Source of the DNA: Caulobacter segnis ATCC 21756
Lineage (GTDB): Bacteria; Pseudomonadota; Alphaproteobacteria; Caulobacterales; Caulobacteraceae
DNA: 64,000 nt
NCBI RefSeq assembly: GCF_000092285.1
Contig: NC_014100.1
Location: forward strand, 4,278,001-4,342,000
Direction: 5' to 3'
The notes beneath the pieces are model-generated. The model searched no databases. It was not told the DNA's origin and saw nothing but the letters and a program-made list of their open reading frames with translations. Positions 1 through 64,000 of the stretch are shown here, one piece after another; position 1 is the stretch's first letter; each line of letters opens with the position of its first letter. Made by a program: the position numbers and the translations under genes.

Positions 1-1
1 G

Positions 2-442
2 CTGGGGCTGCGCCTGCTGCCCGTCCCCGCGCCAGCGCCCGCCGCCCTGCCCGGCGCCCAACCCGTACACGGCGAAGAGGCCCGCCTGACCGAGCGCCTG
101 CGGGTGCTGGTCGAGGTCGAGAAGGTCCACCTCGAACCCGACCTGACCTTCGCCGACTTCGTCCGGCGGATGGGCGCGCCCGAGCGGACGGTGCGTCGGC
201 TGATCAATCACCGCCTGGGCCACGACCACTTCCGCGCCTTCCTGAACGCCTGCCGGGTGGTCGAGGCGCGCCGCCTGCTGGCCGATCCGGCGCGGGCCGG
301 CGACAAGCTGATCGCCATCGCCCTGGACAGCGGCTTCGCCTCTCTGGCCTCGTTCAACCGCGCCTTTCAGGCCGTGGAGGGCCGCCCGCCCAGCGCCTTC
401 CGCATCGCGCCGGGAGTTGAGGAACGCCCCGCCGTCTTCTGA
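2..442 (+). CDS. AraC-family transcriptional regulator, C-terminal part (5' end outside window)
   Basis: The frame is open from base 2 to a TGA at 440-442, giving the last 146 residues. The DNA-binding end of an AraC protein is visible: a first helix-turn-helix around 'FADFVRRMGAPERTVRRLINHRLG', then 'ACRVVEARRLLADP' and the second helix-turn-helix with the family signature 'IALDSGFASLASFNRAFQAVEGRPPSAFR'. The ligand-sensing or membrane N-terminal half lies outside the window, so the inducer cannot be guessed. The gene points towards the CPBP protease gene 64 bp downstream; co-transcription is possible but not shown. Confidence 0.85.
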   Translation: MGLRLLPVPAPAPAALPGAQPVHGEEARLTERLRVLVEVEKVHLEPDLTFADFVRRMGAPERTVRRLINHRLGHDHFRAFLNACRVVEARRLLADPARAGDKLIAIALDSGFASLASFNRAFQAVEGRPPSAFRIAPGVEERPAVF

Positions 443-506
443 GAAGCGCGCGCAACCGCCCAGGCCCTAAGGCCAAGCCTCGATCTTCCAACTTCGAGGC
501 GAGTTC

Positions 507-1217
507 ATGGACGGCATCTTGAGCATCAGCGCGATCGTCGCGCTGCTTCTGGCGGCGGGCGGGGTGATCGCCCTGCTGGGCGGACGCGGAGCCGTCTCGT
601 TCCGCTGGCTGCTCGTCGCGGCGGGCCTGGTGCTGCTGAACGACGCCCTGCTGACGCGGGTCTATCGCCTGGTCCCCGACCTGATCCCCGGCGACTGGAA
701 CTGGCAGGGCAAGATCCTGGCCCTGCTCGCCACCCTGGCGATCGCCGCCCTGCCCGCCTTCGGCTGGCGCGCCAGCGGCCTGCCCCTGCGCCAGGCCGAC
801 CCGAAGGCGCCGCTGGTCGTCGCCGGGCTCTACGCCCTGCTGTTCGTCGGCCTGGCCCTGGCCTTTCCCAACGAGCACGCCACCACCGAGACGATAGCCT
901 TCCAGCTGACCATGCCGGGCCTGGAGGAGGAGGCCTTCTATCGCGGCCTGTTGCTGCTGGCGCTGGACCGCGCCTTCACCGGCCGCGCGCGGCTCCTGGG
1001 CGTCGACTGGAGCTGGGGCGCGGCGCTGTCCTGCGCCCTGTTCGGCCTGGCCCACGCGTTCGGGATCTCGAAGGGGGAGGTCTCGTTCGAGCCGCTGGCC
1101 TTCGTCCTGACCGCCGGCCCGTCGCTGATCGGCGTCTGGGTCCGCCTGCGCACGGGAAGCATTTTATTGCCGATCCTGATGCACAACTTCGGCAATGCGG
1201 CATCATTGTTCCTCTAA
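507..1217 (+). CDS. CPBP-family intramembrane metalloprotease
   Basis: This is a 236-residue polytopic membrane protein. Hydrophobic segments run from the N-terminus (about residues 5-30) through the C-terminal helix. The CPBP (CAAX protease/bacteriocin-processing, Abi) signature is clear: 'EEEAFYRGLL' gives the EExxxR glutamate/arginine motif near residue 145, followed by 'FGLAHAF' (FxxxH) and a C-terminal 'HNFGNA' (HxxxN). Bacterial members are membrane proteases of mostly unknown substrate, some linked to self-immunity against bacteriocins. No peptide or bacteriocin gene is seen nearby, so the substrate is unknown. Start ATG at 507; the gene ends 43 bp before the leader ORF upstream of asd. 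Confidence 0.8.
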   Translation: MDGILSISAIVALLLAAGGVIALLGGRGAVSFRWLLVAAGLVLLNDALLTRVYRLVPDLIPGDWNWQGKILALLATLAIAALPAFGWRASGLPLRQADPKAPLVVAGLYALLFVGLALAFPNEHATTETIAFQLTMPGLEEEAFYRGLLLLALDRAFTGRARLLGVDWSWGAALSCALFGLAHAFGISKGEVSFEPLAFVLTAGPSLIGVWVRLRTGSILLPILMHNFGNAASLFL

Positions 1218-1260
1218 TCGCCCTTTACGCGGCCACGCTTCCTCGCTATTGACCCCGCCG

Positions 1261-1341
1261 ATGCAAGTCCGCGCGACCAAAATTACCACCCCGAAAACGA
1301 CCCGCCTCGGCGGGGCGTGGTCGGGCGTGCGCGCGTACTAG
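1261..1341 (+). CDS. Candidate threonine/lysine/isoleucine-rich leader peptide of asd (26 aa)
   Basis: A 26-codon ORF, ATG 1261 to TAG 1339-1341, lies 98 bp upstream of asd. Residues 6-14 read TKITTPKTT: five Thr, two Lys and one Ile in nine codons. This mirrors the regulatory run of thrL-type leaders, and aspartate-semialdehyde dehydrogenase makes the shared precursor of Thr, Lys, Met and Ile. No ribosome-binding site precedes the ATG. Instead a possible -35 (TTTACG, 1224-1229) and -10 (TATTGA, 1247-1252, 17-bp spacer) would start the RNA at or next to the A of ATG, so the leader may be leaderless, as S. meliloti trpL is known to be. This call rests on sequence logic only. Confidence 0.55.
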   Translation: MQVRATKITTPKTTRLGGAWSGVRAY

Positions 1342-1380
1342 CGAGCATCCCGCAACCAGCCCCGCCGATGCGCGGGGCGG
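1299..1380 (+). promoter_or_regulatory. Putative transcription attenuator of asd
   Basis: Four segments form the classical alternating layout. Segment 1 CCCGC (1301-1305) can pair with segment 2 GCGGG (1310-1314). Segment 2 GGCGGGGC (1309-1316) is perfectly complementary to segment 3 GCCCCGCC (1359-1366). Segment 3 GCCCCGC (1359-1365) also pairs perfectly with segment 4 GCGGGGC (1372-1378, 6-nt loop). A ribosome stalled on the Thr codons would cover segment 1, free segment 2 to pair with 3 and prevent the 3:4 hairpin. The weak point is the T-tract: only TTCT follows the 3:4 stem. Confidence 0.5.
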
Positions 1381-1403
1381 TTCTCATCACCAGAGACCTC
1401 TAG

Positions 1404-2483
<1,080 letters not shown>

Positions 2484-2507
2484 GAATCGCCAAGCCAAAA
2501 AACCTCA

Positions 2508-2543
2508 TCATCCCGGAAGCCTCGAAGAGGCTATCCGGGATGA
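2508..2543. repeat. Long hairpin (REP-like) downstream of asd, in a 403-bp gap
   Basis: The arms TCATCCCGGA (2508-2517) and TCCGGGATGA (2534-2543) are perfectly complementary. Inside them AGCCTC and GAGGCT pair around a GAA loop, giving a nearly continuous 16-bp stem. There is no T-tract, so it may be an intergenic palindromic repeat acting as a Rho-dependent or RNA-stabilising end for asd. The rest of the 2484-2886 gap holds the nrdA control region; I see no gene in it. Confidence 0.6.
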
Positions 2544-2783
2544 CGATGAAATGTATGGCTCGGCAGGTCAGATAGCCCCTCCGCCCCAACATCTTGTGGC
2601 CACCTTGTGGGCGAACGCTGGTCGTCCGGGGGCGGATGTCCAAGGACGCCTTGCGACGCTCCGTCGCGGGTGAAAAAAGTTGGTCCCTGCAACCCCTTGA
2701 TCCTGCCTCACAAGTTCCAGCCGTTCACAGCTTGTTAACGAAAAACTCTCCCCAACACCGTTGACGAGTCGTTCACCACTGTG

Positions 2784-2830
2784 GCCCCATATCTGGGCTG
2801 AGGGGGCTCCTCAGCCACAAGATATAGCGG
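2784..2830 (+). promoter_or_regulatory. Tandem NrdR-like boxes upstream of nrdA
   Basis: Box 2 is CCACAAGATATAGCGG (2815-2830), which I score as 12 of 16 to the published NrdR consensus acaCwAtATaTwGtgt. Box 1 is GCCCCATATCTGGGCT (2784-2799), 9 of 16. Their centres are 31 bp apart, the three-turn spacing known for paired NrdR sites. Between them GGCTGAGG/CCTCAGCC forms an 8-bp stem (2796-2816). NrdR is the dATP/ATP-sensing repressor of ribonucleotide reductase genes, so the match to the adjacent nrdA is functionally consistent. Confidence 0.65.
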
Positions 2831-2886
2831 CTGGGCGGGGCAATACCCTTCTCCGGAACACGCTGATTGAGCAATGGAATTTGGTC

Positions 2887-4764
2887 ATGAACGGCAGTGA
2901 AGCGGCGAAGACGACCATCCGTAGAGAGGCCCAACTGGCGGCCATCAAGCCGGCCAAGCGGCCGCAGCTGGCCCTCGTGCGCAAGGTCGAGGTCGACCGC
3001 TCGCGCGACGCCCTGCTGACCGACTTCGGCAAGACCACCCTGGAAGACCGCTACCTGCTGCCGGGTGAGTCGTACCAGGACATGTTCGCGCGCGTCGCGA
3101 CGGCCTTCGCCGACGACGCCGACCACGCCCAGCGCGTCTACGACTATATGAGCCGCCTGTGGTTCATGCCGGCCACGCCGGTGCTGTCGAACGGCGGCGC
3201 CGACCGCGGCCTGCCGATCAGCTGCTTCCTGAACGCCGTGAACGACAGCCTCGACGGCATCCTGGGCGTCTGGAACGAGAACGTCTGGCTGGCGGCCAAC
3301 GGCGGCGGCATCGGCACCTACTGGGGCGGCGTCCGCTCGATCGGCGAGAAGGTGAAGGGCCAGGGCCAGACCTCGGGCATCATCCCCTTCATCCGCGTGA
3401 TGGACTCGCTGACCCTGGCCATCAGCCAAGGTTCGCTGCGTCGCGGCTCGGCCGCCGTCTATCTCGACATCCACCACCCGGAAATCGAGGAGTTCCTCGA
3501 GATCCGCAAGCCGTCGGGCGACTTCAACCGCAAGTCCCTGAACCTGCACCACGGCATCAACATCACCGACGAGTTCATGCACGCGGTGCGCGACGGCCAT
3601 AAGTTCGGCCTGCGCTCGCCCAAGACCAACGAAGTGCTGCGCGAAGTCGACGCCCGCGCCTTGTGGCAGAAGGTCCTGGAGCTGCGCCTGCAGACCGGCG
3701 AGCCCTATCTGATCTTCTCCGACAGCGTGAACAACGCCATGCCGTCGTTCCAGCGCGAGCTGGGCCTGAAGGTGCGCCAGTCGAACCTGTGCAGCGAGAT
3801 CATGCTGCACACCGGCACCGACCACCTGGGCAACGAGCGGACCGCCGTCTGCTGCCTGTCGTCGGTCAACGCCGAGACGTTCCTCGAGTGGCGCGACCAC
3901 CCGACGTTCATCGAGGACGTCATGCGCTTCCTCGACAACGTCCTGCAGGACTTCATCGACCGCGCGCCCGACGCCGCGGCCTCGGCCGCCTACGCCGCCA
4001 TGCGCGAGCGCTCGGTGGGCCTGGGCCTGATGGGCTTCCACTCGTTCCTGCAAAGCCAGAACGTTCCGTTCGAGAGCGCCCTGGCCAAGAGCTGGAACAT
4101 GCGGATGTTCAAGCACCTGCGCCGCGAGGCCGACAAGGCCTCGATCAAGCTGGGCGAGGAGAAGGGCCCCTGCCCCGACGCCGCCGATCGCGGCTCGGTC
4201 GAGCGCTTCTCGCACAAGCTGGCCATCGCTCCGACCGCCTCGATCTCGATCATCTGCGGCGGCACCTCGGCGGGCATCGAGCCGATCCCGGCCAACATCT
4301 ACACCCACAAGACCCTGTCGGGCTCGTTCGCGGTGAAGAACCCCTATCTGGAGAACCTGCTCGCCGAGAAGGGCCAGAACACCGACGCGGTGTGGGGCTC
4401 GATCCTGGAGCACGAGGGCTCGGTCCAGCACCTGGACTTCCTGAGCCAGGACGAGAAGGACGTCTACAAGACCGCCTTCGAGCTGGACCAGCGCTGGGTG
4501 ATCGAACTGGCCGCCGACCGGACCCCGGAAATCTGCCAGAGCCAGTCGGTCAACGTCTTCCTGCCGGGCGACGTCGACAAGTGGGACCTGCACATGCTGC
4601 ACTGGACCGCCTGGGAGCGCGGCGTGAAGTCGCTGTACTACCTGCGCTCCAAGTCGGTGCAGCGCGCGGCCTACGCCGGCGCCGAGGACAAGGTCGCGGC
4701 GACGACCAGCGGCTTCGACGTTCCGGAAAAGACCGACTACGACGAGTGCCTCGCTTGCCAGTAA
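2887..4764 (+). CDS. nrdA: Ribonucleoside-diphosphate reductase, alpha (catalytic) subunit, short form without ATP-cone
   Basis: The enzyme reduces ribonucleotides to deoxyribonucleotides. Visible active-site elements are 'PISCFLNAVNDS' (first redox Cys), 'SNLCSEIML' (Asn-Cys-Glu catalytic triad), 'VCCLSSVN' (second redox Cys region), 'SIICGGTSAGIEP', and the C-terminal 'ECLACQ' CxxC swinging arm. I place the start at ATG 2887 (625 aa), because a TTG at 2761 would run through the NrdR-like boxes. Residues 1-60 show no ATP-cone, so overall activity regulation may sit on the beta subunit, as known for some class I enzymes with an ATP-cone on NrdB. No nrdB lies in this window. Confidence 0.9.
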   Translation: MNGSEAAKTTIRREAQLAAIKPAKRPQLALVRKVEVDRSRDALLTDFGKTTLEDRYLLPGESYQDMFARVATAFADDADHAQRVYDYMSRLWFMPATPVLSNGGADRGLPISCFLNAVNDSLDGILGVWNENVWLAANGGGIGTYWGGVRSIGEKVKGQGQTSGIIPFIRVMDSLTLAISQGSLRRGSAAVYLDIHHPEIEEFLEIRKPSGDFNRKSLNLHHGINITDEFMHAVRDGHKFGLRSPKTNEVLREVDARALWQKVLELRLQTGEPYLIFSDSVNNAMPSFQRELGLKVRQSNLCSEIMLHTGTDHLGNERTAVCCLSSVNAETFLEWRDHPTFIEDVMRFLDNVLQDFIDRAPDAAASAAYAAMRERSVGLGLMGFHSFLQSQNVPFESALAKSWNMRMFKHLRREADKASIKLGEEKGPCPDAADRGSVERFSHKLAIAPTASISIICGGTSAGIEPIPANIYTHKTLSGSFAVKNPYLENLLAEKGQNTDAVWGSILEHEGSVQHLDFLSQDEKDVYKTAFELDQRWVIELAADRTPEICQSQSVNVFLPGDVDKWDLHMLHWTAWERGVKSLYYLRSKSVQRAAYAGAEDKVAATTSGFDVPEKTDYDECLACQ

Positions 4765-4805
4765 AGGCCTGCCGATAAGGCTTGTCACAAACCTCTGATA
4801 TCGAG

Positions 4806-4838
4806 ACGGCGGCGCGATGGGGATCGCGCCGCCGTTTT
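4806..4838 (+). terminator. Rho-independent terminator of nrdA
   Basis: A perfect 13-bp stem (ACGGCGGCGCGAT, 4806-4818, with its complement at 4823-4835) closes a GGGG loop and runs into TTTTC. It lies 41 bp after the nrdA stop. Confidence 0.9.
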
Positions 4839-4956
4839 CGTTGGGGCCAACGGAACCCGCCCGCGTCCTGTCTGTTCACCACGTGCGCTTTCGTCACGGT
4901 GGACAGGTGGCAGGAAGCGCGTAGGCTGGACCTCCGTTAGGATTGGGGAATCCGGG

Positions 4957-5928
4957 ATGCGGACCGCTGGGGAGCGAACCGTCCTGTGTGTTACGGCCTT
5001 TCTGGCCGTCGTGCTCGGTCACGCCGAGATCGCTTGCGCGGCCCAGAAGGCTGGCAAGGCGCCGGTCGACAAGCTCGCGACCGCCAAGCTCGCGCCCACG
5101 AAACCCACCTTCGCCGTGAAACCCGAAAGCCTGCGTCCGCTGAACCCGGCCGCCGACTTCATCGCCTATGACAGCGAGGCGATCGAGCTGGCGCTGGAGG
5201 GCGGCTTCGCGTTGCCGACGACCGCGCTGACGGGCGATGCGCGCTTGCTGGACACCGATCGCTACTACCAAGGCGTGGGGCCGATCAGCTGGCGTTCGAA
5301 CGCCTTCAGCCACCAGGCCCAACCCGGCGGCCCGATCGACTCCGTCCGCGTCTCGATGGCGGGCGCCGCGCCGACCGCGGCCTATGCGCCGCTGACGCTC
5401 TCGCGTCCCGACGCCTACGAACTGCGCGAGGTCGACGTCACCGTCACGCGCGGCTGGCCTTCGGCGGTGATGCTGGCGGGCCGCAAGTACGCCCTGGACG
5501 TGACACCGCACGCCGGCGTCGGCTTCGGCGGAGCCGGCGGATCGGCAGAGGCCGGGGCGACGCTGCGCCTGGGCAAGAAGAAGAACATGGGCGACCGGGT
5601 CACCAACGCCCTGGGCGTGCGCGAGGGCGACGAAGCCTTCGGGAGCCGCGGGCGCTGGTACATCTACGCCGCCGCCAGCGGCCGGGCCGTCGGCTTCAAC
5701 ATGCTGCGCGGCCAGAACGGCGATTGGAGCCGCGCGGGCCTGACCCAGGACGCGACCAGCCGCCTGATCGGCGACAGCCAGGCGGGCGTCGCCTGGCGCA
5801 AGGGGCCGATGCAGGCCTCGCTGGGCTACATCCACCGCGAGATCAAGGCCAAGGAAGGCATCATGGGCTTGGCGACGCAGAAGGACGACGTGGTCGCCCT
5901 GTCGTTCAGCCTGAAGCCCCACTGGTAG
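4957..5928 (+). CDS. LpxR-like (DUF2219) outer-membrane protein
   Basis: This is a 323-residue exported protein. The N-terminus has a signal peptide with a hydrophobic core 'VTAFLAVVLGHA' and a likely cut near 'ACA-AQ'. The rest is rich in alternating polar/apolar stretches ending in the aromatic 'SFSLKPHW', as in outer-membrane beta-barrels. The C-terminal third ('WYIYAAASGRAVGFNML', 'GDSQAGVAWRKG', 'GYIHREIKAKE') resembles the LpxR/DUF2219 family, whose founder removes the 3'-acyloxyacyl chain of lipid A. I did not place the catalytic residues, so enzyme activity is unproven. The start ATG 4957 gives a complete signal peptide. Monocistronic, after the nrdA terminator. Confidence 0.55.
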   Translation: MRTAGERTVLCVTAFLAVVLGHAEIACAAQKAGKAPVDKLATAKLAPTKPTFAVKPESLRPLNPAADFIAYDSEAIELALEGGFALPTTALTGDARLLDTDRYYQGVGPISWRSNAFSHQAQPGGPIDSVRVSMAGAAPTAAYAPLTLSRPDAYELREVDVTVTRGWPSAVMLAGRKYALDVTPHAGVGFGGAGGSAEAGATLRLGKKKNMGDRVTNALGVREGDEAFGSRGRWYIYAAASGRAVGFNMLRGQNGDWSRAGLTQDATSRLIGDSQAGVAWRKGPMQASLGYIHREIKAKEGIMGLATQKDDVVALSFSLKPHW

Positions 5929-6010
5929 GCGTCAATCCGCCTATTTGGCTTGTGTTTCTGGCCGCTTTCATGCAGCAAGCGCCCCACCTGTTCACTGCCA
6001 AAGCGAGACC

Positions 6011-6352
6011 ATGAGCGAGAGCGAGCCCCCGCGCCGCAAGACCCTGAGCCTCAAGAGCCCGGTCGCCGCCCCCGGCGGTCCGCCGCCTCTGGAGCGCATG
6101 GTCAAGCCGTCGGCCCGCACCACCGTGTTCACGCCGTCGGCCGCCCCGCCGCCGCCACCGCCCGCCCCCGCGCCGGTGGGCGACTGGAAATGCAAGCCGT
6201 GCGGCACCCGCTTCGACCCGCCGGCCGAACTGGCCGACGAGGACCATGTCCGCTGTCCGTCGTGCAACGCCCGTCTGGGCCTGGCGTCCGATTTCCGCAG
6301 TGATCCGCCGAATGTCGCCAAGCTTCGGGCGCGGTATCTGAAGAAGGCCTAG
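6011..6352 (+). CDS. Hypothetical protein with a CxxC...CxxC zinc-ribbon-like end
   Basis: This is a 113-residue protein. Residues 1-55 are low-complexity and Pro/Ala rich ('PPPPPPAPAPVG'). Residues 57-88 hold 'CKPCGTRFDPP' and 'VRCPSCNARLG', two CxxC pairs about 22 residues apart that look like a one-metal zinc ribbon. The start ATG 6011 is preferred to an in-frame TTG at 5945, which lies 16 bp after the previous stop and would add a non-conserved-looking tail. Function unknown; a nucleic-acid or protein-binding adaptor role would be a guess from the fold only. Confidence 0.6.
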   Translation: MSESEPPRRKTLSLKSPVAAPGGPPPLERMVKPSARTTVFTPSAAPPPPPPAPAPVGDWKCKPCGTRFDPPAELADEDHVRCPSCNARLGLASDFRSDPPNVAKLRARYLKKA

Positions 6353-6380
6353 GGCCCCGTCTGGTTTGGACGGAGCCCTC
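6350..6380. terminator. Hairpin after the zinc-ribbon gene
   Basis: AGGGCCCCGTC (from 6350) and GACGGAGCCCT pair in 10 of 11 positions around TGGTTTG. No clear T-tract follows, so it is either a weak terminator or an mRNA 3' end. Confidence 0.45.
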
Positions 6381-6455
6381 AAAACCAAGGCTATAATTCA
6401 AACACTTAGAGCGCGCTCAAGCGGTCTGGGCGCTCACACTTGGACCTAACGCGCC

Positions 6456-7166
6456 CTAGGCCAGGGCGTTCGCCGCGCGCGCGCCTTGCCGGTCCGCAAC
6501 GCCGCCGCCCTCGTCCGCGAGACACGCCAGAAGCCGGGCCGAGAGCTCCGGCCTCGCCGCGTCACTGGCGCAGGCCACGACCGGCGCCAGGACCGCGACC
6601 TTCGCCGTCGCCAGGAACATCGCATCGCTGGCGTCGCCGCAGGCCCAATCGTAGATCGCGCCCAGATAGTTGGAATAGATCGTCCGCCCCAGGCGCGCCG
6701 GATCCACCGTCTGCTGCAGCACGCCGGCCGCCCGCGCCTGGGCCATCGCATGGACGACGACGTCGGCGGGCTCGCGACCCAGGCGCGTGCCACCGAACAG
6801 CACGCGCGGGATCCGCACCAGCACCTGGCGATAGAGCGCTGCGTCGGCGACGTAGAGCGCCGCCGACAGGCTCGAGGCTTCGAGCGCCAGTTCGACGCCG
6901 GTGGCGGCGCTGCAGGCCATGGCGGTCTCGATGCGGTCGACCGCCACGTTCACCACGGCCAAGGCGATCGCGTCCAGGCCGCCGATCAGATTGTAGATGG
7001 TCTGCGGCGCCACTTGGGCGGCGGCCGCGATCTGGCTTAGCGAGACGTTCTCGATCCCTCGCTCGCGCCACAACGCGGAGGCCGCCGCGATGATCTCGGC
7101 GCAGCGGCGGGCCTTGCCGCGCGCCCGCAGGGCCAGCATCAAATTTGGATTAGGTTCCAATTTCAT
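6456..7166 (-). CDS. TetR-family transcriptional regulator
   Basis: This is a 236-residue protein. The N-terminal helix-turn-helix is typical of TetR: 'AEIIAAASALWRERGIENVSLSQIAAAAQVAPQTIYNLIGG' has the conserved glycine turn, the recognition helix and the usual Y/F after it. The C-terminal about 170 residues are an all-helical ligand domain of unknown specificity. It is transcribed divergently from the serine-palmitoyltransferase-like gene with only 69 bp between the starts (7167-7235), so it probably controls that gene and itself. The ATG at 7166 is used; an in-frame GTG two codons upstream (7172) cannot be excluded, and neither has a clear ribosome-binding site. Confidence 0.85.
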   Translation of the reverse strand: MKLEPNPNLMLALRARGKARRCAEIIAAASALWRERGIENVSLSQIAAAAQVAPQTIYNLIGGLDAIALAVVNVAVDRIETAMACSAATGVELALEASSLSAALYVADAALYRQVLVRIPRVLFGGTRLGREPADVVVHAMAQARAAGVLQQTVDPARLGRTIYSNYLGAIYDWACGDASDAMFLATAKVAVLAPVVACASDAARPELSARLLACLADEGGGVADRQGARAANALA

Positions 7167-7196
7167 TGCCACGGCTATTTTTAGACAGTATTCCAA
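7145..7196. promoter_or_regulatory. Possible TetR operator half-sites at the divergent promoter
   Basis: TTGGA-N6-TCCAA forms an inverted repeat at 7145-7160, inside the first codons of the tetR gene. A further TTCCAA occurs at 7191-7196 in the shared promoter. The AT-rich 'ctatttttag' lies between them. This is a plausible operator, but the repeat is short. Confidence 0.3.
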
Positions 7197-7235
7197 CTTT
7201 CCACAACCCGACCTCGCGGCCGACGAGGGCCGCCT

Positions 7236-8468
7236 TTGGAAAGCACCGCCTTGGGCCTCTTCGACTCCCATTCCGCCCTGATCGCCCGTTACGACGCCGC
7301 CCGCGCGCACGGCCAGATGCCCACGGGCGTGGTGATGGACAGGCTGCTGTCGGCCAGCGAGGCGATCATCAACGGCAAGCGGACGGTGACGGCCGGCACC
7401 CACAACTATCTGGGACTGGCCTTCGACGAGGCGTGCATCGAGGCGGCCGTCGCGGCCGTTCGCGCCGAAGGCACCGGCACCTGCGGTTCGCGCATCGCCA
7501 ACGGCTCGTTCTCCGACCACGTCGCGCTGGAGCGCGAGCTGGCGGCCTTCCACGGCATGGCCCACGCCATGGTGTTCTCGACCGGCTACCAGGCCAATCT
7601 CGGGGTCATCTCGACGCTGGTCGGCGCCGGTGACTTCCTGCTGCTGGACGCCGACAGCCACGCCTCGATCTACGACGCCTGCAAGCAGACCCAGGCCAGC
7701 GCCATCCGCTTCAAGCACAACGATCCCGCCAGCCTGGACGCGCGCCTGCGGCGACTGTCGGACCAGCCCGGCGTCAAGCTTGTGGTGGTCGAGGGGATCT
7801 ATTCGATGCTGGGCGACATCGCCCCGCTGCGGGACATCGTCGCGGTCGCCAAGCGGCACGGCGCCTTCGTCCTGGTCGACGAGGCCCATTCGATGGGCGT
7901 GCTGGGCGAGCGCGGCTGTGGCCTGGCCGAGCAGGAGGGCCTGCTGGGCGAGGTCGATTTCGTGGTCGGCACCTTCTCCAAGAGCCTGGGCGCCATCGGC
8001 GGCTACTGCGTGTCGGACCATGCGCAGTTCGACATCCTGCGCCTGGCCTGCCGTCCGTACATGTTCACCGCCTCGCTTCCGCCCGCGACCGTGGCCTCGG
8101 TGCGCGCGGCGCTGGCGGCGGTTCGCGAACGCCCCGGGCTGCGCGCCAGGCTGTGGCGCAACACCCGTCGGCTCTATGACACCCTGACGGCGGCCGGCTT
8201 CCAGCTGGGCCCGACGCCCAGCCCGATCGTGGCCGTCTGCCTCCCGTCGGACGAGATCACCATGGCGATGTGGCGGGCGCTGCTGGACGACGGCTACTAC
8301 GTCAACATCGGCCTGCCGCCCGCGACGCCATCGGGTGAGAGCCTGCTGCGCTGCGCGATCTCTGCCGCGCATTCGGACGCCCAGATCGACGGCCTGGCCG
8401 ATGCGCTGATCCGCCTGGGCCGGGCCTTTGGCGTGCTGCCCGACGTCCGTTGCGCCGCGGCCCTCTAG
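7236..8468 (+). CDS. Serine palmitoyltransferase-type alpha-oxoamine synthase (PLP enzyme)
   Basis: This is a 410-residue fold-type I PLP enzyme that condenses an amino acid with an acyl thioester. It resembles the soluble serine palmitoyltransferase of Sphingomonas along its length: 'GTHNYLGLAFD', 'GTGTCGSRIANGSF', 'STGYQANLG', 'DADSHASIYD', 'VEGIYSMLGDIAPL', 'VDEAHSMG', the PLP-lysine motif 'TFSKSLGAIGGY', and 'RPYMFTASLPP'. SPT makes 3-ketodihydrosphingosine, the first sphingolipid step. Other alpha-oxoamine synthases (for example CqsA-like signal synthases) are possible. The TTG start at 7236 is supported by GAGGG at 7225-7229, spacing 6. No other sphingolipid genes are adjacent; its own tetR is divergent. 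Confidence 0.8.
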   Translation: MESTALGLFDSHSALIARYDAARAHGQMPTGVVMDRLLSASEAIINGKRTVTAGTHNYLGLAFDEACIEAAVAAVRAEGTGTCGSRIANGSFSDHVALERELAAFHGMAHAMVFSTGYQANLGVISTLVGAGDFLLLDADSHASIYDACKQTQASAIRFKHNDPASLDARLRRLSDQPGVKLVVVEGIYSMLGDIAPLRDIVAVAKRHGAFVLVDEAHSMGVLGERGCGLAEQEGLLGEVDFVVGTFSKSLGAIGGYCVSDHAQFDILRLACRPYMFTASLPPATVASVRAALAAVRERPGLRARLWRNTRRLYDTLTAAGFQLGPTPSPIVAVCLPSDEITMAMWRALLDDGYYVNIGLPPATPSGESLLRCAISAAHSDAQIDGLADALIRLGRAFGVLPDVRCAAAL

Positions 8469-8501
8469 AGCGCGTGAGCGGTTAAACCGCTCGAACGCGC
8501 T
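8469..8501. terminator. Bidirectional hairpin between convergent genes
   Basis: Nested arms AGCGCG/CGCGCT (outer) and GAGCGGT/ACCGCTC (inner, TAA loop) form an interrupted stem directly after the oxoamine synthase stop, facing the convergent patatin gene. There is no long T-tract. Confidence 0.55.
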
Positions 8502-8526
8502 TCAAGTCCAAGACGATGGAGCCTGT

Positions 8527-9780
8527 CTACGGCTCCAGCTGGGCCTGGGCGCCCAGCGGCTCCTCGCGGATCATCACGCCCGTTCCCGCCGCCGGCGAGG
8601 CGGCCAGCGGCTTCTTGAACAGGCCGCGCCACAGGCTCTGCTCCTCCACCGCGCTGGTCCAGGCGGTTCCGGCCATCGCCTGATCGACGCCGGCGTCATA
8701 GATCCGTTTCATCAGGCCGGTCTCGAACTTCAGCAGGTTGAAGCCCTCGAAGCTGCCCGGGATCGAGGCCACCGACAGCGGCAGGTTGTGGCGCGTGCAG
8801 AAGCCGGCGGCCAGGCTCAGCGCTTGGCGGTACGAGAACCGCAGCATGGTGTCGAAGCTGCGGCTCATGATCGAGGCCACGCCGGGTGGTGTCGACTGCG
8901 ACGCGGGGTCCAGCACCGTGTTGACGATCACGTGCACGCGGCCGCGCCGGAAGCGGGGGCCGAGGTTGCGCCAGTGCAGCAGGGCGTCGGGCATCAGGAA
9001 CAGCGGCGCGGCCACGCCGCCGTCGACGTGCATCTCCTGATGCGGGCGGCCGTCGACCTCGACGTCGATCAGCTTGGGCGGGAAGATCCCCGGCACCGAG
9101 GACGAGGCGACCAGCAGGGTGCGGAACAGCTTCAGCGCATCGTCGCCGCCCCGGGTGGCGATCTCGCCCAGGTCCCAGACCACGGCCCGCTGGCTGTCGA
9201 GATTGGTGGTGGCGATCAACAGGCGCCGGCCCCTCAGGTGCTCGGCCGCCACGGCCTCGACCATGGCCGTGTCGACGAAGGTCTCGACCAGGCGATCCAG
9301 CGACTCGCCCTTGAAGATGCTGGGGCCCAGGGCCGAGTTCAGACGGCGCAGGCTGAGCAGCTCCGCCGCGTGGCCGCCGACATAGGCGTCGGTCAGGCGC
9401 TCGTCCCAGCTTGAGCCCAGGAAGGCCAGGGGCGCGATCAGGGCGCCGGTGCTGACGCCGGTGACGATGGCGAAGTCAGGGCGTCGGCCGGCCTTGGACA
9501 GGCCTGTGAGCACGCCCGCGCCATAGGCGCCGCCAGCGGCGCCGCCGGACAGGGCCAGGATGTTGAACTCGTCGCGGCCCAGCAATGAGCGGAGCGGCGC
9601 GAGCCGATCGGCGGCCTGGCGCAGGGCGTCGTCGGCCTGATCGACGCTGAGGCGCACGCCCGGAAAGCCGGCGGCCTCGACATGGCGGTCATTGGGCGGA
9701 GCGGGCAGGCGCTTGCCGCGCAGGGGATCGGTCCGGAAGAAGCCCTGCAGGTTGGCCTTGCCGGAAAGATCCTTGTCCAC
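8527..9780 (-). CDS. Patatin-like phospholipase
   Basis: This is a 417-residue predicted serine lipid acyl hydrolase. The patatin domain starts near residue 70: 'LALSGGAAGGAYGAGVL' is the oxyanion-hole glycine-rich loop, 'GVSTGAL' is the GxSxG nucleophile elbow, and 'HVDGGVAAPLF' supplies the DG[GA] aspartate of the Ser-Asp dyad. No signal peptide is visible. The GTG start at 9780 has GAGG about 6 nt upstream. It is the second gene of a probable two-gene operon: the hemolysin-III gene ends only 15 bp before it, which suggests a joint role in membrane lipid handling, though this is inference. Confidence 0.85.
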   Translation of the reverse strand: MDKDLSGKANLQGFFRTDPLRGKRLPAPPNDRHVEAAGFPGVRLSVDQADDALRQAADRLAPLRSLLGRDEFNILALSGGAAGGAYGAGVLTGLSKAGRRPDFAIVTGVSTGALIAPLAFLGSSWDERLTDAYVGGHAAELLSLRRLNSALGPSIFKGESLDRLVETFVDTAMVEAVAAEHLRGRRLLIATTNLDSQRAVVWDLGEIATRGGDDALKLFRTLLVASSSVPGIFPPKLIDVEVDGRPHQEMHVDGGVAAPLFLMPDALLHWRNLGPRFRRGRVHVIVNTVLDPASQSTPPGVASIMSRSFDTMLRFSYRQALSLAAGFCTRHNLPLSVASIPGSFEGFNLLKFETGLMKRIYDAGVDQAMAGTAWTSAVEEQSLWRGLFKKPLAASPAAGTGVMIREEPLGAQAQLEP

Positions 9781-9795
9781 GGCGCGCCTCAGTCG

Positions 9796-10488
9796 CTACC
9801 GCGCGCCAGCCAGCACGACGCCCACCAGCACGGCGGCGTAGTGAAGGCCCGCGCCGCCGATGACGTGGCCATGCCAGATGGCGCGGCGGAACTTCAGCCG
9901 CCGCATCAGGTAGAAGATCGTGCCGGTGGAATAGACGAGACCGCCGATGGCCAGCAGCAGCAGGGCCACCCAAGACAGGCCGTCGATCATCGGCTTGATC
10001 GCCACCAAGACCAGCCAGCCGAGGGCCAGGTACAGGCCGACCCAGAAGCGCTTGTCCAGGCCCGGGAGGAAAAGCTTGGCCGCCACGCCGACGCCGGCGA
10101 CGGTCCACACCGCCGTGGTCATGCCGATGGCCCACCAGCCGGTCAGGTTCTGGGTGGTGAAGGGCGTGTAGGACGCGGCGATCATCACGAAGATGCCGGC
10201 GTGGTCGAAGCGGCGCAGCAGCGGCCGCCAACGCGCCTTGGCGAAGTTGTAGGCCGTCGACAGCGACAGCATCAGGATCAGACCGACGGTGTAGATGCTG
10301 ACCGCGGCCACCTGCTTGAGGTCGCCCAGCCCGAAGGCCAGGCCCAGCAGGATGCCGCCGCCCAGCAGGGCGCCGGCCAGACCCGCCAGGTGCACGATCA
10401 GGTCGGCGCACTTGGCCGCCGGCGTCGGATAGTGCGTCGCCGCCGGCTCGCGTCCGACGAGATCGGTCGTTTGGGTGGTCGTGTCCAT
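9796..10488 (-). CDS. Hemolysin III / PAQR-family membrane protein
   Basis: This is a 230-residue protein with about seven hydrophobic segments after a soluble N-terminus. The motifs fit the Hly-III (YqfA/TrhA) branch of PAQR proteins: 'ADLIVHLAGL' near residue 30, 'STAYNF', 'RFDHAGIFVMIAASYTPF' and, at the end, 'WHGHVIGGAGLHYAAV'. The conserved His/Asp residues are those proposed to bind zinc in PAQR hydrolases. Bacterial members affect membrane fluidity; the name hemolysin is historical. It is upstream of, and probably co-transcribed with, the patatin-like gene. Confidence 0.85.
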   Translation of the reverse strand: MDTTTQTTDLVGREPAATHYPTPAAKCADLIVHLAGLAGALLGGGILLGLAFGLGDLKQVAAVSIYTVGLILMLSLSTAYNFAKARWRPLLRRFDHAGIFVMIAASYTPFTTQNLTGWWAIGMTTAVWTVAGVGVAAKLFLPGLDKRFWVGLYLALGWLVLVAIKPMIDGLSWVALLLLAIGGLVYSTGTIFYLMRRLKFRRAIWHGHVIGGAGLHYAAVLVGVVLAGAR

Positions 10489-10606
10489 GGCCCCGCTCTG
10501 TCCGGATGCAGTACGCCCGAACGGTAAGTTCGTTCCGTGACATATAAGCGTCGATCAGTATGGCCGCGAAAGGGCGATCGCGACACGATCGGCGGTAAAA
10601 CGCGCT

Positions 10607-11377
10607 TCAGGTCAAAAGGCCGCGGGACCCGTCGAAGATCAGCTTGCCGCCGACCAGCACCAGCAGGACGTAGATCACCTTGTAGAAGCCCTCGGCCGGC
10701 ACGCGCCGCACCAGCCAGACCCCGGCCCAGGTCGAGGCGATGGCCAGCGGCGCCAGCACCCCGGCGGTGGCCAGCACCTTGGGCGTGAACTGGCCCAGGG
10801 CGACATAGGCCGGGACCTTCATCCAGTTCACGACGGCGAAGAAGATCGCGCTGGTGCCGATGAACGTGTCGCGCGGCAAGCGACGCGGCAGGACGTAGAT
10901 CTGGAAGGGCGGGCCGCCGGCGTGGGCGATCTGGCTGGTGAACCCGGCCGCCGCCCCGCACAGGGCGCCGAACCAGGGCCGTCCCGGCGTCGCGTCCACC
11001 TGCTCGGCCGCTCGAACCGCCCGTTCGGCCCAAAGGCGCTGCAGCGCGAAGGCGACCGAGATCACGCCGACCGCCAGCTCGACCGCCGCCTCCTTGACGA
11101 AGGCCGCCAGCGCCCAGCCCAGGAAGATGCCGACCGCCGCGGCCGGCAGCATCAGGATCAGCAGGCCCTTGTCCCAGCTCTTCCGGAACGCCCAGACGCT
11201 GACGACGTCCTGCACCAGGAGGATCGGCAGCACGATCGAGGCGGCCAGAACCGGCGACACCGCCAGCGCCATCAGCGGCACCGCCACGACCCCTATCCCC
11301 GCGAAACCGCCCTTGGCCAGGCCCAGCAGGATCACGGCCGGAATGGCCACGGCGTAGAACAGCGGATCGGTCAGCAT
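10607..11377 (-). CDS. Sulfite exporter TauE/SafE family (TSUP) membrane permease
   Basis: This is a 256-residue protein with about eight hydrophobic helices. The N-terminal motif 'GLAKGGFAGIGVVAVPLMAL' is the first TSUP repeat signature; the second half repeats it as 'GAAAGFTSQIAHAGGPPFQIYVLP'. TSUP proteins move sulfite, sulfoacetate or related organosulfur anions, or other small acids. No sulfur-metabolism gene is adjacent, so the substrate is open. ATG 11377 opens a complete first helix. It stands between the hemolysin-III and ompA-like genes, all on the minus strand but with gaps over 100 bp, so it is probably its own unit. Confidence 0.85.
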   Translation of the reverse strand: MLTDPLFYAVAIPAVILLGLAKGGFAGIGVVAVPLMALAVSPVLAASIVLPILLVQDVVSVWAFRKSWDKGLLILMLPAAAVGIFLGWALAAFVKEAAVELAVGVISVAFALQRLWAERAVRAAEQVDATPGRPWFGALCGAAAGFTSQIAHAGGPPFQIYVLPRRLPRDTFIGTSAIFFAVVNWMKVPAYVALGQFTPKVLATAGVLAPLAIASTWAGVWLVRRVPAEGFYKVIYVLLVLVGGKLIFDGSRGLLT

Positions 11378-11497
11378 GCGGCGGTGTTACAGCCTCTCCG
11401 GCTCGGGCCCAAGCCGCGTCCAGGAGAAGGCGGCGACCAAGAGAAAGGGCCCGGCGTCGCCGCCGGGCCCTCCCAAGTCTTCAAGTCGTCGTCGATC

Positions 11498-12718
11498 TTA
11501 GAAGTTGATCGAGATCGTCGAACGACGGTTCAGCGGTTCCTTCACGCCATCGCCGGTGGCGACGGCCGGAGCGCTTTCACCCTTCCAGTCGACGCCCAGG
11601 ACGTCCTTCGAGACGCCTTGCGAGACCAGAGCGTCGGCGACGGCCTTGGCGCGGCGTTCCGACAGCTTGACGTTGTACTTCGGCGAGCCCGAGGTGTCGG
11701 TGTGGCCGACCACGATGATCTTGGTCGCCTTGCCGTCGTTCGAGTACTTCGCGGCTTCCGTCACCACCGATTGCGCTTCCGGCGTCAGGACCGATTGGTC
11801 GAACGGGAAGTACACGATGAACTCACGCGCCTCGAAGGCCGGCGGCGGCGGAGGCGGCGGCGGCGGGGGAGGCGGGGGAGGCGGCGGGGGCGGCGGGGGC
11901 GGAGGCGGCGGGGGCGGAGGCGGCGGCGGGGGCGGCGACGCGAACGAGTAGCGCAGACCCACGGTCAGCGACTGGTCCTTGTACTGGCCCGCGAACGCGC
12001 CGGGCTGCAGAGCGCTCGAACCTTGCGACTGCCAGGCGTGCTCCGAACCCGTGATATAACGGTAGGTGATGTCGATGTTCAGCTTGTCGGTCGCCTTGAT
12101 CGAGGCGCCGGCGATGGCTTGCCAAGCGACGGCCAGATCGTCGTCGTCGACGGTCAGGTTTTGGATCGCCGGGTTAGGAATCGTCGGGTCGCTGAGGGCC
12201 GGGACGTTGCTGAACTGACCCAGGGTCTTGACGTCCAGGCGGTTGATGCCCACGCCAGCGCCGAGGAAAGGATTGAACCAGGCGCCCGGCGCGAAGTCGT
12301 AAATGACGTTCGCCATCAGGGTCCAGGAATCGATCGAGCCATCCGGGGCGCCGCAGGTCGGGGCCGAGGCGGTGCGGGTCACGCCCGGGGTGCAGAGACC
12401 CAGCGGTTGGCGAGCGCGCGCGGCGTTGCCGTGGACGCCCTTCAGGTCGCCGGGACGATAGCCGCCTTCAACTTCGGCGCGCCAGTTCGGATTGAACTGG
12501 TAGCCCAGGCGAACGAAGCCGGTCCAGTCGCTGTCCGACTTCCAGCCCCAGTGATAGTGCGCGCCGTCAGGAGCGTTGGCGTCCGACTCGGTCTTGAGAC
12601 CTTGCGGCCAATGGTAGCCCAGGTCGACCGCGCCGTACCAGCCGGTCTCTTGGGCCGAAACGCCCGACGCGGCGAACACCGCGGCTAGAGCGGCTCCCGC
12701 CAGGAGGTTGAGTTTCAT
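11498..12718 (-). CDS. OmpA-family outer-membrane protein with polyproline hinge
   Basis: This is a 406-residue protein. A signal peptide (residues 1-22, 'LAAVFAASGVSA-QE') is followed by an eight-stranded OmpA-type barrel (about 23-245, 'GWYGAVDLGYHW' ... 'LTVGLRYSFAS'), then 32 consecutive prolines (bases 11840-11935), then a C-terminal OmpA/Pal peptidoglycan-binding domain with 'YFPFDQSVLTPEAQSVV' and 'VVGHTDTSGSPKYNVKLSERRAKAV'. The protein anchors the outer membrane to the cell wall. The proline hinge is much longer than in E. coli OmpA. Translation of such a run should depend on EF-P. A -10-like TATAAC lies at 12772-12777 (minus strand). Confidence 0.9.
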   Translation of the reverse strand: MKLNLLAGAALAAVFAASGVSAQETGWYGAVDLGYHWPQGLKTESDANAPDGAHYHWGWKSDSDWTGFVRLGYQFNPNWRAEVEGGYRPGDLKGVHGNAARARQPLGLCTPGVTRTASAPTCGAPDGSIDSWTLMANVIYDFAPGAWFNPFLGAGVGINRLDVKTLGQFSNVPALSDPTIPNPAIQNLTVDDDDLAVAWQAIAGASIKATDKLNIDITYRYITGSEHAWQSQGSSALQPGAFAGQYKDQSLTVGLRYSFASPPPPPPPPPPPPPPPPPPPPPPPPPPPPPPPPAFEAREFIVYFPFDQSVLTPEAQSVVTEAAKYSNDGKATKIIVVGHTDTSGSPKYNVKLSERRAKAVADALVSQGVSKDVLGVDWKGESAPAVATGDGVKEPLNRRSTISINF

Positions 12719-13071
12719 TTTTGAAGAGCCCTCTATTGCCCTGCCCAGGCCGGAAACCCGAGCCTAGCGCTGTTATACCAAGGCGAACGCCACGGGAAAG
12801 TGTCAGCGAGGACACACTCGTCAGGTTTCGCCCTCCCTGTTTTTTCAAGGGAAAGCTCTACAAGACCGCCCCTCAGAGTCGCATCCGAGCGTGTCCGCCA
12901 ACCTCCACGAAATGGAAGCGTCAGCTTTGCTGGGTTCGCACGTGAAACGATTGCGCGCAAGGTTTCTAGGCGTGAAAAGACCAAGCATTCTTAGATCGTC
13001 GCTAAAAAACCTCACCTCTTCGCATGTCATCGACGATCGCCGCCCACGTCACGCCAAAGCGAAAGGCCAAG
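12719..13071. other. 353-bp intergenic region upstream of ompA-like gene
   Basis: This region holds the promoter and 5' region of the ompA-like gene (a TATAAC -10 candidate on the minus strand at 12772-12777, and GAGGG about 11 nt before its ATG). The rest is markedly less GC-rich than its neighbours and carries only short ORFs without codon bias or recognisable motifs. No RNA gene is recognised. Confidence 0.5.
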
Positions 13072-13905
13072 CTAGACCTTCGCCGTGACCAGCCAGCACG
13101 CCGAGTTCATTGTCGCGACACCCTCCCGGACGTGGGGCGCCAAGGCGGTCGCGACCGCTTCGCCGACCTTCCGGCGCATGTCTTCGTCCGCCGCCTTGAG
13201 GATCGGGTTTAGCGGCCCGACCCGCAGGCTCATGGTCAGCAACTCGTCGAAGGACAGAGGGCTGGCGGCGTCCAGCGGCGCGACGGCGATCTCCCGCCAG
13301 CCGCTGGCCTCCAGGACGCCGCGCACGCGATCCCGATCGGCGAAGGCGAAGCGTCCCGGCCCCTCCGTTTCGAAGCGAGGCGGCTCTGACAGAAAAGGCG
13401 CGGCGGCGCGCAGGGGGATCTGCGACAGGGGGTTCTCCTCCGGCCCTCGCCAAGCGGCGAACGCCAGCCGTCCACCCGGCTTCAGCGCCCGCCGCAGGTT
13501 GGCGAAGGCGGACACGGGATCGGGGAAGAACATCACGCCGAACCGCGAGATGATCGCGTCGAACGACGGGGCGAAGGCGTGGGTCTGGGCGTCCGCCAGC
13601 AGGAACTCCGCGCCCTCGATCCCGTCCTCGCCCGCGCGCCGGCGGGCCAGCTCGACCAGCGCCCCGGAGATGTCGACCCCGACCGCGCGCCCCGTCGGCC
13701 CCACTCGCCAAGCCGCCGCCAGCGTGGTCGCGCCCGCGCCGCAGCCGACGTCGAGCACGGATTCCCCATTCGCCAGGCTGGCCGCCTCGACCACAGCCTC
13801 GCCGATCGGCGCCATGATCCGATCCAGCAGCGCTTGGTGCTCGACCCACACCTGGCCGGCCCGGTCCCAATAGGCCGCCATGTCGCGCTCGGCGCTCGTG
13901 CTCAT
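13072..13905 (-). CDS. SAM-dependent methyltransferase (class I, UbiE/ArsM-like)
   Basis: This is a 277-residue protein. The class I methyltransferase core is clear: motif I 'VLDVGCGAGATTLAAA' near residue 50, the acidic loop 'VGVDIS', 'LLADAQTHAF' (motif II) and 'LKPGGRLAFAAW' (motif III). Of two ATGs, 13905 is chosen because GAGGAG lies 6 nt before it but abuts the upstream ATG at 13911. The substrate is unknown. It is transcribed from a promoter with a 19-bp spacer containing a dyad and is divergent from a merR gene, so it is probably induced by that regulator's effector. Confidence 0.85.
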   Translation of the reverse strand: MSTSAERDMAAYWDRAGQVWVEHQALLDRIMAPIGEAVVEAASLANGESVLDVGCGAGATTLAAAWRVGPTGRAVGVDISGALVELARRRAGEDGIEGAEFLLADAQTHAFAPSFDAIISRFGVMFFPDPVSAFANLRRALKPGGRLAFAAWRGPEENPLSQIPLRAAAPFLSEPPRFETEGPGRFAFADRDRVRGVLEASGWREIAVAPLDAASPLSFDELLTMSLRVGPLNPILKAADEDMRRKVGEAVATALAPHVREGVATMNSACWLVTAKV

Positions 13906-13948
13906 GCTCATCTCCTCATTGCCAGGATCACGCGGCCCGACAATCCTG

Positions 13949-13973
13949 CAAGTTCAAGCGCACTTGAGGTCAA
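13949..13973 (-). promoter_or_regulatory. MerR-type promoter/operator of the methyltransferase gene
   Basis: On the minus strand a -35 TTGACC (plus 13968-13973) is followed after a 19-bp spacer by CAGGAT as -10. The over-long spacer contains the dyad TCAAG-N4-CTTGA (13954-13967). A dyad in a 19-bp spacer is the hallmark of MerR-regulated promoters, and the merR gene starts 4 bp away on the other strand, so it is probably autoregulated too. Confidence 0.75.
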
Positions 13974-13976
13974 GCG

Positions 13977-14387
13977 ATGTTCGACATCGACATTTCCGAG
14001 CTCTCCCGCCGGTCCGGCGTCAAGGCTTCGGCCCTGCGGTTCTACGAGGAGAAGGGCCTGATCGCCTCGGTTGGACGGCGGGGCCTCAAGCGCCTGTTCG
14101 CGCCGGAGACGGCCGAGCGGCTGTCCCTGATCGCCCTGGGCCGCGCCTGCGGCTTCACGCTGGGCGAGATCGCCCATCTGCTGGACGGGCCCGACATCGA
14201 TCGTTCCCGGCTTCGCGCCCAGGCGGCGCATCTGGATCGGCGGATCGAGCAACTGACCCGGATGCGCGAGGGCCTGCGCCACGCCGCCGACTGCAAGGTT
14301 CCGGTCCTGGCGGACTGCCCGCACTTCCTGCGCCTGGTGAAGGCGGCGGGTCATCGGCGCAGGCGCTATCGGGCCGAGGCGGTCTAG
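13977..14387 (+). CDS. MerR-family transcriptional regulator
   Basis: This is a 136-residue protein. The N-terminal winged helix-turn-helix is canonical: 'ISELSRRSGVKASALRFYEEKGLIAS' followed by 'RLFAPETAERLSLIALGRACGFTLGEIAHLL'. A dimerisation helix 'RLRAQAAHLDRRIEQLTRM' and a tail with two cysteines ('ADCKVPVLADCPHF') follow. The paired Cys could bind a metal or sense redox state, but similar tails occur in MerR proteins of unknown effector. GAGG at 13966-13969 supports ATG 13977. It is divergent from the methyltransferase gene whose promoter carries a MerR-type operator. Confidence 0.9.
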   Translation: MFDIDISELSRRSGVKASALRFYEEKGLIASVGRRGLKRLFAPETAERLSLIALGRACGFTLGEIAHLLDGPDIDRSRLRAQAAHLDRRIEQLTRMREGLRHAADCKVPVLADCPHFLRLVKAAGHRRRRYRAEAV

Positions 14388-14391
14388 CCGC

Positions 14392-16185
14392 CTACCGCAG
14401 CGACGCGTCGCGCAGCCGCCGCCGCTTGCCGCCCAGGGCGTCCGGGCGATTGAGCTTCTTGCGGTACTCGTCACGGCGCTCGTGGATCGAGGCGATGACC
14501 AGACCCATCGGCACGCCGATATCGACCAGCACGGCCTCGGAGAGCTGCAGCGAGGCCTCGATCGTCTCGGGCACGGCGTCGGTGGCGCCCAGCTCGTAGA
14601 GGCGCGCGGCGTGGCGGGCGTCGCGAGCGCGGGCGACGATGGCGAGGTCGGGACGCGCGCCGCGCGCGGCCGCGACCACCGCCTCGGCCGCCTCGGGCGC
14701 GTCCATGGTCACGACCACCGCCCGGGCCGTGGCCAAGCCACAGCGCTCCAGAAGCTCCACCCGCGCGGCGTCGCCGTAATAGACGCGCCGTCCGTCTCGG
14801 CGGGCCCGCTCAACCAGGCGAGCGTCGCGGTCGACCGCGATCCACGGCAGGTCGTGGCGCCCCAGCATGTCGCCGACGAGCTTGCCGACCCGGCCATAAC
14901 CGATCACCAGCACCTGCCCCGTCGGCTCCGGCCCCAGGCGATCCGGCCCGGCGGCGGCGGGCGCTTCGCTGACTGGCGCGGGCGCGCCCTTGCGGCCCAG
15001 TCGTTGCCCCAGCGCCGCCAAACCCGGGATCAGGAACATGGTCAGGGTCGCCGAGACCAGCACCGCCTGGCCGATGGCCGGCGAGACCACCTGCGCGCCC
15101 ATGGCGTTGTCCAGCAGCACGAAGGCGAACTCGCCGCCCGCCGCCAGGATCAGGGCCGCCTCGGTCGCGGCCTTGCGGCCCAGCCCCATCAGCAGGCCGA
15201 TGCCGAACACGACGGCGGCCTTGACCAGGAGGAGGCCGACGACCGTCCCCAGGATCACCGCCGGCTTGGCCACCAGCAAGGACAGGTCGAGGCGAATGCC
15301 CAGCGACACGAAGAACAGGCTGAGCAGCAGGCCCTTGAAGGGCTCGATCTTGACCTCGACCTCATGGCGGTACTCGGTCTCGGCCAACAGGATGCCGGCG
15401 ACGAACGCGCCCAGCGCCATCGACAGGCCCGACATCTGGCTGACCAGGCCCGCGCCGATGATCACCAGCAGGCAGGCGGCCATGAACATCTCTTCGCTCT
15501 TGGCCTTGGCGACGGACTTCAGCATCGGCCGCAGGGCCACGCGCCCCACCAGCACGATCACGGCGAGGCCAAGGGCGGCCGGCGCGAGAGACAGGAGGTC
15601 GGAGGCCTGGAACTCCCCATGGCCGCGACCGACGATGGCCAGGGTGATCAGGATCGGCGCGACGGCCAGGTCCTGGAACAGCAGGACCGAGAAGGTGGCG
15701 CGTCCGGCGTCCGAATGCAGTCGCCGCCGCTCGGCCAGTACCGGCACGGCGATCGCGGTGGACGAGAGGGTCAGGGCCGCGCCGATCGCCAGGGCGGCCG
15801 CCGGCGGCTGGCCCAGCAGGATGGCGCCGCCGGCCAGCACCAGCGAACAGCCGATCACCTGGGCCGCGCCCAGGCCGAAGACCAGCCGGCGCATCAACCG
15901 CAGCCGTTCCCAGGACAGCTCCAGCCCGATCATGAACAGCAGGAACACCACCCCGAACTCGGCCAGCTGGGCGATTTCAGCGGGGTTGTCGACGGTGACG
16001 TAGTCGAGCCACGGCGCGGCGTGGATGAAGCGGCCCAGGCCGAACGGACCCAGGATCACGCCAGCCAGCAGATAGCCGAGGATGGGATTGATCTTCAGGC
16101 GCTTGAAGATCGGCGCAACGATGCCGGCGGTCGCCAGGAACAGGACAAGGTCCTTGTAGTTCGCCGCTGAAACCCCGTGCTCCAC
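14392..16185 (-). CDS. CPA2 monovalent cation:proton antiporter with TrkA-N domain (KefB-like)
   Basis: This is a 597-residue protein. About twelve hydrophobic helices (residues 1-380) form a Na+/H+ exchanger domain ('INPILGYLLAGVILGPFGLG', 'FGVVFLLFMIGLELS', 'LSSTAIAVPVLAE', 'LLFQDLAVAPILI'). A cytoplasmic Rossmann-type TrkA-N regulatory domain follows ('VLVIGYGRVGKLVGDML' ... 'VYYGDAARVELLERCG'). Such proteins exchange K+ or Na+ for protons under nucleotide control. The GTG start at 16185 is chosen for the strong GGGGGAGGG just upstream. The XRE gene ends 25 bp upstream on the same strand, so the two are probably one operon. Convergent with merR, 4 bp apart. Confidence 0.88.
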   Translation of the reverse strand: MEHGVSAANYKDLVLFLATAGIVAPIFKRLKINPILGYLLAGVILGPFGLGRFIHAAPWLDYVTVDNPAEIAQLAEFGVVFLLFMIGLELSWERLRLMRRLVFGLGAAQVIGCSLVLAGGAILLGQPPAAALAIGAALTLSSTAIAVPVLAERRRLHSDAGRATFSVLLFQDLAVAPILITLAIVGRGHGEFQASDLLSLAPAALGLAVIVLVGRVALRPMLKSVAKAKSEEMFMAACLLVIIGAGLVSQMSGLSMALGAFVAGILLAETEYRHEVEVKIEPFKGLLLSLFFVSLGIRLDLSLLVAKPAVILGTVVGLLLVKAAVVFGIGLLMGLGRKAATEAALILAAGGEFAFVLLDNAMGAQVVSPAIGQAVLVSATLTMFLIPGLAALGQRLGRKGAPAPVSEAPAAAGPDRLGPEPTGQVLVIGYGRVGKLVGDMLGRHDLPWIAVDRDARLVERARRDGRRVYYGDAARVELLERCGLATARAVVVTMDAPEAAEAVVAAARGARPDLAIVARARDARHAARLYELGATDAVPETIEASLQLSEAVLVDIGVPMGLVIASIHERRDEYRKKLNRPDALGGKRRRLRDASLR

Positions 16186-16210
16186 GCGCCCTCCCCCTTT
16201 AGCTCCAGTG

Positions 16211-16459
16211 TTAGATCGGCCTCTTGAAGCGAACGCCGGCCCCGGCCTCGTCCGCAATGATCAAGATCACGCCGGCCGCCTCGATCGCGTCGATCAGCAG
16301 CCTTTCGGTGCTATGATGCAGGGCGTGGCGCTCGGTTTCGAAGTCCTTGACCGTGCTGCGCGAAACGCCCGCCCGGTCGGCGAGTTCTCCCTGGGACCAG
16401 TTGATCAGACCACGGGCGGCCCGGCATTGCGCCGGGAGGAGAATTTTTGCGTGCGGCAT
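16211..16459 (-). CDS. XRE-family helix-turn-helix regulator
   Basis: This is an 82-residue protein that is almost entirely one Cro/C1-type domain: 'CRAARGLINWSQGELADRAGVSRSTVKDFETERHAL' shows the helix-turn-helix, followed by 'AIEAAGVILI' typical of short proteobacterial XRE regulators. It is transcribed just ahead of one antiporter gene and divergently from another. A perfect palindrome lies 20 bp upstream of its start, so the simplest model is that it controls both antiporters in response to an unknown signal. Confidence 0.85.
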   Translation of the reverse strand: MPHAKILLPAQCRAARGLINWSQGELADRAGVSRSTVKDFETERHALHHSTERLLIDAIEAAGVILIIADEAGAGVRFKRPI

Positions 16460-16478
16460 CTAGCGGCCTCGGGCATCT

Positions 16479-16495
16479 TCACCCATATTGGGTGA
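16479..16495. promoter_or_regulatory. Palindromic operator between divergent antiporter units
   Basis: TCACCCA-TAT-TGGGTGA is a perfect 7+7 inverted repeat in the 71-bp space between the XRE gene and the second antiporter gene. Its size and position suit a dimeric XRE repressor acting on both promoters. Confidence 0.6.
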
Positions 16496-16530
16496 GTACG
16501 CCCGAAAAAGACGACCGTCAAGGAGGACCT

Positions 16531-18216
16531 TTGCACCATACCTCGCTGATCGCCACTATCGTCGCGGGCCTGGGCCTGGCGTTCGTCTTCGGCGCCATCG
16601 CCAACCGGCTGAAGCTGCCGGTGCTGGTCGGCTATCTGCTGGCCGGCGTGGTCGTCGGCCCCTTCACCCCCGGCTATGTCGCCGACCAGGAGTTGGCCCC
16701 GCAGTTGGCCGAGATCGGCGTGATCCTTCTGATGTTCGGCGTCGGCCTGCACTTTTCGCTGAAGGACCTGATGGCGGTGCGCAAGATCGCCATTCCGGGC
16801 GCGGTCGTGCAGATCACCGCGGCTACTGTGATGGGCCTGGGCCTGGCCCTGGCGCTGGGCTGGAGTGTCGGCGCGGGCGTTGTGTTCGGCCTCGCCTTGT
16901 CGGTCGCCTCGACCGTGGTGCTGCTGCGCGCCCTGCAGGAGCGCCGGCTGGTCGAGACCGGACGCGGCAAGATCGCGGTGGGCTGGCTGATCGTCGAGGA
17001 CCTGGCCATGGTGCTGGCCCTCGTCCTGCTGCCGGCCCTGTCGGGCGTGCTGGGCGGAGAACCGCCAGTCGATCACGCCAAGGGCGGGGCGGCCGCCGGC
17101 GGGGTGCTCGGCGCGTTCGCCCTGACGGTCGGCAAGGTCGTCGCCTTCGTCGCCTTCATGCTGATCGTCGGCCGGCGGGTGATCCCCTGGATCCTGCACC
17201 GCATCGCCCACACCGGCTCGCGCGAGCTGTTCCGCCTGGCCGTGCTGGCCATTGCTCTGGGCGTGGCGTTCGGCTCGGCCGCCCTGTTCGGCGTCTCTTT
17301 CGCGCTGGGCGCCTTCTTCGCCGGCATGATCATGGCCGAGAGCGAGCTGTCGCAGCAGGCGGCCAATGACACCCTGCCGCTACGCGACGCCTTCGCCGTG
17401 CTGTTCTTCGTCTCGATCGGCATGCTGTTCGACCCCAGCGTGCTGCTGCGCGAACCGCTGGCGGTGCTGGCGACCCTGCTGATCATCGTCGTGGGCAAGT
17501 CGATCGCCGCCCTGATCATCGTGCGGGCCTTCAAGCGCCCAATGAGCACGGCCCTGACCATCTCGGTCAGCCTGGCCCAGATCGGCGAGTTCTCGTTCAT
17601 CCTGGCGGGCCTGGGCGTCTCGCTGAAGCTGCTGCCCGACGACGGCCGCGATCTCGTGCTGGCCGGGGCGATCCTGTCGATCCTGGTCAACCCGCTGCTG
17701 TTCGCGATCCTCGACCGGATCCTGCCCAAGATGATCGCCAAGGAAGCCAAGGCGCGCGGCGAGACGCCGCCCGTCTCGGCCGCCGACCAGCCGCACGCGG
17801 TGCTGGTCGGCTACGGCCGGGTCGGCAAGGCCGTGGCCGAGGGCCTGAAGGGCCGCACGCCGCTGGTCGTGATCGAGGACGACGTCGAGCGCGCCGAGGA
17901 CCTGCGCAAGGCCGGCTTCGAGACCGTCGGCGGCAACGCCGTGAAGCCCGAGATCCTGCTCGAGGCGGGGCTCGACAAGGCCACGCACCTGTTCGTCGCC
18001 GTGCCCAACCCGTTCGAAGCCGCACGGATCATCGAACAGGCCCGCGCCGCCAATCCCCAGGCCCTGATCGTCGCGCGCGCCTATACCGACGCCGACGTGG
18101 CCCTGCTCAAGCAGATGGGCGCCTCCCACGCCCTGATCGGCGAGGACGAGATCGCCCGCGGCATGCTCTCCCGCGCCCCGCGCAAGCCCGCGCCAGCGGT
18201 GGCCGGCGGGCATTGA
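16531..18216 (+). CDS. CPA2 cation:proton antiporter with TrkA-N domain (YbaL/KefB-like)
   Basis: This is a 561-residue protein. The membrane exchanger domain ('LPVLVGYLLAGVVVGPFTPG', 'EIGVILLMFGVGLHFS', 'SVASTVVLLRALQ', 'GWLIVEDLAMVLALVLLP') is followed by a TrkA-N domain ('AVLVGYGRVGKAVAEGL' ... 'GGNAVKPEILLEAGL'). The layout and 'MFGVGLHFS' resemble YbaL more than KefB/C. The start is TTG 16531, because AAGGAGG (16520-16526) sits directly ahead; an in-frame GTG at 16447 would overlap the palindromic operator and the divergent gene. It probably shares regulation with the divergent XRE/antiporter unit. Confidence 0.88.
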   Translation: MHHTSLIATIVAGLGLAFVFGAIANRLKLPVLVGYLLAGVVVGPFTPGYVADQELAPQLAEIGVILLMFGVGLHFSLKDLMAVRKIAIPGAVVQITAATVMGLGLALALGWSVGAGVVFGLALSVASTVVLLRALQERRLVETGRGKIAVGWLIVEDLAMVLALVLLPALSGVLGGEPPVDHAKGGAAAGGVLGAFALTVGKVVAFVAFMLIVGRRVIPWILHRIAHTGSRELFRLAVLAIALGVAFGSAALFGVSFALGAFFAGMIMAESELSQQAANDTLPLRDAFAVLFFVSIGMLFDPSVLLREPLAVLATLLIIVVGKSIAALIIVRAFKRPMSTALTISVSLAQIGEFSFILAGLGVSLKLLPDDGRDLVLAGAILSILVNPLLFAILDRILPKMIAKEAKARGETPPVSAADQPHAVLVGYGRVGKAVAEGLKGRTPLVVIEDDVERAEDLRKAGFETVGGNAVKPEILLEAGLDKATHLFVAVPNPFEAARIIEQARAANPQALIVARAYTDADVALLKQMGASHALIGEDEIARGMLSRAPRKPAPAVAGGH

Positions 18217-18266
18217 GGATGTGGATTTTGCTGGTCATGACGCCGCGCGCCCGCTAACGCGGCGTC

Positions 18267-18719
18267 ATGATCCAGCCACACGCCTCGGGCGGCTACATTC
18301 TTGAAGAACTGTCGGTCGGCATGACGGCCGAGAAGCACGTGACCGTCACCGAGGAACGCATTGGCCTGTTCGCCGAAGCGTCGGACGACTTCAACCCCGT
18401 GCATATCGACGAGGCGTTCGCGGCCAAGACCGCCTATCGCGGGCGGATCGCCCATGGGCTGCTGTCGGCCTCGTTCGGTTCGGCCGTGGTCGGAACGATC
18501 CTGCCGGGCGCGGGATCGATCTATCTGTCCCAGACCCTGGCCTTCCATCGCCCGGTGCGGATCGGCGACGTCGTCACCGCCCGCGTCACCGTCGCGGCGA
18601 TCGACGAGACCAGCGCCCGCGTCACCCTGCGCTGCGAGGCCCTGGTCGGCGAGGATCCGATCATGGACGGCGAGGCGATCGTGCGCGTTCCGCGCCGCCG
18701 CCGTCCGGCCAAGGCCTGA
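18267..18719 (+). CDS. MaoC-family (R)-specific enoyl-CoA hydratase-like protein
   Basis: This is a 150-residue single hot-dog domain. The hydratase-2 motif is visible as 'FAEASDDFNPVHIDEAFAAKTAYRGRIAHGLLSAS', with the catalytic Asp and His (D-x-N-P-x-H) and the overhang segment. Relatives hydrate trans-2-enoyl-CoA to (R)-3-hydroxyacyl-CoA for polyhydroxyalkanoate synthesis or beta-oxidation. The length and intact catalytic dyad suggest an active enzyme. The exact acyl chain preference cannot be read. It starts 50 bp after the antiporter gene; no clear link in function. Confidence 0.88.
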   Translation: MIQPHASGGYILEELSVGMTAEKHVTVTEERIGLFAEASDDFNPVHIDEAFAAKTAYRGRIAHGLLSASFGSAVVGTILPGAGSIYLSQTLAFHRPVRIGDVVTARVTVAAIDETSARVTLRCEALVGEDPIMDGEAIVRVPRRRRPAKA

Positions 18720-18933
18720 CGCCTCTCCCCGGATTGGGCTTGCCCCAAGGGCAAAAGTTTCCGTAACGCCGATCGCCGGAATCCATTGGCGGATCGAGCG
18801 CTGGCGCGCGCATGGGCGGCGCCGAAGATCCGGGCGAAGTCCGCCTGACGGCCAACATGAACTTTTTTTAAGGGAGCAAATATTTCGCGCCGTTGCAGAT
18901 TGCCGCCAGCTCACTCCAACGGACGCGATTTCC

Positions 18934-21051
18934 ATGAAAAGAGTTTTGTTCGGCGCGGCGGCCCTCGCGGCCCTGTCCCTGTCGGCTTTCGGCGCGCAAG
19001 CCCACGAGCAGCACGCCTGCATCGACGACGCCTGCGTGATGCAGTCCCTTCTGCCCGCGGGCGTCGCGGGCGCCGCCGGCGACACGACTTCCCTGGAATC
19101 CCCGCGCTACGGCGCCTGGGGCTTCGACATCTCGGGCATGGACACCACCGCCAAGCCCGGCGACGACTTCTACAAGTTCGCCAACGGGACCTGGGAAGCC
19201 AAGACGGAGATCCCGTCGGATCGCGTCCGCTACGGCAATTTCGACAAGCTGGCCGAGCTCTCCGAACTGCGCACCCGCGCGATCATCGAGTCCGCCGCCG
19301 CCGACAAGGCCGCGACCGGCGAGAAGGCCAAGATCGGCGCCGCCTATCGCGCCTTCATGGACGAGGCCGCGATCGAGAAGCTGGACGCCAAGCCGATCCA
19401 GCCCTGGCTCGACGGCATCAAGAAGGTCAAGACCAAGGATGAGTTCACGGCCCTGATGGGCAAGAGCTCGACCACGCCCTACGCCGACCTGATCAGCGTG
19501 GGCATCGGCGTCGACGCCAAGGATCCGCTGCGCTACGCCGTCTACGCGGGCACCGGCGGCACCAGCCTGCCCGACCGCGACTACTATCTGGACGCCAAGT
19601 TCGCCGACAAGAAGGCCGCCTATCTGGTCTATGTCGAGAAGATGCTGACCCTGGCCGGCTGGGAAAAGCCCGCCGAGAACGCCAAGGCCATCGTCGACTT
19701 CGAGACCAAGCTGGCCGAGGCCTCGTGGACCCGCGTCGAGCGCCGCAACCGCGACAAGACCTACAACCCCGCCACCCTGGCCGAGCTGCAGGCCCTGACG
19801 CCAGGCTACGACTGGAACCGCTACCTGGTGGGCACGGAGCTGCCGAAGGTCGATCGCTTCATCGTCACGACCAACACCTCGTTCCCCAAGTACGCGAAGA
19901 TCTACGCCGACACTCCGCTGGAGACCCTGAAGGCCTGGCAGGCGTTCAAGGTGACCGACAGCGGCGCCTCGATGCTGTCCAAGCGCTTCGCCGACGCCCA
20001 GTTCGAATTCCGCAACAAGACCCTGGCCGGCCAGCCCGAGCAGCGTCCGCGCTGGAAGCGCGCCGTGAGCCAGGTCAACGGCATGCTGGGCGAGGCGGTC
20101 GGCAAGGAATACGTCGCCGCCTACTTCCCGCCGGAGTCGAAGGCCAAGATGCTGTCGCTGGTCGCCGACATCCGCACGGCCCTGAAGACCCGGATCGACA
20201 AGCTCGACTGGATGGGCCCGGAGACCAAGGTCAAGGCTCAGGACAAGCTCAACAAGTTCACCGTCAAGATCGGCTATCCCGACAAGTGGCGTGACTACTC
20301 CAAGCTGGAGATCAAGGAAGGTGACGCCTACGGCAACATGATCCGCACCGGCGCCTGGGACTATCGCCACGACGTCGAGCGCCTGAACCAGCCGGTCGAC
20401 AAGAGCGAGTGGGGCATGACCCCGCAGACGGTCAACGCCTACTACAACTCGGTCAACAACGAGATCGTGTTCCCGGCCGCCATCCTGCAGGCGCCGTTCT
20501 TCCACCCCGACGCCGACCCGGCCATCAACTACGGCGGCATCGGCGGCGTGATCGGCCACGAGATCGGTCACGGCTTCGACGACCAAGGCCGCAAGTCCGA
20601 CGGCGACGGCGTGCTGCGCGACTGGTGGACGGCGGAAGACGCCGCCAAGTTCAACGCCCAGGCCGACAAGCTGGGCGCCCAGTACTCGGCGTTCGAGCCC
20701 TTCCCGGGCGTCCACGTCAACGGCAAGCTGACCATGGGCGAGAACATCGGCGACATGGCCGGTCTGACCCTGGCGCTCGAGGCCTACCACGTCTCACTGA
20801 AGGGCCAGCCGGCCCCGGTGCTGGACGGCTTCACCGGCGACCAGCGCATCTATCTGGGCTGGGCCCAGGTGTGGCGCGGCAAGTCGCGCGACGACGCCCT
20901 CAAGCAGCAGATCGCCAGCGATCCGCACTCGCCGGGCTACTACCGCGTCAACGGCACGATCCGGAACCAGCCTGGCTGGTACTCGGCCTTCGACGTCAAG
21001 CCGGGCGACAAGCTCTACGTCCCGCCGGAAGAGCGCGTGAAGATCTGGTAG
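18934..21051 (+). CDS. M13-family zinc metallopeptidase (neprilysin/PepO-like), exported
   Basis: This is a 705-residue protein. A signal peptide (residues 1-22, 'AALAALSLSAFGAQA-HE') directs export. The N-terminal M13 domain begins 'GFDISGMDTTAKPGDDFYKFANGTWE'. The catalytic domain carries 'GVIGHEIGHGFDDQGRKSDGDG' (HExxH near residue 545), 'NAYYNSVNNEIVFPAAILQ' and 'GENIGDMAGL' (third zinc ligand Glu and Asp). It ends 'YVPPEERVKIW', the typical C-terminus. M13 enzymes trim oligopeptides in the periplasm. ATG 18934 is chosen because it alone gives a signal peptide, although no strong ribosome-binding site precedes it. A strong terminator follows. Confidence 0.93.
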   Translation: MKRVLFGAAALAALSLSAFGAQAHEQHACIDDACVMQSLLPAGVAGAAGDTTSLESPRYGAWGFDISGMDTTAKPGDDFYKFANGTWEAKTEIPSDRVRYGNFDKLAELSELRTRAIIESAAADKAATGEKAKIGAAYRAFMDEAAIEKLDAKPIQPWLDGIKKVKTKDEFTALMGKSSTTPYADLISVGIGVDAKDPLRYAVYAGTGGTSLPDRDYYLDAKFADKKAAYLVYVEKMLTLAGWEKPAENAKAIVDFETKLAEASWTRVERRNRDKTYNPATLAELQALTPGYDWNRYLVGTELPKVDRFIVTTNTSFPKYAKIYADTPLETLKAWQAFKVTDSGASMLSKRFADAQFEFRNKTLAGQPEQRPRWKRAVSQVNGMLGEAVGKEYVAAYFPPESKAKMLSLVADIRTALKTRIDKLDWMGPETKVKAQDKLNKFTVKIGYPDKWRDYSKLEIKEGDAYGNMIRTGAWDYRHDVERLNQPVDKSEWGMTPQTVNAYYNSVNNEIVFPAAILQAPFFHPDADPAINYGGIGGVIGHEIGHGFDDQGRKSDGDGVLRDWWTAEDAAKFNAQADKLGAQYSAFEPFPGVHVNGKLTMGENIGDMAGLTLALEAYHVSLKGQPAPVLDGFTGDQRIYLGWAQVWRGKSRDDALKQQIASDPHSPGYYRVNGTIRNQPGWYSAFDVKPGDKLYVPPEERVKIW

Positions 21052-21076
21052 TCGCGAGACTCAAGTGTGAACGGGA

Positions 21077-21106
21077 AAGGCCGCCGGGAAACCGGCGGCC
21101 TTTTTC
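21077..21106 (+). terminator. Rho-independent terminator of the M13 peptidase gene
   Basis: An 11-bp perfect stem (AAGGCCGCCGG with its complement) closes a GAAA tetraloop and is followed by TTTTC. Confidence 0.93.
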
Positions 21107-21155
21107 TTGGGCGGACGCCGGGACGCGGCGCGACTTCAGGAGCCGCCACCCCGCA

Positions 21156-21180
21156 TAGTCTAAAGTCCACGGACACTAAA
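21156..21180. promoter_or_regulatory. Imperfect dyad upstream of the efflux operon
   Basis: The sequence TAGTCTAAAGTCC-AC-GGACACTAAA has a central GTCC/GGAC dyad extended on both sides by related AC/AG-T-AAA elements. Position and size suit an efflux repressor, but no regulator gene is adjacent. Confidence 0.3.
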
Positions 21181-21234
21181 CCTTGCCGCGCACGCGCCGG
21201 GCTGTAAAAGACCCCGGCTCACCCTCGAGACCCC

Positions 21235-24036
21235 ATGCCACAGCACGGCCAACAGATCGGACAGACGCCGGAGTGGCTTCCGCATGAGCGGCCCTTCCTG
21301 CCCGGTTCGCCGTCGACGCCGCATTTTCCGGTCCAGTTCCGGGTCATCCACGGCCTCATCAGCCTGCTGATCGGGATCACCGGCTCGCTGGGCCAGGCGC
21401 TGATCCAGGTCAACCTGCCCGCCATCCAGGGGTCGCTGGGCCTAACGCCCACGGAAGGCGCGTGGCTGACCACCGTCTACATCATGACCAACATCTCGAT
21501 GAACCTGCTGCTGGTGAAGTACCGCCAGCAGTTCGGCATCCGCCGGTTCGCCCTGGTGTTCCTCAGCCTCTACACCGTGGCGGCCTTCGCCCATCTCGCG
21601 CTCGACAACTTCGCCATGGCCCTGGTCCTACGGGCGATCAGCGGCGTCGGCGCCGCGGCCCTGACGGCGCTGGCCATGTTCTACATGCTGCAGGCCTTTC
21701 CCGCCTCGTTCCGGATCGGCGCCCTGGTGCTGGGGGTCGGGGTCTCGCAGCTGGGCTCGCCCCTGGCCCGGGTGATCTCGACCAGCCTGCTGGACGCCGC
21801 CTACTGGCACGGGCTCTACGCCCTGGAGGCCAGCCTCGCGGCCCTATGCCTGGCCGCCGTCTGGCTGTTCCGCCTGCCGCAAGGCATGCGCATCCACGTC
21901 TTCGAAGGCGTCGACGCCCTCAGTTTCGCCCTGCTGGGCGGGGGGCTAGGCCTGATCGTCGCGGTCTTAGGCCTGGGCCGCATCGTCTGGTGGTTCGAGG
22001 CGCCGTGGATCGGCTGGTGCCTGATCGCCGCGCTGGTCTTGCTGGTCGCGGGCGGCCTGGTCGAGGATCGGCGAACCCATCCGCTGATCGACACCCGGTG
22101 GGTGGCCACCGGGACCTTCCTGCGCTTCTGCCTGAACGTCGCCCTGGTGCGGGTGATCCTGTCGGAGCAGACGGTCGGGGCCGCCGGCCTGATGCAGGCC
22201 CTCGGCTTCGCGGCCGAGCAGCAGCGCCTGCTCTACGCCATCGTCCTGGCCGCCACCGCGGCCGGGGTCGTGATCAGCGCCGCCACCCTGAACCAGAAGA
22301 CCCTGCCGGCGCAGTTCCTGGGCTCGATCCTTCTGATCGCCATCGCCGCCTTCCTGGACGCCCGCTCCACGCCCCAGACCGGACCTGGCGAGCTCTATTT
22401 CAGCCAGGCCCTGCTGGCCTTCGCCGCCGCCGTGTTCCTGGGCCCGTCGTTCATGTTCGGCATCGGCCAGCTGCTGACCCGAGGCCTGGGCTCGATCATC
22501 ACCTTCTCGGTGATGTTCGGGGTCGCCCAGAACCTGGGCGGCCTGTTCGGCGCGGCCATGCTGGGCACGCTGCAGACGGTGCGGACCCAGCAGCACGCCG
22601 TGGGCCTGGCCGAGCGCCTGACCGGCGCCGACCCCGCCGTCGCCGCGACCTTGCAGACCTATGGCGGCGTCTACGCCTCGACCCAGGCCGATCCGGCGCT
22701 GCGCGCCGCCGACGCCAGCGTCCTCCTGACCCAGCAGGTGACGCAGCAGGCCAGCATCCTGGCCTTCAACGACGTCTTCCTGGTGATCGGCGTCGTCGCC
22801 CTCGTCCAATTCCTCTATGCCGGCTTCCTGTTCGCGCGCCTGGCCTTGCGTATGAAGGCCCAGGCTGGCGCGTCGCCGGCTCCCACCGTTCCAGCCCGAG
22901 AGACCCGCATGACCGACGCGACCTCCCCGCCGCCCGGCGCGCCCCAGCCCGAAGACCGCGCCGCCTCGGCCGCCCCGCCGCCCGCCCGGCCCAAGCCGCC
23001 GAGCGGCTATGCGATCTTCATCACCGCCACCGTCACCCTGGCGGTGATCCTGCTGATCCTGTTCCTGTGGAAGCTGCCGCCGTTCGGCGGTTCGGTGCAG
23101 CGGACGGACAACGCCTATGTGCGCGGCCAGGTCACGGTCGTGGCGCCGCAGCTCAGCGGTTACGTCGTCGGGGTCGCCGCCCAGGACTTCCAGACGGTCC
23201 GCAAGGGCCAACCGCTGTTCACGATCGACCAGCGCATCTACGCCCAACGCGTCGATCAGGCCCGCGCCACGCTGGCGGCGCGCGAGGCCGATCTGGCCAA
23301 CTCCGCCCAGGCGCAAGCCTCGCGCGAAGCGGCCCTGAAGAGCCGCGAGGCCGACATCGGCTCGGCCCAGGCCCAGGTCGAGCGCGCGCGCGCCGACATG
23401 GCCCGCGTCGCCGACCTGGCCACCGACGGCTCGGTGTCGCTGCGCGAACGCGACCAGGCCCGCGCCGCCCTGCGCGCCGCCGAGGCCACGCTCGCCTCGG
23501 CCAAGGCCGGCCGCGAGATCGCCCGCCAGGACATCCGCTCGGTCGGCGTGTCCCGCGAGGGCCTGGAGGCCGCCGTGGCCGCCGCCAAGGCCGCGCTGCG
23601 CCTGGCCGAGATCGATCTTTCCAACACCATCGTCACCGCGCCCGCCGACGGCCAGCTGGGCCAGGTCGGGGTGCGTCATGGCCAGTGGGTGACCGCCGGC
23701 ACGCAGCTCGTCTCGCTGGTGCCGCCGCAGCGCTGGGTGATCGCCAACTTCAAGGAGCGCCAGTCGGGCCGCATGCGCCCGGGCCAGCCGGCCAGCGTCA
23801 CGGTCGACGCCCTGGGCGATCAGCGCTTCACGGGTCGGGTCGAGCAGGTCTCGCCCGCCACCGGCTCGGAGTTCAGCATCCTGCCGCCGCAGAACGCCAC
23901 GGGGAACTTCACCAAGATCGCCCAGCGCCTGCCGGTGCGTATCGTGCTTGACGCCGGCCAGGCCGATCTGGCCCGCCTGCGCCCCGGCATGTCGGTGCAG
24001 GCCGAGGTCGACACCGCCGGCAAGGGCCGCCGCTGA
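21235..24036 (+). CDS. Fused drug-efflux protein: MFS (DHA2/EmrB-like) pump plus HlyD/EmrA-like adaptor
   Basis: One uninterrupted 933-codon frame. Residues 1-545 are a polytopic MFS domain with about 14 hydrophobic helices ('IQVNLPAIQGSLGLTPTEGAWLTTVY', 'GVGVSQLGSPLARV'). After a Pro-rich linker, residues about 585-930 are a complete membrane-fusion protein: one helix ('ITATVTLAVILLILFLW'), 'DNAYVRGQVTVVAPQLSGYV', a long coiled coil, and 'LSNTIVTAPADGQLGQVGVRHGQWV'. In EmrAB-type systems these are two genes. The junction contains ATGA (22909-22912), exactly a start/stop overlap in another frame. The topology of the fusion is plausible, with a cytoplasmic junction. It overlaps the nodT-like gene by one base (TGATG). 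Confidence 0.88.
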   Translation: MPQHGQQIGQTPEWLPHERPFLPGSPSTPHFPVQFRVIHGLISLLIGITGSLGQALIQVNLPAIQGSLGLTPTEGAWLTTVYIMTNISMNLLLVKYRQQFGIRRFALVFLSLYTVAAFAHLALDNFAMALVLRAISGVGAAALTALAMFYMLQAFPASFRIGALVLGVGVSQLGSPLARVISTSLLDAAYWHGLYALEASLAALCLAAVWLFRLPQGMRIHVFEGVDALSFALLGGGLGLIVAVLGLGRIVWWFEAPWIGWCLIAALVLLVAGGLVEDRRTHPLIDTRWVATGTFLRFCLNVALVRVILSEQTVGAAGLMQALGFAAEQQRLLYAIVLAATAAGVVISAATLNQKTLPAQFLGSILLIAIAAFLDARSTPQTGPGELYFSQALLAFAAAVFLGPSFMFGIGQLLTRGLGSIITFSVMFGVAQNLGGLFGAAMLGTLQTVRTQQHAVGLAERLTGADPAVAATLQTYGGVYASTQADPALRAADASVLLTQQVTQQASILAFNDVFLVIGVVALVQFLYAGFLFARLALRMKAQAGASPAPTVPARETRMTDATSPPPGAPQPEDRAASAAPPPARPKPPSGYAIFITATVTLAVILLILFLWKLPPFGGSVQRTDNAYVRGQVTVVAPQLSGYVVGVAAQDFQTVRKGQPLFTIDQRIYAQRVDQARATLAAREADLANSAQAQASREAALKSREADIGSAQAQVERARADMARVADLATDGSVSLRERDQARAALRAAEATLASAKAGREIARQDIRSVGVSREGLEAAVAAAKAALRLAEIDLSNTIVTAPADGQLGQVGVRHGQWVTAGTQLVSLVPPQRWVIANFKERQSGRMRPGQPASVTVDALGDQRFTGRVEQVSPATGSEFSILPPQNATGNFTKIAQRLPVRIVLDAGQADLARLRPGMSVQAEVDTAGKGRR

Positions 24037-25412
24037 TGCGCCGCGCCCTGATCGGCCTGGTCGGCCTTGGCGCGCTGACGGCCTGCGCGACGCCAGGCCC
24101 GAAGACCGCGCCGCCGGCCTCGGCCGCCGTCGCCCCGCCGGCCGGATGGCGCGCCACCGCGACTGTCTCGGAGGACGCCTCGGTCGCCGACGGGTGGAAG
24201 GCGTTCGGCGATCCGCGCCTGTCGGAGCTGGTCGCCGCCGCCCTGGCCTACAACGCCGACCTCGGCGCCGCCGAGGCCCGGGTTCGCGAGGCCGAGGCCC
24301 AGAGCCGCCTGGCCGGCGCCGCCCTGCTCCCGTCGGTCAACCTTGGGGCGGGCGTCCAGAAGGAGCGCGACCTCAACGCCTTCGGCCAGCCCAGCACGAC
24401 CCTGGCGGCCCAGCCCCAGGTCCAGGTCGCCTACGAAGTCGATCTCTGGGGCCGCCTGCGCGCCGCCGACGCCGCCGGACGCGCCAGCCTGCAGGCCAGC
24501 CGCGACGCCCGCGACGCCGCGCGCCTGTCGGTCGCCGCCGCGGTGGCGCGGTCCTATGTGGCCCTGTTGTCGCTGGACGCTCAGCTGGCCACCGCCCAAG
24601 GGACCCTGGCCTCGCGCCAGGAAGCCGCCGCCCGCGCTCGCCGCCGGGCCCGCGAGGGCGTGACGTCCGATCTGGAACTTCGCCAGGCCGAGGGCGAGCT
24701 GGAGGCCGCCGCCCAGCGCGTCCCAGCCCTGGAGCTGGCGATCCGTCGCCAGGAAGGCGCCCTGGCCCTGCTGGTCGGCCAGACCTCGCAAGCCATCCCG
24801 CGCGGGACGCTGGCCAGGCTCGTCATCCCGCAACCCTCCGCGCCCCTGCCTTCGTCGCTGTTGAACCGACGACCGGATATCGCCCAGGCCGAGGCCACGC
24901 TGGCCGCGTCCGACGCCAGCCTGGCGGCCGCGCGCGCCGCCTTCCTGCCGCAGGTGCGCCTGTCGGCGGCCGGCGGCGTCCTGTCCGTCCAACATGTCGA
25001 CACCCTGACCGTCTGGACCCTCGGCGCCAGCGCCCTGGCGCCGATCTTCGACGGCGGCCGCCTGCGGGCCCAGTCCGACGCCGCCACGGCCCGCCGCGAC
25101 CAGGCCGCCTTCGGCTATCGCAAGGCCGTGCTGACCGCCTTCAGCGAGGTCGAGAGCGCGCTCGAAGGGACCGGTCGCCTGGCCGAGCAGGAAGCCGCGG
25201 CCGTGCGCCAACGCGCCGCCGCCGCCTCGGCCCTGGACCACGCGCGCAAGCGCTATCAGGCCGGCTATGTCGCCTATCTGGAGGAGCTGGACGCCCAGCG
25301 CGGCCTGCTCGCGACCGATCTGGCCCTCTCGCAGGTCCGCGAGGCCCGGCTGCAAAACGCCGTGGCGCTGTATCAGGCGCTGGGGGGCGGGTGGACGGAG
25401 ACCGGGCGGTAG
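24036..25412 (+). CDS. NodT-family outer-membrane efflux lipoprotein (TolC-like)
   Basis: This is a 458-residue protein. A lipoprotein signal ends in 'LGALTAC-ATP'. Two outer-membrane-factor repeats follow, each starting with alpha-helical barrel segments ('LVAAALAYNADLGAAEARVREAEAQSRLAGAALLPSVNL' and 'LLNRRPDIAQAEATLAASDASLAAARAAFLPQVRL'), as in NodT/OprM proteins. It would form the outer-membrane channel that completes the tripartite pump with the upstream MFS-HlyD fusion. The start ATG overlaps the upstream stop (TGATG), which implies translational coupling. Confidence 0.92.
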   Translation: MRRALIGLVGLGALTACATPGPKTAPPASAAVAPPAGWRATATVSEDASVADGWKAFGDPRLSELVAAALAYNADLGAAEARVREAEAQSRLAGAALLPSVNLGAGVQKERDLNAFGQPSTTLAAQPQVQVAYEVDLWGRLRAADAAGRASLQASRDARDAARLSVAAAVARSYVALLSLDAQLATAQGTLASRQEAAARARRRAREGVTSDLELRQAEGELEAAAQRVPALELAIRRQEGALALLVGQTSQAIPRGTLARLVIPQPSAPLPSSLLNRRPDIAQAEATLAASDASLAAARAAFLPQVRLSAAGGVLSVQHVDTLTVWTLGASALAPIFDGGRLRAQSDAATARRDQAAFGYRKAVLTAFSEVESALEGTGRLAEQEAAAVRQRAAAASALDHARKRYQAGYVAYLEELDAQRGLLATDLALSQVREARLQNAVALYQALGGGWTETGR

Positions 25413-25508
25413 CGCCTGTCTGGTTTTAGATGAAACCTCTTTCAGCGGTTGAGGAGGCGCGCCGGCCCACCGGCCGCCGGCTCAACATCGCCCCATTGCG
25501 ACGCATAT

Positions 25509-25531
25509 TTGCAAATGATTTTCATATGCAA
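25509..25531. promoter_or_regulatory. Fur box upstream of TonB-dependent siderophore receptor
   Basis: TTGCAAATGA-TTT-TCATATGCAA is a 10+10 inverted repeat with one mismatch. The core 19-mer agrees with the classical Fur box GATAATGATAATCATTATC at 13 of 19 positions by eye. It lies 35 bp before the receptor start and is conspicuously AT-rich. Confidence 0.75.
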
Positions 25532-25565
25532 TATCCAGGCGCTCCTGAGTCGGGAGGAGCGTTCA

Positions 25566-27740
25566 ATGCACGCAACAACATCTTCAACGGTCGCGCGTCG
25601 GCTTAAGTTGGCGCGATCCGCGTCTCTCGTCGCGCTGCTGCCGGTGATGGTCCTGCTGCCCTCGGCGACCTCGGCCCAGGAAGCGGCGGCCGACGACAAG
25701 GTCGCGGTGGATGAGCTGTTGGTGTACGGGCGTGGAGCGGCCAGGAACACGACGGCGACGGGTCTGGACCTCACGCCGCGAGAGACGCCTCAGTCCCTCA
25801 GCATCATCACCCAAGAGCAGATCCAGGATCAGGCCGCGTCCAGGGTGACCGAAGTGCTGGCCTACACGACCGGCGTTTCGGTGAAGGCGGTGGACCGGGG
25901 GCGCAACAGCCTGTCCGCGCGAGGCTTCGAGATCACCAACTTCCAGCTCGACGGCGTGCCGTTCGAAACTGGCAATGTCGGGTTGGAGGAAACCAGCACG
26001 GCGCTCTATGAGCGGGTCGAGGTCGTGCGCGGCGCGACCGGCCTGATGCAGGGCGCCGGGGAGCCCTCGGCCTCCATCAACCTGGTGCGCAAGCATGCGA
26101 CCGCGCGCGAGTTCTCGGGCGAACTGACCCTGGAAGCCGGATCCTGGAACCGTTTCTCGGGGACAGCGGACGTGTCGGCCCCTCTAGCCCGCGACGGCGC
26201 CGTGCGCGGCCGCTTCGTCGCCGAGGTCTATAATGAGGAGTCCTTCGTCGACCTGGAGCAAAACCAGGGCTTCACCCTGTACGGCGTGATCGACGCCGAT
26301 CTCGGCGACAAGACGCGCCTCAGCATCGGCGCCAGCCACCAGCGCGACGAGCGCAGCGGCACCCTGTGGGGGCAGTTGCCCTACTGGTACAGCAATGGCG
26401 CGCGCACCCACTGGCCGCGCTCGCAGACCAGCGCCGCCAAGTGGAACCAGTGGGACACCATCGAGCAGACCGCGTTCGTCACCCTGGAGCATTCGCTGAA
26501 CGACCGCTGGTCGATCCGGGGCGACGCCGCCTATCACCGCCAGAAGGAAGACTCCAAGCTGCTCTGGCTGTCGGGCGACCTGGACGCCCAGACCGGCGTC
26601 GGGATGAGCGCCTGGCCCTATTGGTACAGGGCCACGCCCGAGCAGTGGAACCTGAACCTCTCGGCGAAAGGCGGCTACAGCCTCTTTGGCCGTGAGCACG
26701 AGCTGATCCTGGGCGCCATGTACAACCGCCTGTCCGCCGGCTGGACCAACAGGGACCCCGTTTCGGTCATGCCGGACGCGGGTGATTTTCGACGCTGGGA
26801 CGGCAGCTATCCGGAACCCACCTGGGGCGAGCGCTACGACAGCTCGGACCTGGGGACCACCAAGCAGGCGGCCCTCTACGGCGCGACCCGCTTCCAGCTT
26901 CTGGACCGGCTCAAGCTGATCGCGGGCGCTCGCCTGAGCTATTGGCGGCGAGACGCGGAGGTGTCGCGCTGGACGCCCGAGGCCGTCACCCTCAAGCAGA
27001 CCAACATCTTCACGCCCTATGCCGGCCTGATCTACGACCTGACGGAAAACCTGTCGGCCTATGCCAGCTACACCAGCATCTTCGATCCGCAGAACTACAA
27101 GGATCGCAACGGCAGCTACCTCGATCCGCTCGAGGGCGACAATTACGAGGCGGGGCTGAAGGTGGACCTGATGGGCGGACGCTTGCGGGCCTCCACCGCG
27201 ATCTTCCGCGTCGAACAAAACAACTTCCCAGTGGCCGATGACGGTTTCCTCGTTCCGGGCACCGTCGATCCCGCCTATCGCGCCGCGCAGGGCACGGTGT
27301 CCAAGGGCTACGAGGCCGAGGTCCAAGGCCAGGTGCTGGACGGCTGGGACGTGAGCGTGGGCTGGAGCCAGTTTTCGGCCAAGGACGGCGACGGCGTGAA
27401 TGTCCAGGCCCACCACCCTCGGCGCGTCTTCCGCCTGTCCACCAAGTACGAACTGCCTGGGACCCTGGATCGGATCAGCCTGGGGGGATCTCTGCGCTGG
27501 GAGAGCCGGCCGCCGCAGACGGCGGTCAATCCAGGTACGGGCCTGACCGAGCCCGTCGGCCAGCCCGCCTATGTGCTGGTGAACCTGATGGGGCAGTTCA
27601 AGGTCACGGACCAGACCTCGGTCCAGCTCAACGTCGATAACGTGTTCGACAAGACCTACTACAGCAACAACGCCTGGTTCGCGGGCTTCGTCTACGGCGA
27701 GCCGCGTCGCGTGCGCGTCACGCTGCGCCACGCCTTCTGA
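25566..27740 (+). CDS. TonB-dependent siderophore receptor
   Basis: This is a 724-residue outer-membrane receptor. Signal peptide: residues 1-38 ('LVALLPVMVLLPSATSA-QE'). TonB box region 'VDELLVYGRG'. The plug domain (about 60-200) contains the siderophore-receptor hallmarks 'TPRETPQSLSIITQEQIQDQ', 'GRNSLSARGFEITNFQLDGVP', and 'YERVEVVRGATGLMQGAGEPSASINLVRKH'. The 22-stranded barrel ends 'GEPRRVRVTLRHAF'. It imports a ferric siderophore of unknown identity. ATG 25566 is selected because GGGAGGAG lies at 25552-25559; a Fur box sits just upstream, so expression should rise under iron limitation. Confidence 0.93.
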   Translation: MHATTSSTVARRLKLARSASLVALLPVMVLLPSATSAQEAAADDKVAVDELLVYGRGAARNTTATGLDLTPRETPQSLSIITQEQIQDQAASRVTEVLAYTTGVSVKAVDRGRNSLSARGFEITNFQLDGVPFETGNVGLEETSTALYERVEVVRGATGLMQGAGEPSASINLVRKHATAREFSGELTLEAGSWNRFSGTADVSAPLARDGAVRGRFVAEVYNEESFVDLEQNQGFTLYGVIDADLGDKTRLSIGASHQRDERSGTLWGQLPYWYSNGARTHWPRSQTSAAKWNQWDTIEQTAFVTLEHSLNDRWSIRGDAAYHRQKEDSKLLWLSGDLDAQTGVGMSAWPYWYRATPEQWNLNLSAKGGYSLFGREHELILGAMYNRLSAGWTNRDPVSVMPDAGDFRRWDGSYPEPTWGERYDSSDLGTTKQAALYGATRFQLLDRLKLIAGARLSYWRRDAEVSRWTPEAVTLKQTNIFTPYAGLIYDLTENLSAYASYTSIFDPQNYKDRNGSYLDPLEGDNYEAGLKVDLMGGRLRASTAIFRVEQNNFPVADDGFLVPGTVDPAYRAAQGTVSKGYEAEVQGQVLDGWDVSVGWSQFSAKDGDGVNVQAHHPRRVFRLSTKYELPGTLDRISLGGSLRWESRPPQTAVNPGTGLTEPVGQPAYVLVNLMGQFKVTDQTSVQLNVDNVFDKTYYSNNAWFAGFVYGEPRRVRVTLRHAF

Positions 27741-27747
27741 CGGTGAG

Positions 27748-27777
27748 GGCGGCCACCGGCTTCACGGGCGGCCGCCT
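27748..27777. terminator. GC-rich hairpin after the siderophore receptor gene
   Basis: GGCGGCC and GGCCGCC pair around about 14 nt shortly after the stop codon. Only TT follows the stem, so termination strength is doubtful. Confidence 0.35.
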
Positions 27778-27922
27778 TCCACTCGGACAGACCGCGGCAT
27801 GTCCGCTTCGGCGCCGGCGACCGGAATGTCCGTGTCGGTCCATTCCCCTCATCGCCAGGGCGGGGATGACGGTCTGCTTTGATAAGCTTGAGCCCCATCG
27901 CGAGGAGCTTCGGCTTCAGCCC

Positions 27923-28078
27923 CTAGGCCGCGATCGGCGGGTTGTCGCCGCCGCCCAGCGGCAGGGCCTCGTATTCCTTGAGGAGCTCTTCGAGCGTCTC
28001 GCGTAGTTCGGGATCATGCTCGCGCTTCAGCTTGGCGCGGAACAGTTCGATATTCTTGCGGCGAATGAACTCGTCCAT
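27923..28078 (-). CDS. Conserved-looking 51-residue small protein
   Basis: This is a short basic/acidic helical protein beginning 'MDEFIRRKNIELFRAKL' and containing 'RETLEELLKEYEALP'. Short alphaproteobacterial proteins opening MDE[FY][IV]RR-N-I are common as unannotated or 'hypothetical' genes; function unknown. Two ATGs are possible; 28078 is preferred because GGGAG sits 6 nt before it but touches the upstream ATG at 28084. A longer frame to 28279 would run through the intergenic hairpins and is rejected. Confidence 0.6.
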   Translation of the reverse strand: MDEFIRRKNIELFRAKLKREHDPELRETLEELLKEYEALPLGGGDNPPIAA

Positions 28079-28509
28079 GGCCATCTCCCGAAGCCTCCCA
28101 AACGCGAGGCAGGATGGCCCGAGATTCTTCCGCGCGCGCTGCGGCCCGACGACGCAGCAGGACGCCAGATCGCGGGCGCGATATTTTTGACGAAGATGTA
28201 AAAAATAGAAACAGGGGCCCAGATACACCAAACCCGTCGCGGGGGATAATCGCGACGGGCTGGCTATTTTCTCGATCATTCGATCTAGGCGGGCGTTTCC
28301 TCCCCGAAACGCCGAAGAACGGGAGCTCTCTGTTGGGCTCGTTTCGTCCTTGCAGTGTGTAGAAACGTCAAATTCGTGACGCTGTCAACGCGTCAAAGCC
28401 GTTTTCTGCAACGGTTTGGACGAATTTTTGACGCGGGTGGCGTAGTTTGGACTGAAAAGTCGGTTTTACCCCTGGATTCCGGCGTTATTTTTGACGAGAA
28501 TGTCAAAAC
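28079..28509. other. 431-bp intergenic region with ATTTTTGACG repeats and hairpins
   Basis: No gene is seen. The decamer ATTTTTGACG occurs exactly three times (28183-28192, 28424-28433, 28487-28496). The first and third are halves of dyads of the form TTTTGAC-N6-GTMAAAA. Further GTCAA/TTGAC half-sites occur at 28366-28398. Two stable hairpins are present: CCCGTCGCG/CGCGACGGG (28233-28259, 9-nt loop) and GGCGTTTC/GAAACGCC (28292-28313). The region separates the 3' end of hisG from the promoter side of the 51-residue protein. Confidence 0.6.
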
Positions 28510-29471
28510 TTACTTTCCAAGCGTCGCCACGAAACGGTCCAGCACGGCCGAACGCGACTCGAAGACATAGTCCGGACGCGACACGGTCACCGGCTCGACC
28601 CCGGCCTCGGCCAGGGCGGCGGCGGCGTCGAACAGGTCGGCGGTCGCCAGGAGCGCGCCGTTGGCGCGGCGCGAACCGCCCTTGGCGACGAAGCCGGCCA
28701 CGGCGTCCTGGGCGGCGCGGTCCTGCTCGGCCGGCCAGACCAGGGTCGCCAGCTTGCCCGCCCGGCCCTTGGCCTCGACCACCGACAAGAGGCGGCGCAG
28801 GGCGTCCAGCTGCTCGCCGTTCCAGCCGGCCAGCCGCGAGGCCGTCAGCTGGGCCTGGCTCTTCAGGATTACGCCGTCGGACAGGATCTTCAGGCCATTG
28901 GCGGCCAGGGTCGCGCCCGTGGTGGTGATGTCGACGACCAGCTCGGCCGCGCCGGCGGCGGGAGCGCCTTCGGTCGCGCCGCTGCTCTCGACGATCCGGT
29001 AGTCGGCGACGCCGTGGCGGGCGAAGAAGGCGCGGGTCTGGGTCACGTACTTGGTCGCCACGCGCAGGCGCCGGCCGGTGCGGGCCAGATGCGCGTGCCC
29101 GACCTCGTCGACGTCGGCCATGGTGTCGACGTCGAGCCAGCTCTTGGGCGCGGTCACCACCAGGTCGGCGCGGCCAAAGCCCAGCGCCCGCAGCAGCATG
29201 ACACGCGGCTGTCCATGTCGTCGCCGCGCTCGCGCAGCAGATCTTCGCCGGTGACGCCCAGGTGCAGGTCGCCGCTGTCGAGGCCCGCGGCGATGTCGCC
29301 GGCCGAGAGTAGGCGCACCGAGACGCCGGGCAGGCCCGACAGCTCGGCCGAATAGCCGCGCGCCCCGCCGGTCATCTCCAGCTTGAAGCCGCACTCGGCC
29401 AGCCAGGCCTCGACCTGGTCCTTCAGGCGGCCCTTGGACGGGATGGCGAAGATCATCGGAGCAGACGTCAT
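28510..29471 (-). pseudogene. hisG: hisG, ATP phosphoribosyltransferase, interrupted by a 2-bp frameshift
   Basis: HisG makes phosphoribosyl-ATP, the first step of histidine synthesis. The frame from ATG 29471 encodes the N-terminus ('IFAIPSKGRLKDQVEAWLAECGF', 'LGVTGEDLLRERGDDMDSRV') and then leaves the family. The continuation ('VMLLRALGFGRADLVVTAPKSWLDVDTMADV' ... 'DITTTGATLAANGLKIL') is in another frame down to the TAA at 28510. On the plus strand GACACGCGG (from 29200) appears where GACGCGG would keep the frame, so a duplicated AC (29201-29204) explains the break. Total length is 962 bp (320 codons plus 2). It could be a real mutation or a sequencing error. The ATG overlaps the hisZ stop by 4 bp. 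Confidence 0.85.
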
Positions 29472-30610
29472 TCGCCGCCTCCCGCATAGGCGCGCGCGGG
29501 ACGGACCATGAAGCCGACCGCGCCGGTGTTGATGGTGGAGACGCCGAGGCGCCCCGGCAGGCCGTCATAGCGACCGCCGGCGGCGATCGGCCGCTCGTCG
29601 CTTAAGGCCGCCGAACGGACCTCGAACAGGTAGCCGTCGTAATAGCCGAACGCCCGGCCGAAGGCGGCGGCCAGGGTCGCGCGCTCCAGCGGCACGCCCT
29701 GGGCGGCCATGCCGGAAAGACGCGCGCGCCAGCCGGCGACGGCGGCCTTCAGCGCGGCGTCGTTCGGGCCCGCCAGGGACGCGATGGCGTCGAGCGCGGC
29801 CTCCGGACGATCCGACACCGCCAGGAAGGCGCGGACCTTGGCGGCTTGATCCGCATCGAGACGGCCGGCCTTGGCGGTCTCGGCCTTTTCGACGAGGCGG
29901 CGAGCGATCTCGGCCGGGCGGCGGCCGCCGACGGGCTCGATGCCGGCCAGGGACCACAGCTCCTGCAGCACGGCGGAGGCCTCGGCCTCGGGCAGGCCGG
30001 CCAGCAGGGCGGCGATGCGGCTTTTTTCCTCGTCCGCGGCCAGTCCGCGCTCAGACGAACCGTCCAGCTCGGCCTTCAGCTGGCGCGGCTTGGCGAAGGC
30101 GCGCTTCAGGCGGGCCGCCAGCGGCGCGGCCAGGTCGAGACTGTCGACGAAGGCCGCGAACAGCGACACGTCGCCCAGCACCAGCGAGAGGTCCCCCCGC
30201 CCGCCGGCCGCCGAGGCCGCCCAGGCCAGGGCCGCCATCTCGGCGTCGGCGGCGACGGGATCGCCGGCCTCGAAGGCCTCGATCCCGATCTGCAGGAACT
30301 CCTCGGCGCGGTCCGAGCCGCGCGGGGCCACGCGGAAGGCCTTGCCCTCGTAGCGGTAGCGGCCGCTAGCCGCCCCTCCAGAAAAGTGCTGTCGCGCCAC
30401 GGCGACGGTGAAGTCGGGGCGCAGGGCCGCCTCCTCGCCGCCGTCGCCGGAGACGACGAACAGCCGCGAGCGCATGGCCTCGCCGGCGAGGTCCAGCAGC
30501 AACCCTAAGGGCTGCAGCACCGGCGCGTCGGTCGGCGCGGCGCCGGCGGCCAGAAGCGGAGCGCGGATGGCGTCGAGCGCCTCCGCCGGAATGGAACGCT
30601 CGAGCCTCAC
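29468..30610 (-). CDS. hisZ: ATP phosphoribosyltransferase regulatory subunit
   Basis: This is a 380-residue histidyl-tRNA-synthetase paralogue. Motif-2-like 'RYRYEGKAFRVAPRGSDRAEEFLQIGIEAF' and the C-terminal 'IAAGGRYDGLPGRLG' are of HisRS fold, but there is no anticodon-binding domain. HisZ binds short-form HisG, completing the active enzyme and conferring histidine feedback. It is located between hisS (3 bp upstream) and hisG (4-bp overlap) in one operon, which is diagnostic. HisG here also has a C-terminal extension beyond the short form, so how the two subunits share regulation is not obvious. Confidence 0.9.
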   Translation of the reverse strand: MRLERSIPAEALDAIRAPLLAAGAAPTDAPVLQPLGLLLDLAGEAMRSRLFVVSGDGGEEAALRPDFTVAVARQHFSGGAASGRYRYEGKAFRVAPRGSDRAEEFLQIGIEAFEAGDPVAADAEMAALAWAASAAGGRGDLSLVLGDVSLFAAFVDSLDLAAPLAARLKRAFAKPRQLKAELDGSSERGLAADEEKSRIAALLAGLPEAEASAVLQELWSLAGIEPVGGRRPAEIARRLVEKAETAKAGRLDADQAAKVRAFLAVSDRPEAALDAIASLAGPNDAALKAAVAGWRARLSGMAAQGVPLERATLAAAFGRAFGYYDGYLFEVRSAALSDERPIAAGGRYDGLPGRLGVSTINTGAVGFMVRPARAYAGGGE

Positions 30611-30613
30611 GAA

Positions 30614-32104
30614 CTAGCCCCCGATGATCTTGCGAACGGCGTCGACCAACTGGCCGCGCGGAATGGTCTGCTGGCCGGGACGCTCGGCCTTCCAGGCGGC
30701 GTTGTCGGCGACGCCCGAGGCCAGCTCGCGGCCGAGGTCCAAGTCCTTGATCGTCACGGTCCCCGCCGCGATCTCGTCGCCGCCCAGCATGATGGCCGCG
30801 GGCGACAGGCGCCGGTCGGCGTATTTCATCTGCGGCCGCATGCCGGAGGTCCCCAGATAGACCTCGGCCGGAATGCCCGCCGCGCGCAATTCTCCGACCA
30901 CGGAGAAGTATTCCGGCATGTGCGCGTCGTCGAAGGCGATGACCACTACCGGCCCGCGCGCCGCCCCGCCCGGCTCGCGCCCGGCCGCCCGCAACGCCGC
31001 CGCCAGGCGCGACACCCCGAACGAGAAGCCCGTCGCCGGCGTCACATTGCCGGTGAACCGCGCCACCAGGTCGTCATAGCGCCCGCCGCCGCCGATCGAG
31101 CCGAAGGTGACCTTGTTACCCTTCTCGTCGGTGGTGGAGAGCAGCAGTTCGGCCTCGAACACCGCGCCGGTGTAGTATTCCAGCCCCCGGACGATCGACG
31201 GATCGATGAAGGCCTGGTCGTCGGCGATGCCCAGGCTGGTCAGGGCCGCGTCGATCCGCGACAGTTCCAAGAGGCCCTCGTCGCCCTCGGCCGAGCCGCC
31301 GATGACCTTGGCGATGTTGTCCAGCGTCGCCGAACGCCCGCCAGAGGAGCCGGCCTGGACGAAGTCCAGCACCTGGTCGACCGCCTGACCTTTGAGGCCC
31401 GCGCCCTTGGTGAAGTCGCCGCTCTCGTCCAGGCGGCCTTCGCCCAGCAGCAGCCGGACGCCGTCGACGCCCAGGCGGTCCAGCTTGTCGACCGCGCGCA
31501 GCACGGCCAGCTTCTGGCCGGCGCTGTCGGCGCCCGCGGCGGTCAGCAGGCCGTTCAGCAGCTTGCGATTGTTGATCTTCAGCACCGCCGCCCCGCGCGG
31601 CAGGCCCGCGGCCTCCAGGCCCTCGACGGCCATGGCGATGATCTCGGCGTCGGCCTCCGGACGGGCCGAGCCCACCGTGTCGGCGTCGCACTGGATGAAC
31701 TGGCGGAAGCGCCCCGGCCCCGGCTTCTCGTTGCGCCACACCGGCCCGAAGGCGTAGCGGCGGAACGGCTTGGGCAGGGTCTCCCAGTTCTGGGCGGCGA
31801 ACCGGGCCAGCGGCGCGGTCAGGTCGTAGCGCAGCGCCATCCACTGGTCGTCGTCGTCCTGCAGCGCGAAGACGCCCTCGTTGGGCCGGTCACTGTCGGG
31901 CAGGAACTTGCCCAGGGCGTCGGCGTATTCGAACGCCCCGGTGTCCAGCGCCTCGAAGCCGTAGCGCTCATAGACCGCCGACACCGCCTCCAGGATCGCC
32001 CGCTCGGCCCGCAGGTCGCGCGCGCGCTTGTCGGCGAAGCCGCGCGGGCTGCGCGCCTCGGGGCGGAAGTCTTGCGGGGTGTTGGTTTCGGAGTCGGTGG
32101 TCAT
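30614..32104 (-). CDS. hisS: Histidyl-tRNA synthetase
   Basis: This is a 496-residue class II aminoacyl-tRNA synthetase charging tRNA-His. Visible features: 'YGFEALDTGAFEYADALGKFLPDSD', motif 2 'FRRYAFGPVWRNEKPGPGRFRQFIQCDAD', the HisA-type stretch 'DPSIVRGLEYYTGAVFE', motif 3 'GFSFGVSRLAAALR', and a C-terminal anticodon-binding domain ('VVVIAFDDAHMPEYFSVVGELRAAGIPAEVYLG'). AAGGA lies about 10 nt before ATG 32104. It is the first structural gene of hisS-hisZ-hisG and is preceded by the histidine-rich leader peptide. Confidence 0.95.
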   Translation of the reverse strand: MTTDSETNTPQDFRPEARSPRGFADKRARDLRAERAILEAVSAVYERYGFEALDTGAFEYADALGKFLPDSDRPNEGVFALQDDDDQWMALRYDLTAPLARFAAQNWETLPKPFRRYAFGPVWRNEKPGPGRFRQFIQCDADTVGSARPEADAEIIAMAVEGLEAAGLPRGAAVLKINNRKLLNGLLTAAGADSAGQKLAVLRAVDKLDRLGVDGVRLLLGEGRLDESGDFTKGAGLKGQAVDQVLDFVQAGSSGGRSATLDNIAKVIGGSAEGDEGLLELSRIDAALTSLGIADDQAFIDPSIVRGLEYYTGAVFEAELLLSTTDEKGNKVTFGSIGGGGRYDDLVARFTGNVTPATGFSFGVSRLAAALRAAGREPGGAARGPVVVIAFDDAHMPEYFSVVGELRAAGIPAEVYLGTSGMRPQMKYADRRLSPAAIMLGGDEIAAGTVTIKDLDLGRELASGVADNAAWKAERPGQQTIPRGQLVDAVRKIIGG

Positions 32105-32133
32105 CGTCGGTCCTTAGAACTTCAAGGCTTCGA

Positions 32134-32190
32134 CGGATGGCGCTTTGGCTCAAGCCCCATCCGCTAGGCGGGGCTCAGGCTGGGGGCTTG
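32134..32190 (-). promoter_or_regulatory. Putative attenuator structures between the His leader and hisS
   Basis: In RNA order the segments are CAAGCCCC (32190-32183), GAGCCCC (32176-32170), GGGGCTTG (32158-32151) and CCATCCG (32140-32134). GGGGCTTG pairs perfectly with the first and, with one G-U, with the second. The CGGATGG (32163-32157) overlapping it can pair either with CCATCCG inside the leader's His codons (32239-32233) or with the CCATCCG nearest hisS. These pairings exclude each other, as expected of an attenuator. There is no U-tract, so control could be Rho-dependent or at hisS translation. Confidence 0.55.
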
Positions 32191-32193
32191 CTT

Positions 32194-32274
32194 TTAGAGC
32201 GAGCGGACCCGGCCGATCCCGCGAGGCGAGGTCGGATGGTGGTGGTGGCCGTGATGGTGCGGCGTGCGGGTCAT
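32194..32274 (-). CDS. hisL: Histidine leader peptide (26 aa, seven His codons)
   Basis: The ORF runs from ATG 32274 to TAA 32194. Residues 6-13 read HHHGHHHH: seven histidines in eight codons, in a 26-residue peptide 89 bp ahead of hisS. A run like this directly upstream of a histidine operon is the classical sign of ribosome-mediated attenuation. There is no ribosome-binding site. Instead CTACAC/TACACC lies about 8-9 nt before the ATG, where a -10 element would stand if the transcript began at the ATG, so it may be leaderless like the candidate asd leader. Confidence 0.8.
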   Translation of the reverse strand: MTRTPHHHGHHHHPTSPRGIGRVRSL

Positions 32275-32362
32275 TGCGGGGGCGGTGTAGCGGATGGCGG
32301 GGGTGAGGGGAAGGGGGGAGGGCAACAGACGCTTGGAACACGCCCTTCGACAAAATTACAAT

Positions 32363-33313
32363 TCAGACCACATCGGGATCTATAGCAGCATCCTCCAAGC
32401 CCAAAAGTGTAAAGCTCTCGCGAACAAGACCGCCATCTTTTAGAACTTTTCGCACCCTGAAACGACCTACCGATCGCCTCTCCATCCACTCTCTATTTAG
32501 ATCAACAATTGCTGCTGAGCTGTATGAGCGATCAACACGACCCCTTATTATTCCTCGAGGCCCATCAGTTCTGAATTCCATTTGATGGCCTTCAGGGAGA
32601 GCGACGGAGAAAACGCCCTCAATTCGCTCTTCTTCATCGCCAACACTGGTAGTGGTCGCGCGGTCATCGGCACGCGCTATCGCAAGTGCTGATAGAGATC
32701 GATCCTTGCCGCCGCTCACGAGCCGGAATGTTGCACCAGATTGATACATGTGTTCAAAAAATACTTTCGCAGTTGATAGAACCCGCTCATCAACTTCAGA
32801 AACAATTGCCTGGAACCTCTCCTCATCGTCCTCGCCAAAGGCAGCTATAAGATCAGAAACGTGATCCACGCTTTCTTTCAAAGTGGAGTCTATAAGAGAG
32901 GATTGACCATCAATTTCCTCAAGTACAAATCCAAAAGATCCGCGCACAACATCAGTTATGTGCAACCGCGCAGCCGCCTTGTTTGGAACAACACCTCTTT
33001 GCCCCAAGCCACCATTTTCATGGGCCAATTGCTTGGCAACCAAATCTTGAAAGATTGAGACAGCCCGCGCCCCGAATTCGCTCTCAATTCCGCGATTTCC
33101 AATCACCGGCGCGCCGCCAAAGAAGAGCGCTGCTGAAGCTAACTCGCCCCCCGTTTGACCAAGACTCTCTAGCTCGACGCGAAGCTCCATCAGTCGATCT
33201 TCAAGACCGATGCGCATAACAACATCACGATCGCCCAGCTCTCCGAGCATGCGATTTAGCGAAGCGGACTCTGCTTCGAGTCGATCGCGCTCAAGCTTTT
33301 TGAGCGCACTCAT
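32363..33313 (-). CDS. Unknown 316-residue protein, partner of a DUF6932-type nucleotidyltransferase
   Basis: I do not recognise this family. The first about 55 residues are heptad-like and highly charged ('ALKKLERDRLEAESASLNRMLGELGDRDVVMRIGLEDRLMELRVELESLG'), probably a coiled coil. The middle and end are mixed alpha/beta with no membrane segment or signal peptide; the C-terminus has beta-rich stretches ('GIIRGRVDRSYSSAAIVDLN'). Base composition is clearly lower in GC than its neighbours, with many A/T third positions, suggesting transfer. The start ATG overlaps the stop of the upstream gene by 4 bp (ATGA), so the two proteins are made together. A toxin-antitoxin or defence role is possible but only inferred. 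Confidence 0.8.
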   Translation of the reverse strand: MSALKKLERDRLEAESASLNRMLGELGDRDVVMRIGLEDRLMELRVELESLGQTGGELASAALFFGGAPVIGNRGIESEFGARAVSIFQDLVAKQLAHENGGLGQRGVVPNKAAARLHITDVVRGSFGFVLEEIDGQSSLIDSTLKESVDHVSDLIAAFGEDDEERFQAIVSEVDERVLSTAKVFFEHMYQSGATFRLVSGGKDRSLSALAIARADDRATTTSVGDEEERIEGVFSVALPEGHQMEFRTDGPRGIIRGRVDRSYSSAAIVDLNREWMERRSVGRFRVRKVLKDGGLVRESFTLLGLEDAAIDPDVV

Positions 33314-33927
33314 GCACCGAACTCCTCAATTGGATTTTCAGCAGCGGATTGAGCTTCCTCAGCGACCTCAGCAGCCAGGGCATCCAGGAGAGCAATCGCT
33401 TCTGCGTCTCCGCTGACATCAAGGGAAACTTCAACCATGCCCTTCCACAGATCGTCGCCCCGACGATGCGAGAATAGACTACCGTAGTATCTAGTAGCAC
33501 TCACAATGTTCGCCGGACTCGAATTTAGATCCACGAACATCGCATCCACTTTCAACCGACTTTTGATTGACGGCCGCCTGAGCACATCTGGATTTGCCAA
33601 AACTAGCGACCCAATCTGCGCATCGGTTTCGTGCCCATTTGGCCTATGGAAAAAGGTTATAACGTCGATATCGTTCGGAATTTTGTCCTCAACAAAGCTA
33701 CCATCAATCCACTGAAAGCCGTTGTTAAAGCCGAGATCGGCCATCTCTTGCCGATGCTGGAGCCAATCTCTAAGAATCGTTCGGCGCCTTGCCGTGCTAG
33801 CGAAGCGCTGCACCACCTCCAACAACGGCGCTTTATAGGGCGACATGTCCGATGGCGCACCGCCAGGTCCGTTCGCCCCGACATACGGCGGAAGCACGCC
33901 ATGGATGGTAAAGTTAGGAACCGGCAT
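33310..33927 (-). CDS. DUF6932-type nucleotidyltransferase-fold protein
   Basis: This is a 205-residue protein. The N-terminus 'PNFTIHGVLPPY' is the family's opening, and 'WIDGSFVEDKIPNDIDVITFF' (about 73-93) is a polymerase-beta-type nucleotidyltransferase signature: GS followed by a D-x-D pair that would bind metal. A further acidic 'KVDAMFVDL' could be the third carboxylate. There is no HEPN domain of its own. Proteins with this fold in mobile loci modify RNA, tRNA or protein, and some act as toxins or antitoxins, but the target here is unknown. Lower GC than the chromosome. It is the first gene of a two-gene unit with a 4-bp overlap. Confidence 0.75.
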   Translation of the reverse strand: MPVPNFTIHGVLPPYVGANGPGGAPSDMSPYKAPLLEVVQRFASTARRRTILRDWLQHRQEMADLGFNNGFQWIDGSFVEDKIPNDIDVITFFHRPNGHETDAQIGSLVLANPDVLRRPSIKSRLKVDAMFVDLNSSPANIVSATRYYGSLFSHRRGDDLWKGMVEVSLDVSGDAEAIALLDALAAEVAEEAQSAAENPIEEFGA

Positions 33928-34040
33928 TTACCCCCCCGGCAACGACGTCGCCGCATTCTAACATCACGCAACTTTCAGGGGTTAATCGGAGACAAGGCAA
34001 TCCAAAAACTCAAGTAACTGGGCACCCGCAACAAGCCCCC

Positions 34041-34185
34041 CTTACATCTCACGGCGAGACGATCGCTGGGCGGGCCGGGTTGCTCAAGGACCGCCCGGAG
34101 GGCGGCCGCAGCGCGGCGGCGCGGAGCGCCGTCCTTGACCAACCCGGCCCGCCCAGCACGCTGCAGCCTCCAAGAGATGTAAGGC
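34041..34185. repeat. Nested palindrome with cloverleaf-like folding
   Basis: The outer arms are CTTACATCTC (34041-34050) and GAGATGTAAG. Inside, an 18-bp perfect inverted repeat (34065-34082 with 34140-34157) continues after one mismatch into 8 more pairs (TCAAGGAC/GTCCTTGA), 26 bp in all. The 39-nt tip contains two small hairpins with identical loops, CGCCC-GGA-GGGCG and GGCGC-GGA-GCGCC. The whole could fold as a long stem with a two-leaf head. It lies in the 742-bp gap (33928-34669) upstream of the DUF6932 module; no gene is seen there. Confidence 0.7.
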
Positions 34186-34189
34186 TTGG

Positions 34190-34215
34190 CCCGACCTGGG
34201 GCGGTCGGGCTTTTC
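34190..34215 (+). terminator. Strong terminator-like hairpin
   Basis: GCCCGACC and GGTCGGGC pair around TGGGGC and are followed by TTTTC. No plus-strand gene ends here, so it may belong to a small RNA or be part of the repeat; the TCGGGCTTTT half is duplicated 200 bp on. Confidence 0.5.
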
Positions 34216-34603
34216 ACTGACCAATCCTATTAAACTCCGTCATTCCCGCCCTTGTGGCGGGAACCCCTCTGTCCGCCGCAAGGGCGGGAGGGGCGGACCG
34301 CTGGCGGTCCGCTTGCGTCTCACGTGTCAGCTGAACCAGGGGTTCTCGCCACAAGGGCGAGAATGACGGTGGGCTTTGGGGGCGTGGGTGGAACGTCGCG
34401 GCGGTCGGGCTTTTCACTGACCAACCCTATTAAACTCCGTCATTCCCGCCCCACGGGACCGGCCTCGCCGGCCCGAGGGCAAGCCAAGTGGCGGGAACCC
34501 CTCTGTCCGCCGCAAGGGCGGGAGGGGCGAACCGCTGGCGGTTCGCTGGCGTCTCACGTGTCAGCTGAAACAGGGGTTCTCGCCACAAGGGCGAGAATGA
34601 CGG
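34201..34603. repeat. 200-bp tandem duplication of a palindromic intergenic element
   Basis: The sequence starting GCGGTCGGGCTTTTCACTG at 34201 recurs at 34401, exactly 200 bp later, with few changes. Each copy contains an about 32-bp inverted repeat opening CCGTCATTC and closing GAATGACGG (34237-34369 and 34437-34603) around a centre with 'gtctcacgtgtcagctgaa'. Copy 2 carries an extra about 34 bp near its left arm, itself palindromic (GGACCGGCCTCGCCGGCCC). There is no transposase, so it is a REP- or MITE-like element. Confidence 0.8.
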
Positions 34604-34636
34604 TGGTTGGGGTGGTGGGCGTGACGGCGAACCAAT

Positions 34637-34651
34637 GTTCATATATTGTTC
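34637..34651 (+). promoter_or_regulatory. Alphaproteobacterial SOS (LexA) box
   Basis: GTTC-ATATATT-GTTC matches the alphaproteobacterial LexA consensus GTTC-N7-GTTC exactly and overlaps a -10-like TATATT (34642-34647). It lies 19 bp before the GIY-YIG nuclease start. Confidence 0.8.
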
Positions 34652-34669
34652 TCATCCAGGAGGACACGC

Positions 34670-35098
34670 ATGGTTCCGCGCGAGGCCTGGATCGCCGTCT
34701 ACATGATGGCCGACCGTTATCGTGGGACGCTGTACGCCGGCGTGACCGCTCAGTTCATCACCCGGATCACGGACCACCGCGAAGGACGCGGGTCGGGCTT
34801 CACGCGGCGATACGGGCTGACGCGCCTGGTCTGGTACGAGGAGCACATGCTGATGACAGAGGCCATCCAGCGGGAGACCTCGATCAAGCGCTGGCCACGC
34901 CAGTGGAAGATCAACCTGATCGAGCGCGACAACCCACGCTGGGACGACCTCTACGCCGCCGTGTTCGAATGGACGCCGGTCCCGAAGTGGACGCCGAACT
35001 CGCCCCTTACTTCCCCAACCTCACCGGAAACAGCGCCCTCAGCGCCGGGTCGCGGAGCCACAGGCCGCCCCATAGGAAGAGGCCCAGATAGACGCTGA
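34670..35098 (+). CDS. GIY-YIG domain nuclease-like protein, SOS-box controlled
   Basis: This is a 142-residue protein. Residues 1-95 form a GIY-YIG fold of the short YhbQ/URI type: 'WIAVYMMADRYRGTLYAGVTAQF' contains the paired Tyr motifs, then the catalytic Arg helix 'ITRITDHREG', and 'EAIQRETSIKRWPRQWKINLIE' with the metal-binding Glu. AGGAGG (34658-34663) supports ATG 34670; the ATG at 34646 would lie inside the SOS box. The last about 45 residues are Pro/Ser/Thr-rich and are encoded antisense to the 3' end of the DoxX-like gene (92-bp overlap), so the original stop may have been lost. The exact SOS box suggests induction by DNA damage. Confidence 0.82.
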   Translation: MVPREAWIAVYMMADRYRGTLYAGVTAQFITRITDHREGRGSGFTRRYGLTRLVWYEEHMLMTEAIQRETSIKRWPRQWKINLIERDNPRWDDLYAAVFEWTPVPKWTPNSPLTSPTSPETAPSAPGRGATGRPIGRGPDRR

Positions 35099-35399
35099 AC
35101 AGCACGTGGCTGAACAGCGGGCTCTCGGCGCGGATCTGCGCAGCCATGGCGCCGCCCAGCAGGCCCGTGAACAGCACCGCGCCCAAGAGGCGCGTGCGCG
35201 GGATCAGGTAGAGCGCGAGGCACGTCGCCTCGATGATCCCGATCGTCAGGGTGTGGCGCGGGTCCCAGCCCAGCTTTTCCAGGGTCTGCGTCGCCGCCGG
35301 GTGATGCAGCAGTTTCGGCGCGACCGAGGCGCCGGCGATGAACAGGGCGAACGCCCCCGACAGCATCCACCCGGCCCAGGTCGTGATCTTCTCGCGCAT
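35007..35399 (-). CDS. DoxX-like small integral membrane protein
   Basis: This is a 130-residue protein with four hydrophobic helices ('WMLSGAFALFIAGASVAPKLL', 'LTIGIIEATCLALYLI', 'LLGAVLFTGLLGGAMAA', 'HVLFSVYLGLFLWGGLWL'). The pattern and 'KLGWDPRHTLTIGIIEATC' fit the DoxX/DUF4260-like membrane family; function unknown. ATG 35399 (with GGAGGG about 10 nt upstream) is preferred over a longer in-frame start that would add a repeat-derived tail. Its 3' end overlaps the convergent GIY-YIG gene by 92 bp. Confidence 0.75.
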   Translation of the reverse strand: MREKITTWAGWMLSGAFALFIAGASVAPKLLHHPAATQTLEKLGWDPRHTLTIGIIEATCLALYLIPRTRLLGAVLFTGLLGGAMAAQIRAESPLFSHVLFSVYLGLFLWGGLWLRDPALRALFPVRLGK

Positions 35400-35467
35400 G
35401 TGTGAGGTCCCTCCGTTTGGAGCGAGGACGGATGACGGGGGCGCGGGCCGACAGGGGGCTCCCACGA

Positions 35468-35619
35468 AAATCCTCCCCCTAGCGGGGGAGGTGTCGGCTC
35501 GAAGAGACGACGGAGGGGGAAGAGGCAAGGTCGGCGGGACTTCCGTCCGCGGAGTTTATCCTCGGGCGCGCGCTTCGCGCGACCCGGGGGCGGACACCTC
35601 CCCGCTAGGGGGAGGATTT
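35468..35619. repeat. REP-type inverted repeat pair
   Basis: AAATCCTCCCCCTAGCGG-type arms at 35468-35495 and 35593-35619 are reverse complements over 27 of 28 bases; one copy has an extra G. Each arm is itself palindromic around CTAG (CCCCCTAGCGGGGG). The region between them includes 'gacgacggagggggaag', typical of alphaproteobacterial intergenic repeats. Confidence 0.75.
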
Positions 35620-36189
35620 GGTGTTTCCGCCCCTGAACGCAGCCGCGTATCCGGAATCGAATCCCACGAAATCAACGACTTCTCACTTTTACACGCCAAT
35701 CTATCCTCCCCCTCCAAACCGGCGCCCATACTTGTTCTCGCCCCGTCGCGGGGGAGGCCGTCCAGCTGGCGACCGAACGGGCGGCGGGGGTGGTCGAGCG
35801 GGATGCGGTCCGGCTCGGCGTCGCGGGGCCCGGCGGGCCGGCGGAAGGGCGACAGCTCCGGACGGGGCGGCTCCTTCCGGCGGCCGGGCCGGGGGCCATG
35901 CTCGCGACGTTGAGAAGGGCGGCGCCAGGCGCGGGCTGAAATCGCCCGCGCGCGGTCCGGGAGGGTCGCTTTCCCTCCCGCCCGCCGAGGGCCTCTTTTC
36001 GGAAGCGGGTTAAAACCCCGCGCGCCGAGGGCTTTCGTCCAAACGATCGCGCGGAGCATCCGGGTCTCGTCGAAACGGTAACTCCTACATCCTTCCGGGC
36101 GCGCCCCGGAGCTCCGCCGCCTCCCCAGCCCGCCGGCTTTTCCGGCGGAAGACCGTCGCCGCATGTCCAAACCCGATGGAGACCCTCGC
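35620..36189. other. 570-bp GC-rich region without a convincing gene
   Basis: Both strands have open frames with high GC3 over 35740-35939: one plus frame stops at TGA 35937-35939, and one minus frame crosses the same stretch. Neither has a good start, ribosome-binding site or family motif, so I cannot decide which, if any, is coding; a decayed gene is possible. Several GC-rich hairpins occur at 35930-36160. No RNase P, tmRNA, SRP or 6S features were recognised. Confidence 0.4.
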
Positions 36190-36417
36190 ATGTCCAAGCA
36201 CAGACCCCCGGCCTCGCCGGTTTCACCCCAAACCAGCGCCATGGCCGGCGCCGTCAGCGCCGACAGCTCCGTCCAGGCGATCCGCGCAGAGCGGTCCCGC
36301 GTCTTCGACGAGCTGCTGCGGCGGCAGGAATATCAGCTGCTGGTGGCCCTCAGAGCGCGGCTGGACGACACGCCGCCCGTCCCCGAACTCCACCCTCCGC
36401 CGGCCAACCAGGGCTGA
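36190..36417 (+). CDS. Hypothetical 75-residue protein
   Basis: This small protein has a disordered Pro/Ser-rich N-terminus ('HRPPASPVSPQTSAMAG') and a helical segment 'AIRAERSRVFDELLRRQEYQLLVALRARLDD'. ATG 36190 is preferred to 36163 because GGAG stands about 8 nt ahead. No family recognised. The helix composition looks protein-like, but the ORF is short and sits next to unannotatable GC-rich DNA. Confidence 0.45.
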   Translation: MSKHRPPASPVSPQTSAMAGAVSADSSVQAIRAERSRVFDELLRRQEYQLLVALRARLDDTPPVPELHPPPANQG

Positions 36418-36471
36418 ACCGGGCGGCGGCTATACACGAAGTCTTAAGACTTTCGGGCGGCTCGGGCAGAC

Positions 36472-36480
36472 TTATCCACA
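36472..36480 (+). promoter_or_regulatory. Perfect DnaA box in the TonB-receptor promoter region
   Basis: TTATCCACA equals the E. coli R1-type DnaA box. It is single, 122 bp before the receptor start, beside the palindrome AGTCTTAAGACT (36440-36451). One box does not make an origin; a transcriptional role for DnaA or chance are both possible. Confidence 0.4.
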
Positions 36481-36601
36481 GCGCCGCGCTGTATAAACAT
36501 GACAGCCCTGTAACCTATCAAAGATGTAATCCACCTTTCAGGCTTGTAACTTGAGATGAACAGGGGCGGCGGCCACAGCTTTCCTCGTGAGGGGAAAATT
36601 G

Positions 36602-38695
36602 ATGACCAAGACCGCGCTTCTGGCGACCGCCGCCACCATGCTGCTCGCCGCCGCCGCATCGGCCCAGGCCGCCGAAACGCCCAAGCCGGCCGACCAGGCC
36701 GCCGCCGTGGCGCCGGTCCCGACCGGCCCGACCTCGCAGGCGCCGCTGGACGACACGGCCCAGAAGGGCGTGCTGGTCTTCACCCCCGACTTCTTCGCCG
36801 CCAATCGTCCGAACACGGCCCAGGACATGGTCAACCGGGTGCCCGGCTTCACCATCCAGGACGGCTCGGGCACGCGGGGCTTCGAGGGCGCGGTCGGCAA
36901 CGTGCTGATCAACGGCAACCGCCCGGCCTCGAAGAACGACACCGGAAGCAACGTCCTGTCGCGCACGCCGGCCAACCGGGTCGAGCGGATCGAGCTGATC
37001 CGCGGCGGGGCCCCGGGCGTCGACATGCAGGGCTATTCGGTCGTCGTGAACGTGGTGCTGAAGAAGGGCGTCAGCCACCAGCAGATCGCCACCTGGAACG
37101 GCGCGTTTTTCGACGGCGGCCACGACGTCTACGGCGGCAGCTACCAGTTCACCGCCACGAACGGCGACACCAGCTGGGGGGTGACACTCAGCGACGGCAC
37201 CTCGACCAGCGACTCCAACGGCGCGGGCCGCAGCGTGCGCCACGACGGCGCGGGCAGGCTGATCCGCGACGAGGCCTATCTGGACGACGGCTATGGCGGC
37301 GGGCGCTCGATCCGCGGCAACTGGTCGGGCCCGCTGCTGGGCGGCAAGCTGGAGGCCACGACGCGCTTTGGCCGCAACGACTGGCACGAGTGGACGGACC
37401 TCACCTCGCCCACCGCCTTCCGCCGCAGCGCCTACGACGAGGAGAGCCACTCGGGCGAGCTGGGCTTGACCTACACCCGGCCGCTGGCGCCGAAATGGGC
37501 GCTGGAGACGCGGCTGATCCACTCGTTCGAGAACTTCGACAACGTCTCGACCAGCGACGCGACGCTGAACGGGGCGACCTCGGACCAGCAGCGCTTCGTG
37601 GCCGACGGCGACAGCTCGGAGTCGATCGTCCGCGCCCTGCTGCGCCACGACTTCTCGGCGGCCCTGACCCTGGAGGCGGGGGCCGAGGGCGCCTACAACA
37701 TGCTGGACGTGAGCCAGGCCTACAGTGTGGGCGGCGTCGGCGTGCCCCTGCCCAGCGCCTCGGTCAAGGTCGAGGAGCTGCGCGGCGAGGCCTTCTCCAA
37801 GGCCACCTGGCGCGTGAACCCCAAGCTGACCCTGGAGGCCGGCCTGCGGCTGGAGAAGTCGACGATCAAGCAGTCGGGCGACGCCGACAACGAGAAGAGC
37901 TTCTTCTACGCCAAGCCCCGGTTCCTGGCGACCTGGACCCCGATGGCCAACAACCAGCTGCGCGTCCGCTTCGAGCGGGAGCTGGGCCAGCTGGACTTCG
38001 ACGACTTCGCCGCCTCGTCGGACCTGGACGACGAGACCGTCTACGGCGGCAATGTCGAGCTGAAGCCCGAGCAGCGCTGGATCTCGGAAGTGACCTACGA
38101 GCGGCGCTTCTGGGGCCAGGGCGTGATCTCGATCGGCTATCGCCACGACGAGATCATCGGCGTGATCGACCGCCTGCCGCTGCCGGGCGGCCTGTCGGCG
38201 ACGGGCAATATCGGCGACGGCACGCTGGACCGCCTGTCGCTGAACATCGTGGTCCCGACCGACAAGCTGGGGATCAAGGGCGGCCGCTTCACCTTCAAGA
38301 ACGACTGGAACGAGACCCACGTGAAGGACCCGACGACCGGCCGCGACCGGCCGATCACCCAGGTCCGTCCGACCCAGGCCAATTTCGGCTTCCAGCAGGA
38401 CATCGTCTCGTGGAAGACCCAGTGGGGGATCAACTGGCTGCCGCTTCTGGGCCAGGGCACCTATGACGTCGACCAGACCAGCGTCTGGCGCGGCTCGCGC
38501 TACTACGAGGCCTTCGCCGAGTACAAGCCGACCCCGACCCTGGCGATCCGGGCGCAGCTGAACATCTGGGACGACTTCACGATCCGGCGCACGGTCTTCG
38601 CCAACCGCGGGCCGGACCGCGCGGTCGCCTTCGTCGAGGACCGCACGATCGACCCCCGCACCTTCTTCCAACTGCGGGTGCGCAAGACGTTCTAG
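36602..38695 (+). CDS. TonB-dependent receptor (substrate unknown)
   Basis: This is a 697-residue outer-membrane protein. Signal peptide residues 1-23 ('LLAAAASAQA-AE'). The plug domain (about 55-165) has 'NRPNTAQDMVNRVPGFTIQDGSGTRGFEGAVGNVLINGNRP' and 'NRVERIELIRGGAPGVDMQG'. The barrel ends 'FFQLRVRKTF'. The plug has a 'GFEGAVGNVLING' segment in place of the common 'RG-x-L-DG', a variant found in a subgroup of alphaproteobacterial receptors; the substrate is unknown. ATG 36602 follows GAGGGG by 8 nt and gives the best signal peptide. Convergent with pgi, 3 bp apart. Confidence 0.88.
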   Translation: MTKTALLATAATMLLAAAASAQAAETPKPADQAAAVAPVPTGPTSQAPLDDTAQKGVLVFTPDFFAANRPNTAQDMVNRVPGFTIQDGSGTRGFEGAVGNVLINGNRPASKNDTGSNVLSRTPANRVERIELIRGGAPGVDMQGYSVVVNVVLKKGVSHQQIATWNGAFFDGGHDVYGGSYQFTATNGDTSWGVTLSDGTSTSDSNGAGRSVRHDGAGRLIRDEAYLDDGYGGGRSIRGNWSGPLLGGKLEATTRFGRNDWHEWTDLTSPTAFRRSAYDEESHSGELGLTYTRPLAPKWALETRLIHSFENFDNVSTSDATLNGATSDQQRFVADGDSSESIVRALLRHDFSAALTLEAGAEGAYNMLDVSQAYSVGGVGVPLPSASVKVEELRGEAFSKATWRVNPKLTLEAGLRLEKSTIKQSGDADNEKSFFYAKPRFLATWTPMANNQLRVRFERELGQLDFDDFAASSDLDDETVYGGNVELKPEQRWISEVTYERRFWGQGVISIGYRHDEIIGVIDRLPLPGGLSATGNIGDGTLDRLSLNIVVPTDKLGIKGGRFTFKNDWNETHVKDPTTGRDRPITQVRPTQANFGFQQDIVSWKTQWGINWLPLLGQGTYDVDQTSVWRGSRYYEAFAEYKPTPTLAIRAQLNIWDDFTIRRTVFANRGPDRAVAFVEDRTIDPRTFFQLRVRKTF

Positions 38696-38698
38696 CGG

Positions 38699-40318
38699 CT
38701 ACTTCTTCAGCCGCTGGATCAGGGCCGCCGTGGACGGATCATGGTCGCCGGCGGCGCCGCTCTCCAGCTCGGGCAGGATGCGATTGGCCATGACCTTGCC
38801 CAGCTCGACGCCCCACTGGTCGAAGGAATTGATGCCCCAGATGACGCCCTCGACGAAGGTCTTGTGCTCGTAGAGGGCGATCAGGGCGCCGAAGGTCTCG
38901 GGCGTCAGGCGGTCGAGGACCACCAGGGTCGAGGGCCGGTCGCCCGCGAAGGTCCGCTGCGGGGCCAGGGTGGCGATCTCGGCGTCCGAAACGCCCTTGG
39001 CCTTCAGCTCGGCCACGACGTCCTCGGTGGAGCGCCCGACCATGAAGGCCTCGGCCTGGGCCAGCAGGTTCGACAGCAGCTTCTCGTGCATGCCGGCCGG
39101 GCCCTCGTCCGACTTGGCGACGCCGATCAGCTCCATGGGCGTGACGTCCGTGCCCTGGTGCATGCACTGGAAATAGGCGTGCTGGACATTGGTGCCCTCG
39201 TCGCCGAACACCACCGTGGCCGTGCCGCGCTGGGCGGGCTTGCCGTCGGGACCGACCGACTTGCCGTTGCTCTCCATCTCCAGCTGCTGCAGGAACGAGG
39301 CCAGGCGGCGCAGGCGGTGCGAATAGGGCACGACCGAGCGGGCGCGGCGGTCCAGGCCATTGCGGTTGAAGATCTGGGCCAGGGCGACCAGGACCGGCGC
39401 GTTTTTCTCGAGCGGCGCGGTCTTGAAGTGCTCATCCATCGCCGCCCCGCCGCGCAGGAAGCCCTCGAAGGCCTCCCAGCCGGCGGCGACGGCCACCGAC
39501 AGGCTGACCGACGACCACAGCGAGTAACGGCCGCCGACCCAGTCCCAGAAGCCGAACACGCGCTCGTCCGGCACGCCGAAGGCGGCGGTCTTGTCCAGCG
39601 CCGTCGAGATGGCGGCCAGGTGCTGGTTCGCCCCCTGCTCGCCCAAGGCCTCGACCAGCCAGGCCCGCGCCGCGCCGGCGTTGGCCATGGTCTCCTGGGT
39701 CGTGAAGGTCTTGGAGACCACCATGACCAGGGTCTCCTCCGGATCCATGTCGGCCGTCGTCAGCGCGAATTCGGCGCCGTCGACATTGGCCACGAAGCGA
39801 AGATCGATCTGCGGCTTCACCGGCCGCAGGGCGTCCCACAGCAGGCGCGGACCGAGGTCGCTGCCGCCGATGCCGATGTGCAGGATCGCCTTGAACGGCT
39901 TGCCGGTCGCGCCCTTGATCGCGCCGGAGCGCACCGCCTCGGCGAAGGCCTTCATCCGCTGGCGGACGGCCTCGACCTCGGCCATGACCGGCTGGCCCAG
40001 CGCCTTGACCTCGGCGTCGGCCGGAGCGCGCAAAGCGGTGTGCAGCACGGCGCGGCCCTCGGACGAATTGATCGCCTCGCCGCCGAACATCTTGGCGCGG
40101 GCGCCCTCGACATCGGCGGCGTGCGCCAGATCCAGGGCCGCTTCGAGGCCGGCCTCGTCCCAGGCCTGCTTGGACAGGTCCAGATGCAGGCCGGCGACGT
40201 CGAGGGTCAGGGCCTCGAGACGTCCAGGCTCGTCCCTGAAGAAGTCGACGATGCGCTGCTGACCGGCGGCCTTGGCGGCGGTTTCCAGGCGGGTCCAGGC
40301 GGCGTCGAGATCGGCCAT
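38699..40318 (-). CDS. pgi: Glucose-6-phosphate isomerase
   Basis: Pgi interconverts glucose 6-phosphate and fructose 6-phosphate. The length of 539 aa is normal. Visible features: 'LHIGIGGSDLGPRLLWDAL' (phosphate-binding), 'VVSKTFTTQETMANA' (SKTFTT loop), 'FWDWVGGRYSLWSSVSL' (family signature 1), 'QLEMESNGKSV' (with the catalytic Glu), and 'HKTFVEGVIWGINSFDQWGVELGK' (signature 2 with the catalytic Lys). ATG 40318 has AAGGA about 10 nt upstream; the longer frame to 40387 adds a basic tail without support. Monocistronic. Confidence 0.96.
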   Translation of the reverse strand: MADLDAAWTRLETAAKAAGQQRIVDFFRDEPGRLEALTLDVAGLHLDLSKQAWDEAGLEAALDLAHAADVEGARAKMFGGEAINSSEGRAVLHTALRAPADAEVKALGQPVMAEVEAVRQRMKAFAEAVRSGAIKGATGKPFKAILHIGIGGSDLGPRLLWDALRPVKPQIDLRFVANVDGAEFALTTADMDPEETLVMVVSKTFTTQETMANAGAARAWLVEALGEQGANQHLAAISTALDKTAAFGVPDERVFGFWDWVGGRYSLWSSVSLSVAVAAGWEAFEGFLRGGAAMDEHFKTAPLEKNAPVLVALAQIFNRNGLDRRARSVVPYSHRLRRLASFLQQLEMESNGKSVGPDGKPAQRGTATVVFGDEGTNVQHAYFQCMHQGTDVTPMELIGVAKSDEGPAGMHEKLLSNLLAQAEAFMVGRSTEDVVAELKAKGVSDAEIATLAPQRTFAGDRPSTLVVLDRLTPETFGALIALYEHKTFVEGVIWGINSFDQWGVELGKVMANRILPELESGAAGDHDPSTAALIQRLKK

Positions 40319-40444
40319 AGGGCGGCGTCCTTGCTGAGAGATCGGAGCTTTCGCTTCGGGCTTAGCAAACGGCCGCCGCCGCGTCATGGCGGACCAATGA
40401 CGTTTTTTTGGAGCGGGCCCGTCGCGAGCCCGCTCGCCTCGCCA

Positions 40445-41050
40445 CTAGGCGTCCTTGTACTTCACCGAGCAGCCATAGGGCGGCGCGAAGGGCGTGGCGA
40501 CCTTGCGCCCCGCCTTGACGTCGGCCAGGGCGGCGGCGACCAGATTCTGGGCGCCCGCGATGTCCTCGACCTTGCTGGTCGGCCGGTCATCGATCGCCCC
40601 CTCGTAGACCACCTGGCCCGCCTTATCGATGACGAACATGTGCGGCGTGGTCTTGGCCTTGTAGGCCGTCGCGACCTTCCCCTCGGGGTCAAGCAGAAGG
40701 GCGGTGGGCTTGGCGCCCTTGGCGCTCATCCAGGACTTGGCGGCCGCGCCGTCCGGGAAATGTCCCTGCTTGCCGGGCGCGGACGAGGCGACGGTCAGCC
40801 AGACCACGCCGTCGGCGCGAGCGGCCTGCTGCAGCCCCTGCATGTTCCCGGAATAGTGCTTGCGGACATAAGGGCAACCCTCGTTGGTCCATTCGAGGAC
40901 CACGGTCTTGCCGCGGAACTCGGACAGCGAGCGCGTCTTGCCATCGACATCGATGGCGGTGAAGTCCGGCGCGGGCTTGGCGTTCGCGGCGCCAGGAAGC
41001 AGAGCGGCCAGCGGCAGCGTGGCGGCGACGAGTCGGCGGGTGATCGGCAT
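40445..41050 (-). CDS. Exported thioredoxin-fold redoxin (AhpC/TSA-like)
   Basis: This is a 201-residue protein. The signal peptide 'LVAATLPLAALLPGAANA-KP' directs it to the periplasm. A peroxiredoxin-like domain follows: 'APDFTAIDVDGKTRSLSEFRGKTVVLEWTNEGCPYVRKHY', with a single active Cys in place of the thioredoxin CxxC, and 'TPHMFVIDKAGQVVYEGAIDD' with the cis-proline. Relatives are annotated redoxin or thioredoxin family; peroxidase versus reductase activity is unresolved. AGGAG sits 7 nt before ATG 41050. Confidence 0.85.
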   Translation of the reverse strand: MPITRRLVAATLPLAALLPGAANAKPAPDFTAIDVDGKTRSLSEFRGKTVVLEWTNEGCPYVRKHYSGNMQGLQQAARADGVVWLTVASSAPGKQGHFPDGAAAKSWMSAKGAKPTALLLDPEGKVATAYKAKTTPHMFVIDKAGQVVYEGAIDDRPTSKVEDIAGAQNLVAAALADVKAGRKVATPFAPPYGCSVKYKDA

Positions 41051-41224
41051 GTCGGGTCTCCTGCTTTCAATACCCTCCCCAACTCGACCCTGCCACAGAT
41101 CGCGGTTATGCGAAACGGTCGCAGAATCGCCGCCGGCGTCGAAACTTCGCCATTCTTGCTTGCTCCAATGACCGCCCGCGCCCAGAAGAACGCGCACCCT
41201 CTCTCAGCACCGCCTCCCCGCCCG

Positions 41225-41959
41225 ATGTCCCGTTTGAAGACCCTCGCCGCGCTCACCGGCGTCAGCCTGCTCCTCGCCGCCTGCGCGACAGAGACGAACA
41301 CCACCGTCTTCGTGCCGGTCGTCGCCCCGACGCCGCCCAGCTCGCTGACGCCGCAGCCGATCATGCTGTTCAACCAGACCAAGGACGGCCGCAAGCTGTT
41401 CACCCTGGACGCCGAGTTCCCCTACTGCGACGTCGAGACGGGCAAGGTCATCGTGGTGCCGCGCTGGTACGTCACCGACTTCGCCAGCGTGCCCTGGTAC
41501 GGCCAGGGCTTCGTCGATCCGCAAGGCCCGACCGCGCGCGCGGCGATCGTCCACGACTGGCTCTACACGATCGGGGAACCGGGCAAGCGCCAGGAGGCCG
41601 ACGATATCTTCCTGCGGGCGATGCTGAAGTACGGCGTGCCGCCGTTCCAGGCCAACATCGCCTACAAGGCCGTTCGGCTGGGCGGCGAAAAGGGCTATGG
41701 TCTGCCGACCGACTGGCGCTTCGTGGATCCCAAGCGGCAGGACTTCACCCAGCCCGCGCCGTTCCCAAAGCCACGCACTGGCATGGTCCGCTACCTGCCC
41801 AAGTGCCAAGGCTTCACCGCCCTGATCCAGACCGGCTGGCGGGCCTACCCGATCAAGACCGCGCCCGTCGTCGCGCCGCCGCCGGTCGTGATCACCCGGA
41901 CGCCGCTGGACCAAGTCAAGTCCAAGCTGCCCTTCGGCGGCGGCGACAAGAAGAAGTAG
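41225..41959 (+). CDS. DUF1353-domain lipoprotein
   Basis: This is a 244-residue protein. A lipobox 'SLLLAAC-ATE' marks it as a lipoprotein. Residues about 60-160 match the DUF1353 pattern: 'VPRWYVTDFASVPWY' and 'ARAAIVHDWLYTIGEPGKRQEADDIFLRAM', with conserved His-Asp-Trp-Leu. DUF1353 is common in phages and alphaproteobacteria with unknown function; the HDW motif suggests a hydrolase. ATG 41225 is used since it starts the lipoprotein signal directly; an in-frame ATG at 41168 would put 19 residues before it. Ends 9 bp from the convergent DsbD-type gene. Confidence 0.75.
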   Translation: MSRLKTLAALTGVSLLLAACATETNTTVFVPVVAPTPPSSLTPQPIMLFNQTKDGRKLFTLDAEFPYCDVETGKVIVVPRWYVTDFASVPWYGQGFVDPQGPTARAAIVHDWLYTIGEPGKRQEADDIFLRAMLKYGVPPFQANIAYKAVRLGGEKGYGLPTDWRFVDPKRQDFTQPAPFPKPRTGMVRYLPKCQGFTALIQTGWRAYPIKTAPVVAPPPVVITRTPLDQVKSKLPFGGGDKKK

Positions 41960-41968
41960 CGTCGAGCC

Positions 41969-44122
41969 TTAAGCGCCCGCCTTCTCGATCGCCTCGATCA
42001 CCATGCCCTCGGTCAGCAGCTGGGGCAGGATCACGGGCTCGCCGCCATTTTTCGGATAGACCACGTAGAGCGGCACGCCGACGCGACCGAAATCCGCCAA
42101 GGCCTTGGCGATGACGGGGTCGCGATTGGTCCAGTCGGCCTTCAGGAGCACGGCGTTCCGAACCTTGAAGGCCTCGGCCACCTTGCCGCCCGACAAGGCG
42201 ACCTTCTCGTTGACCTGGCAGGTCACGCACCAGGCGGCCGTGAAGTCGACCAGCACCGGACGCCCCTCGGCCCGCAGCGCCGCGACACGCTCGGGCGACC
42301 ACGCCTCGGCGACGAGCCCGGGGCCCGAGGACGGCGCGGCGGCCGCCACTGTCGGCGGCTTGGCGGCCAGCGCGGCGGAGACGGCCAGGGCCAAGGCGAC
42401 GGTCACGCAGAGAAGGCCGACGATCATCTGGACCAGGAAGGCCTTGCCTGTCGCGCGCCGCCCCTGCGCCAAGCCGTACAGCCAGGCGCCGAAGGCGGCC
42501 AGCACGCCCGCGCCCAGCACCTGACCAAGCGCGATCGGACCGGCCTGCTGGGCGAAGACCCAGGTCAGCCAGAGCGCCGCGCCGTACATTGGGAAGGCCA
42601 GGCCCTTCTTCAGGGTCTCCATCCAAGCGCCGGGCCGGGGCATGCGCTGCAGGACGGCGGGGATGAAGGCCACGGCCACGAACGGCGCCGCGAAGCCGAG
42701 GCCCAGCGCCGCGAACACGCCCAGCGCTACGACCGCCGGCTGGGTCAGGGCGTAGCCGAGCGCGCCGGCCATGAAGGGCGCCGTGCAGGGGGCGGCCACG
42801 ATCACCGCCAGCGCGCCGGTGAAGAAAGCTCCGAGCGCGCCGTCGCGCGACGAGGCTCCGGCGCCGACGCCCTGGATCGAAGTTCCGATCTCGAACACGC
42901 CCGACATGTTCAGCGCGACCAGCAGCATCAGCAGGGCCAGCGCCGCGATGACCAGCGGCGACTGCAGTTGGAAGCCCCAACCGACCGCCGCGCCGCCGGC
43001 GCGAACGGCCAGCAGCAGGCCCGCCAGCGCCAGGAAGGTCGCCAGCACGCCCGCCAGGAAAGCCAGCCCCTGCGCGCGCGCCTTGCTCTCGTGGTGGGCG
43101 TGGCCCGCCAAGCTGGCCGCCTTCATCGACAGCACCGGGAAGACGCAGGGCATCAGGTTCAGGATCAGGCCGCCCAGGAAGGCCAGCACCAGCGCCCCCG
43201 CCAAGCCACCCGGCGCGCCGGCGGCGGAAGGCTGCGACTTGACCGGCGGAGCGCCAAGGCCAGAGGCGGTCGCCGGCGGTTCGCCCGCGGTCGCCCCGAT
43301 CTCCCAGGCCGAGCCATCGGCCAGCGCCAGAACGCCCTCCAGCGACGCCGGCGGCGTCCCGCCGCCCACGAAGTCGTAGCCAGGCTTCAGCGTCAGGGTC
43401 AGGCCCTCGGGACCGCGTTCGATCGTTTGCTCCGCGGCGTGCTCGATCACCTTGGGCGAGTAGGGGAAGAAATAGGCGTCGGCCATGTCGGCGCCCTTCA
43501 ACGGGCCGCCCGTGACCGCCAGCTTCAAGGCCTGGCCGTCGAGCTTGAACACCGCCTTCAGGCCGGCCGGCTTCGGCGCCTTGGCCAGGACCTCGGCGAT
43601 CTTGCCGCCCCACTGGGGATCCGCGCTCGGCGAACCGGCGACGACCGGCAGCAGCAACGACAGCTCGGCGTCCTCGGGCACGCAGACCTGTTCGCAGACG
43701 AGGTAGGAAACCTTGGCGGTCAGAGAGACGGTCGTCCCGACCTGGGCGCTCGCCGGCGCGCTGATCGGGACGGGGATCAGGACCTCGCCCTCATAGGCGT
43801 AGTCCAGCAGCGGCCCCAGCTTGGCCTTGATAGGCGTCGGCCAGACCATGTCGCCGGCTGACCAGCCGGACGGCAGGGTCCAGGCGATCTTGGTCGGTTC
43901 GCCCGCGTCGCCGGGGTTGCGCCAATAGGTGTGCCAGTCCTGCTGGATCTTCTGGCGCAGGGCGACATAGATCGTACCGCCTGGCGCGATCCCCGTCTCC
44001 TGGGGCACGAGCTCGGATTCGATATGGCCGGAGTTGACGATCGGACCGGCGATAGCGGCGCCGGTCAACAAAGTCGCCGCCACGAAGGCTTGCAGGGCGA
44101 GGACGGCTCTCTTGAGGAACAT
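41969..44122 (-). CDS. DsbD/ScsB-type thiol:disulfide interchange protein
   Basis: This is a 717-residue protein. After a signal peptide ('VAATLLTGAAIA-GP') it has a periplasmic immunoglobulin-like domain with a redox pair 'SYLVCEQVCVPED' (about 145-155). About eight transmembrane helices follow (310-585; 'GGLILNLMPCVFPVLSMKA', 'VAAPCTAPFMAGAL', each with a conserved Cys). The C-terminal thioredoxin domain contains 'FTAAWCVTCQVNEKV' (CVTC). Electrons pass from cytoplasmic thioredoxin through the membrane to periplasmic thiols. It is divergent from the hot-dog gene. Confidence 0.92.
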   Translation of the reverse strand: MFLKRAVLALQAFVAATLLTGAAIAGPIVNSGHIESELVPQETGIAPGGTIYVALRQKIQQDWHTYWRNPGDAGEPTKIAWTLPSGWSAGDMVWPTPIKAKLGPLLDYAYEGEVLIPVPISAPASAQVGTTVSLTAKVSYLVCEQVCVPEDAELSLLLPVVAGSPSADPQWGGKIAEVLAKAPKPAGLKAVFKLDGQALKLAVTGGPLKGADMADAYFFPYSPKVIEHAAEQTIERGPEGLTLTLKPGYDFVGGGTPPASLEGVLALADGSAWEIGATAGEPPATASGLGAPPVKSQPSAAGAPGGLAGALVLAFLGGLILNLMPCVFPVLSMKAASLAGHAHHESKARAQGLAFLAGVLATFLALAGLLLAVRAGGAAVGWGFQLQSPLVIAALALLMLLVALNMSGVFEIGTSIQGVGAGASSRDGALGAFFTGALAVIVAAPCTAPFMAGALGYALTQPAVVALGVFAALGLGFAAPFVAVAFIPAVLQRMPRPGAWMETLKKGLAFPMYGAALWLTWVFAQQAGPIALGQVLGAGVLAAFGAWLYGLAQGRRATGKAFLVQMIVGLLCVTVALALAVSAALAAKPPTVAAAAPSSGPGLVAEAWSPERVAALRAEGRPVLVDFTAAWCVTCQVNEKVALSGGKVAEAFKVRNAVLLKADWTNRDPVIAKALADFGRVGVPLYVVYPKNGGEPVILPQLLTEGMVIEAIEKAGA

Positions 44123-44235
44123 CGGCGACCGGACTTTGTGAAAACGACAACGCTTTCACACATGGCCCGGCTTGGCGCTCTCGACAATGGTCAAGAGCCA
44201 CACGACAGTCAGAAGCGAATCATCCGGAGCCGCTC

Positions 44236-44628
44236 ATGCCCGCAGCGTTCGACGACATCGAGATCGGTCAGGTCGTTTCGCTGGGGACGCGCGCCGTCGA
44301 CGCCAAGGCGCTGGAGGCGTTCATCGGCGCCTTCACGCCGGGCTGGCCTGTCGAGAACGGCGCGCCTGACGCCATGATCTTCTCGATCTGGAGCCGCCTG
44401 GACGCCGACGCCACCGCCGCCTGGCCGCAGACCAAGCGCCTGGGCGTCGACGCGCTGCGCTGGATGCGCAACCCGCCGGTCGGCGAGCTGCTCCGCGGCC
44501 GCATGACTGTGATGGGCAAGGACCCCGTCGGCGAGGGCAAGGGCATCGTGATCGCCCAGCACGACCTGCTGGACGAGGCCGGGCGTCTGGTCTTCTCCTG
44601 CCTGACCCGCAGCATTTTCGCGCGCTAA
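44236..44628 (+). CDS. Small MaoC/hot-dog-like protein
   Basis: This is a 130-residue protein. Opening 'FDDIEIGQVVSLGTRAVDAKALEAFIGAFTPGWPV' resembles acyl-dehydratase (MaoC) N-termini, but the catalytic D-x-N-P-x-H motif is missing; 'FTPGWPVENGAPDAMIFSIWSRL' stands in its place. The second half ('LRGRMTVMGKDPVGEGKGIVIAQHDLLDEAGRLVFSCLTRSIFAR') is a typical hot-dog beta-sheet. It may therefore bind acyl thioesters without hydrating them. GGAG lies 7 nt before ATG 44236. Confidence 0.65.
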   Translation: MPAAFDDIEIGQVVSLGTRAVDAKALEAFIGAFTPGWPVENGAPDAMIFSIWSRLDADATAAWPQTKRLGVDALRWMRNPPVGELLRGRMTVMGKDPVGEGKGIVIAQHDLLDEAGRLVFSCLTRSIFAR

Positions 44629-44634
44629 GAAAAA

Positions 44635-44664
44635 GGGCGGCGGAGCCTAAGGCCCGCCGCCCCT
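44635..44664. terminator. Bidirectional terminator between hot-dog gene and sapC
   Basis: GGGCGGCGG and CCCGCCGCCC pair around AGCCTAAGG. A-rich sequence precedes and CTCTT follows, serving both convergent genes. Confidence 0.8.
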
Positions 44665-44689
44665 CTTGGTCTTCAGCTGACGCCAAACC

Positions 44690-45478
44690 TTAGTTCAGGT
44701 TCGCGGCTTCCGCCTGCTTCAGCACGGTCTTGTTGATCAGGCGGTCCCAGCCCAGCAGCGACACCAGGTGCGCATAGATCTGCGCCAGGGCGCCGTTCTG
44801 CTGCAGCTCCTTCAGCTTGTCGGCCGACAGCGCGTTCAGCTTCTCTTCCGAGACGCCGAAGTACTCGGCGACGGTCACGGGCTCGCCGACGGCGGCGCCG
44901 GTCTCGTCTTGCGCCTGGAACAGGGCCTTCTTCAGCTCGAACAGGTCCAGGTCCTTCAAAAGCTGGACGAACGAGTCCGTGCGACGGCGCTCGTTCTCGA
45001 AGTCGTCGCAGAACTTGATGCAGTTCTGAGTGTACTCGGTGGGCTCGCCCTTGTCGTCGAACAGGGGGGTCTGGCCGTTCTCGGTCAGCAGGTCCGAACC
45101 GCGGTCGATGCAGACGATCAGGCGGTCTTGCGTGTCGTCATTGGCCAGCACGAACGGATAGCGGCGGATATAGGCCGGGATGTAGACGTTCGGTTCGACC
45201 GAACCGTCGGCGCCGATGAACAGGTTTTCCTGCTGGTTCAGACCCATCACGGCCAGCGGAACCTTGTCGTCGCCGGCGAAGATCACCGGGAAGGTCAGGG
45301 CGGCCGGAGCGAACTCCGAAACGGTCAGCGGAACAGCGGTGCCGGCGGCGGCGAAGGCATACGGCTTATCCTTGTGCACCAGCGCCAGCTTGGCGTGCTG
45401 CTCGCGATTCAGCGGCTCGGGCGAATTGTAGAACAGGACGTTGCCGGTGATTTCGCCGGCGGACTGGGTCGTGGTCAT
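44690..45478 (-). CDS. SapC-family protein
   Basis: This is a 262-residue protein of the SapC family (PF07277): 'LFYNSPEPLNREQHAKLAL', 'LTVSEFAPAALTFPVIFAGDD', 'IPAYIRRYPFVLAND', 'LDLFELKKALF', and a C-terminal domain ending 'LLGWDRLINKTVLKQ'. The family was named after a Campylobacter S-layer-associated gene, and its biochemical role is unknown. No signal peptide. Soluble and acidic. ATG 45478 fits the family N-terminus. It lies downstream of a strong hairpin separating it from the zinc-receptor gene. Confidence 0.85.
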   Translation of the reverse strand: MTTTQSAGEITGNVLFYNSPEPLNREQHAKLALVHKDKPYAFAAAGTAVPLTVSEFAPAALTFPVIFAGDDKVPLAVMGLNQQENLFIGADGSVEPNVYIPAYIRRYPFVLANDDTQDRLIVCIDRGSDLLTENGQTPLFDDKGEPTEYTQNCIKFCDDFENERRRTDSFVQLLKDLDLFELKKALFQAQDETGAAVGEPVTVAEYFGVSEEKLNALSADKLKELQQNGALAQIYAHLVSLLGWDRLINKTVLKQAEAANLN

Positions 45479-45598
45479 GAAGCGCTCTACGACAGAAATG
45501 GGACACGGACGCTCGAACACTTCGAAGACGACCGCAAAGGCTCGCGGTTCTAGCCGATCCAGCCGGATGCGGCAATCTGGCCGCCGTCGTAGGCGAGT

Positions 45599-45632
45599 CC
45601 GGGGCCCGGCGATGGGAGAAGCCGGGCCCCGG
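45599..45632. terminator. 12-bp GC-rich hairpin between sapC and the zinc-type TonB receptor
   Basis: CCGGGGCCCGGC (45599-45610) and its exact complement (45621-45632) close a 10-nt loop. It is placed 51 bp after the receptor's stop on the minus strand. Very stable, but with no T-tract. Confidence 0.65.
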
Positions 45633-45682
45633 CGCGTGGCGAGCTCCCTAGGGGCTGATCGAGAACCCGCCTCCGCCCGGCG

Positions 45683-47719
45683 CTAGAAGCGCCAGGCGAA
45701 ACCGGCGCGGACCGATCGGCCCGGCGCGGGCGTGAAGTCCTTCAGGAACGAGGTGTGCTCGCGGATCGTCGCGTTGGTCAGGTTACGGCCGTCGACGAAC
45801 AGGCGCAGCGCCGGATCCTGGAACGGCTTGAAGGTCACCATGGCGTTGACTTGCGTGTAGCCGTCGGTCGGCAGCTCGAAGGTCGAGACACGATCCTGTT
45901 CGGCGACGCGCCGGACCTCGGCCTGGGCCGTCAGGCGCGGCGCGCTCCAGACGACGCGACCGGTCACGGCCCACGGCGGCACGCGCGCCGGGACGCCAAG
46001 GTCGGTCGAGCCGCGCACCCAGTCGTAGACGCCTTCCAGCTTCAGGCTGTTCTCACCGCCGCGCCAGGCGACGTACGAGGTCTCGAGCTCGGCGCCGTGG
46101 AACTTGGCGTCGGTCTGGAAGTACTGGAACACCGGCAGGCCATCCTCGACCGCGCCCGTGGGCTTCTCTTCGATGAAGCCGTCGTACTGGGCGCCCCACA
46201 GGTGACCCTCAACGCGGAGCCGGTCGCCGGTGTAGCGGTAGGTGGCCTCCAGCGAGGTCACCTTCTCGGAGTCGAGGGTGGCGTCGCCGACTTCATAGCC
46301 GCCGGTGCCCGGGTGGGGGCCGTCGGCGAACAGCTCGAACTCGGTCGGGGCGCGGCCGTTGCGCGACAGGGTCAGGGCCAGGAACTGCTTGTCGGCCGGC
46401 TTATAGAACACGCCCAGCGAGGCCGAGACGTTTTCGAAAGAGCGCTTGGCGACGTCGGTCTTCAGCTCGCGGCTGTCGAAGCGCAGGCCCGCGTCGACGC
46501 CCCAATCGCCCTTGTCCAGGCGCTGTAGCGTGAAGACGCCGTATTCCTTGATGTCCGTCGAGGGCACGAAGGCCTCATCGCCGATGGCTTCGAAGTGGCG
46601 CTCCAGGGCCTGGAAGCCCACCGCGCCCTGCCAGCCGTCGCGCTCCTTCTGCACCAGCTCCAGCCGGCCTTCGGTGCCGTCGGACAGGAAGCGGGTGCCT
46701 ACCTCGCCGTCCTCGACCGAGACCTCGGCGTGCTCGTACTTGGCGTGGCCGGCCGACAGGCGGATCTTGGCGAACGGGCCGAGGTCGACGTTCTGCTCGC
46801 CGCGCAGGTCGTAGCGGGTCTGCTGCAGGTGAATGGAGACGGGGCCCTCGGCGTCCGGATCGATCGGCGCCAGGATCTGCAGGTACGGCACGCCATAGGT
46901 CGTGTCGGTCTTCTTCACCGCGACGCCGAAATAGCCGCTGTCATGAACGTAGGACACGCCAGCGCCATAGGCGTCCATCTCGACGTCGGTGTTCCTGACG
47001 GTCTTGTCGGGGTCCGGCGTCAGGCCGTCGCGCGCCGCCAAGCGGCTGGACACGGGCGTGGTCGGCACGTCGTAGTCGCTGCTCTCGCGGTGATCGGCGT
47101 CGATGGCGAAGACCAGAGGACCCTTGCCGAACTGGGCCGAGCCGTTGATCGACTTCCCGTCGTCGACCGAAGACATGGAGCCGGCGATCCGACCTTCGAA
47201 GCCGTTAGGGGGCGCGCTGGACGGCACCCGGTCGTCGATGATGTTGACCACGCCACCGATCCCCGAGCCGCCATAGGCCAGGGTGGACGGTCCGCGCAGC
47301 ACCTCGATGCGCGAGGCCTCGCCCGGATCGGAGGCCACCGCATGGTCGGGCGACAACGAGGAGGCGTCGACCTGACCGACGCCATTCTCCAGCACCATGA
47401 CCCGGGGACCGGACAGGCCACGGATGATCGGTCGGCTGGCGCCGGGACCGTAGGCGGTCGAGCGCAGGCCCGGTTGGCCGTTCAGCATGTCGCCCAGACC
47501 CGCGGGCGGCGCGACGTCCAGCTGGTCGCGGGTCACGATGTTGACGCTGCTCGTCACCGTGTCGAGCGAGACGGCGTAGGGCGCGGCGGTGATCACCACC
47601 TTGGAGACTTCGGTGTCCTGCGGCGCGGGCGCGGGGGCGGCCGGCGTCTCGGCGTGGGCGGAAACAGCGGCGGCGAGCGCGACGAGGCTCGCGGCGGAAA
47701 GAACGGCGCGACGAAGCAT
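45683..47719 (-). CDS. TonB-dependent receptor, ZnuD-like (probable zinc uptake)
   Basis: This is a 678-residue outer-membrane receptor. Signal peptide 1-24 ('SLVALAAAVSAHA-ET'), TonB box 'SKVVITAAP', plug 'GLGDMLNGQPGLRSTAYGPGASRPIIRGLSGPRVMVLENGV' and 'ASRIEVLRGPSTLAYGGSGIGGVVNIID', typical of the ZnuD/CirA-like group. An extracellular loop region carries 'DHRESSDYD' and 'DGPHPGTGGYE', His/Asp-rich stretches. A palindrome matching a Zur operator lies 52 bp upstream of the start. Together these favour zinc import, induced by zinc starvation. The barrel ends 'SVRAGFAWRF'. Confidence 0.88.
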   Translation of the reverse strand: MLRRAVLSAASLVALAAAVSAHAETPAAPAPAPQDTEVSKVVITAAPYAVSLDTVTSSVNIVTRDQLDVAPPAGLGDMLNGQPGLRSTAYGPGASRPIIRGLSGPRVMVLENGVGQVDASSLSPDHAVASDPGEASRIEVLRGPSTLAYGGSGIGGVVNIIDDRVPSSAPPNGFEGRIAGSMSSVDDGKSINGSAQFGKGPLVFAIDADHRESSDYDVPTTPVSSRLAARDGLTPDPDKTVRNTDVEMDAYGAGVSYVHDSGYFGVAVKKTDTTYGVPYLQILAPIDPDAEGPVSIHLQQTRYDLRGEQNVDLGPFAKIRLSAGHAKYEHAEVSVEDGEVGTRFLSDGTEGRLELVQKERDGWQGAVGFQALERHFEAIGDEAFVPSTDIKEYGVFTLQRLDKGDWGVDAGLRFDSRELKTDVAKRSFENVSASLGVFYKPADKQFLALTLSRNGRAPTEFELFADGPHPGTGGYEVGDATLDSEKVTSLEATYRYTGDRLRVEGHLWGAQYDGFIEEKPTGAVEDGLPVFQYFQTDAKFHGAELETSYVAWRGGENSLKLEGVYDWVRGSTDLGVPARVPPWAVTGRVVWSAPRLTAQAEVRRVAEQDRVSTFELPTDGYTQVNAMVTFKPFQDPALRLFVDGRNLTNATIREHTSFLKDFTPAPGRSVRAGFAWRF

Positions 47720-47770
47720 AGGGAGTCCTGAACAGGTACGACTTGGCCGGAGGAGCGGCTTCGGATTAGC

Positions 47771-47785
47771 TGTTATGAAATAACA
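47771..47785. promoter_or_regulatory. Zur-like box
   Basis: TGTTAT-GAA-ATAACA is a perfect 6+6 palindrome in an AT-rich promoter pocket upstream of the ZnuD-like receptor. It fits the Zur core (GTTAT-N3-ATAAC). Confidence 0.75.
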
Positions 47786-47878
47786 TATCTCCTCGTCAAT
47801 CCGCTTTTCACCCGCCTACGTTCTTGACGCGGGATTTCCCGCCCGCTCTGTGGGCGGATGACCTACAGGACGCACGCC

Positions 47879-48670
47879 ATGCCCCGTTTCGTGCTGATCG
47901 CCGCCACCGTCATCCTCGCCAGTTGCGCCCGCTTCGAGGCGCCTGCGGGTTCCGGCCCAGTCGCGACCACGCCGCCTTCGGCAGGTTGGACCAAGCCCCC
48001 TCCCGGCTATCTGGCCGGGAATAGCGGCATCGACGCCACAGCCATCATCGGCCCTCCGCCCGCGCCGAACTCGCCGCGCGGCAAGGCCGAGCGCGCGCAG
48101 TTCGAGGAGACCCGCAAACTGGTCAACACGCCGGCCTGGAGCCAAGCCGTCGCTGACGCGGATCTGTCGGGCAAGAATGGCCTGAAGAGCTTCTCCTGCG
48201 CGGCGGGCGTCACACTCAGCGCAGAGGCGACGCCGACCCTGGCCAGCCTGTTGCTGCGCATGACCGACGACGCGGCCAAGATCTACCAGCCCGCCAAGGC
48301 GGCTTATCGCCGTCCCCGGCCGCCGGTCGGCAACGCCAAGCCGATCTGCGTGCCTCGCGAGCCCTGGATCGAGACCGACGGCTCCTATCCTTCAGGACAC
48401 GGCCTGATCGGCTGGGCCTGGGCCTCGGTGATCGCCGAACTGGTCCCGGAGAAGGCGTCTCCGATCCTGGCCCGCGGCAAGGCGTTCGGCGACAGCCGGA
48501 TCATCTGCGGCGTGCATTTCCAGAGCGACGTGGAAGCGGGCCGTTACCTCGGCTCGGCCCTGGTCACGCGCCTGCATGACGACCCGGCCTTCATGGCGGA
48601 CATGGCCAAGGCGCGCGCCGAGGTGGCGGCGTCGAAGGCGAACGGAGCCCCAACGGGCTGCGCGAGCTAG
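47879..48670 (+). CDS. Class A non-specific acid phosphatase (PAP2 superfamily), lipoprotein
   Basis: This is a 263-residue protein. The lipoprotein signal ends 'VILASC-ARF'. The three-part PAP2/class A phosphatase signature is complete: 'KAAYRRPRPP' (KxxxxxxRP), 'SYPSGHGLIGWA' (PSGH), and 'GDSRIICGVHFQSDVEAG' (SRxxxGxHxxxD). It releases phosphate from organic phosphomonoesters in the periplasm. Two ATGs exist; 47879 places the signal peptide at the terminus. Its stop shares the palindrome CTAG with the stop of the convergent GNAT gene. Confidence 0.9.
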   Translation: MPRFVLIAATVILASCARFEAPAGSGPVATTPPSAGWTKPPPGYLAGNSGIDATAIIGPPPAPNSPRGKAERAQFEETRKLVNTPAWSQAVADADLSGKNGLKSFSCAAGVTLSAEATPTLASLLLRMTDDAAKIYQPAKAAYRRPRPPVGNAKPICVPREPWIETDGSYPSGHGLIGWAWASVIAELVPEKASPILARGKAFGDSRIICGVHFQSDVEAGRYLGSALVTRLHDDPAFMADMAKARAEVAASKANGAPTGCAS

Positions 48671-49197
48671 GGTCTGGCGACGTAGACGACGTGCGGGCGG
48701 AGAGGATGGTCGTCCGCCAAGCCCGGATGATCGAAATCGCGCGCCGGATCATGGCGCATGCCGATCCGGCGCATGACGCTTTGCGACGCGAGGTTCGCGC
48801 GGGCCGTGAAGGCGATGATCTCGGGCAACCTCAGGGTCTGGAAGCCGTAGGCGAGCGCCGCCCTGGCCGCCTCCGTGGCGTAGCCCTGGCCCCAGGCGTC
48901 GGGAAGGAAGCGCCAGCCGATCTCGACGATGCGGCCCAGCCCGACTTCGGGCGGCGTCCACCAGACGCCAGTCATGCCCACGACGGGCGCTTCGGGCCGT
49001 CGCTCCACCACGACCCAGAAGCCGAAGCCGTGCTCGGCCTCGTGCGCCATCACCCGATCGACGAAGGCGTCGCTCTCGACGCGATCGCGCACGCCGCCCA
49101 GCCACTCACCCACGCGAGGATGGGCGTTCATCGCCGCGATGGCGTCACGGTCGGCGTCGACCGCCGGACGCAGGGTCAGGCGGTCGGTCTCGATCAC
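48667..49197 (-). CDS. GNAT-family N-acetyltransferase (RimJ/RimL-like)
   Basis: This is a 176-residue protein. The opening 'IETDRLTLRPAVDADRDAIAAM' and 'EIGWRFLPDAWGQGYATEAARAALAYGF' (acetyl-CoA-binding Q/R-x-x-G-x-[GA]) define the GNAT_3 group, followed by 'NLASQSVMRRIGM'. The GTG start at 49197 overlaps the aguB stop by 4 bp (GTGA). It is the third gene of the aguA-aguB unit, so it may acetylate a polyamine or amino acid from that pathway, though RimJ/L-like enzymes more often act on proteins. Confidence 0.85.
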   Translation of the reverse strand: MIETDRLTLRPAVDADRDAIAAMNAHPRVGEWLGGVRDRVESDAFVDRVMAHEAEHGFGFWVVVERRPEAPVVGMTGVWWTPPEVGLGRIVEIGWRFLPDAWGQGYATEAARAALAYGFQTLRLPEIIAFTARANLASQSVMRRIGMRHDPARDFDHPGLADDHPLRPHVVYVARP

Positions 49198-50072
49198 GCG
49201 GGACGGCCGGTGGAAAGAGCCGTGTAGAACTCCGGCCGGCGGTCGCGGAAGAAGCCCCAGGCGGCGCGGTGCGTGGTCAGGAAGTCGAGATCGAAGGTGG
49301 CGCTGACAAGCCCCTCGTCGGCCCGACCCAGCTCGCTGACGAGGTCGCCACGGTGGTTGGCGATGAAGGACGAGCCGTAGAAGGTCTGGCCGCCGTTCGG
49401 ATAGCCGTCCCACGGCTCGAAGCCGATGCGGTTGGCGCCGATCACCGGGATGACGTTCGAGACGGCGTGGCCCTGCATGGCGCGCCGCCATGGCAGGGCG
49501 GTGTCCAGGGTCGGGTCATGCGGCTCGCTGCCGATCGCGGTCGGATAGAACAGGGCTTCGGCGCCCATCAGGGCCATGGCGCGAGCGGCCTCGGGGTACC
49601 ACTGATCCCAGCAGATGCCGACGCCGATACGGCCAAAGCGCGTGTCCCAGACTTTAAAACCGGTGTCGCCCGGGCGGAAGTAGTACTTCTCCATGTAGCC
49701 CGGGCCGTCGGGGATATGGCTCTTGCGATAGACGCCCATCAGCGAGCCATCGGCGTCGGCCATGACCAGGCTGTTGAAATAGTGCGGCCCCTCGCGCTCG
49801 AAGATCGAGATCGGCAGCACCACGCCCAGCTCGCCCGCCAGCGGCGCGATCGCCTTGACCACCGGGTGCTCGCGCCACGGATGGGCCTCGGCGAACCAGC
49901 GCTCCTCCTGGGCGACGCAGAAGTACGGCCCCTGGAACAGCTCGGACGGCAAGATGACCTGCGCGCCCTTGGACGCGGCCTCGCGAATGAAGGCTTCGGT
50001 CTTCTTGATGTTGGCCTGCAGATCCATGCCATACGCGGTCTGGATCGCGGCGACGCTGAGCGTGCGGGCCAT
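49194..50072 (-). CDS. aguB: N-carbamoylputrescine amidase
   Basis: AguB hydrolyses N-carbamoylputrescine to putrescine, CO2 and ammonia. It is a 292-residue nitrilase-superfamily enzyme with a complete Glu-Lys-Cys triad: 'LPSELFQGPYFC' (Glu), 'YRKSHIPDGPGYMEKYYF' (Lys), and 'GICWDQWYPEAARAM' (Cys). 'SNVIPVIGANRIG' and 'AWGFFRDRRPEFY' match the AguB subgroup. Its ATG overlaps the aguA stop (TAATG), so the two enzymes are made together. Confidence 0.94.
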   Translation of the reverse strand: MARTLSVAAIQTAYGMDLQANIKKTEAFIREAASKGAQVILPSELFQGPYFCVAQEERWFAEAHPWREHPVVKAIAPLAGELGVVLPISIFEREGPHYFNSLVMADADGSLMGVYRKSHIPDGPGYMEKYYFRPGDTGFKVWDTRFGRIGVGICWDQWYPEAARAMALMGAEALFYPTAIGSEPHDPTLDTALPWRRAMQGHAVSNVIPVIGANRIGFEPWDGYPNGGQTFYGSSFIANHRGDLVSELGRADEGLVSATFDLDFLTTHRAAWGFFRDRRPEFYTALSTGRPA

Positions 50073-51073
50073 TATTCGGGCTCCTGCTGGCTGATGCAGT
50101 GGAACGAACCGCCGCCGGTCAGGATGGCGGTGGACGGCAGGCCGATGACCTGCCGCTCGGGGAACAGCCCCTTGATCACCTCGACGGCGATGGCGCCCGA
50201 CTCCTCGGCGTAGATCGGCACGATGACCGCTTCGTTGGCGATCAGGAAGTTCATGTGCGAGGCCGGGATCGGCTCGCCGTCCTCGTCCAGGATCTTGCCG
50301 GGCGAGGGGATGCGGGCGACCTGCAGCGGCGAGCCGCGGCTGTCGGTCATGCCGGCCAGAGCGCGGGCGGTCTCGGCGTAGACCTCCGCGTTCGGATCAT
50401 CGGCGCCATAGGCCATCGGACAGGCGACGACGCCGGGGGCGACGAAGCGCGCCAGGTTGTCCACGTGACCGTCGGTGTGGTCGTTCAGAAGGCCGTCCCC
50501 CAGCCACAGCACCTTCTTGGCGCCCAGCGCGCGGGCCAGCGCCGCGGCGGCCGAAGCCTCGTCCCAGCTGGCGTTGCGGTTGGCGTTCAGCAGGCACTGG
50601 CGGGTCGTCAGAATCGTGCCCAGACCGTCGTGGTCGAGCGCGCCGCCCTCGAGGATGAAATCGTTGCGCGCCAGCGGCGCGCCCGACGCGGCGGCGATCT
50701 GCTCGGCGACGATGTCGTCGCCTTCCAGGCTGTACTTGCCGCCCCAGCCGTTGAACCGGAAGCCGGCGGCGACGGCCTTGCCGTTGTCGTCGAAGAAGAT
50801 CGGCCCCGTGTCGCGCAGCCAGATGTCGCCGAATTGCCCCCGGACGATCTCGACCGTGGTGTCGGACAGCAGGGCGCGCGCGGCGGCCTCCGCCTCGTCG
50901 CCGACCACCATCAGGCGCACGCGCTCGCCGCCGGGCCCGGCCAGGGCGCGGGCGAGGTCGGCGACCTCCTGCTGGGCCTGCTCAAGATCCTCCTGCCACA
51001 GCTCGGCGTGGCTGGGGAAACCCACCCACATGGCGCGGTGCGGAGCCCACTCGGCGGGGACGATCACGGTCAT
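50072..51073 (-). CDS. aguA: Agmatine deiminase
   Basis: AguA converts agmatine to N-carbamoylputrescine and ammonia. It is a 333-residue member of the guanidino-group-modifying family: 'WVGFPSHAELWQ', 'FGDIWLRDTGPIFF' (Asp/Arg), 'LNDHTDGHVDNLARF' (catalytic His and Asp), and the C-terminal 'GGGSFHCISQQ' with the nucleophilic Cys. The start ATG 51073 gives the family N-terminus 'TVIVPAEWAPH'. First gene of aguA-aguB-GNAT. A terminator stands 125 bp upstream, between this unit and the TonB receptor. Confidence 0.95.
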   Translation of the reverse strand: MTVIVPAEWAPHRAMWVGFPSHAELWQEDLEQAQQEVADLARALAGPGGERVRLMVVGDEAEAAARALLSDTTVEIVRGQFGDIWLRDTGPIFFDDNGKAVAAGFRFNGWGGKYSLEGDDIVAEQIAAASGAPLARNDFILEGGALDHDGLGTILTTRQCLLNANRNASWDEASAAAALARALGAKKVLWLGDGLLNDHTDGHVDNLARFVAPGVVACPMAYGADDPNAEVYAETARALAGMTDSRGSPLQVARIPSPGKILDEDGEPIPASHMNFLIANEAVIVPIYAEESGAIAVEVIKGLFPERQVIGLPSTAILTGGGSFHCISQQEPE

Positions 51074-51177
51074 TCGTAGGTCCAATGAAGGCGGTCGGTG
51101 AAACGAAGGGGGCGCAGATGGCCCCTCCGAGGCCTGGGGTCAAGCGGAGCCTAGTTAGCAAACCCCTGTGACAAAGA

Positions 51178-51206
51178 AAAAGGGCGGCCCGATCGGGCCG
51201 CCCTTT
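51178..51206. terminator. Bidirectional terminator (perfect 22-bp palindrome)
   Basis: GGGCGGCCCGA and its complement TCGGGCCGCCC form a gapless palindrome flanked by AAAA on the left and TTT on the right. On the minus strand it ends the TonB-receptor transcript in T-rich sequence. Confidence 0.88.
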
Positions 51207-51230
51207 CCCAGGTCTGGCTTGACGCTCAGC

Positions 51231-53720
51231 TTAGAAGCCAGCGCGCAGGGTAAGCGTGAAGGTCCGCGGCGAGCCAATGTTGGCAAAAGGCCGGCCATAG
51301 CCCGGAGCGCCTGGGGTCGCGCTCGTCTGAGTACCCAAATTACCGTAGTACTTTTTGTCGAACAGGTTGCTAACGTTCGCTTGGATGAACGAGTTCTCGA
51401 AACCCATTCCCTTCAGGGAATACTTAGCATCCAGGTCAGTCAGGACATAGCTACCCACCTTTAGATCGTTGACGTCGGTGGCCCAGCGCGAGCTGACATA
51501 CTTGGTCTGGACACCCAGCGTCAGGCCCTCGACGGGTTCCACTTCCATCCGGTTCGAGAAGGTCCAGTGCGGAGTCTCGACGATCTCCTTACCTTTGGTC
51601 GCCGCAAAGGTGGTCGAGCTGATCGCGATATTATCCTGTAGCTCACTGTCGTTATACGAAACCGAGAAGTAGGCGGTCAGGTAGTCGGTCGGGTTGAAGC
51701 CCGCTGAGGCGTCGACGCCCCACTGCTTCACTTCGCCAACGTTTCGGTCGATGTTGATACCCAGGTCCTGATCGTAAGAACTGACGATACGGTTCTCGAA
51801 CTTCGTGTTCCAGGCGCTGACGCTAACCAGCCATTGGCTGGTCTGATAGCGATAGCCACCCTCGAACGTGTTGCTGGTCTCCGGCTGGACCGTCGAGTTC
51901 CCGACCGTGCCGTTGGCGAGACGTAGAACCGTATACAGGTTGTCCGTACGCGGCAGCGAGGTCGAGCCAGCGTAGCTAGCGTATAGCTGGCTGTGATCGT
52001 TCAGGCGATACATGCCGCCGATGTTGGGCAGAACGTCGTCATACTTCAGGGTCTTGGAGTACGGCGCGATGTATTGAGTGGAGCCCGTAGCCGCGAAGGT
52101 CACGTTGCCGTTAGGCAGAGTGTTGTTTGGGGTTTCGGTGGTGCAGCGCACCGAGCTCGAGCCGTTCTGCGAATAGCAGAACTGGTTCAGCTCGCGTTTG
52201 AAGAATGGCGCGCGGACGCCGATGCTGAGGTTCAGCTTGTCGTCCAGGAATTTGCCGCGATACTCAGCGCTGACTTGGTTCAGAGTGGCGATCGAGAAGC
52301 GGTCACGCGCGCGCATGAAGCTCTTTCCATCCACGGTCTTGATCTTCTCGCCGTGGCCGTCCTTGCCGCCGAACCACGAGGTGTAGCGCGGCCCGTCCGA
52401 ACCACCGAAGTCGATCGTGCTGTACTCGCCGGTTTGGCGGTGACGACCGTAGTCCAGCGTGTAGCCAATGCGGAACGCGTTGTTTTCGTTCAGCTTCCAG
52501 ATCAACGACGTCAGCACGCCGTAACGGCGGGTGTTGGTGTTGCTGGGCGTCATGACCCGAACGGTGTCGTTCAGATCGCCATCCTTGTTCAGATCGACGC
52601 CACCCGTCGTGGCCGTGCCGCGCAGCTGAGCGTTGGTCTCGGTCAGCGTGGCGTTCTGAGTGCCCCCGTTGGCCAGGGTGTACTGGAACGAAGGGTCGAA
52701 GGTGAAGGTCAGGCCGTGACCCAGCGTGAAGCGCGATTGGCCGCGCAGGTTGCCGGTATTCGACGGGTTGATGCGAAGGCCGTAGTACGACGAGCTGCCC
52801 GCGTCGACGTCAACATCGCCGGTCACACCGGTCGGGGTGGTGACGGTCGGAGACGCATAGGTGGTCGCGAAGTCGACGCCCCAGCCAGCCGTGTCCACTT
52901 CGTTCGGCAGCGAGGCAGTGGCCGTCCGCAGGTTCGGGCCGTAGTAGGCGTTGTTGCGGTTGACGTTGTAGTGTGCGGCCAGGCTGACGAAGTCGCCGTT
53001 GTCGCCGATCGGCTGATAGACCTTGGCGTTGATCTGGCGCTTGTAGATCTCGCCTTCGCCCTTGAACTTATCGTACTTCTGATACGAGCCTTCCACCCAC
53101 ATACGGGTGCCCCACGGACCGAACTCGCCGGTCTCTGCGAAAGCGGCGAAGCGGCGATAGTTGTCGGTGCCGACGCTGGCCTGGGCCCAGGCGCTGGCTT
53201 CCTTGCTCGGCGTCAGGGTCGAGATGCCGATGGTGCCGCCGGTGCTGGCCGCGGTCGGGCTATCGACGTCGGTCGAGCCAGTGTTGACCGAGGCGTAAGC
53301 GATGATTTCCGAGTCGGGCAGCTGGTTGGTGTAGGTCGCGTAGTTGCCGGTGTCGTTCAGCGGCATGCCGTCAAACGTGAGGGCGACGCGGTTGCCGTCG
53401 AAGCCGTGCAGACGAATGTTGCCGCCGCTGCTGCCGTAGGCGTCATTGTTGGTGAAGTTCAGGCCGGGAACGAGAATGCTCAGCGACTGGATCACCGTTT
53501 GGCCCGGAACCTGGGTGGCCAGGAACTCCTGCGACACCGTCGCACGGCTCTTCGCCACGGTTTCGGCGTTCAGCATGCCTCCGACGGTCTTCGGACCGGT
53601 CGCCGCGGTGATGACGACGCTATCGAGTTCGGTCGAGGCTGTGGACTGAGCAAAAGCGCTCGTGGCGATCAGGCTGCCGACCAGGGCGGTCGTGGCCAGG
53701 GCGAAGTTTTTCATTTTCAT
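51231..53720 (-). CDS. TonB-dependent receptor (large, substrate unknown)
   Basis: This is an 829-residue receptor. Signal peptide 1-24 ('LVGSLIATSAFA-QS'), TonB box 'LDSVVITAATG', plug 'GQTVIQSLSILVPGLNFTNNDAYGSSGGNIRLHGFDGNRVALTFDG' and 'TGSTDVDSPTAASTGGTIGI', and a barrel ending 'SPRTFTLTLRAGF'. An internal disulfide is possible between 'NQFCYSQ' and 'SVRCTTE'. It is noticeably less GC-biased in third positions and Asn/Thr-rich compared with its neighbours. ATG 53720 or 53714 (MKMK) are equivalent. Its substrate is not readable; adjacency to agmatine genes is interrupted by a terminator. Confidence 0.9.
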   Translation of the reverse strand: MKMKNFALATTALVGSLIATSAFAQSTASTELDSVVITAATGPKTVGGMLNAETVAKSRATVSQEFLATQVPGQTVIQSLSILVPGLNFTNNDAYGSSGGNIRLHGFDGNRVALTFDGMPLNDTGNYATYTNQLPDSEIIAYASVNTGSTDVDSPTAASTGGTIGISTLTPSKEASAWAQASVGTDNYRRFAAFAETGEFGPWGTRMWVEGSYQKYDKFKGEGEIYKRQINAKVYQPIGDNGDFVSLAAHYNVNRNNAYYGPNLRTATASLPNEVDTAGWGVDFATTYASPTVTTPTGVTGDVDVDAGSSSYYGLRINPSNTGNLRGQSRFTLGHGLTFTFDPSFQYTLANGGTQNATLTETNAQLRGTATTGGVDLNKDGDLNDTVRVMTPSNTNTRRYGVLTSLIWKLNENNAFRIGYTLDYGRHRQTGEYSTIDFGGSDGPRYTSWFGGKDGHGEKIKTVDGKSFMRARDRFSIATLNQVSAEYRGKFLDDKLNLSIGVRAPFFKRELNQFCYSQNGSSSVRCTTETPNNTLPNGNVTFAATGSTQYIAPYSKTLKYDDVLPNIGGMYRLNDHSQLYASYAGSTSLPRTDNLYTVLRLANGTVGNSTVQPETSNTFEGGYRYQTSQWLVSVSAWNTKFENRIVSSYDQDLGINIDRNVGEVKQWGVDASAGFNPTDYLTAYFSVSYNDSELQDNIAISSTTFAATKGKEIVETPHWTFSNRMEVEPVEGLTLGVQTKYVSSRWATDVNDLKVGSYVLTDLDAKYSLKGMGFENSFIQANVSNLFDKKYYGNLGTQTSATPGAPGYGRPFANIGSPRTFTLTLRAGF

Positions 53721-53909
53721 GCGGAAGGATCCCCTCGTTGTTCGCTACGCCCGCCCGTTCAGAGCACGGTCACGCATCGTTTCCGGCCGTTTACAGAAAG
53801 TTTTAGAAGGTTTGGTGACGGAATCGCCACGCCCGCCCGGAAACTGTCACAATGCCCCGGAAACGCGGAAGAATTGGTCAGATTTTTCTTACTTGTTTAA
53901 TCAGGGGTC

Positions 53910-55478
53910 ATGACACCTCAGCCCGACTCAGCCTCCAAAATCGCCGAAATCCGCGCCTGGCGGCTGACCCTGTCGATGGTGGCGGGGCTGACGCTCCTGC
54001 GCCTCGCCGCGCTGTTCTCCACGCCCTTGGAGCTTTATCCGGACGAGGCTCAGTACTGGCTGTGGTCGCGCGAGCTGGCGTTCGGCTACTTCTCCAAGCC
54101 GCCGATGATCGCCTGGCTCATCTGGCTGACCACCAAGATCGGCGGCGACGCCGAGGCCTGGGTGCGCCTGTCGGCGCCGCTGCTGCATGGCGCGACGGCC
54201 CTGGTCGTCCATCGCATCGCCCGACGCCTCTACGGCGGATGGTCCGGCCTCGCCGCGGCGGCGATCTACAGCCTGATGCCCGGCGTCGTGCTGTCGTCCG
54301 GGCTGATGGCCACGGACGCGCCCCTGCTTTTCTTCCTGTCCCTGACGATCTGGGCCTATGTCGACCTCGCTGAAGCCTATGCGCCGCGCCGCTACTTCGT
54401 GGCTGCGGGGATGGGCGTCGCGCTCGGGCTCGCCTTCCTATCGAAATATGCGGCGATCTATGCGCTGGGCAGCATCGTCCTGCACGCCCTGATCTCGCGG
54501 GAGGCGCGCCGTCGCTGGTGCCCGGCGGCGATCGTGCTGTTCGCCTTCGCGTTCGTGCTGACCCTGGCGCCGAACTTCGCCTGGAACGCCAGCCATCATT
54601 TTTCGACGGTCAAGCACACCGCCTCGAACGCCAACTGGGGCGCTCAACTCTTTAATGTCCGCGAACTGAGCGAATTCGTGCTCTCGCAGTTCGGCGTCTT
54701 CGGCCCCGTCCCCTTCGGCGTGCTGCTGGGCGGGGCGATCTGGCTCAGCGCGAAGCGGAGGATTCAGTCGCCGGATCTTCTGCTGCTGTGCTTCAGCGCG
54801 CCGCCCCTGATCGTTGTCGCCGGAGAGGCCTTCGTGTCGCGCGCCAACGCCAATTGGGCCGGAGCGGCGTTCGTGGCGGGCTCGGTGCTCGCCGCCGGCT
54901 GGCTGCTGCGCTGGAACGCACGGCGATGGCTGATCGGCGGACTGACGGTTCAAGCGATCTTCGCGGCCTTCTTCGTCGTGTGCATGGTCAATCCGCGCGC
55001 GGCCGACGCCGTCGGCCTGTCGAACGGCTTCAAGCGCGTGCGCGGCTGGGATCAGACGGTCCAGGCGATCATCGAGCGGACGCGGGAGGAGCAGTCGCTG
55101 CGCAGCGGCGTCACCGCCGTCGCCATGGACGACCGCTTCCTCTACAACGCCGCCGCCTACTATGGCCGCGACTATTTCGGCCAACCCGGCGCGCCGGCGC
55201 TGCGCATGTGGGTGCACGAGGCCCATCCCCAGAACCAGGCCGAGACGGAGGCTCCGCTGAACGCCGCCTTCGGTCGCCGCGCCCTGGTCGTCAGCCTCGA
55301 GGGCGGTTATCGCCCCGAGATCGAACAGGACTTCAAGGCGACCTCGGGCCTGCAGATCTCGCGCGTGCGCCTCGACAAGAAGCGCGCGCGCCGGATCGAC
55401 CTCTTCATCGCGGAGGGCTTTGCGCCCCTGCCCCGCGACCCCGTCACCGGACTGCCGCCGAAGCCGAAGCGCAAATAG
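53910..55478 (+). CDS. ArnT-like glycosyltransferase (GT39/GT83, PMT family)
   Basis: This is a 522-residue protein with about ten hydrophobic helices in residues 15-355 and a soluble C-terminus. 'PLELYPDEAQYWLWSRELAFGYFSKPPMIAWLI' is the catalytic-loop motif with the Asp-Glu pair shared by ArnT and related lipid-linked sugar transferases, and 'LSKYAAIYAL' is also typical. It transfers a sugar from a polyprenyl phosphate to an envelope acceptor such as lipid A. The acceptor is not identifiable here. CAGGGG precedes ATG 53910. It is divergent from the large TonB receptor (189-bp shared promoter region). Confidence 0.87.
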   Translation: MTPQPDSASKIAEIRAWRLTLSMVAGLTLLRLAALFSTPLELYPDEAQYWLWSRELAFGYFSKPPMIAWLIWLTTKIGGDAEAWVRLSAPLLHGATALVVHRIARRLYGGWSGLAAAAIYSLMPGVVLSSGLMATDAPLLFFLSLTIWAYVDLAEAYAPRRYFVAAGMGVALGLAFLSKYAAIYALGSIVLHALISREARRRWCPAAIVLFAFAFVLTLAPNFAWNASHHFSTVKHTASNANWGAQLFNVRELSEFVLSQFGVFGPVPFGVLLGGAIWLSAKRRIQSPDLLLLCFSAPPLIVVAGEAFVSRANANWAGAAFVAGSVLAAGWLLRWNARRWLIGGLTVQAIFAAFFVVCMVNPRAADAVGLSNGFKRVRGWDQTVQAIIERTREEQSLRSGVTAVAMDDRFLYNAAAYYGRDYFGQPGAPALRMWVHEAHPQNQAETEAPLNAAFGRRALVVSLEGGYRPEIEQDFKATSGLQISRVRLDKKRARRIDLFIAEGFAPLPRDPVTGLPPKPKRK

Positions 55479-55491
55479 CCGGGGACTTGGG

Positions 55492-56133
55492 CTAGACCGC
55501 CGCTTGGAACGCGGCTTCGGTCTTGGCCTTGACCTCGTCGACGGTCACGCCGGGCGCCAGTTCGATCAGGCGAACGGGCGTCTTGCCGCGATTGATCTCG
55601 AAGACGCCAAGCTCGGTGATCAGCAGGTCCACCACCCCGGCGCCGGTCAGCGGCAGGGTGCAGGCCTTCAGCAACTTGGGCGCGCCGGACTTCTCGCAGT
55701 GGTCCATGACCACCACCACACGCTTGACGCCGGCGACGAGGTCCATGGCCCCGCCCATGCCCTTGACCATCTTGCCCGGCACCATCCAGTTGGCGAGGTC
55801 GCCATTCTCGGCCACCTGCATGCCGCCCAGGATCGACAGGGCGATATGGCCGCCGCGGATCATGGCGAAGCTGTCGGCCGAGCTGAAGTACGAGCTGCTG
55901 TCCAGCTCGGTGATCGTCTGCTTGCCGGCGTTGATCAGGTCGGCGTCCTCTTCGCCCTCGTAGGGGAAGGGGCCCATGCCCAGCATGCCGTTCTCGCTCT
56001 GCAGCGTCACATGCATGCCTTCCGGGATGTAGTTGGCCACCAGGGTCGGGATGCCGATGCCGAGGTTCACGTAGAAGCCGTCCTGCAGCTCCTTGGCGGC
56101 GCGGGCCGCCATCTCGTCGCGGGTCCAGGCCAT
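55492..56133 (-). CDS. scoB: 3-oxoacid CoA-transferase subunit B
   Basis: This is a 213-residue CoA-transferase beta subunit. '[18 protein letters not shown]' opens the fold and '[14 protein letters not shown]' contains the catalytic Glu that forms the glutamyl-CoA intermediate; '[31 protein letters not shown]' is conserved. It moves CoA between succinyl-CoA and 3-oxoacids such as acetoacetate. Its start overlaps the scoA stop (TAATG). The alternative name atoA/pcaJ cannot be excluded without a tree. Confidence 0.92.
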
Positions 56134-56858
56134 TACGCTTGCTCCTGAGTCTTTTGCTCGTGGGGGCGGGTGGTGACCCGCTCGATGCGCTTCTCGAACT
56201 TCGCGCCCTTGAGGATGCGGTCGACGTAGATGCCGGGCGTGTGGATCGCGTCCTTATCGAGGGCGCCGATCTCGACCAGCTCCTCGACCTCGACGACGGT
56301 CGCGCGGCCGGCGGTGGCCATCATCGGATTGAAGTTCCGCGCGGTCTTGCGGTAGATCAGATTGCCTTCGGCGTCGCCCTTCCAGGCTTTGACGATCGCG
56401 AGGTCGGCGGTCAGGCCGCGCTCCATCACGTACATCTCGCCGTCGAACTCGCGAACCTCCCTGCCTTCGGCCACCAGGGTGCCGTAGCCGGTGCGCGTGA
56501 AGAAGGCGGGGATGCCCGCACCGCCCGCACGGATGCGTTCGGCCAGCGTCCCCTGCGGATTGAACTCCAGCTCCAGTTCGCCGGAGAGGTAGAGCTGTTC
56601 GAACAGCTTGTTCTCACCCACATAGGACGAGACCATCTTCTTGATCTGGCGATTTTCCAGCAGGATGCCCAGGCCGAAGCCGTCGACGCCGCAATTGTTG
56701 GAGACGACCGTGAGGTCCTTCACCCCCGCCTCGCGGATGGCCGCGATCAGGTTCTCCGGGATGCCGCAGAGGCCAAAGCCCCCGGCCATGATGGTCATGC
56801 CGTCCTTGAGCAGCCCGGCCAGGGCCTCGACGGCGTTCTTCTTCACCTTGTCGACCAT
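56133..56858 (-). CDS. scoA: 3-oxoacid CoA-transferase subunit A
   Basis: This is a 241-residue CoA-transferase alpha subunit. '[24 protein letters not shown]' is the CoA-binding signature (GGFG), followed by '[35 protein letters not shown]' and '[28 protein letters not shown]'. It pairs with scoB to form the active heteromer. First gene of a two-gene operon used in ketone-body or branched fatty/amino-acid catabolism. Confidence 0.92.
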
Positions 56859-56966
56859 GGTGTCTCCCTTGTCCCGACCTGCTAGTCGGGTGATGGGCGA
56901 ACCGTGTCGCCCGAGCCAAGAAGAAATTCAACCCTTGATGAATTGTTTTTCCGGAAGGGCCGCCTG

Positions 56967-57548
56967 ATGTCCGACGCTACCACCGGCTCGGTGACACCCG
57001 CCACCTCCGGCTTGCTTCTGGTGCTGGCCCACCCCGCGCTTGAGCGCTCGCGCGCCAATCGCGCCCTGGCCAAGGCGGCGAAGAGCGTTTCCGGCGTCAC
57101 TTTCAAGGATCTCTACGAGTCGTATCCGGACTTCGTGGTCGATATCGAGACCGAACAGGCGGCCCTTGTGGCCCACGACGTCGTGGCCCTGCAGTTCCCG
57201 CTGTTCTGGTACTCGACGCCATCCCTTCTGAAGGAGTGGCTGGACATCGTGTGGCTGCATGGCTTCGCCTACGGCGAGGACGGGGAGGCCCTGAAGGGCA
57301 AGAAGCTCTTCGTGGCCTGCACCACGGGCGGCTCGGCCAAGGCCTATCACGCCCACGGCTATAACCGTTTCAGCCTGGACGAATTCCTGCGCCCGCTGGA
57401 ACAGACGGCCCACCTCTGCGGCATGGAATGGGAGACCCCGTTCGTGGTTCATGGCGCATCCGTGAAAGACGACGCCGCCCTGAAATCTGAAGCCGAGCGC
57501 TACAAGGCGCGGATCGCTTCGCTCTTGCCGGCCCGCGCGGAGGCGTAA
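56967..57548 (+). CDS. KefG/KefF-like quinone oxidoreductase, K+-efflux ancillary protein
   Basis: This is a 193-residue flavodoxin-2 fold protein: 'LLLVLAHPALERSRANRAL' binds FMN, 'DVVALQFPLFWYSTPSLLKEWLDIVWLHGFAYG' is the NQO1/KefF signature. It lies 6 bp upstream of a KefC-like antiporter, as KefF/KefG do with KefC/KefB in enterobacteria, where they activate efflux upon electrophile stress. ATG 56967 leaves an about 15-residue Thr/Ser-rich tail before the fold. Confidence 0.88.
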   Translation: MSDATTGSVTPATSGLLLVLAHPALERSRANRALAKAAKSVSGVTFKDLYESYPDFVVDIETEQAALVAHDVVALQFPLFWYSTPSLLKEWLDIVWLHGFAYGEDGEALKGKKLFVACTTGGSAKAYHAHGYNRFSLDEFLRPLEQTAHLCGMEWETPFVVHGASVKDDAALKSEAERYKARIASLLPARAEA

Positions 57549-57554
57549 GGACAG

Positions 57555-59459
57555 ATGGAAAACTTCCTCACCCAGACGCTCGTCTATCTGGGCGCGGCCG
57601 TCGTCTCGGTGCCGATCGCCAAGCGGCTGGGACTCGGCTCGGTGCTCGGCTACCTGATCGCGGGCGTGGTCATCGGACCTTACGCCCTGTCGCTGATCGG
57701 CGCGCAGGCCGACGTCATGAAGTTCGCCGAGTTCGGCGTCGTCATCCTGCTGTTCCTGATCGGCCTCGAGGTGCGGCCCTCGATGCTATGGGACATGCGC
57801 AAGGCCATCTTCGGCTTTGGCGGGACCCAGGTCGTCTGCACCTCGCTGGCGATCGCCGGCGCATCCATGCTGCTGGGCCTGCCCTGGCAGACGGCCCTGG
57901 CGGTCGGCATGGTGCTGGCGATGTCCTCGACCGCCATCGTGTTGCAGACCCTGGATGAAAAGGGCCTGAGGCAGGGACCGGTGGGACGGGCGGCGTTTGG
58001 GATCCTGCTTCTGCAGGACCTGGCCGTCATTCCGATGTTCGCGCTCCTGCCCCTGCTCGCCACGGTCGCCCCGCAGACCCATGGCGACGCGGGCGGGCAC
58101 GGCGGCGCCAGTCTGGTGGCCCACCTGCCCGTCTGGGCGCAAGGGCTGTCCGTCTTCGCGGCCGTGGCCGCCGTGGTCGGCGGCGGCCGCTATCTCGTGC
58201 GACCCGTCTTCCGCTTTATCGCCAAAGCCCGCCTGCGGGAGATCTTCACCGCCTCGGCGCTGCTGATCGTCGTCGCCGTGGCCAGCCTGATGCAGATCGT
58301 GGGCCTGTCGCCCGCGCTCGGCGCCTTCCTGGCGGGCGTAGTCCTGGCCGAGAGCGAGTTCCGGCGCGAGCTGGAGACCGACATCGAGCCGTTCCGCGGC
58401 CTGCTGCTGGGCCTGTTCTTCATCACGGTGGGCGCCGGGGTGGACCTGCCGCTCGTCGCCCGTCAGCCTCTGCTGCTGGGCGGCCTGGTCCTTGGGCTGA
58501 TGGCGCTGAAATTCCTGGTCCTGTACGGCCTGGCCCTGTTGTTCGGCGCGCCCAAGCGAGGCGCCCTGGCGGTCGCCACCGCCCTCGCCCAGGGCGGGGA
58601 GTTCGCGTTCGTGCTGCTCAGCTTCACGGTCGGGGCGGGCGTGATCGGCGCGCCGCTGGCGGCCCTGCTGACCGCCGCCGTGGCCGTCTCCATGGCGCTC
58701 ACGCCCGTGGCCATGATCCTCTACGAGCGCGTGGCCGCGCTGATGGACGCCGCCATCCCCGATGTCGTTCCCGACACTGGCGACTTCGACGAAAGCGAGC
58801 CGGACATCATCATCGCCGGCTTCGGTCGCTTCGGGCAGATCACCGGCCGCTTGCTGTCGTCGAACGGCTTCAAGTCGACGGTGCTGGACAGCGACATCGA
58901 GCAGATCGAGCTGCTACGTCGCTTCGGCCGGCGTGTGCACTACGGCGACGCCACCCGCCTCGACCTACTGCGCCAGGCCGGCGCCGATCGGGCGCGCATG
59001 CTGATCGTGGCGCTGGATGATCGGGAAAAGACGGTTGAGCTGGTGGAGACGGCGCGCAAGGCCTTCCCCAATCTCGTCATCCTGGCGCGCGCCTGGGATC
59101 GTCGCCACGCCTATGATCTGCTGGCCAATGGCGCCGACGCCGTGGAACGCGAGACCTTCGAGTCAGCCCTCGCCCTGGGGGCCACGGCGCTGCAGAAGCT
59201 GGGCTTCCGCGCCCATCGCGCCCATCGCGCGGCGGCCTACTTCCGTCGCCACGACCGCCGCATGTTCGAGGAGCTGCGGCCGATGTGGGGTCAGGAAGAA
59301 GCCTATATCCTGGCCTCCCGCGATGCGGCCCAGACCATGGATCGGCTGCTGGACGCCGACCTGCACCGCATGCGTCCCGGCGACGCCGGCGGCGCGTGGG
59401 ACACGGCCAGCCTGGACGAGGAATTGCGCGAGCGGGCCCAACAGGAGGGCGCGGACTGA
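57555..59459 (+). CDS. Glutathione-regulated-type K+ efflux antiporter (KefB/KefC-like)
   Basis: This is a 634-residue protein. Exchanger domain (about 1-380) with 'LGSVLGYLIAGVVIGPYALS', 'EFGVVILLFLIGLEVRPSMLW', 'MSSTAIVLQTLDEKGL' and 'LLLQDLAVIPMFALLPLLA'. TrkA-N domain: 'IIIAGFGRFGQITGRLL' and 'VHYGDATRLDLLRQAGADRARM'. This is closer to E. coli KefC than the two other antiporters in the window, and it has its own KefG-like partner directly upstream (AAGGA before ATG 57555). It exports K+ in exchange for H+ to acidify the cytoplasm during electrophile attack. Confidence 0.92.
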   Translation: MENFLTQTLVYLGAAVVSVPIAKRLGLGSVLGYLIAGVVIGPYALSLIGAQADVMKFAEFGVVILLFLIGLEVRPSMLWDMRKAIFGFGGTQVVCTSLAIAGASMLLGLPWQTALAVGMVLAMSSTAIVLQTLDEKGLRQGPVGRAAFGILLLQDLAVIPMFALLPLLATVAPQTHGDAGGHGGASLVAHLPVWAQGLSVFAAVAAVVGGGRYLVRPVFRFIAKARLREIFTASALLIVVAVASLMQIVGLSPALGAFLAGVVLAESEFRRELETDIEPFRGLLLGLFFITVGAGVDLPLVARQPLLLGGLVLGLMALKFLVLYGLALLFGAPKRGALAVATALAQGGEFAFVLLSFTVGAGVIGAPLAALLTAAVAVSMALTPVAMILYERVAALMDAAIPDVVPDTGDFDESEPDIIIAGFGRFGQITGRLLSSNGFKSTVLDSDIEQIELLRRFGRRVHYGDATRLDLLRQAGADRARMLIVALDDREKTVELVETARKAFPNLVILARAWDRRHAYDLLANGADAVERETFESALALGATALQKLGFRAHRAHRAAAYFRRHDRRMFEELRPMWGQEEAYILASRDAAQTMDRLLDADLHRMRPGDAGGAWDTASLDEELRERAQQEGAD

Positions 59460-59476
59460 GCCGCTAGGCGACGCGG

Positions 59477-60520
59477 TCAGGCCCCTTCGAGGGTCCGCAG
59501 CCAGTCTGGCAAGCGCTGGTCCTGAGTGGCCGCGGTCCAGGCCTGCATGGCGGACACGGCGCCGATCTCCCGCGCCTCGCCGGGGCTCATGCCAAACCGC
59601 GCCTTGAACGCGCGCGCGAAGCTGGACCACGCCGAAAATCCGTGACCCTCGGCTACCTGGCTCAACGGCAAATGACGCAAGGACGGGTCGGTCAGGGCGT
59701 CGAACACGCGCCGAAGACGCCGCCCCTGGATATGCTCGCGCACCCCGCCAAGCGGCTCGAACAGCCGATACAGCGAAGCGCGCGACAGCCCGAACTGGCG
59801 GGACAGCATTTCGGGACCCAGGCCCGGCTCGTGCAGGTTGGCGTCGATGAACCGGCGGATCTGAGTGAGGCGGGACTCCGAAACGGCCCGCCGGGCCTGC
59901 TGGCGATCGGACGTCGGCAGCGCGAGGCCCGCCAGCAGGTCAATGGTGGATCGGCCCACGGCGGGCGCGTCGTGGATCGAGAGGGCGCCCGTCATGCTCC
60001 AGATCGTCTCGACGTGTCCCTTGAGCAGGCGAGCGGCGGGGGTGTCGTATCGCAGGACCCGGCCATGCAGATCGTCAAGGTCGCGGTCGCGCGCGGCCAG
60101 GGCCTCCCGGGGAATAGCGAGACTGAAGTTGCCACAGGTCTGGGCTTCGGATTGGAAGGATCGTGAGAGGTCCAGCAGGCAGACATCGCCGACCTGCGTT
60201 TCGACCTCGCTGCGGTGGGCCTGCCTGCGGTCGCTCCCCTCGGCGATGATCTGCACCAGGATGAGGTCCAATCCCGTCGCGGCCACCTTCCGGTGATCAC
60301 GCCCGTAGCCATAGGTTCCGCCGCTCATATGGGCGTAGCCCAGCAGCATGGGACCGACATTGACGCTGCTGATCCAGAGATCCGGCCCTTCGGGGCCGAC
60401 GTCGCACAGGCGCGTGTCGAAAACGGGCGCGATCGCTTCGGCGTAGTCAGCGACGCCGCGACGGCCGGGCGAAACACGGGTGCCGGCCTGATGCCGGGGA
60501 AGCGGAAGAGAAAGCGACAT
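59477..60520 (-). CDS. AraC-family transcriptional regulator
   Basis: This is a 347-residue protein. The C-terminal third is the AraC double helix-turn-helix: 'IRRFIDANLHEPGLGPEMLSRQFGLSRASLYRLFEPLGGV' and 'VAEGHGFSAWSSFARAFKARFGMSPGEAR'. The N-terminal about 200 residues resemble the AraC-binding-like domain (PF14525 type: 'GDVCLLDLSRSF', 'IPREAL'). The effector is unknown. It lies 89 bp downstream of the desaturase gene on the same strand and next to the KefC-like gene, which it faces convergently. Confidence 0.88.
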   Translation of the reverse strand: MSLSLPLPRHQAGTRVSPGRRGVADYAEAIAPVFDTRLCDVGPEGPDLWISSVNVGPMLLGYAHMSGGTYGYGRDHRKVAATGLDLILVQIIAEGSDRRQAHRSEVETQVGDVCLLDLSRSFQSEAQTCGNFSLAIPREALAARDRDLDDLHGRVLRYDTPAARLLKGHVETIWSMTGALSIHDAPAVGRSTIDLLAGLALPTSDRQQARRAVSESRLTQIRRFIDANLHEPGLGPEMLSRQFGLSRASLYRLFEPLGGVREHIQGRRLRRVFDALTDPSLRHLPLSQVAEGHGFSAWSSFARAFKARFGMSPGEAREIGAVSAMQAWTAATQDQRLPDWLRTLEGA

Positions 60521-60609
60521 AGGACGCTCGAACTGGAGCGCCCCATGGACGCTACCCAGGACGCCCCTCTCTCTTGCCGCTCGAGCTTGGCCTTGTCGAG
60601 AGCCTACAA

Positions 60610-61674
60610 CTATTCGGCGGCGTGGCGTCCGTGCTCAGCCACGACAGGCTTGACGGCCACCCGCCGGAACAGCGCCGTCAGGGCCTCGAACAGTCCCTTC
60701 TGTGACGCGCGATGATAGAGCGAGTCCGGCGTCAGCGCCTGGGCCAGCCGCGCATGGGCCTTGCCGAGATTGTGGTACGGCAGCTTGGGAAGCAGGTGGT
60801 GCAGGGCGTGGTAGCGTAGCCCCACGGGGGCCCACAACTCCGAGGCCAGATTCGGCGGCGGCACGTTGACCGAGTCGAGGAATTGCTCGTCCAGGCTCAT
60901 CTTGCCGCCGTCGTTGTCCCAGTGGTGGGCGACCAGGGTGCGGGCCTGGTTGACGAAAGTGGCGAGCGAGAAGATCGCCAGGCCGGTCAGCACGAAGCGC
61001 AGCGGAAGCCAGCCGGCGACGGTCGCGGCGATCACGGCCCACGACCACAGCCAGCAGGCGATATCCTGGAAGAGCCAGGCGGGGCGGACGCGCGCCATGT
61101 CCTCGCGAACGAAGTCGGGATTGATGACCAGGGCCGACAGACGCTGCTTCACGAAGCGTCGCAGCGGCGGGACCAGGAACGACAGCGGAGTCAGGACCGC
61201 CGAGCGGATCAGCACGCCGATCGGCGCCAGCAGCGCCACGAATAGAAAGCCCGCCAGCGACAGCGGCGTGTAGCGCGACAGCGGCAGGTACTCCGGATCC
61301 AGCGCCGTACCGAACCGATCCTTGACGTGGTGGACGTTATGCACGCCCTCGTACATCAGCGACGGCGTCATCAGCGGCACGCCCACCAGCACGTTCCAGC
61401 CCACGCGGAAGCCAGGCGCTTCGTCGTCACGGATGTGGGTCAGTTCGTGGATGAAGCTCAGCCCGCGATAGAGCGCCAGGACGCTGATCAGGCCAGCGAC
61501 CAGACCAATCGCCAGACTCGACGTCGTCGCGGCCAGCAGGAAGCCGCCCCACATCAACGCCGCCGACACAAGCAGGTCTATCCAGTAGACCGCCGCGTTC
61601 GGCGTCATCAGATCATCGGTCAGGGCGTAGGCCTGACGCGTCAGGCTGACGCTATCGCTCGCTGTCTTGGCCAC
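60610..61674 (-). CDS. Membrane fatty-acid desaturase
   Basis: This is a 354-residue integral-membrane desaturase with the three histidine boxes of the di-iron site: 'SFIHELTHI' (HxxxH), 'GVHNVHHVKD' (HxxHH) and 'RYHALHHLLPKLPYHNL' (HxxHH). Hydrophobic helices occupy about 30-70, 95-115 and 200-250. It introduces a double bond into an acyl chain of lipids; position not determinable. It is transcribed alone and ends 89 bp before the AraC regulator start, which might control it. Confidence 0.9.
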   Translation of the reverse strand: MAKTASDSVSLTRQAYALTDDLMTPNAAVYWIDLLVSAALMWGGFLLAATTSSLAIGLVAGLISVLALYRGLSFIHELTHIRDDEAPGFRVGWNVLVGVPLMTPSLMYEGVHNVHHVKDRFGTALDPEYLPLSRYTPLSLAGFLFVALLAPIGVLIRSAVLTPLSFLVPPLRRFVKQRLSALVINPDFVREDMARVRPAWLFQDIACWLWSWAVIAATVAGWLPLRFVLTGLAIFSLATFVNQARTLVAHHWDNDGGKMSLDEQFLDSVNVPPPNLASELWAPVGLRYHALHHLLPKLPYHNLGKAHARLAQALTPDSLYHRASQKGLFEALTALFRRVAVKPVVAEHGRHAAE

Positions 61675-61767
61675 TTCGCCCTCGCACTGCTCGAAGGTGA
61701 CGAATTGGCGACGACGGAGACGAAAAGCAACCGCTTCGTGCTCGTAAGGGCGCGAAGCGGTCGACGC

Positions 61768-62442
61768 TTATCGGGTCAGAGGCCGCAGAACGATCTCGAC
61801 ACGGCGGTTTTCGGCGCGGCCGGCGGCGGTGGAGTTGTCGGCGATAGGCTGGCGCTCGCCCATGCCGGCGACGAAGACACGGTCCGGCAGCACCCGTCCC
61901 TGGCTGGTCAGATAGCCGGCGACCGCGCTGGCGCGACGTTCGGACAGCACTTGATTGTACTCATCCGCCCCGCTGGAGTCCGCGTGACCAACCACATCGA
62001 TCGTGGTCTGCGGATAGGCGTTCAGGGTGCGCGCCACATCGTCCAGCACGCGGACAAAGCGCGGCTGGATGTCGGAGCGGTCGACATCGAAGGTCACGTC
62101 GCTGGGCATGACCAGCACGATCTGGTCGCCGTTGCGACGGATCATCACCCCCGAGCCCTCAAGGCTGCGGCGGAAGTCCGCCTGCTGGCGATCCATGTAG
62201 TTGCCCACCGCGCCGCCGGCCAAGGCGCCGATCCCCGCGCCGATCAGAGCGTTCTTGCGGCCCTGCTCGCCCTTGTTGGTGTTGGTGAGGTAACCCAGCA
62301 GGGCGCCGGCCCCGGCGCCCGCCAAGACGCCCGTACCGGTGTTGTTGCGGACCGGCATTCCGGTATAGGGGTCGGTCGTCGTGCAGGCGACCAAAGCCCC
62401 CGCGCCCACCAAGACGGCGGCCAAAGCAAACTTGCGCGTCAT
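61768..62442 (-). CDS. OmpA-domain lipoprotein with glycine zipper
   Basis: This is a 224-residue protein. The lipobox is 'GALVAC-TTT'. A glycine-zipper segment ('GVLAGAGAGALLGYLTN' and 'ALIGAGIGALAGGAVGNYMD') is followed by a C-terminal OmpA domain ('VTFDVDRSDIQPRFVRVLDDVARTL', 'VVGHADSSGADEYNQVLSERRASAV', 'ENRRVEIVL') that binds peptidoglycan. It resembles YiaD/YfiB-type envelope lipoproteins. ATG 62442 has GAGGG 6 nt upstream; the longer frame to 62505 is rejected because it would bury the signal. Confidence 0.9.
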   Translation of the reverse strand: MTRKFALAAVLVGAGALVACTTTDPYTGMPVRNNTGTGVLAGAGAGALLGYLTNTNKGEQGRKNALIGAGIGALAGGAVGNYMDRQQADFRRSLEGSGVMIRRNGDQIVLVMPSDVTFDVDRSDIQPRFVRVLDDVARTLNAYPQTTIDVVGHADSSGADEYNQVLSERRASAVAGYLTSQGRVLPDRVFVAGMGERQPIADNSTAAGRAENRRVEIVLRPLTR

Positions 62443-62616
62443 CGCAACCCTCGTTGGTTTGTTGTAGATCAAGGCCCGACGGGCAAACGCCCGACTTATG
62501 GTCAAGTTCCCTCGTCAAGCCGTCGGCGGCACGAACGCTCTTCGCGTCGGTCTCAGCGCGGTGTAGTAAGAAGGAACTTACTCATTCAGAAGCTTGCAGA
62601 CCCAAGGCTCGTCGAC

Positions 62617-63552
62617 GTGTCTAACTCCGCCATCGCTCCGGTTTCCTTCTCGCTCTACGCGAAGGACTTCACGCGCTTCTCCCAGGAGCTTGGCGCGTCT
62701 TTCGAACGCTACGGCTTCGCGGTTCTTTCGGACTATGACCTGGATCAAGCGCGCATCGACGCCGCTGTCGACGCCGCCAAGGCCTTCTTCGCCCTGCCCG
62801 TCGAGACCAAGAAGCAGTACGCGGGCGTGAAGGGCGGCGCGCGCGGCTACATCCCGTTCGGGGTCGAGACCGCCAAGGGCGCCGACCACTACGACCTCAA
62901 GGAATTTTGGCACATGGGCCGCGAGCTGCCGCCCGGCCACCGCTTCCGCGCCCACATGGCCGACAATGTCTGGCCCGCCGAAATCCCGGCGTTCAAGCAT
63001 GACGTCAGCTGGCTGTATAACGCACTGGACGGCATGGGCGGCAAGGTGCTGGAGGCCATCGCCAACTACCTGAAGCTCGACCGCAACTTCTTCCATCCGA
63101 CCGTCCAGGACGGCAACAGCGTGCTGCGCCTGCTGCACTATCCGCCGATCCCCGCCGACGCCACCGGTGTTCGGGCCGGCGCCCACGGCGACATCAACAC
63201 CATCACCCTGCTGCTCGGCGCCGAGGAGGGGGGGCTCGAGGTGCTGGATCGCGACGGTCAATGGCTGCCGATCAACCCGCCCCCCGGCTGCCTGGTGATC
63301 AACATCGGCGACATGCTCGAGCGCCTGACCAATCACGTCCTGCCCTCGACAGTGCACCGGGTGGTCAACCCGCCGCCGGAACGCCGCGGCTTCGCGCGCT
63401 ATTCGACGCCGTTCTTCCTGCACTTCGCGTCGGACTACGAGATCAAGACGCTGCCCAACTGCGTCACGGCGGAAAATCCGGATCGCTATCCGGAATCGAT
63501 CACGGCGGACGAGTTCCTTCAGCAACGCCTGCGCGAGATCAAGCTGGCCTGA
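62617..63552 (+). CDS. 2-oxoglutarate/Fe(II)-dependent oxygenase (isopenicillin-N-synthase-like)
   Basis: This is a 311-residue DIOX_N plus 2OG-FeII_Oxy protein: 'GASFERYGFAVLSDYDL', 'KGARGYIPFG'-like 'GGARGYIPFG', the iron facial triad 'AHGDINTITLLLG' (H-x-D) and 'PSTVHRVVNPP' (distal His), and the 2OG-binding 'RYSTPFFLHF'. Plant-type soluble dioxygenase family; the substrate is unknown. No ATG is near the family start; GTG 62617 is used. Confidence 0.88.
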   Translation: MSNSAIAPVSFSLYAKDFTRFSQELGASFERYGFAVLSDYDLDQARIDAAVDAAKAFFALPVETKKQYAGVKGGARGYIPFGVETAKGADHYDLKEFWHMGRELPPGHRFRAHMADNVWPAEIPAFKHDVSWLYNALDGMGGKVLEAIANYLKLDRNFFHPTVQDGNSVLRLLHYPPIPADATGVRAGAHGDINTITLLLGAEEGGLEVLDRDGQWLPINPPPGCLVINIGDMLERLTNHVLPSTVHRVVNPPPERRGFARYSTPFFLHFASDYEIKTLPNCVTAENPDRYPESITADEFLQQRLREIKLA

Positions 63553-63577
63553 CGCCGCGAGCTGAACCAGAACCCTG

Positions 63578-63611
63578 AAGGGCGGCGGCCATGCGGTCGC
63601 CGCCCTTTCTA
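63578..63611. terminator. Bidirectional terminator
   Basis: AAGGGCGGCG and CGCCGCCCTT form a 10-bp stem with a 10-nt loop followed by TCTATTT. It sits between the convergent oxygenase and TadG-like genes. Confidence 0.85.
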
Positions 63612-64000
63612 TTTGGCGATCCGCAGCGACGAGATTTCCTGGGCGATCGACTTGAAGGCGGTCTTCAGCTCGGACCCGGTCGCCGGGAAATAGACGTGTT
63701 GAGCGTCGGTGGCGCAGTATTTCAGCATGTTGACGGCGTTGGCGTCCCCGCCGACGTCGAAGCCGACCGTGAAGATCGTCAGCTTCAGCGACGGATCCTT
63801 CATGGCGTCGCACAGCTTGCGGGTCTGGGTGAAGGCGTCCCCGTTGGTGGCCACGCAGTTGATGTGGTCATCGACCGCCCCGCTGCCGGACCCCGCGTCC
63901 TTGGCGATCACGCCCTTGCAGTAAGGCGTGTTGAAAGCCCCGTCGGTCATCAGCACCACCACCTTGACCAGGTCCTTGCTGTTGTAGGGCGCGGGACGCT
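63609..64000 (-). CDS. VWA-domain pilus-assembly (TadG-like) protein, C-terminal part
   Basis: This gene runs off the right edge; only the last about 130 residues are seen. The frame reads 'VVVLMTDGAFNTPYC' (von Willebrand A strand with the metal-site Asp-Gly), 'KLTIFTVGFDVGGD' and the C-terminal 'YFPATGSELKTAFKSIAQEISSLRI', the usual ending of TadG-like proteins of the Flp/tight-adherence pilus loci in alphaproteobacteria. The N-terminal TadE-like membrane segment would lie outside the window. Confidence 0.82.
   Translation of the reverse strand, partial: RPAPYNSKDLVKVVVLMTDGAFNTPYCKGVIAKDAGSGSGAVDDHINCVATNGDAFTQTRKLCDAMKDPSLKLTIFTVGFDVGGDANAVNMLKYCATDAQHVYFPATGSELKTAFKSIAQEISSLRIAK

Follow-up and report, generated by a model that had tools for sequence, protein, structure and literature searches.

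A conserved histidine leader with mutually exclusive RNA stems precedes hisS in Caulobacteraceae and probably acts on translation initiation

Introduction

Two textbook systems frame the locus described here: the enteric his attenuator and translation control of the ermC type. The attenuator of the enterobacterial his operon is represented by the RNA family RF00514 (His_leader). Leader peptides of related kinds are described for several other lineages. The actinobacterial LEU element of leuA combines a leader peptide, regulatory codons and an SD box in a paired structure (PMC1262725). The Bacillus genes hisS*/hisZ have a leader with His codons, found through premature terminators (PMC2965389). 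In Sinorhizobium, SEP5 is a sORF with Thr/Lys codons in the 5' UTR of an "aspartate dehydrogenase" gene, and its translation was shown (PMC10117765). Caulobacter crescentus has a leader CDS for trpS as well as ilv attenuation (PMC4117421). The literature that we searched, mostly non-subscription, contains no description of a hisS leader or of an alphaproteobacterial thrS leader; an earlier prediction may exist.

Here, we analyzed a stretch of 64,000 nucleotides from Caulobacter segnis ATCC 21756 (NC_014100.1), hereafter the window. A preliminary description of this window, made from the letters alone, had proposed a histidine leader peptide and alternative RNA stems upstream of hisS-hisZ-hisG. 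We compared the locus across the family and the class, and asked on which strand and at which step it would act. The features are collected in Table 1.

Table 1. Features of the window discussed in the text, by position.
Feature	Positions	Strand	Basis or remark
Thr/Lys/Ile leader MQVRATKITTPKTTRLGGAWSGVRAY before asd	1261..1341	+	covariance model R1 match 1261-1458, 27.4 bits
asd	1440..2483	+	NF011456, 477.7 bits
hisG region, two reading frames in this assembly	28510..29471	-	TIGR00070
hisZ, 3 nt after hisS	29468..30610	-	NF008949, 720.2 bits (cutoff 420)
hisS, histidyl-tRNA synthetase, putative regulated gene	30614..32104	-	TIGR00442, 381.2 bits (cutoff 286.75)
Segment F: hisS SD AAGGA (32115-32111) and start codon (32104-32102), in E:F	32102..32116	-	alignment
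Segment E (D:E arm); 32139-32123 is the E:F arm	32134..32145	-	alignment
Segment D (C:D with 32175-32168; D:E with 32145-32134)	32152..32164	-	alignment
CC3513 sRNA model match RF01528, opposite the leader	32159..32330	+	133.4 bits
Segment C (B:C; arm 32175-32168 also C:D)	32168..32184	-	alignment
His leader peptide ORF MTRTPHHHGHHHHPTSPRGIGRVRSL	32194..32274	-	26 codons; like leaders before hisS in family regions
Segment B, end of leader ORF, pairs with C	32208..32222	-	alignment
Segment A, partner of B in close relatives, little conservation in other leaders	32226..32235	-	A:B paired in 63.1% of cells
Regulatory codon run, His codons 6-8 and 10-13	32236..32259	-	ORF translation
Promoter candidate: TTCCCC (32312-32307), 17-nt spacer, TACACC (32289-32284)	32284..32312	-	read from sequence

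Results

A histidine-rich leader ORF precedes hisS, hisZ and hisG

We recovered the 26-codon His ORF of the preliminary description on the minus strand, and the gene order that it gave: hisS and hisZ were identified by profile, and hisG is present, in two frames. Among the window's ORFs of 12-45 aa, MTRTPHHHGHHHHPTSPRGIGRVRSL is the only one that has five or more His in eight codons, and 40 Markov-1 random windows of similar dinucleotide make-up contained none. Its His-codon pattern, CAYCAYCAYNNNCAYCAYCAY, occurs a single time in the 4,655,622-base (4.66-Mb) single-contig genome. The N-terminal piece of hisG (29154-29471) and its C-terminal piece give separate TIGR00070 matches in differing frames. 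These halves share one frame in a close relative (L283), and the break here is either a sequencing error or a real mutation. Directly downstream of hisG lies the CrfA sRNA (RF01527, 159.5 bits, 28218-28353, minus strand).

Both hisZ and hisG follow hisS in 10 of the 11 leader-bearing regions that were checked (window excluded) and in 5 of 9 leaderless regions. A hisS leader that couples tRNA charging with biosynthesis, as had been suggested, fits this gene order, provided that the leader does respond to histidine.

The leader is conserved in a large part of the sampled Caulobacteraceae

We located HisS in 293 of 299 Caulobacteraceae genomes and took 121 upstream regions (window included) among the best HisS matches listed, plus 20 from other places. 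A leader was scored when an ORF of 18-30 codons had at least three His in residues 5-15. By this measure, a similar His leader lies before hisS in 103 of these 141 family regions (101/121 and 2/20), a proportion that is no family-wide rate because close relatives are over-represented among the best matches. The remaining 20 regions of the first set and 18 of the second lack such an ORF; the latter include four regions of genus g3 and four of genus g15. One locus of the window's own genus (L033) has lost the promoter and the first half of the ORF and retains segments C to F. Outside the family, none of 20 regions (19 genomes) has this leader. One of them (L189, positions 293-477), in an alphaproteobacterial genome of 1.2 Mb, has a His leader of another type, MKNIVLNHTHHHTHAKHGLGN. 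Next come a tRNA-His gene (401-477) and then hisS, so that the leader peptide stands ahead of a tRNA gene.

Alignment in Caulobacterales had been proposed as a check of His-codon conservation. Within the family, it supports that conservation: the His run is the constant feature of the peptide and the other residues vary. A short ORF rich in the amino acid of the pathway, kept before the genes of that pathway, is what one expects of an amino-acid leader-peptide attenuator, and this locus has it.

The leader transcript probably starts at or near the leader AUG

A -10-like motif, CTANR, stands 13-17 nt upstream of the leader start codon in 99 of 103 leaders. Counted within -20 to -10, it accompanies 96/103 leader starts vs 23/543 other ATGs of the same regions. 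This motif, missing from the inventory of the preliminary description, and the window's TTCCCC and TACACC look like -10/-35 elements. The candidate was not listed by a scan for consensus promoters, the consensus being of the E. coli type. No SD is visible before the leader ORF in the window, as had been noted before, and an SD-like AGGA, GGAG or GAGG precedes the ORF in 3 of the 103 leaders. The transcript is thus probably leaderless or nearly so, starting at or just before the leader AUG, which would account for an ORF without SD. With 375 leaderless mRNAs reported, such initiation is common in C. crescentus (PMC4117421).

Alternative stems are conserved and covary

We aligned the leaders and found a conserved scheme of six segments, in which B:C and D:E stand against C:D and E:F (with A:B in addition to the latter two). 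Removal of near-identical sequences from the 103 left 67 leaders, of which 56 make up alignment A1. We took out the other 11 on visual inspection, ahead of any counting (L042 and L071 because of insertions, and the divergent L079, L092, L101, L103, L106, L109, L111, L141 and L145), which may favour the structure. In A1, the B:C helices are paired in 73.9, 59.4 and 89.3% of cells, those of C:D in 97.9% and 93.8%, and D:E in 91.3%. Taken as sets over the 56 leaders, B:C+D:E is paired in 80.7% of cells vs 39.0-52.4% when slid, and A:B+C:D+E:F in 79.2% vs 32.3-46.7%. Cells with a double change number 55 for the first set vs 29.6 in shuffles and 60 for the second vs 37.9, values matched in neither case by any of 500 shuffles. 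The number of pairs with a double change was reached by 5/500 shuffles for B:C+D:E and by 118/500 for A:B+C:D+E:F; further pair types were near chance (163/500 and 185/500, respectively).

The clearest compensation concerns a D:E pair that is U-A in 34 and C-G in 19 of the 56 leaders: where D has C for U, E changes from A to G in 19 of 21 sequences. The same base of E pairs in E:F with the U of the AUG in F, as A-U in 33 and as G-U in 20 leaders. A single letter of E is thus used by two stems, and its second pairing works only on the minus strand because there it is G-U and not C-A.

Duplex energies were compared, in each of the 56 leaders, with 200 dinucleotide shuffles. They reached p<=0.05 in 50 leaders for C:D, 54 for D:E, 30 for E:F and 20 for B:C, and lay below the shuffle mean in 56/56 for B:C and 53/56 for E:F. 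In L077 and L091, E:F is made from other letters (CCAUC..GGU with ACC..GAUGG), with the bulged C of L091 identical to that of the window. L042 and L071 have extra palindrome-rich DNA in the C:D loop, the stem arms being intact.

These results keep part of the pairings first proposed. Of the triple CCATCCG/CGGATGG/CCATCCG, one pairing shows both conservation and compensation, namely that between CGGATGG (32163-32157) and the downstream CCATCCG (32140-32134). The copy within the ORF (32239-32233) was rejected as a switch arm, since it follows the change in D in 0/21 sequences vs 19/21 for E. From the second triple, GGGGCT with AGCCCC is paired in 97.9% of cells and survives; CAAGCCCC with GGGGCTTG is weak, at 62.5% of cells, and was discarded. 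The proposed pairs also omitted both the B:C stem and the E:F stem that would bury the hisS SD and AUG, and E:F (32139-32123 with 32116-32102) takes the element beyond its proposed end at 32113, to 32102. Mutually exclusive stems supported by comparison are the second expected trait of an amino-acid leader-peptide attenuator. Conservation thus lends strong support to a His leader peptide combined with mutually exclusive RNA stems.

Related leaders are found before asd and thrS

To our covariance model R1, built from A1, 26 of 385 genomes of the class gave matches at E<=0.01, the window's own genome included. The window holds a second match, before asd (Table 1). Its leader has the C:D, D:E and E:F layout of the hisS leader, and its SD AGGAG can pair with an upstream CUCC. 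Outside the family, the seven best places are L196-L202, six of which begin at the start codon with Thr-rich leaders. These stand before thrS in L196, L201 and L202 (TIGR00418) and before asd in L198, L199 and L200 (NF011456); the seventh, L197, coincides in coordinates with the thrS locus L230, whose leader is MRTHPVLRSTATTTTTATGGRWRMRA. The ThrS of L196, L201 and L202 match TIGR00418 only from position 170 and resemble short paralogs without N-terminal domains. Among five R1 matches below 30 bits that we read, two (L271 and L272) have a clear Thr leader and L269 has an Ile/Thr/Lys leader; by our leader test, L268 and L270 have none. Altogether, Thr-rich leaders were seen in other Alphaproteobacteria at L196, L198-L202, L230, L265-L267, L271 and L272, with thrS or asd downstream where this was checked by profile. 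Where such leaders could be parsed, they have a stem that buries the SD, and a U-rich tail after the inner hairpin is common.

A convincing Thr-rich leader was seen before 1 of the best 30 thrS loci and 3 of the best 30 asd loci of the class. In the window's genome, no Thr leader was found at thrS, and a sORF listed at the second asd is a chance one.

The conserved E:F stem contains the hisS SD and start codon

The E:F stem contains both AAGGA and the AUG of hisS. An SD and a start codon lying within a conserved alternative stem are what a translational attenuator would show, as judged from the alignment. SDs are present in only 24.6% of C. crescentus CDSs (PMC4117421).

We folded the leaders with a masked ribosome. 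In the window, a ribosome at the last His codon gives B:C 0.97, D:E 0.93 and E:F 0.27, with the RBS unpaired at 0.44. At the stop codon, the values are 0.74 for C:D, 0.90 for E:F and 0.15 for the unpaired RBS. With the ribosome at the first His codon, the RBS is scarcely more open than at the stop codon (0.19 vs 0.15). The RBS is more open in the stalled state in 41 of 56 leaders. When the B region was shuffled as a control, the observed D:E exceeded the shuffle mean in only 25/56 and the RBS opening in 29/56, so that the folding reveals no control by B beyond base composition. In both analyses the stall point of one leader of the 56 is misplaced (L065, with His at the peptide end); the duplex-energy statistics above are corrected. 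The minimum free energy fold of the window has D:E together with a shortened E:F. We also folded 15 hisS, asd and thrS loci (the window's asd and hisS included), 13 of which had a parsable SD. When folded from E to the AUG, at least three quarters of the SD is paired in 13/13. With D included, it is still mostly paired in 11/13, and half or less only in L201 and L266. We thus do not take masked folding as proof of switching: the window agrees with it, and the B shuffles and D-included folds in general do not.

Reading from the first AUG past E gives the hisS frame in 77 of 103 leaders and another ORF in the other 26. Genus g7, probably Phenylobacterium-like, accounts for 15 of these exceptions and the window's genus for 9, including L042 and L071 with their insertions. 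In some genomes, a second promoter is apparently present directly before hisS, as read from the sequence. In 14 leaders (L087, L093, L097, L104, L120 and others), more than 30 residues separate the hisS start at the AUG after E from the P-[RKH]-G motif, which may point to two HisS isoforms made from two promoters.

Transcription termination as the alternative output

A classical transcription attenuator is the alternative that survives best. Here C:D (or D:E) would terminate transcription despite a poor U-tract, or Rho would do so when hisS is untranslated, E:F being secondary. The absence of a U-tract, already remarked in the preliminary description, held: we found no terminator-like site at 32000-32500, and the 9 nt after C:D have at most four U in 50 of the 56 hisS leaders. 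After D:E this is so in 56/56, and D:E was rejected as a terminator. U-tract hairpins do exist elsewhere in the organism: one stands upstream of ilvB and has TTTTTTCTTTT after it; there, a filter for Ile/Leu/Val listed no sORF. Six hisS leaders do have 5-8 U after C:D (L082, L096, L097, L100, L105 and L126), and 5-8 U of 9 follow the homologous C:D in 8 of the 13 parsed loci, a set with thrS and asd loci that includes those of the window (two U at its hisS, four at its asd). In addition, in L249, L250 and L255 the Thr/Lys sORF before asd has a hairpin with a clear T-run after it. A terminator may thus act beside SD burial in some lineages. For the hisS leader, the scarcity of U-tracts and the conservation of E:F with the SD inside make termination as the main output rather unlikely. 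The missing U-tract suggests that the output is probably SD sequestration, instead of or besides a terminator. In our view, the conserved histidine leader switch is real, and the balance of the sequence evidence tips toward translation as the step controlled.

The opposite strand and the peptide itself

The preliminary description had overlooked a match to the CC3513 sRNA (RF01528) on the plus strand. This sRNA was reportedly described by Landt in 2008. Among 14 control genomes, RF01528 matches only in Caulobacter vibrioides; among the 299 family genomes, 82 match at E<=0.001 and 58 exceed the cut-off. The plus-strand match may mean that the family was modelled on the wrong strand, or that a genuine antisense RNA exists. 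Were an RNA antisense to the leader the functional product, this score and these matches would be accounted for, but the His ORF, the promoter-like motif and the SD are all on the minus strand. Strand-neutral pairs (33 pairs at least 60% Watson-Crick) have 50 G-U cells vs 19 A-C cells, numbers that exceed those of independent events because the sequences are related. No G-U excess appears when all 54 pairs are taken, weak helices included (146 G-U vs 156 A-C). An earlier count of 62 G-U vs 21 A-C used pairs picked after viewing the data and was replaced by the neutral one. Hence, the counts moderately favour the leader strand, at well-paired positions only, and we regard a functional product of the opposite strand as improbable.

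It is more improbable still that function resides in the peptide itself, or in a constitutive E:F structure, with no histidine switch: the C-terminus is nearly invariant across the 42 closest aligned leaders, but that region belongs to B, distant leaders change its letters while B:C keeps its low duplex energy throughout, and constancy of the peptide is limited to the His run.

Discussion

With slightly better than even confidence, we propose for the element the role of a histidine leader-peptide attenuator, acting on hisS, and via hisS also on hisZ-hisG, mainly at translation initiation. Transcription would begin at the leader AUG or slightly ahead of it, with a ribosome starting to translate immediately. 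When charged tRNA-His is scarce, this ribosome would stall in the His run, leaving B unoccupied and able to pair with C. With B:C formed, D would pair with E, F would lose some of its pairing, and hisS would be translated. When histidine is plentiful, the ribosome would reach the stop codon and cover B, and C would pair with D; E, then free, would pair with F and bury the hisS SD and AUG. The response to histidine, the direction of switching, the part played by B, the degree to which D:E opens the SD and the polarity on hisZ-hisG are all predictions of this model.

The leaders before asd and thrS suggest a broader picture, to which we give a little less than even odds. In it, the hisS leader would be one member of an alphaproteobacterial class (hisS, thrS, asd and perhaps more) sharing one six-segment scheme with an anti-SD segment E, where stalling is read as SD exposure. 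The U-tract of the inner hairpin would have been kept or lost by lineage, giving a series from termination to translation.

If this is true, the logic of the textbook his attenuator has been rewired from transcription termination to exposure of the RBS, on transcripts that are probably leaderless. A single histidine sensor would govern both tRNA charging (hisS) and synthesis (hisZ, hisG). The Caulobacter "small RNA" locus of Rfam would gain a likely identity, and sister switches before thrS and asd would be indicated.

Our best reading is of an enteric-his-like logic wired mainly to translation initiation. As in the enterobacterial his attenuator, the leader ORF carries a His-codon run, the RNA has six alternating segments, and histidine biosynthesis genes are involved. 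The preliminary description called the locus unlike the enterobacterial case, and we agree: hisS comes first, no SD precedes the leader ORF, the last hairpin holds an SD, and no U-tract intrinsic terminator, as expected of enterobacterial his before the first gene, was found here. The RF00514 model was not reported at 32050-32500 even at E up to 5, where only RF01528 was. In the ermC/cat translational attenuators, a ribosome stalled on the leader makes a sequestered SD accessible, as we propose for hisS; they differ in sensing antibiotics and in having fewer segments.

Among the described leaders, that of Bacillus is similar in placing His codons before genes of the hisS family, and its description reports no similarity between the leaders of Firmicutes and those of proteobacteria (PMC2965389). 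In the LEU element, it is the Leu codons that pair with the SD, and a pseudoknot was proposed (PMC1262725), whereas here a separate segment, E, would do the pairing. The description of SEP5, as far as its accessible text goes, has no RNA switch (PMC10117765); the SEP5 leader may belong with the asd leaders that we found.
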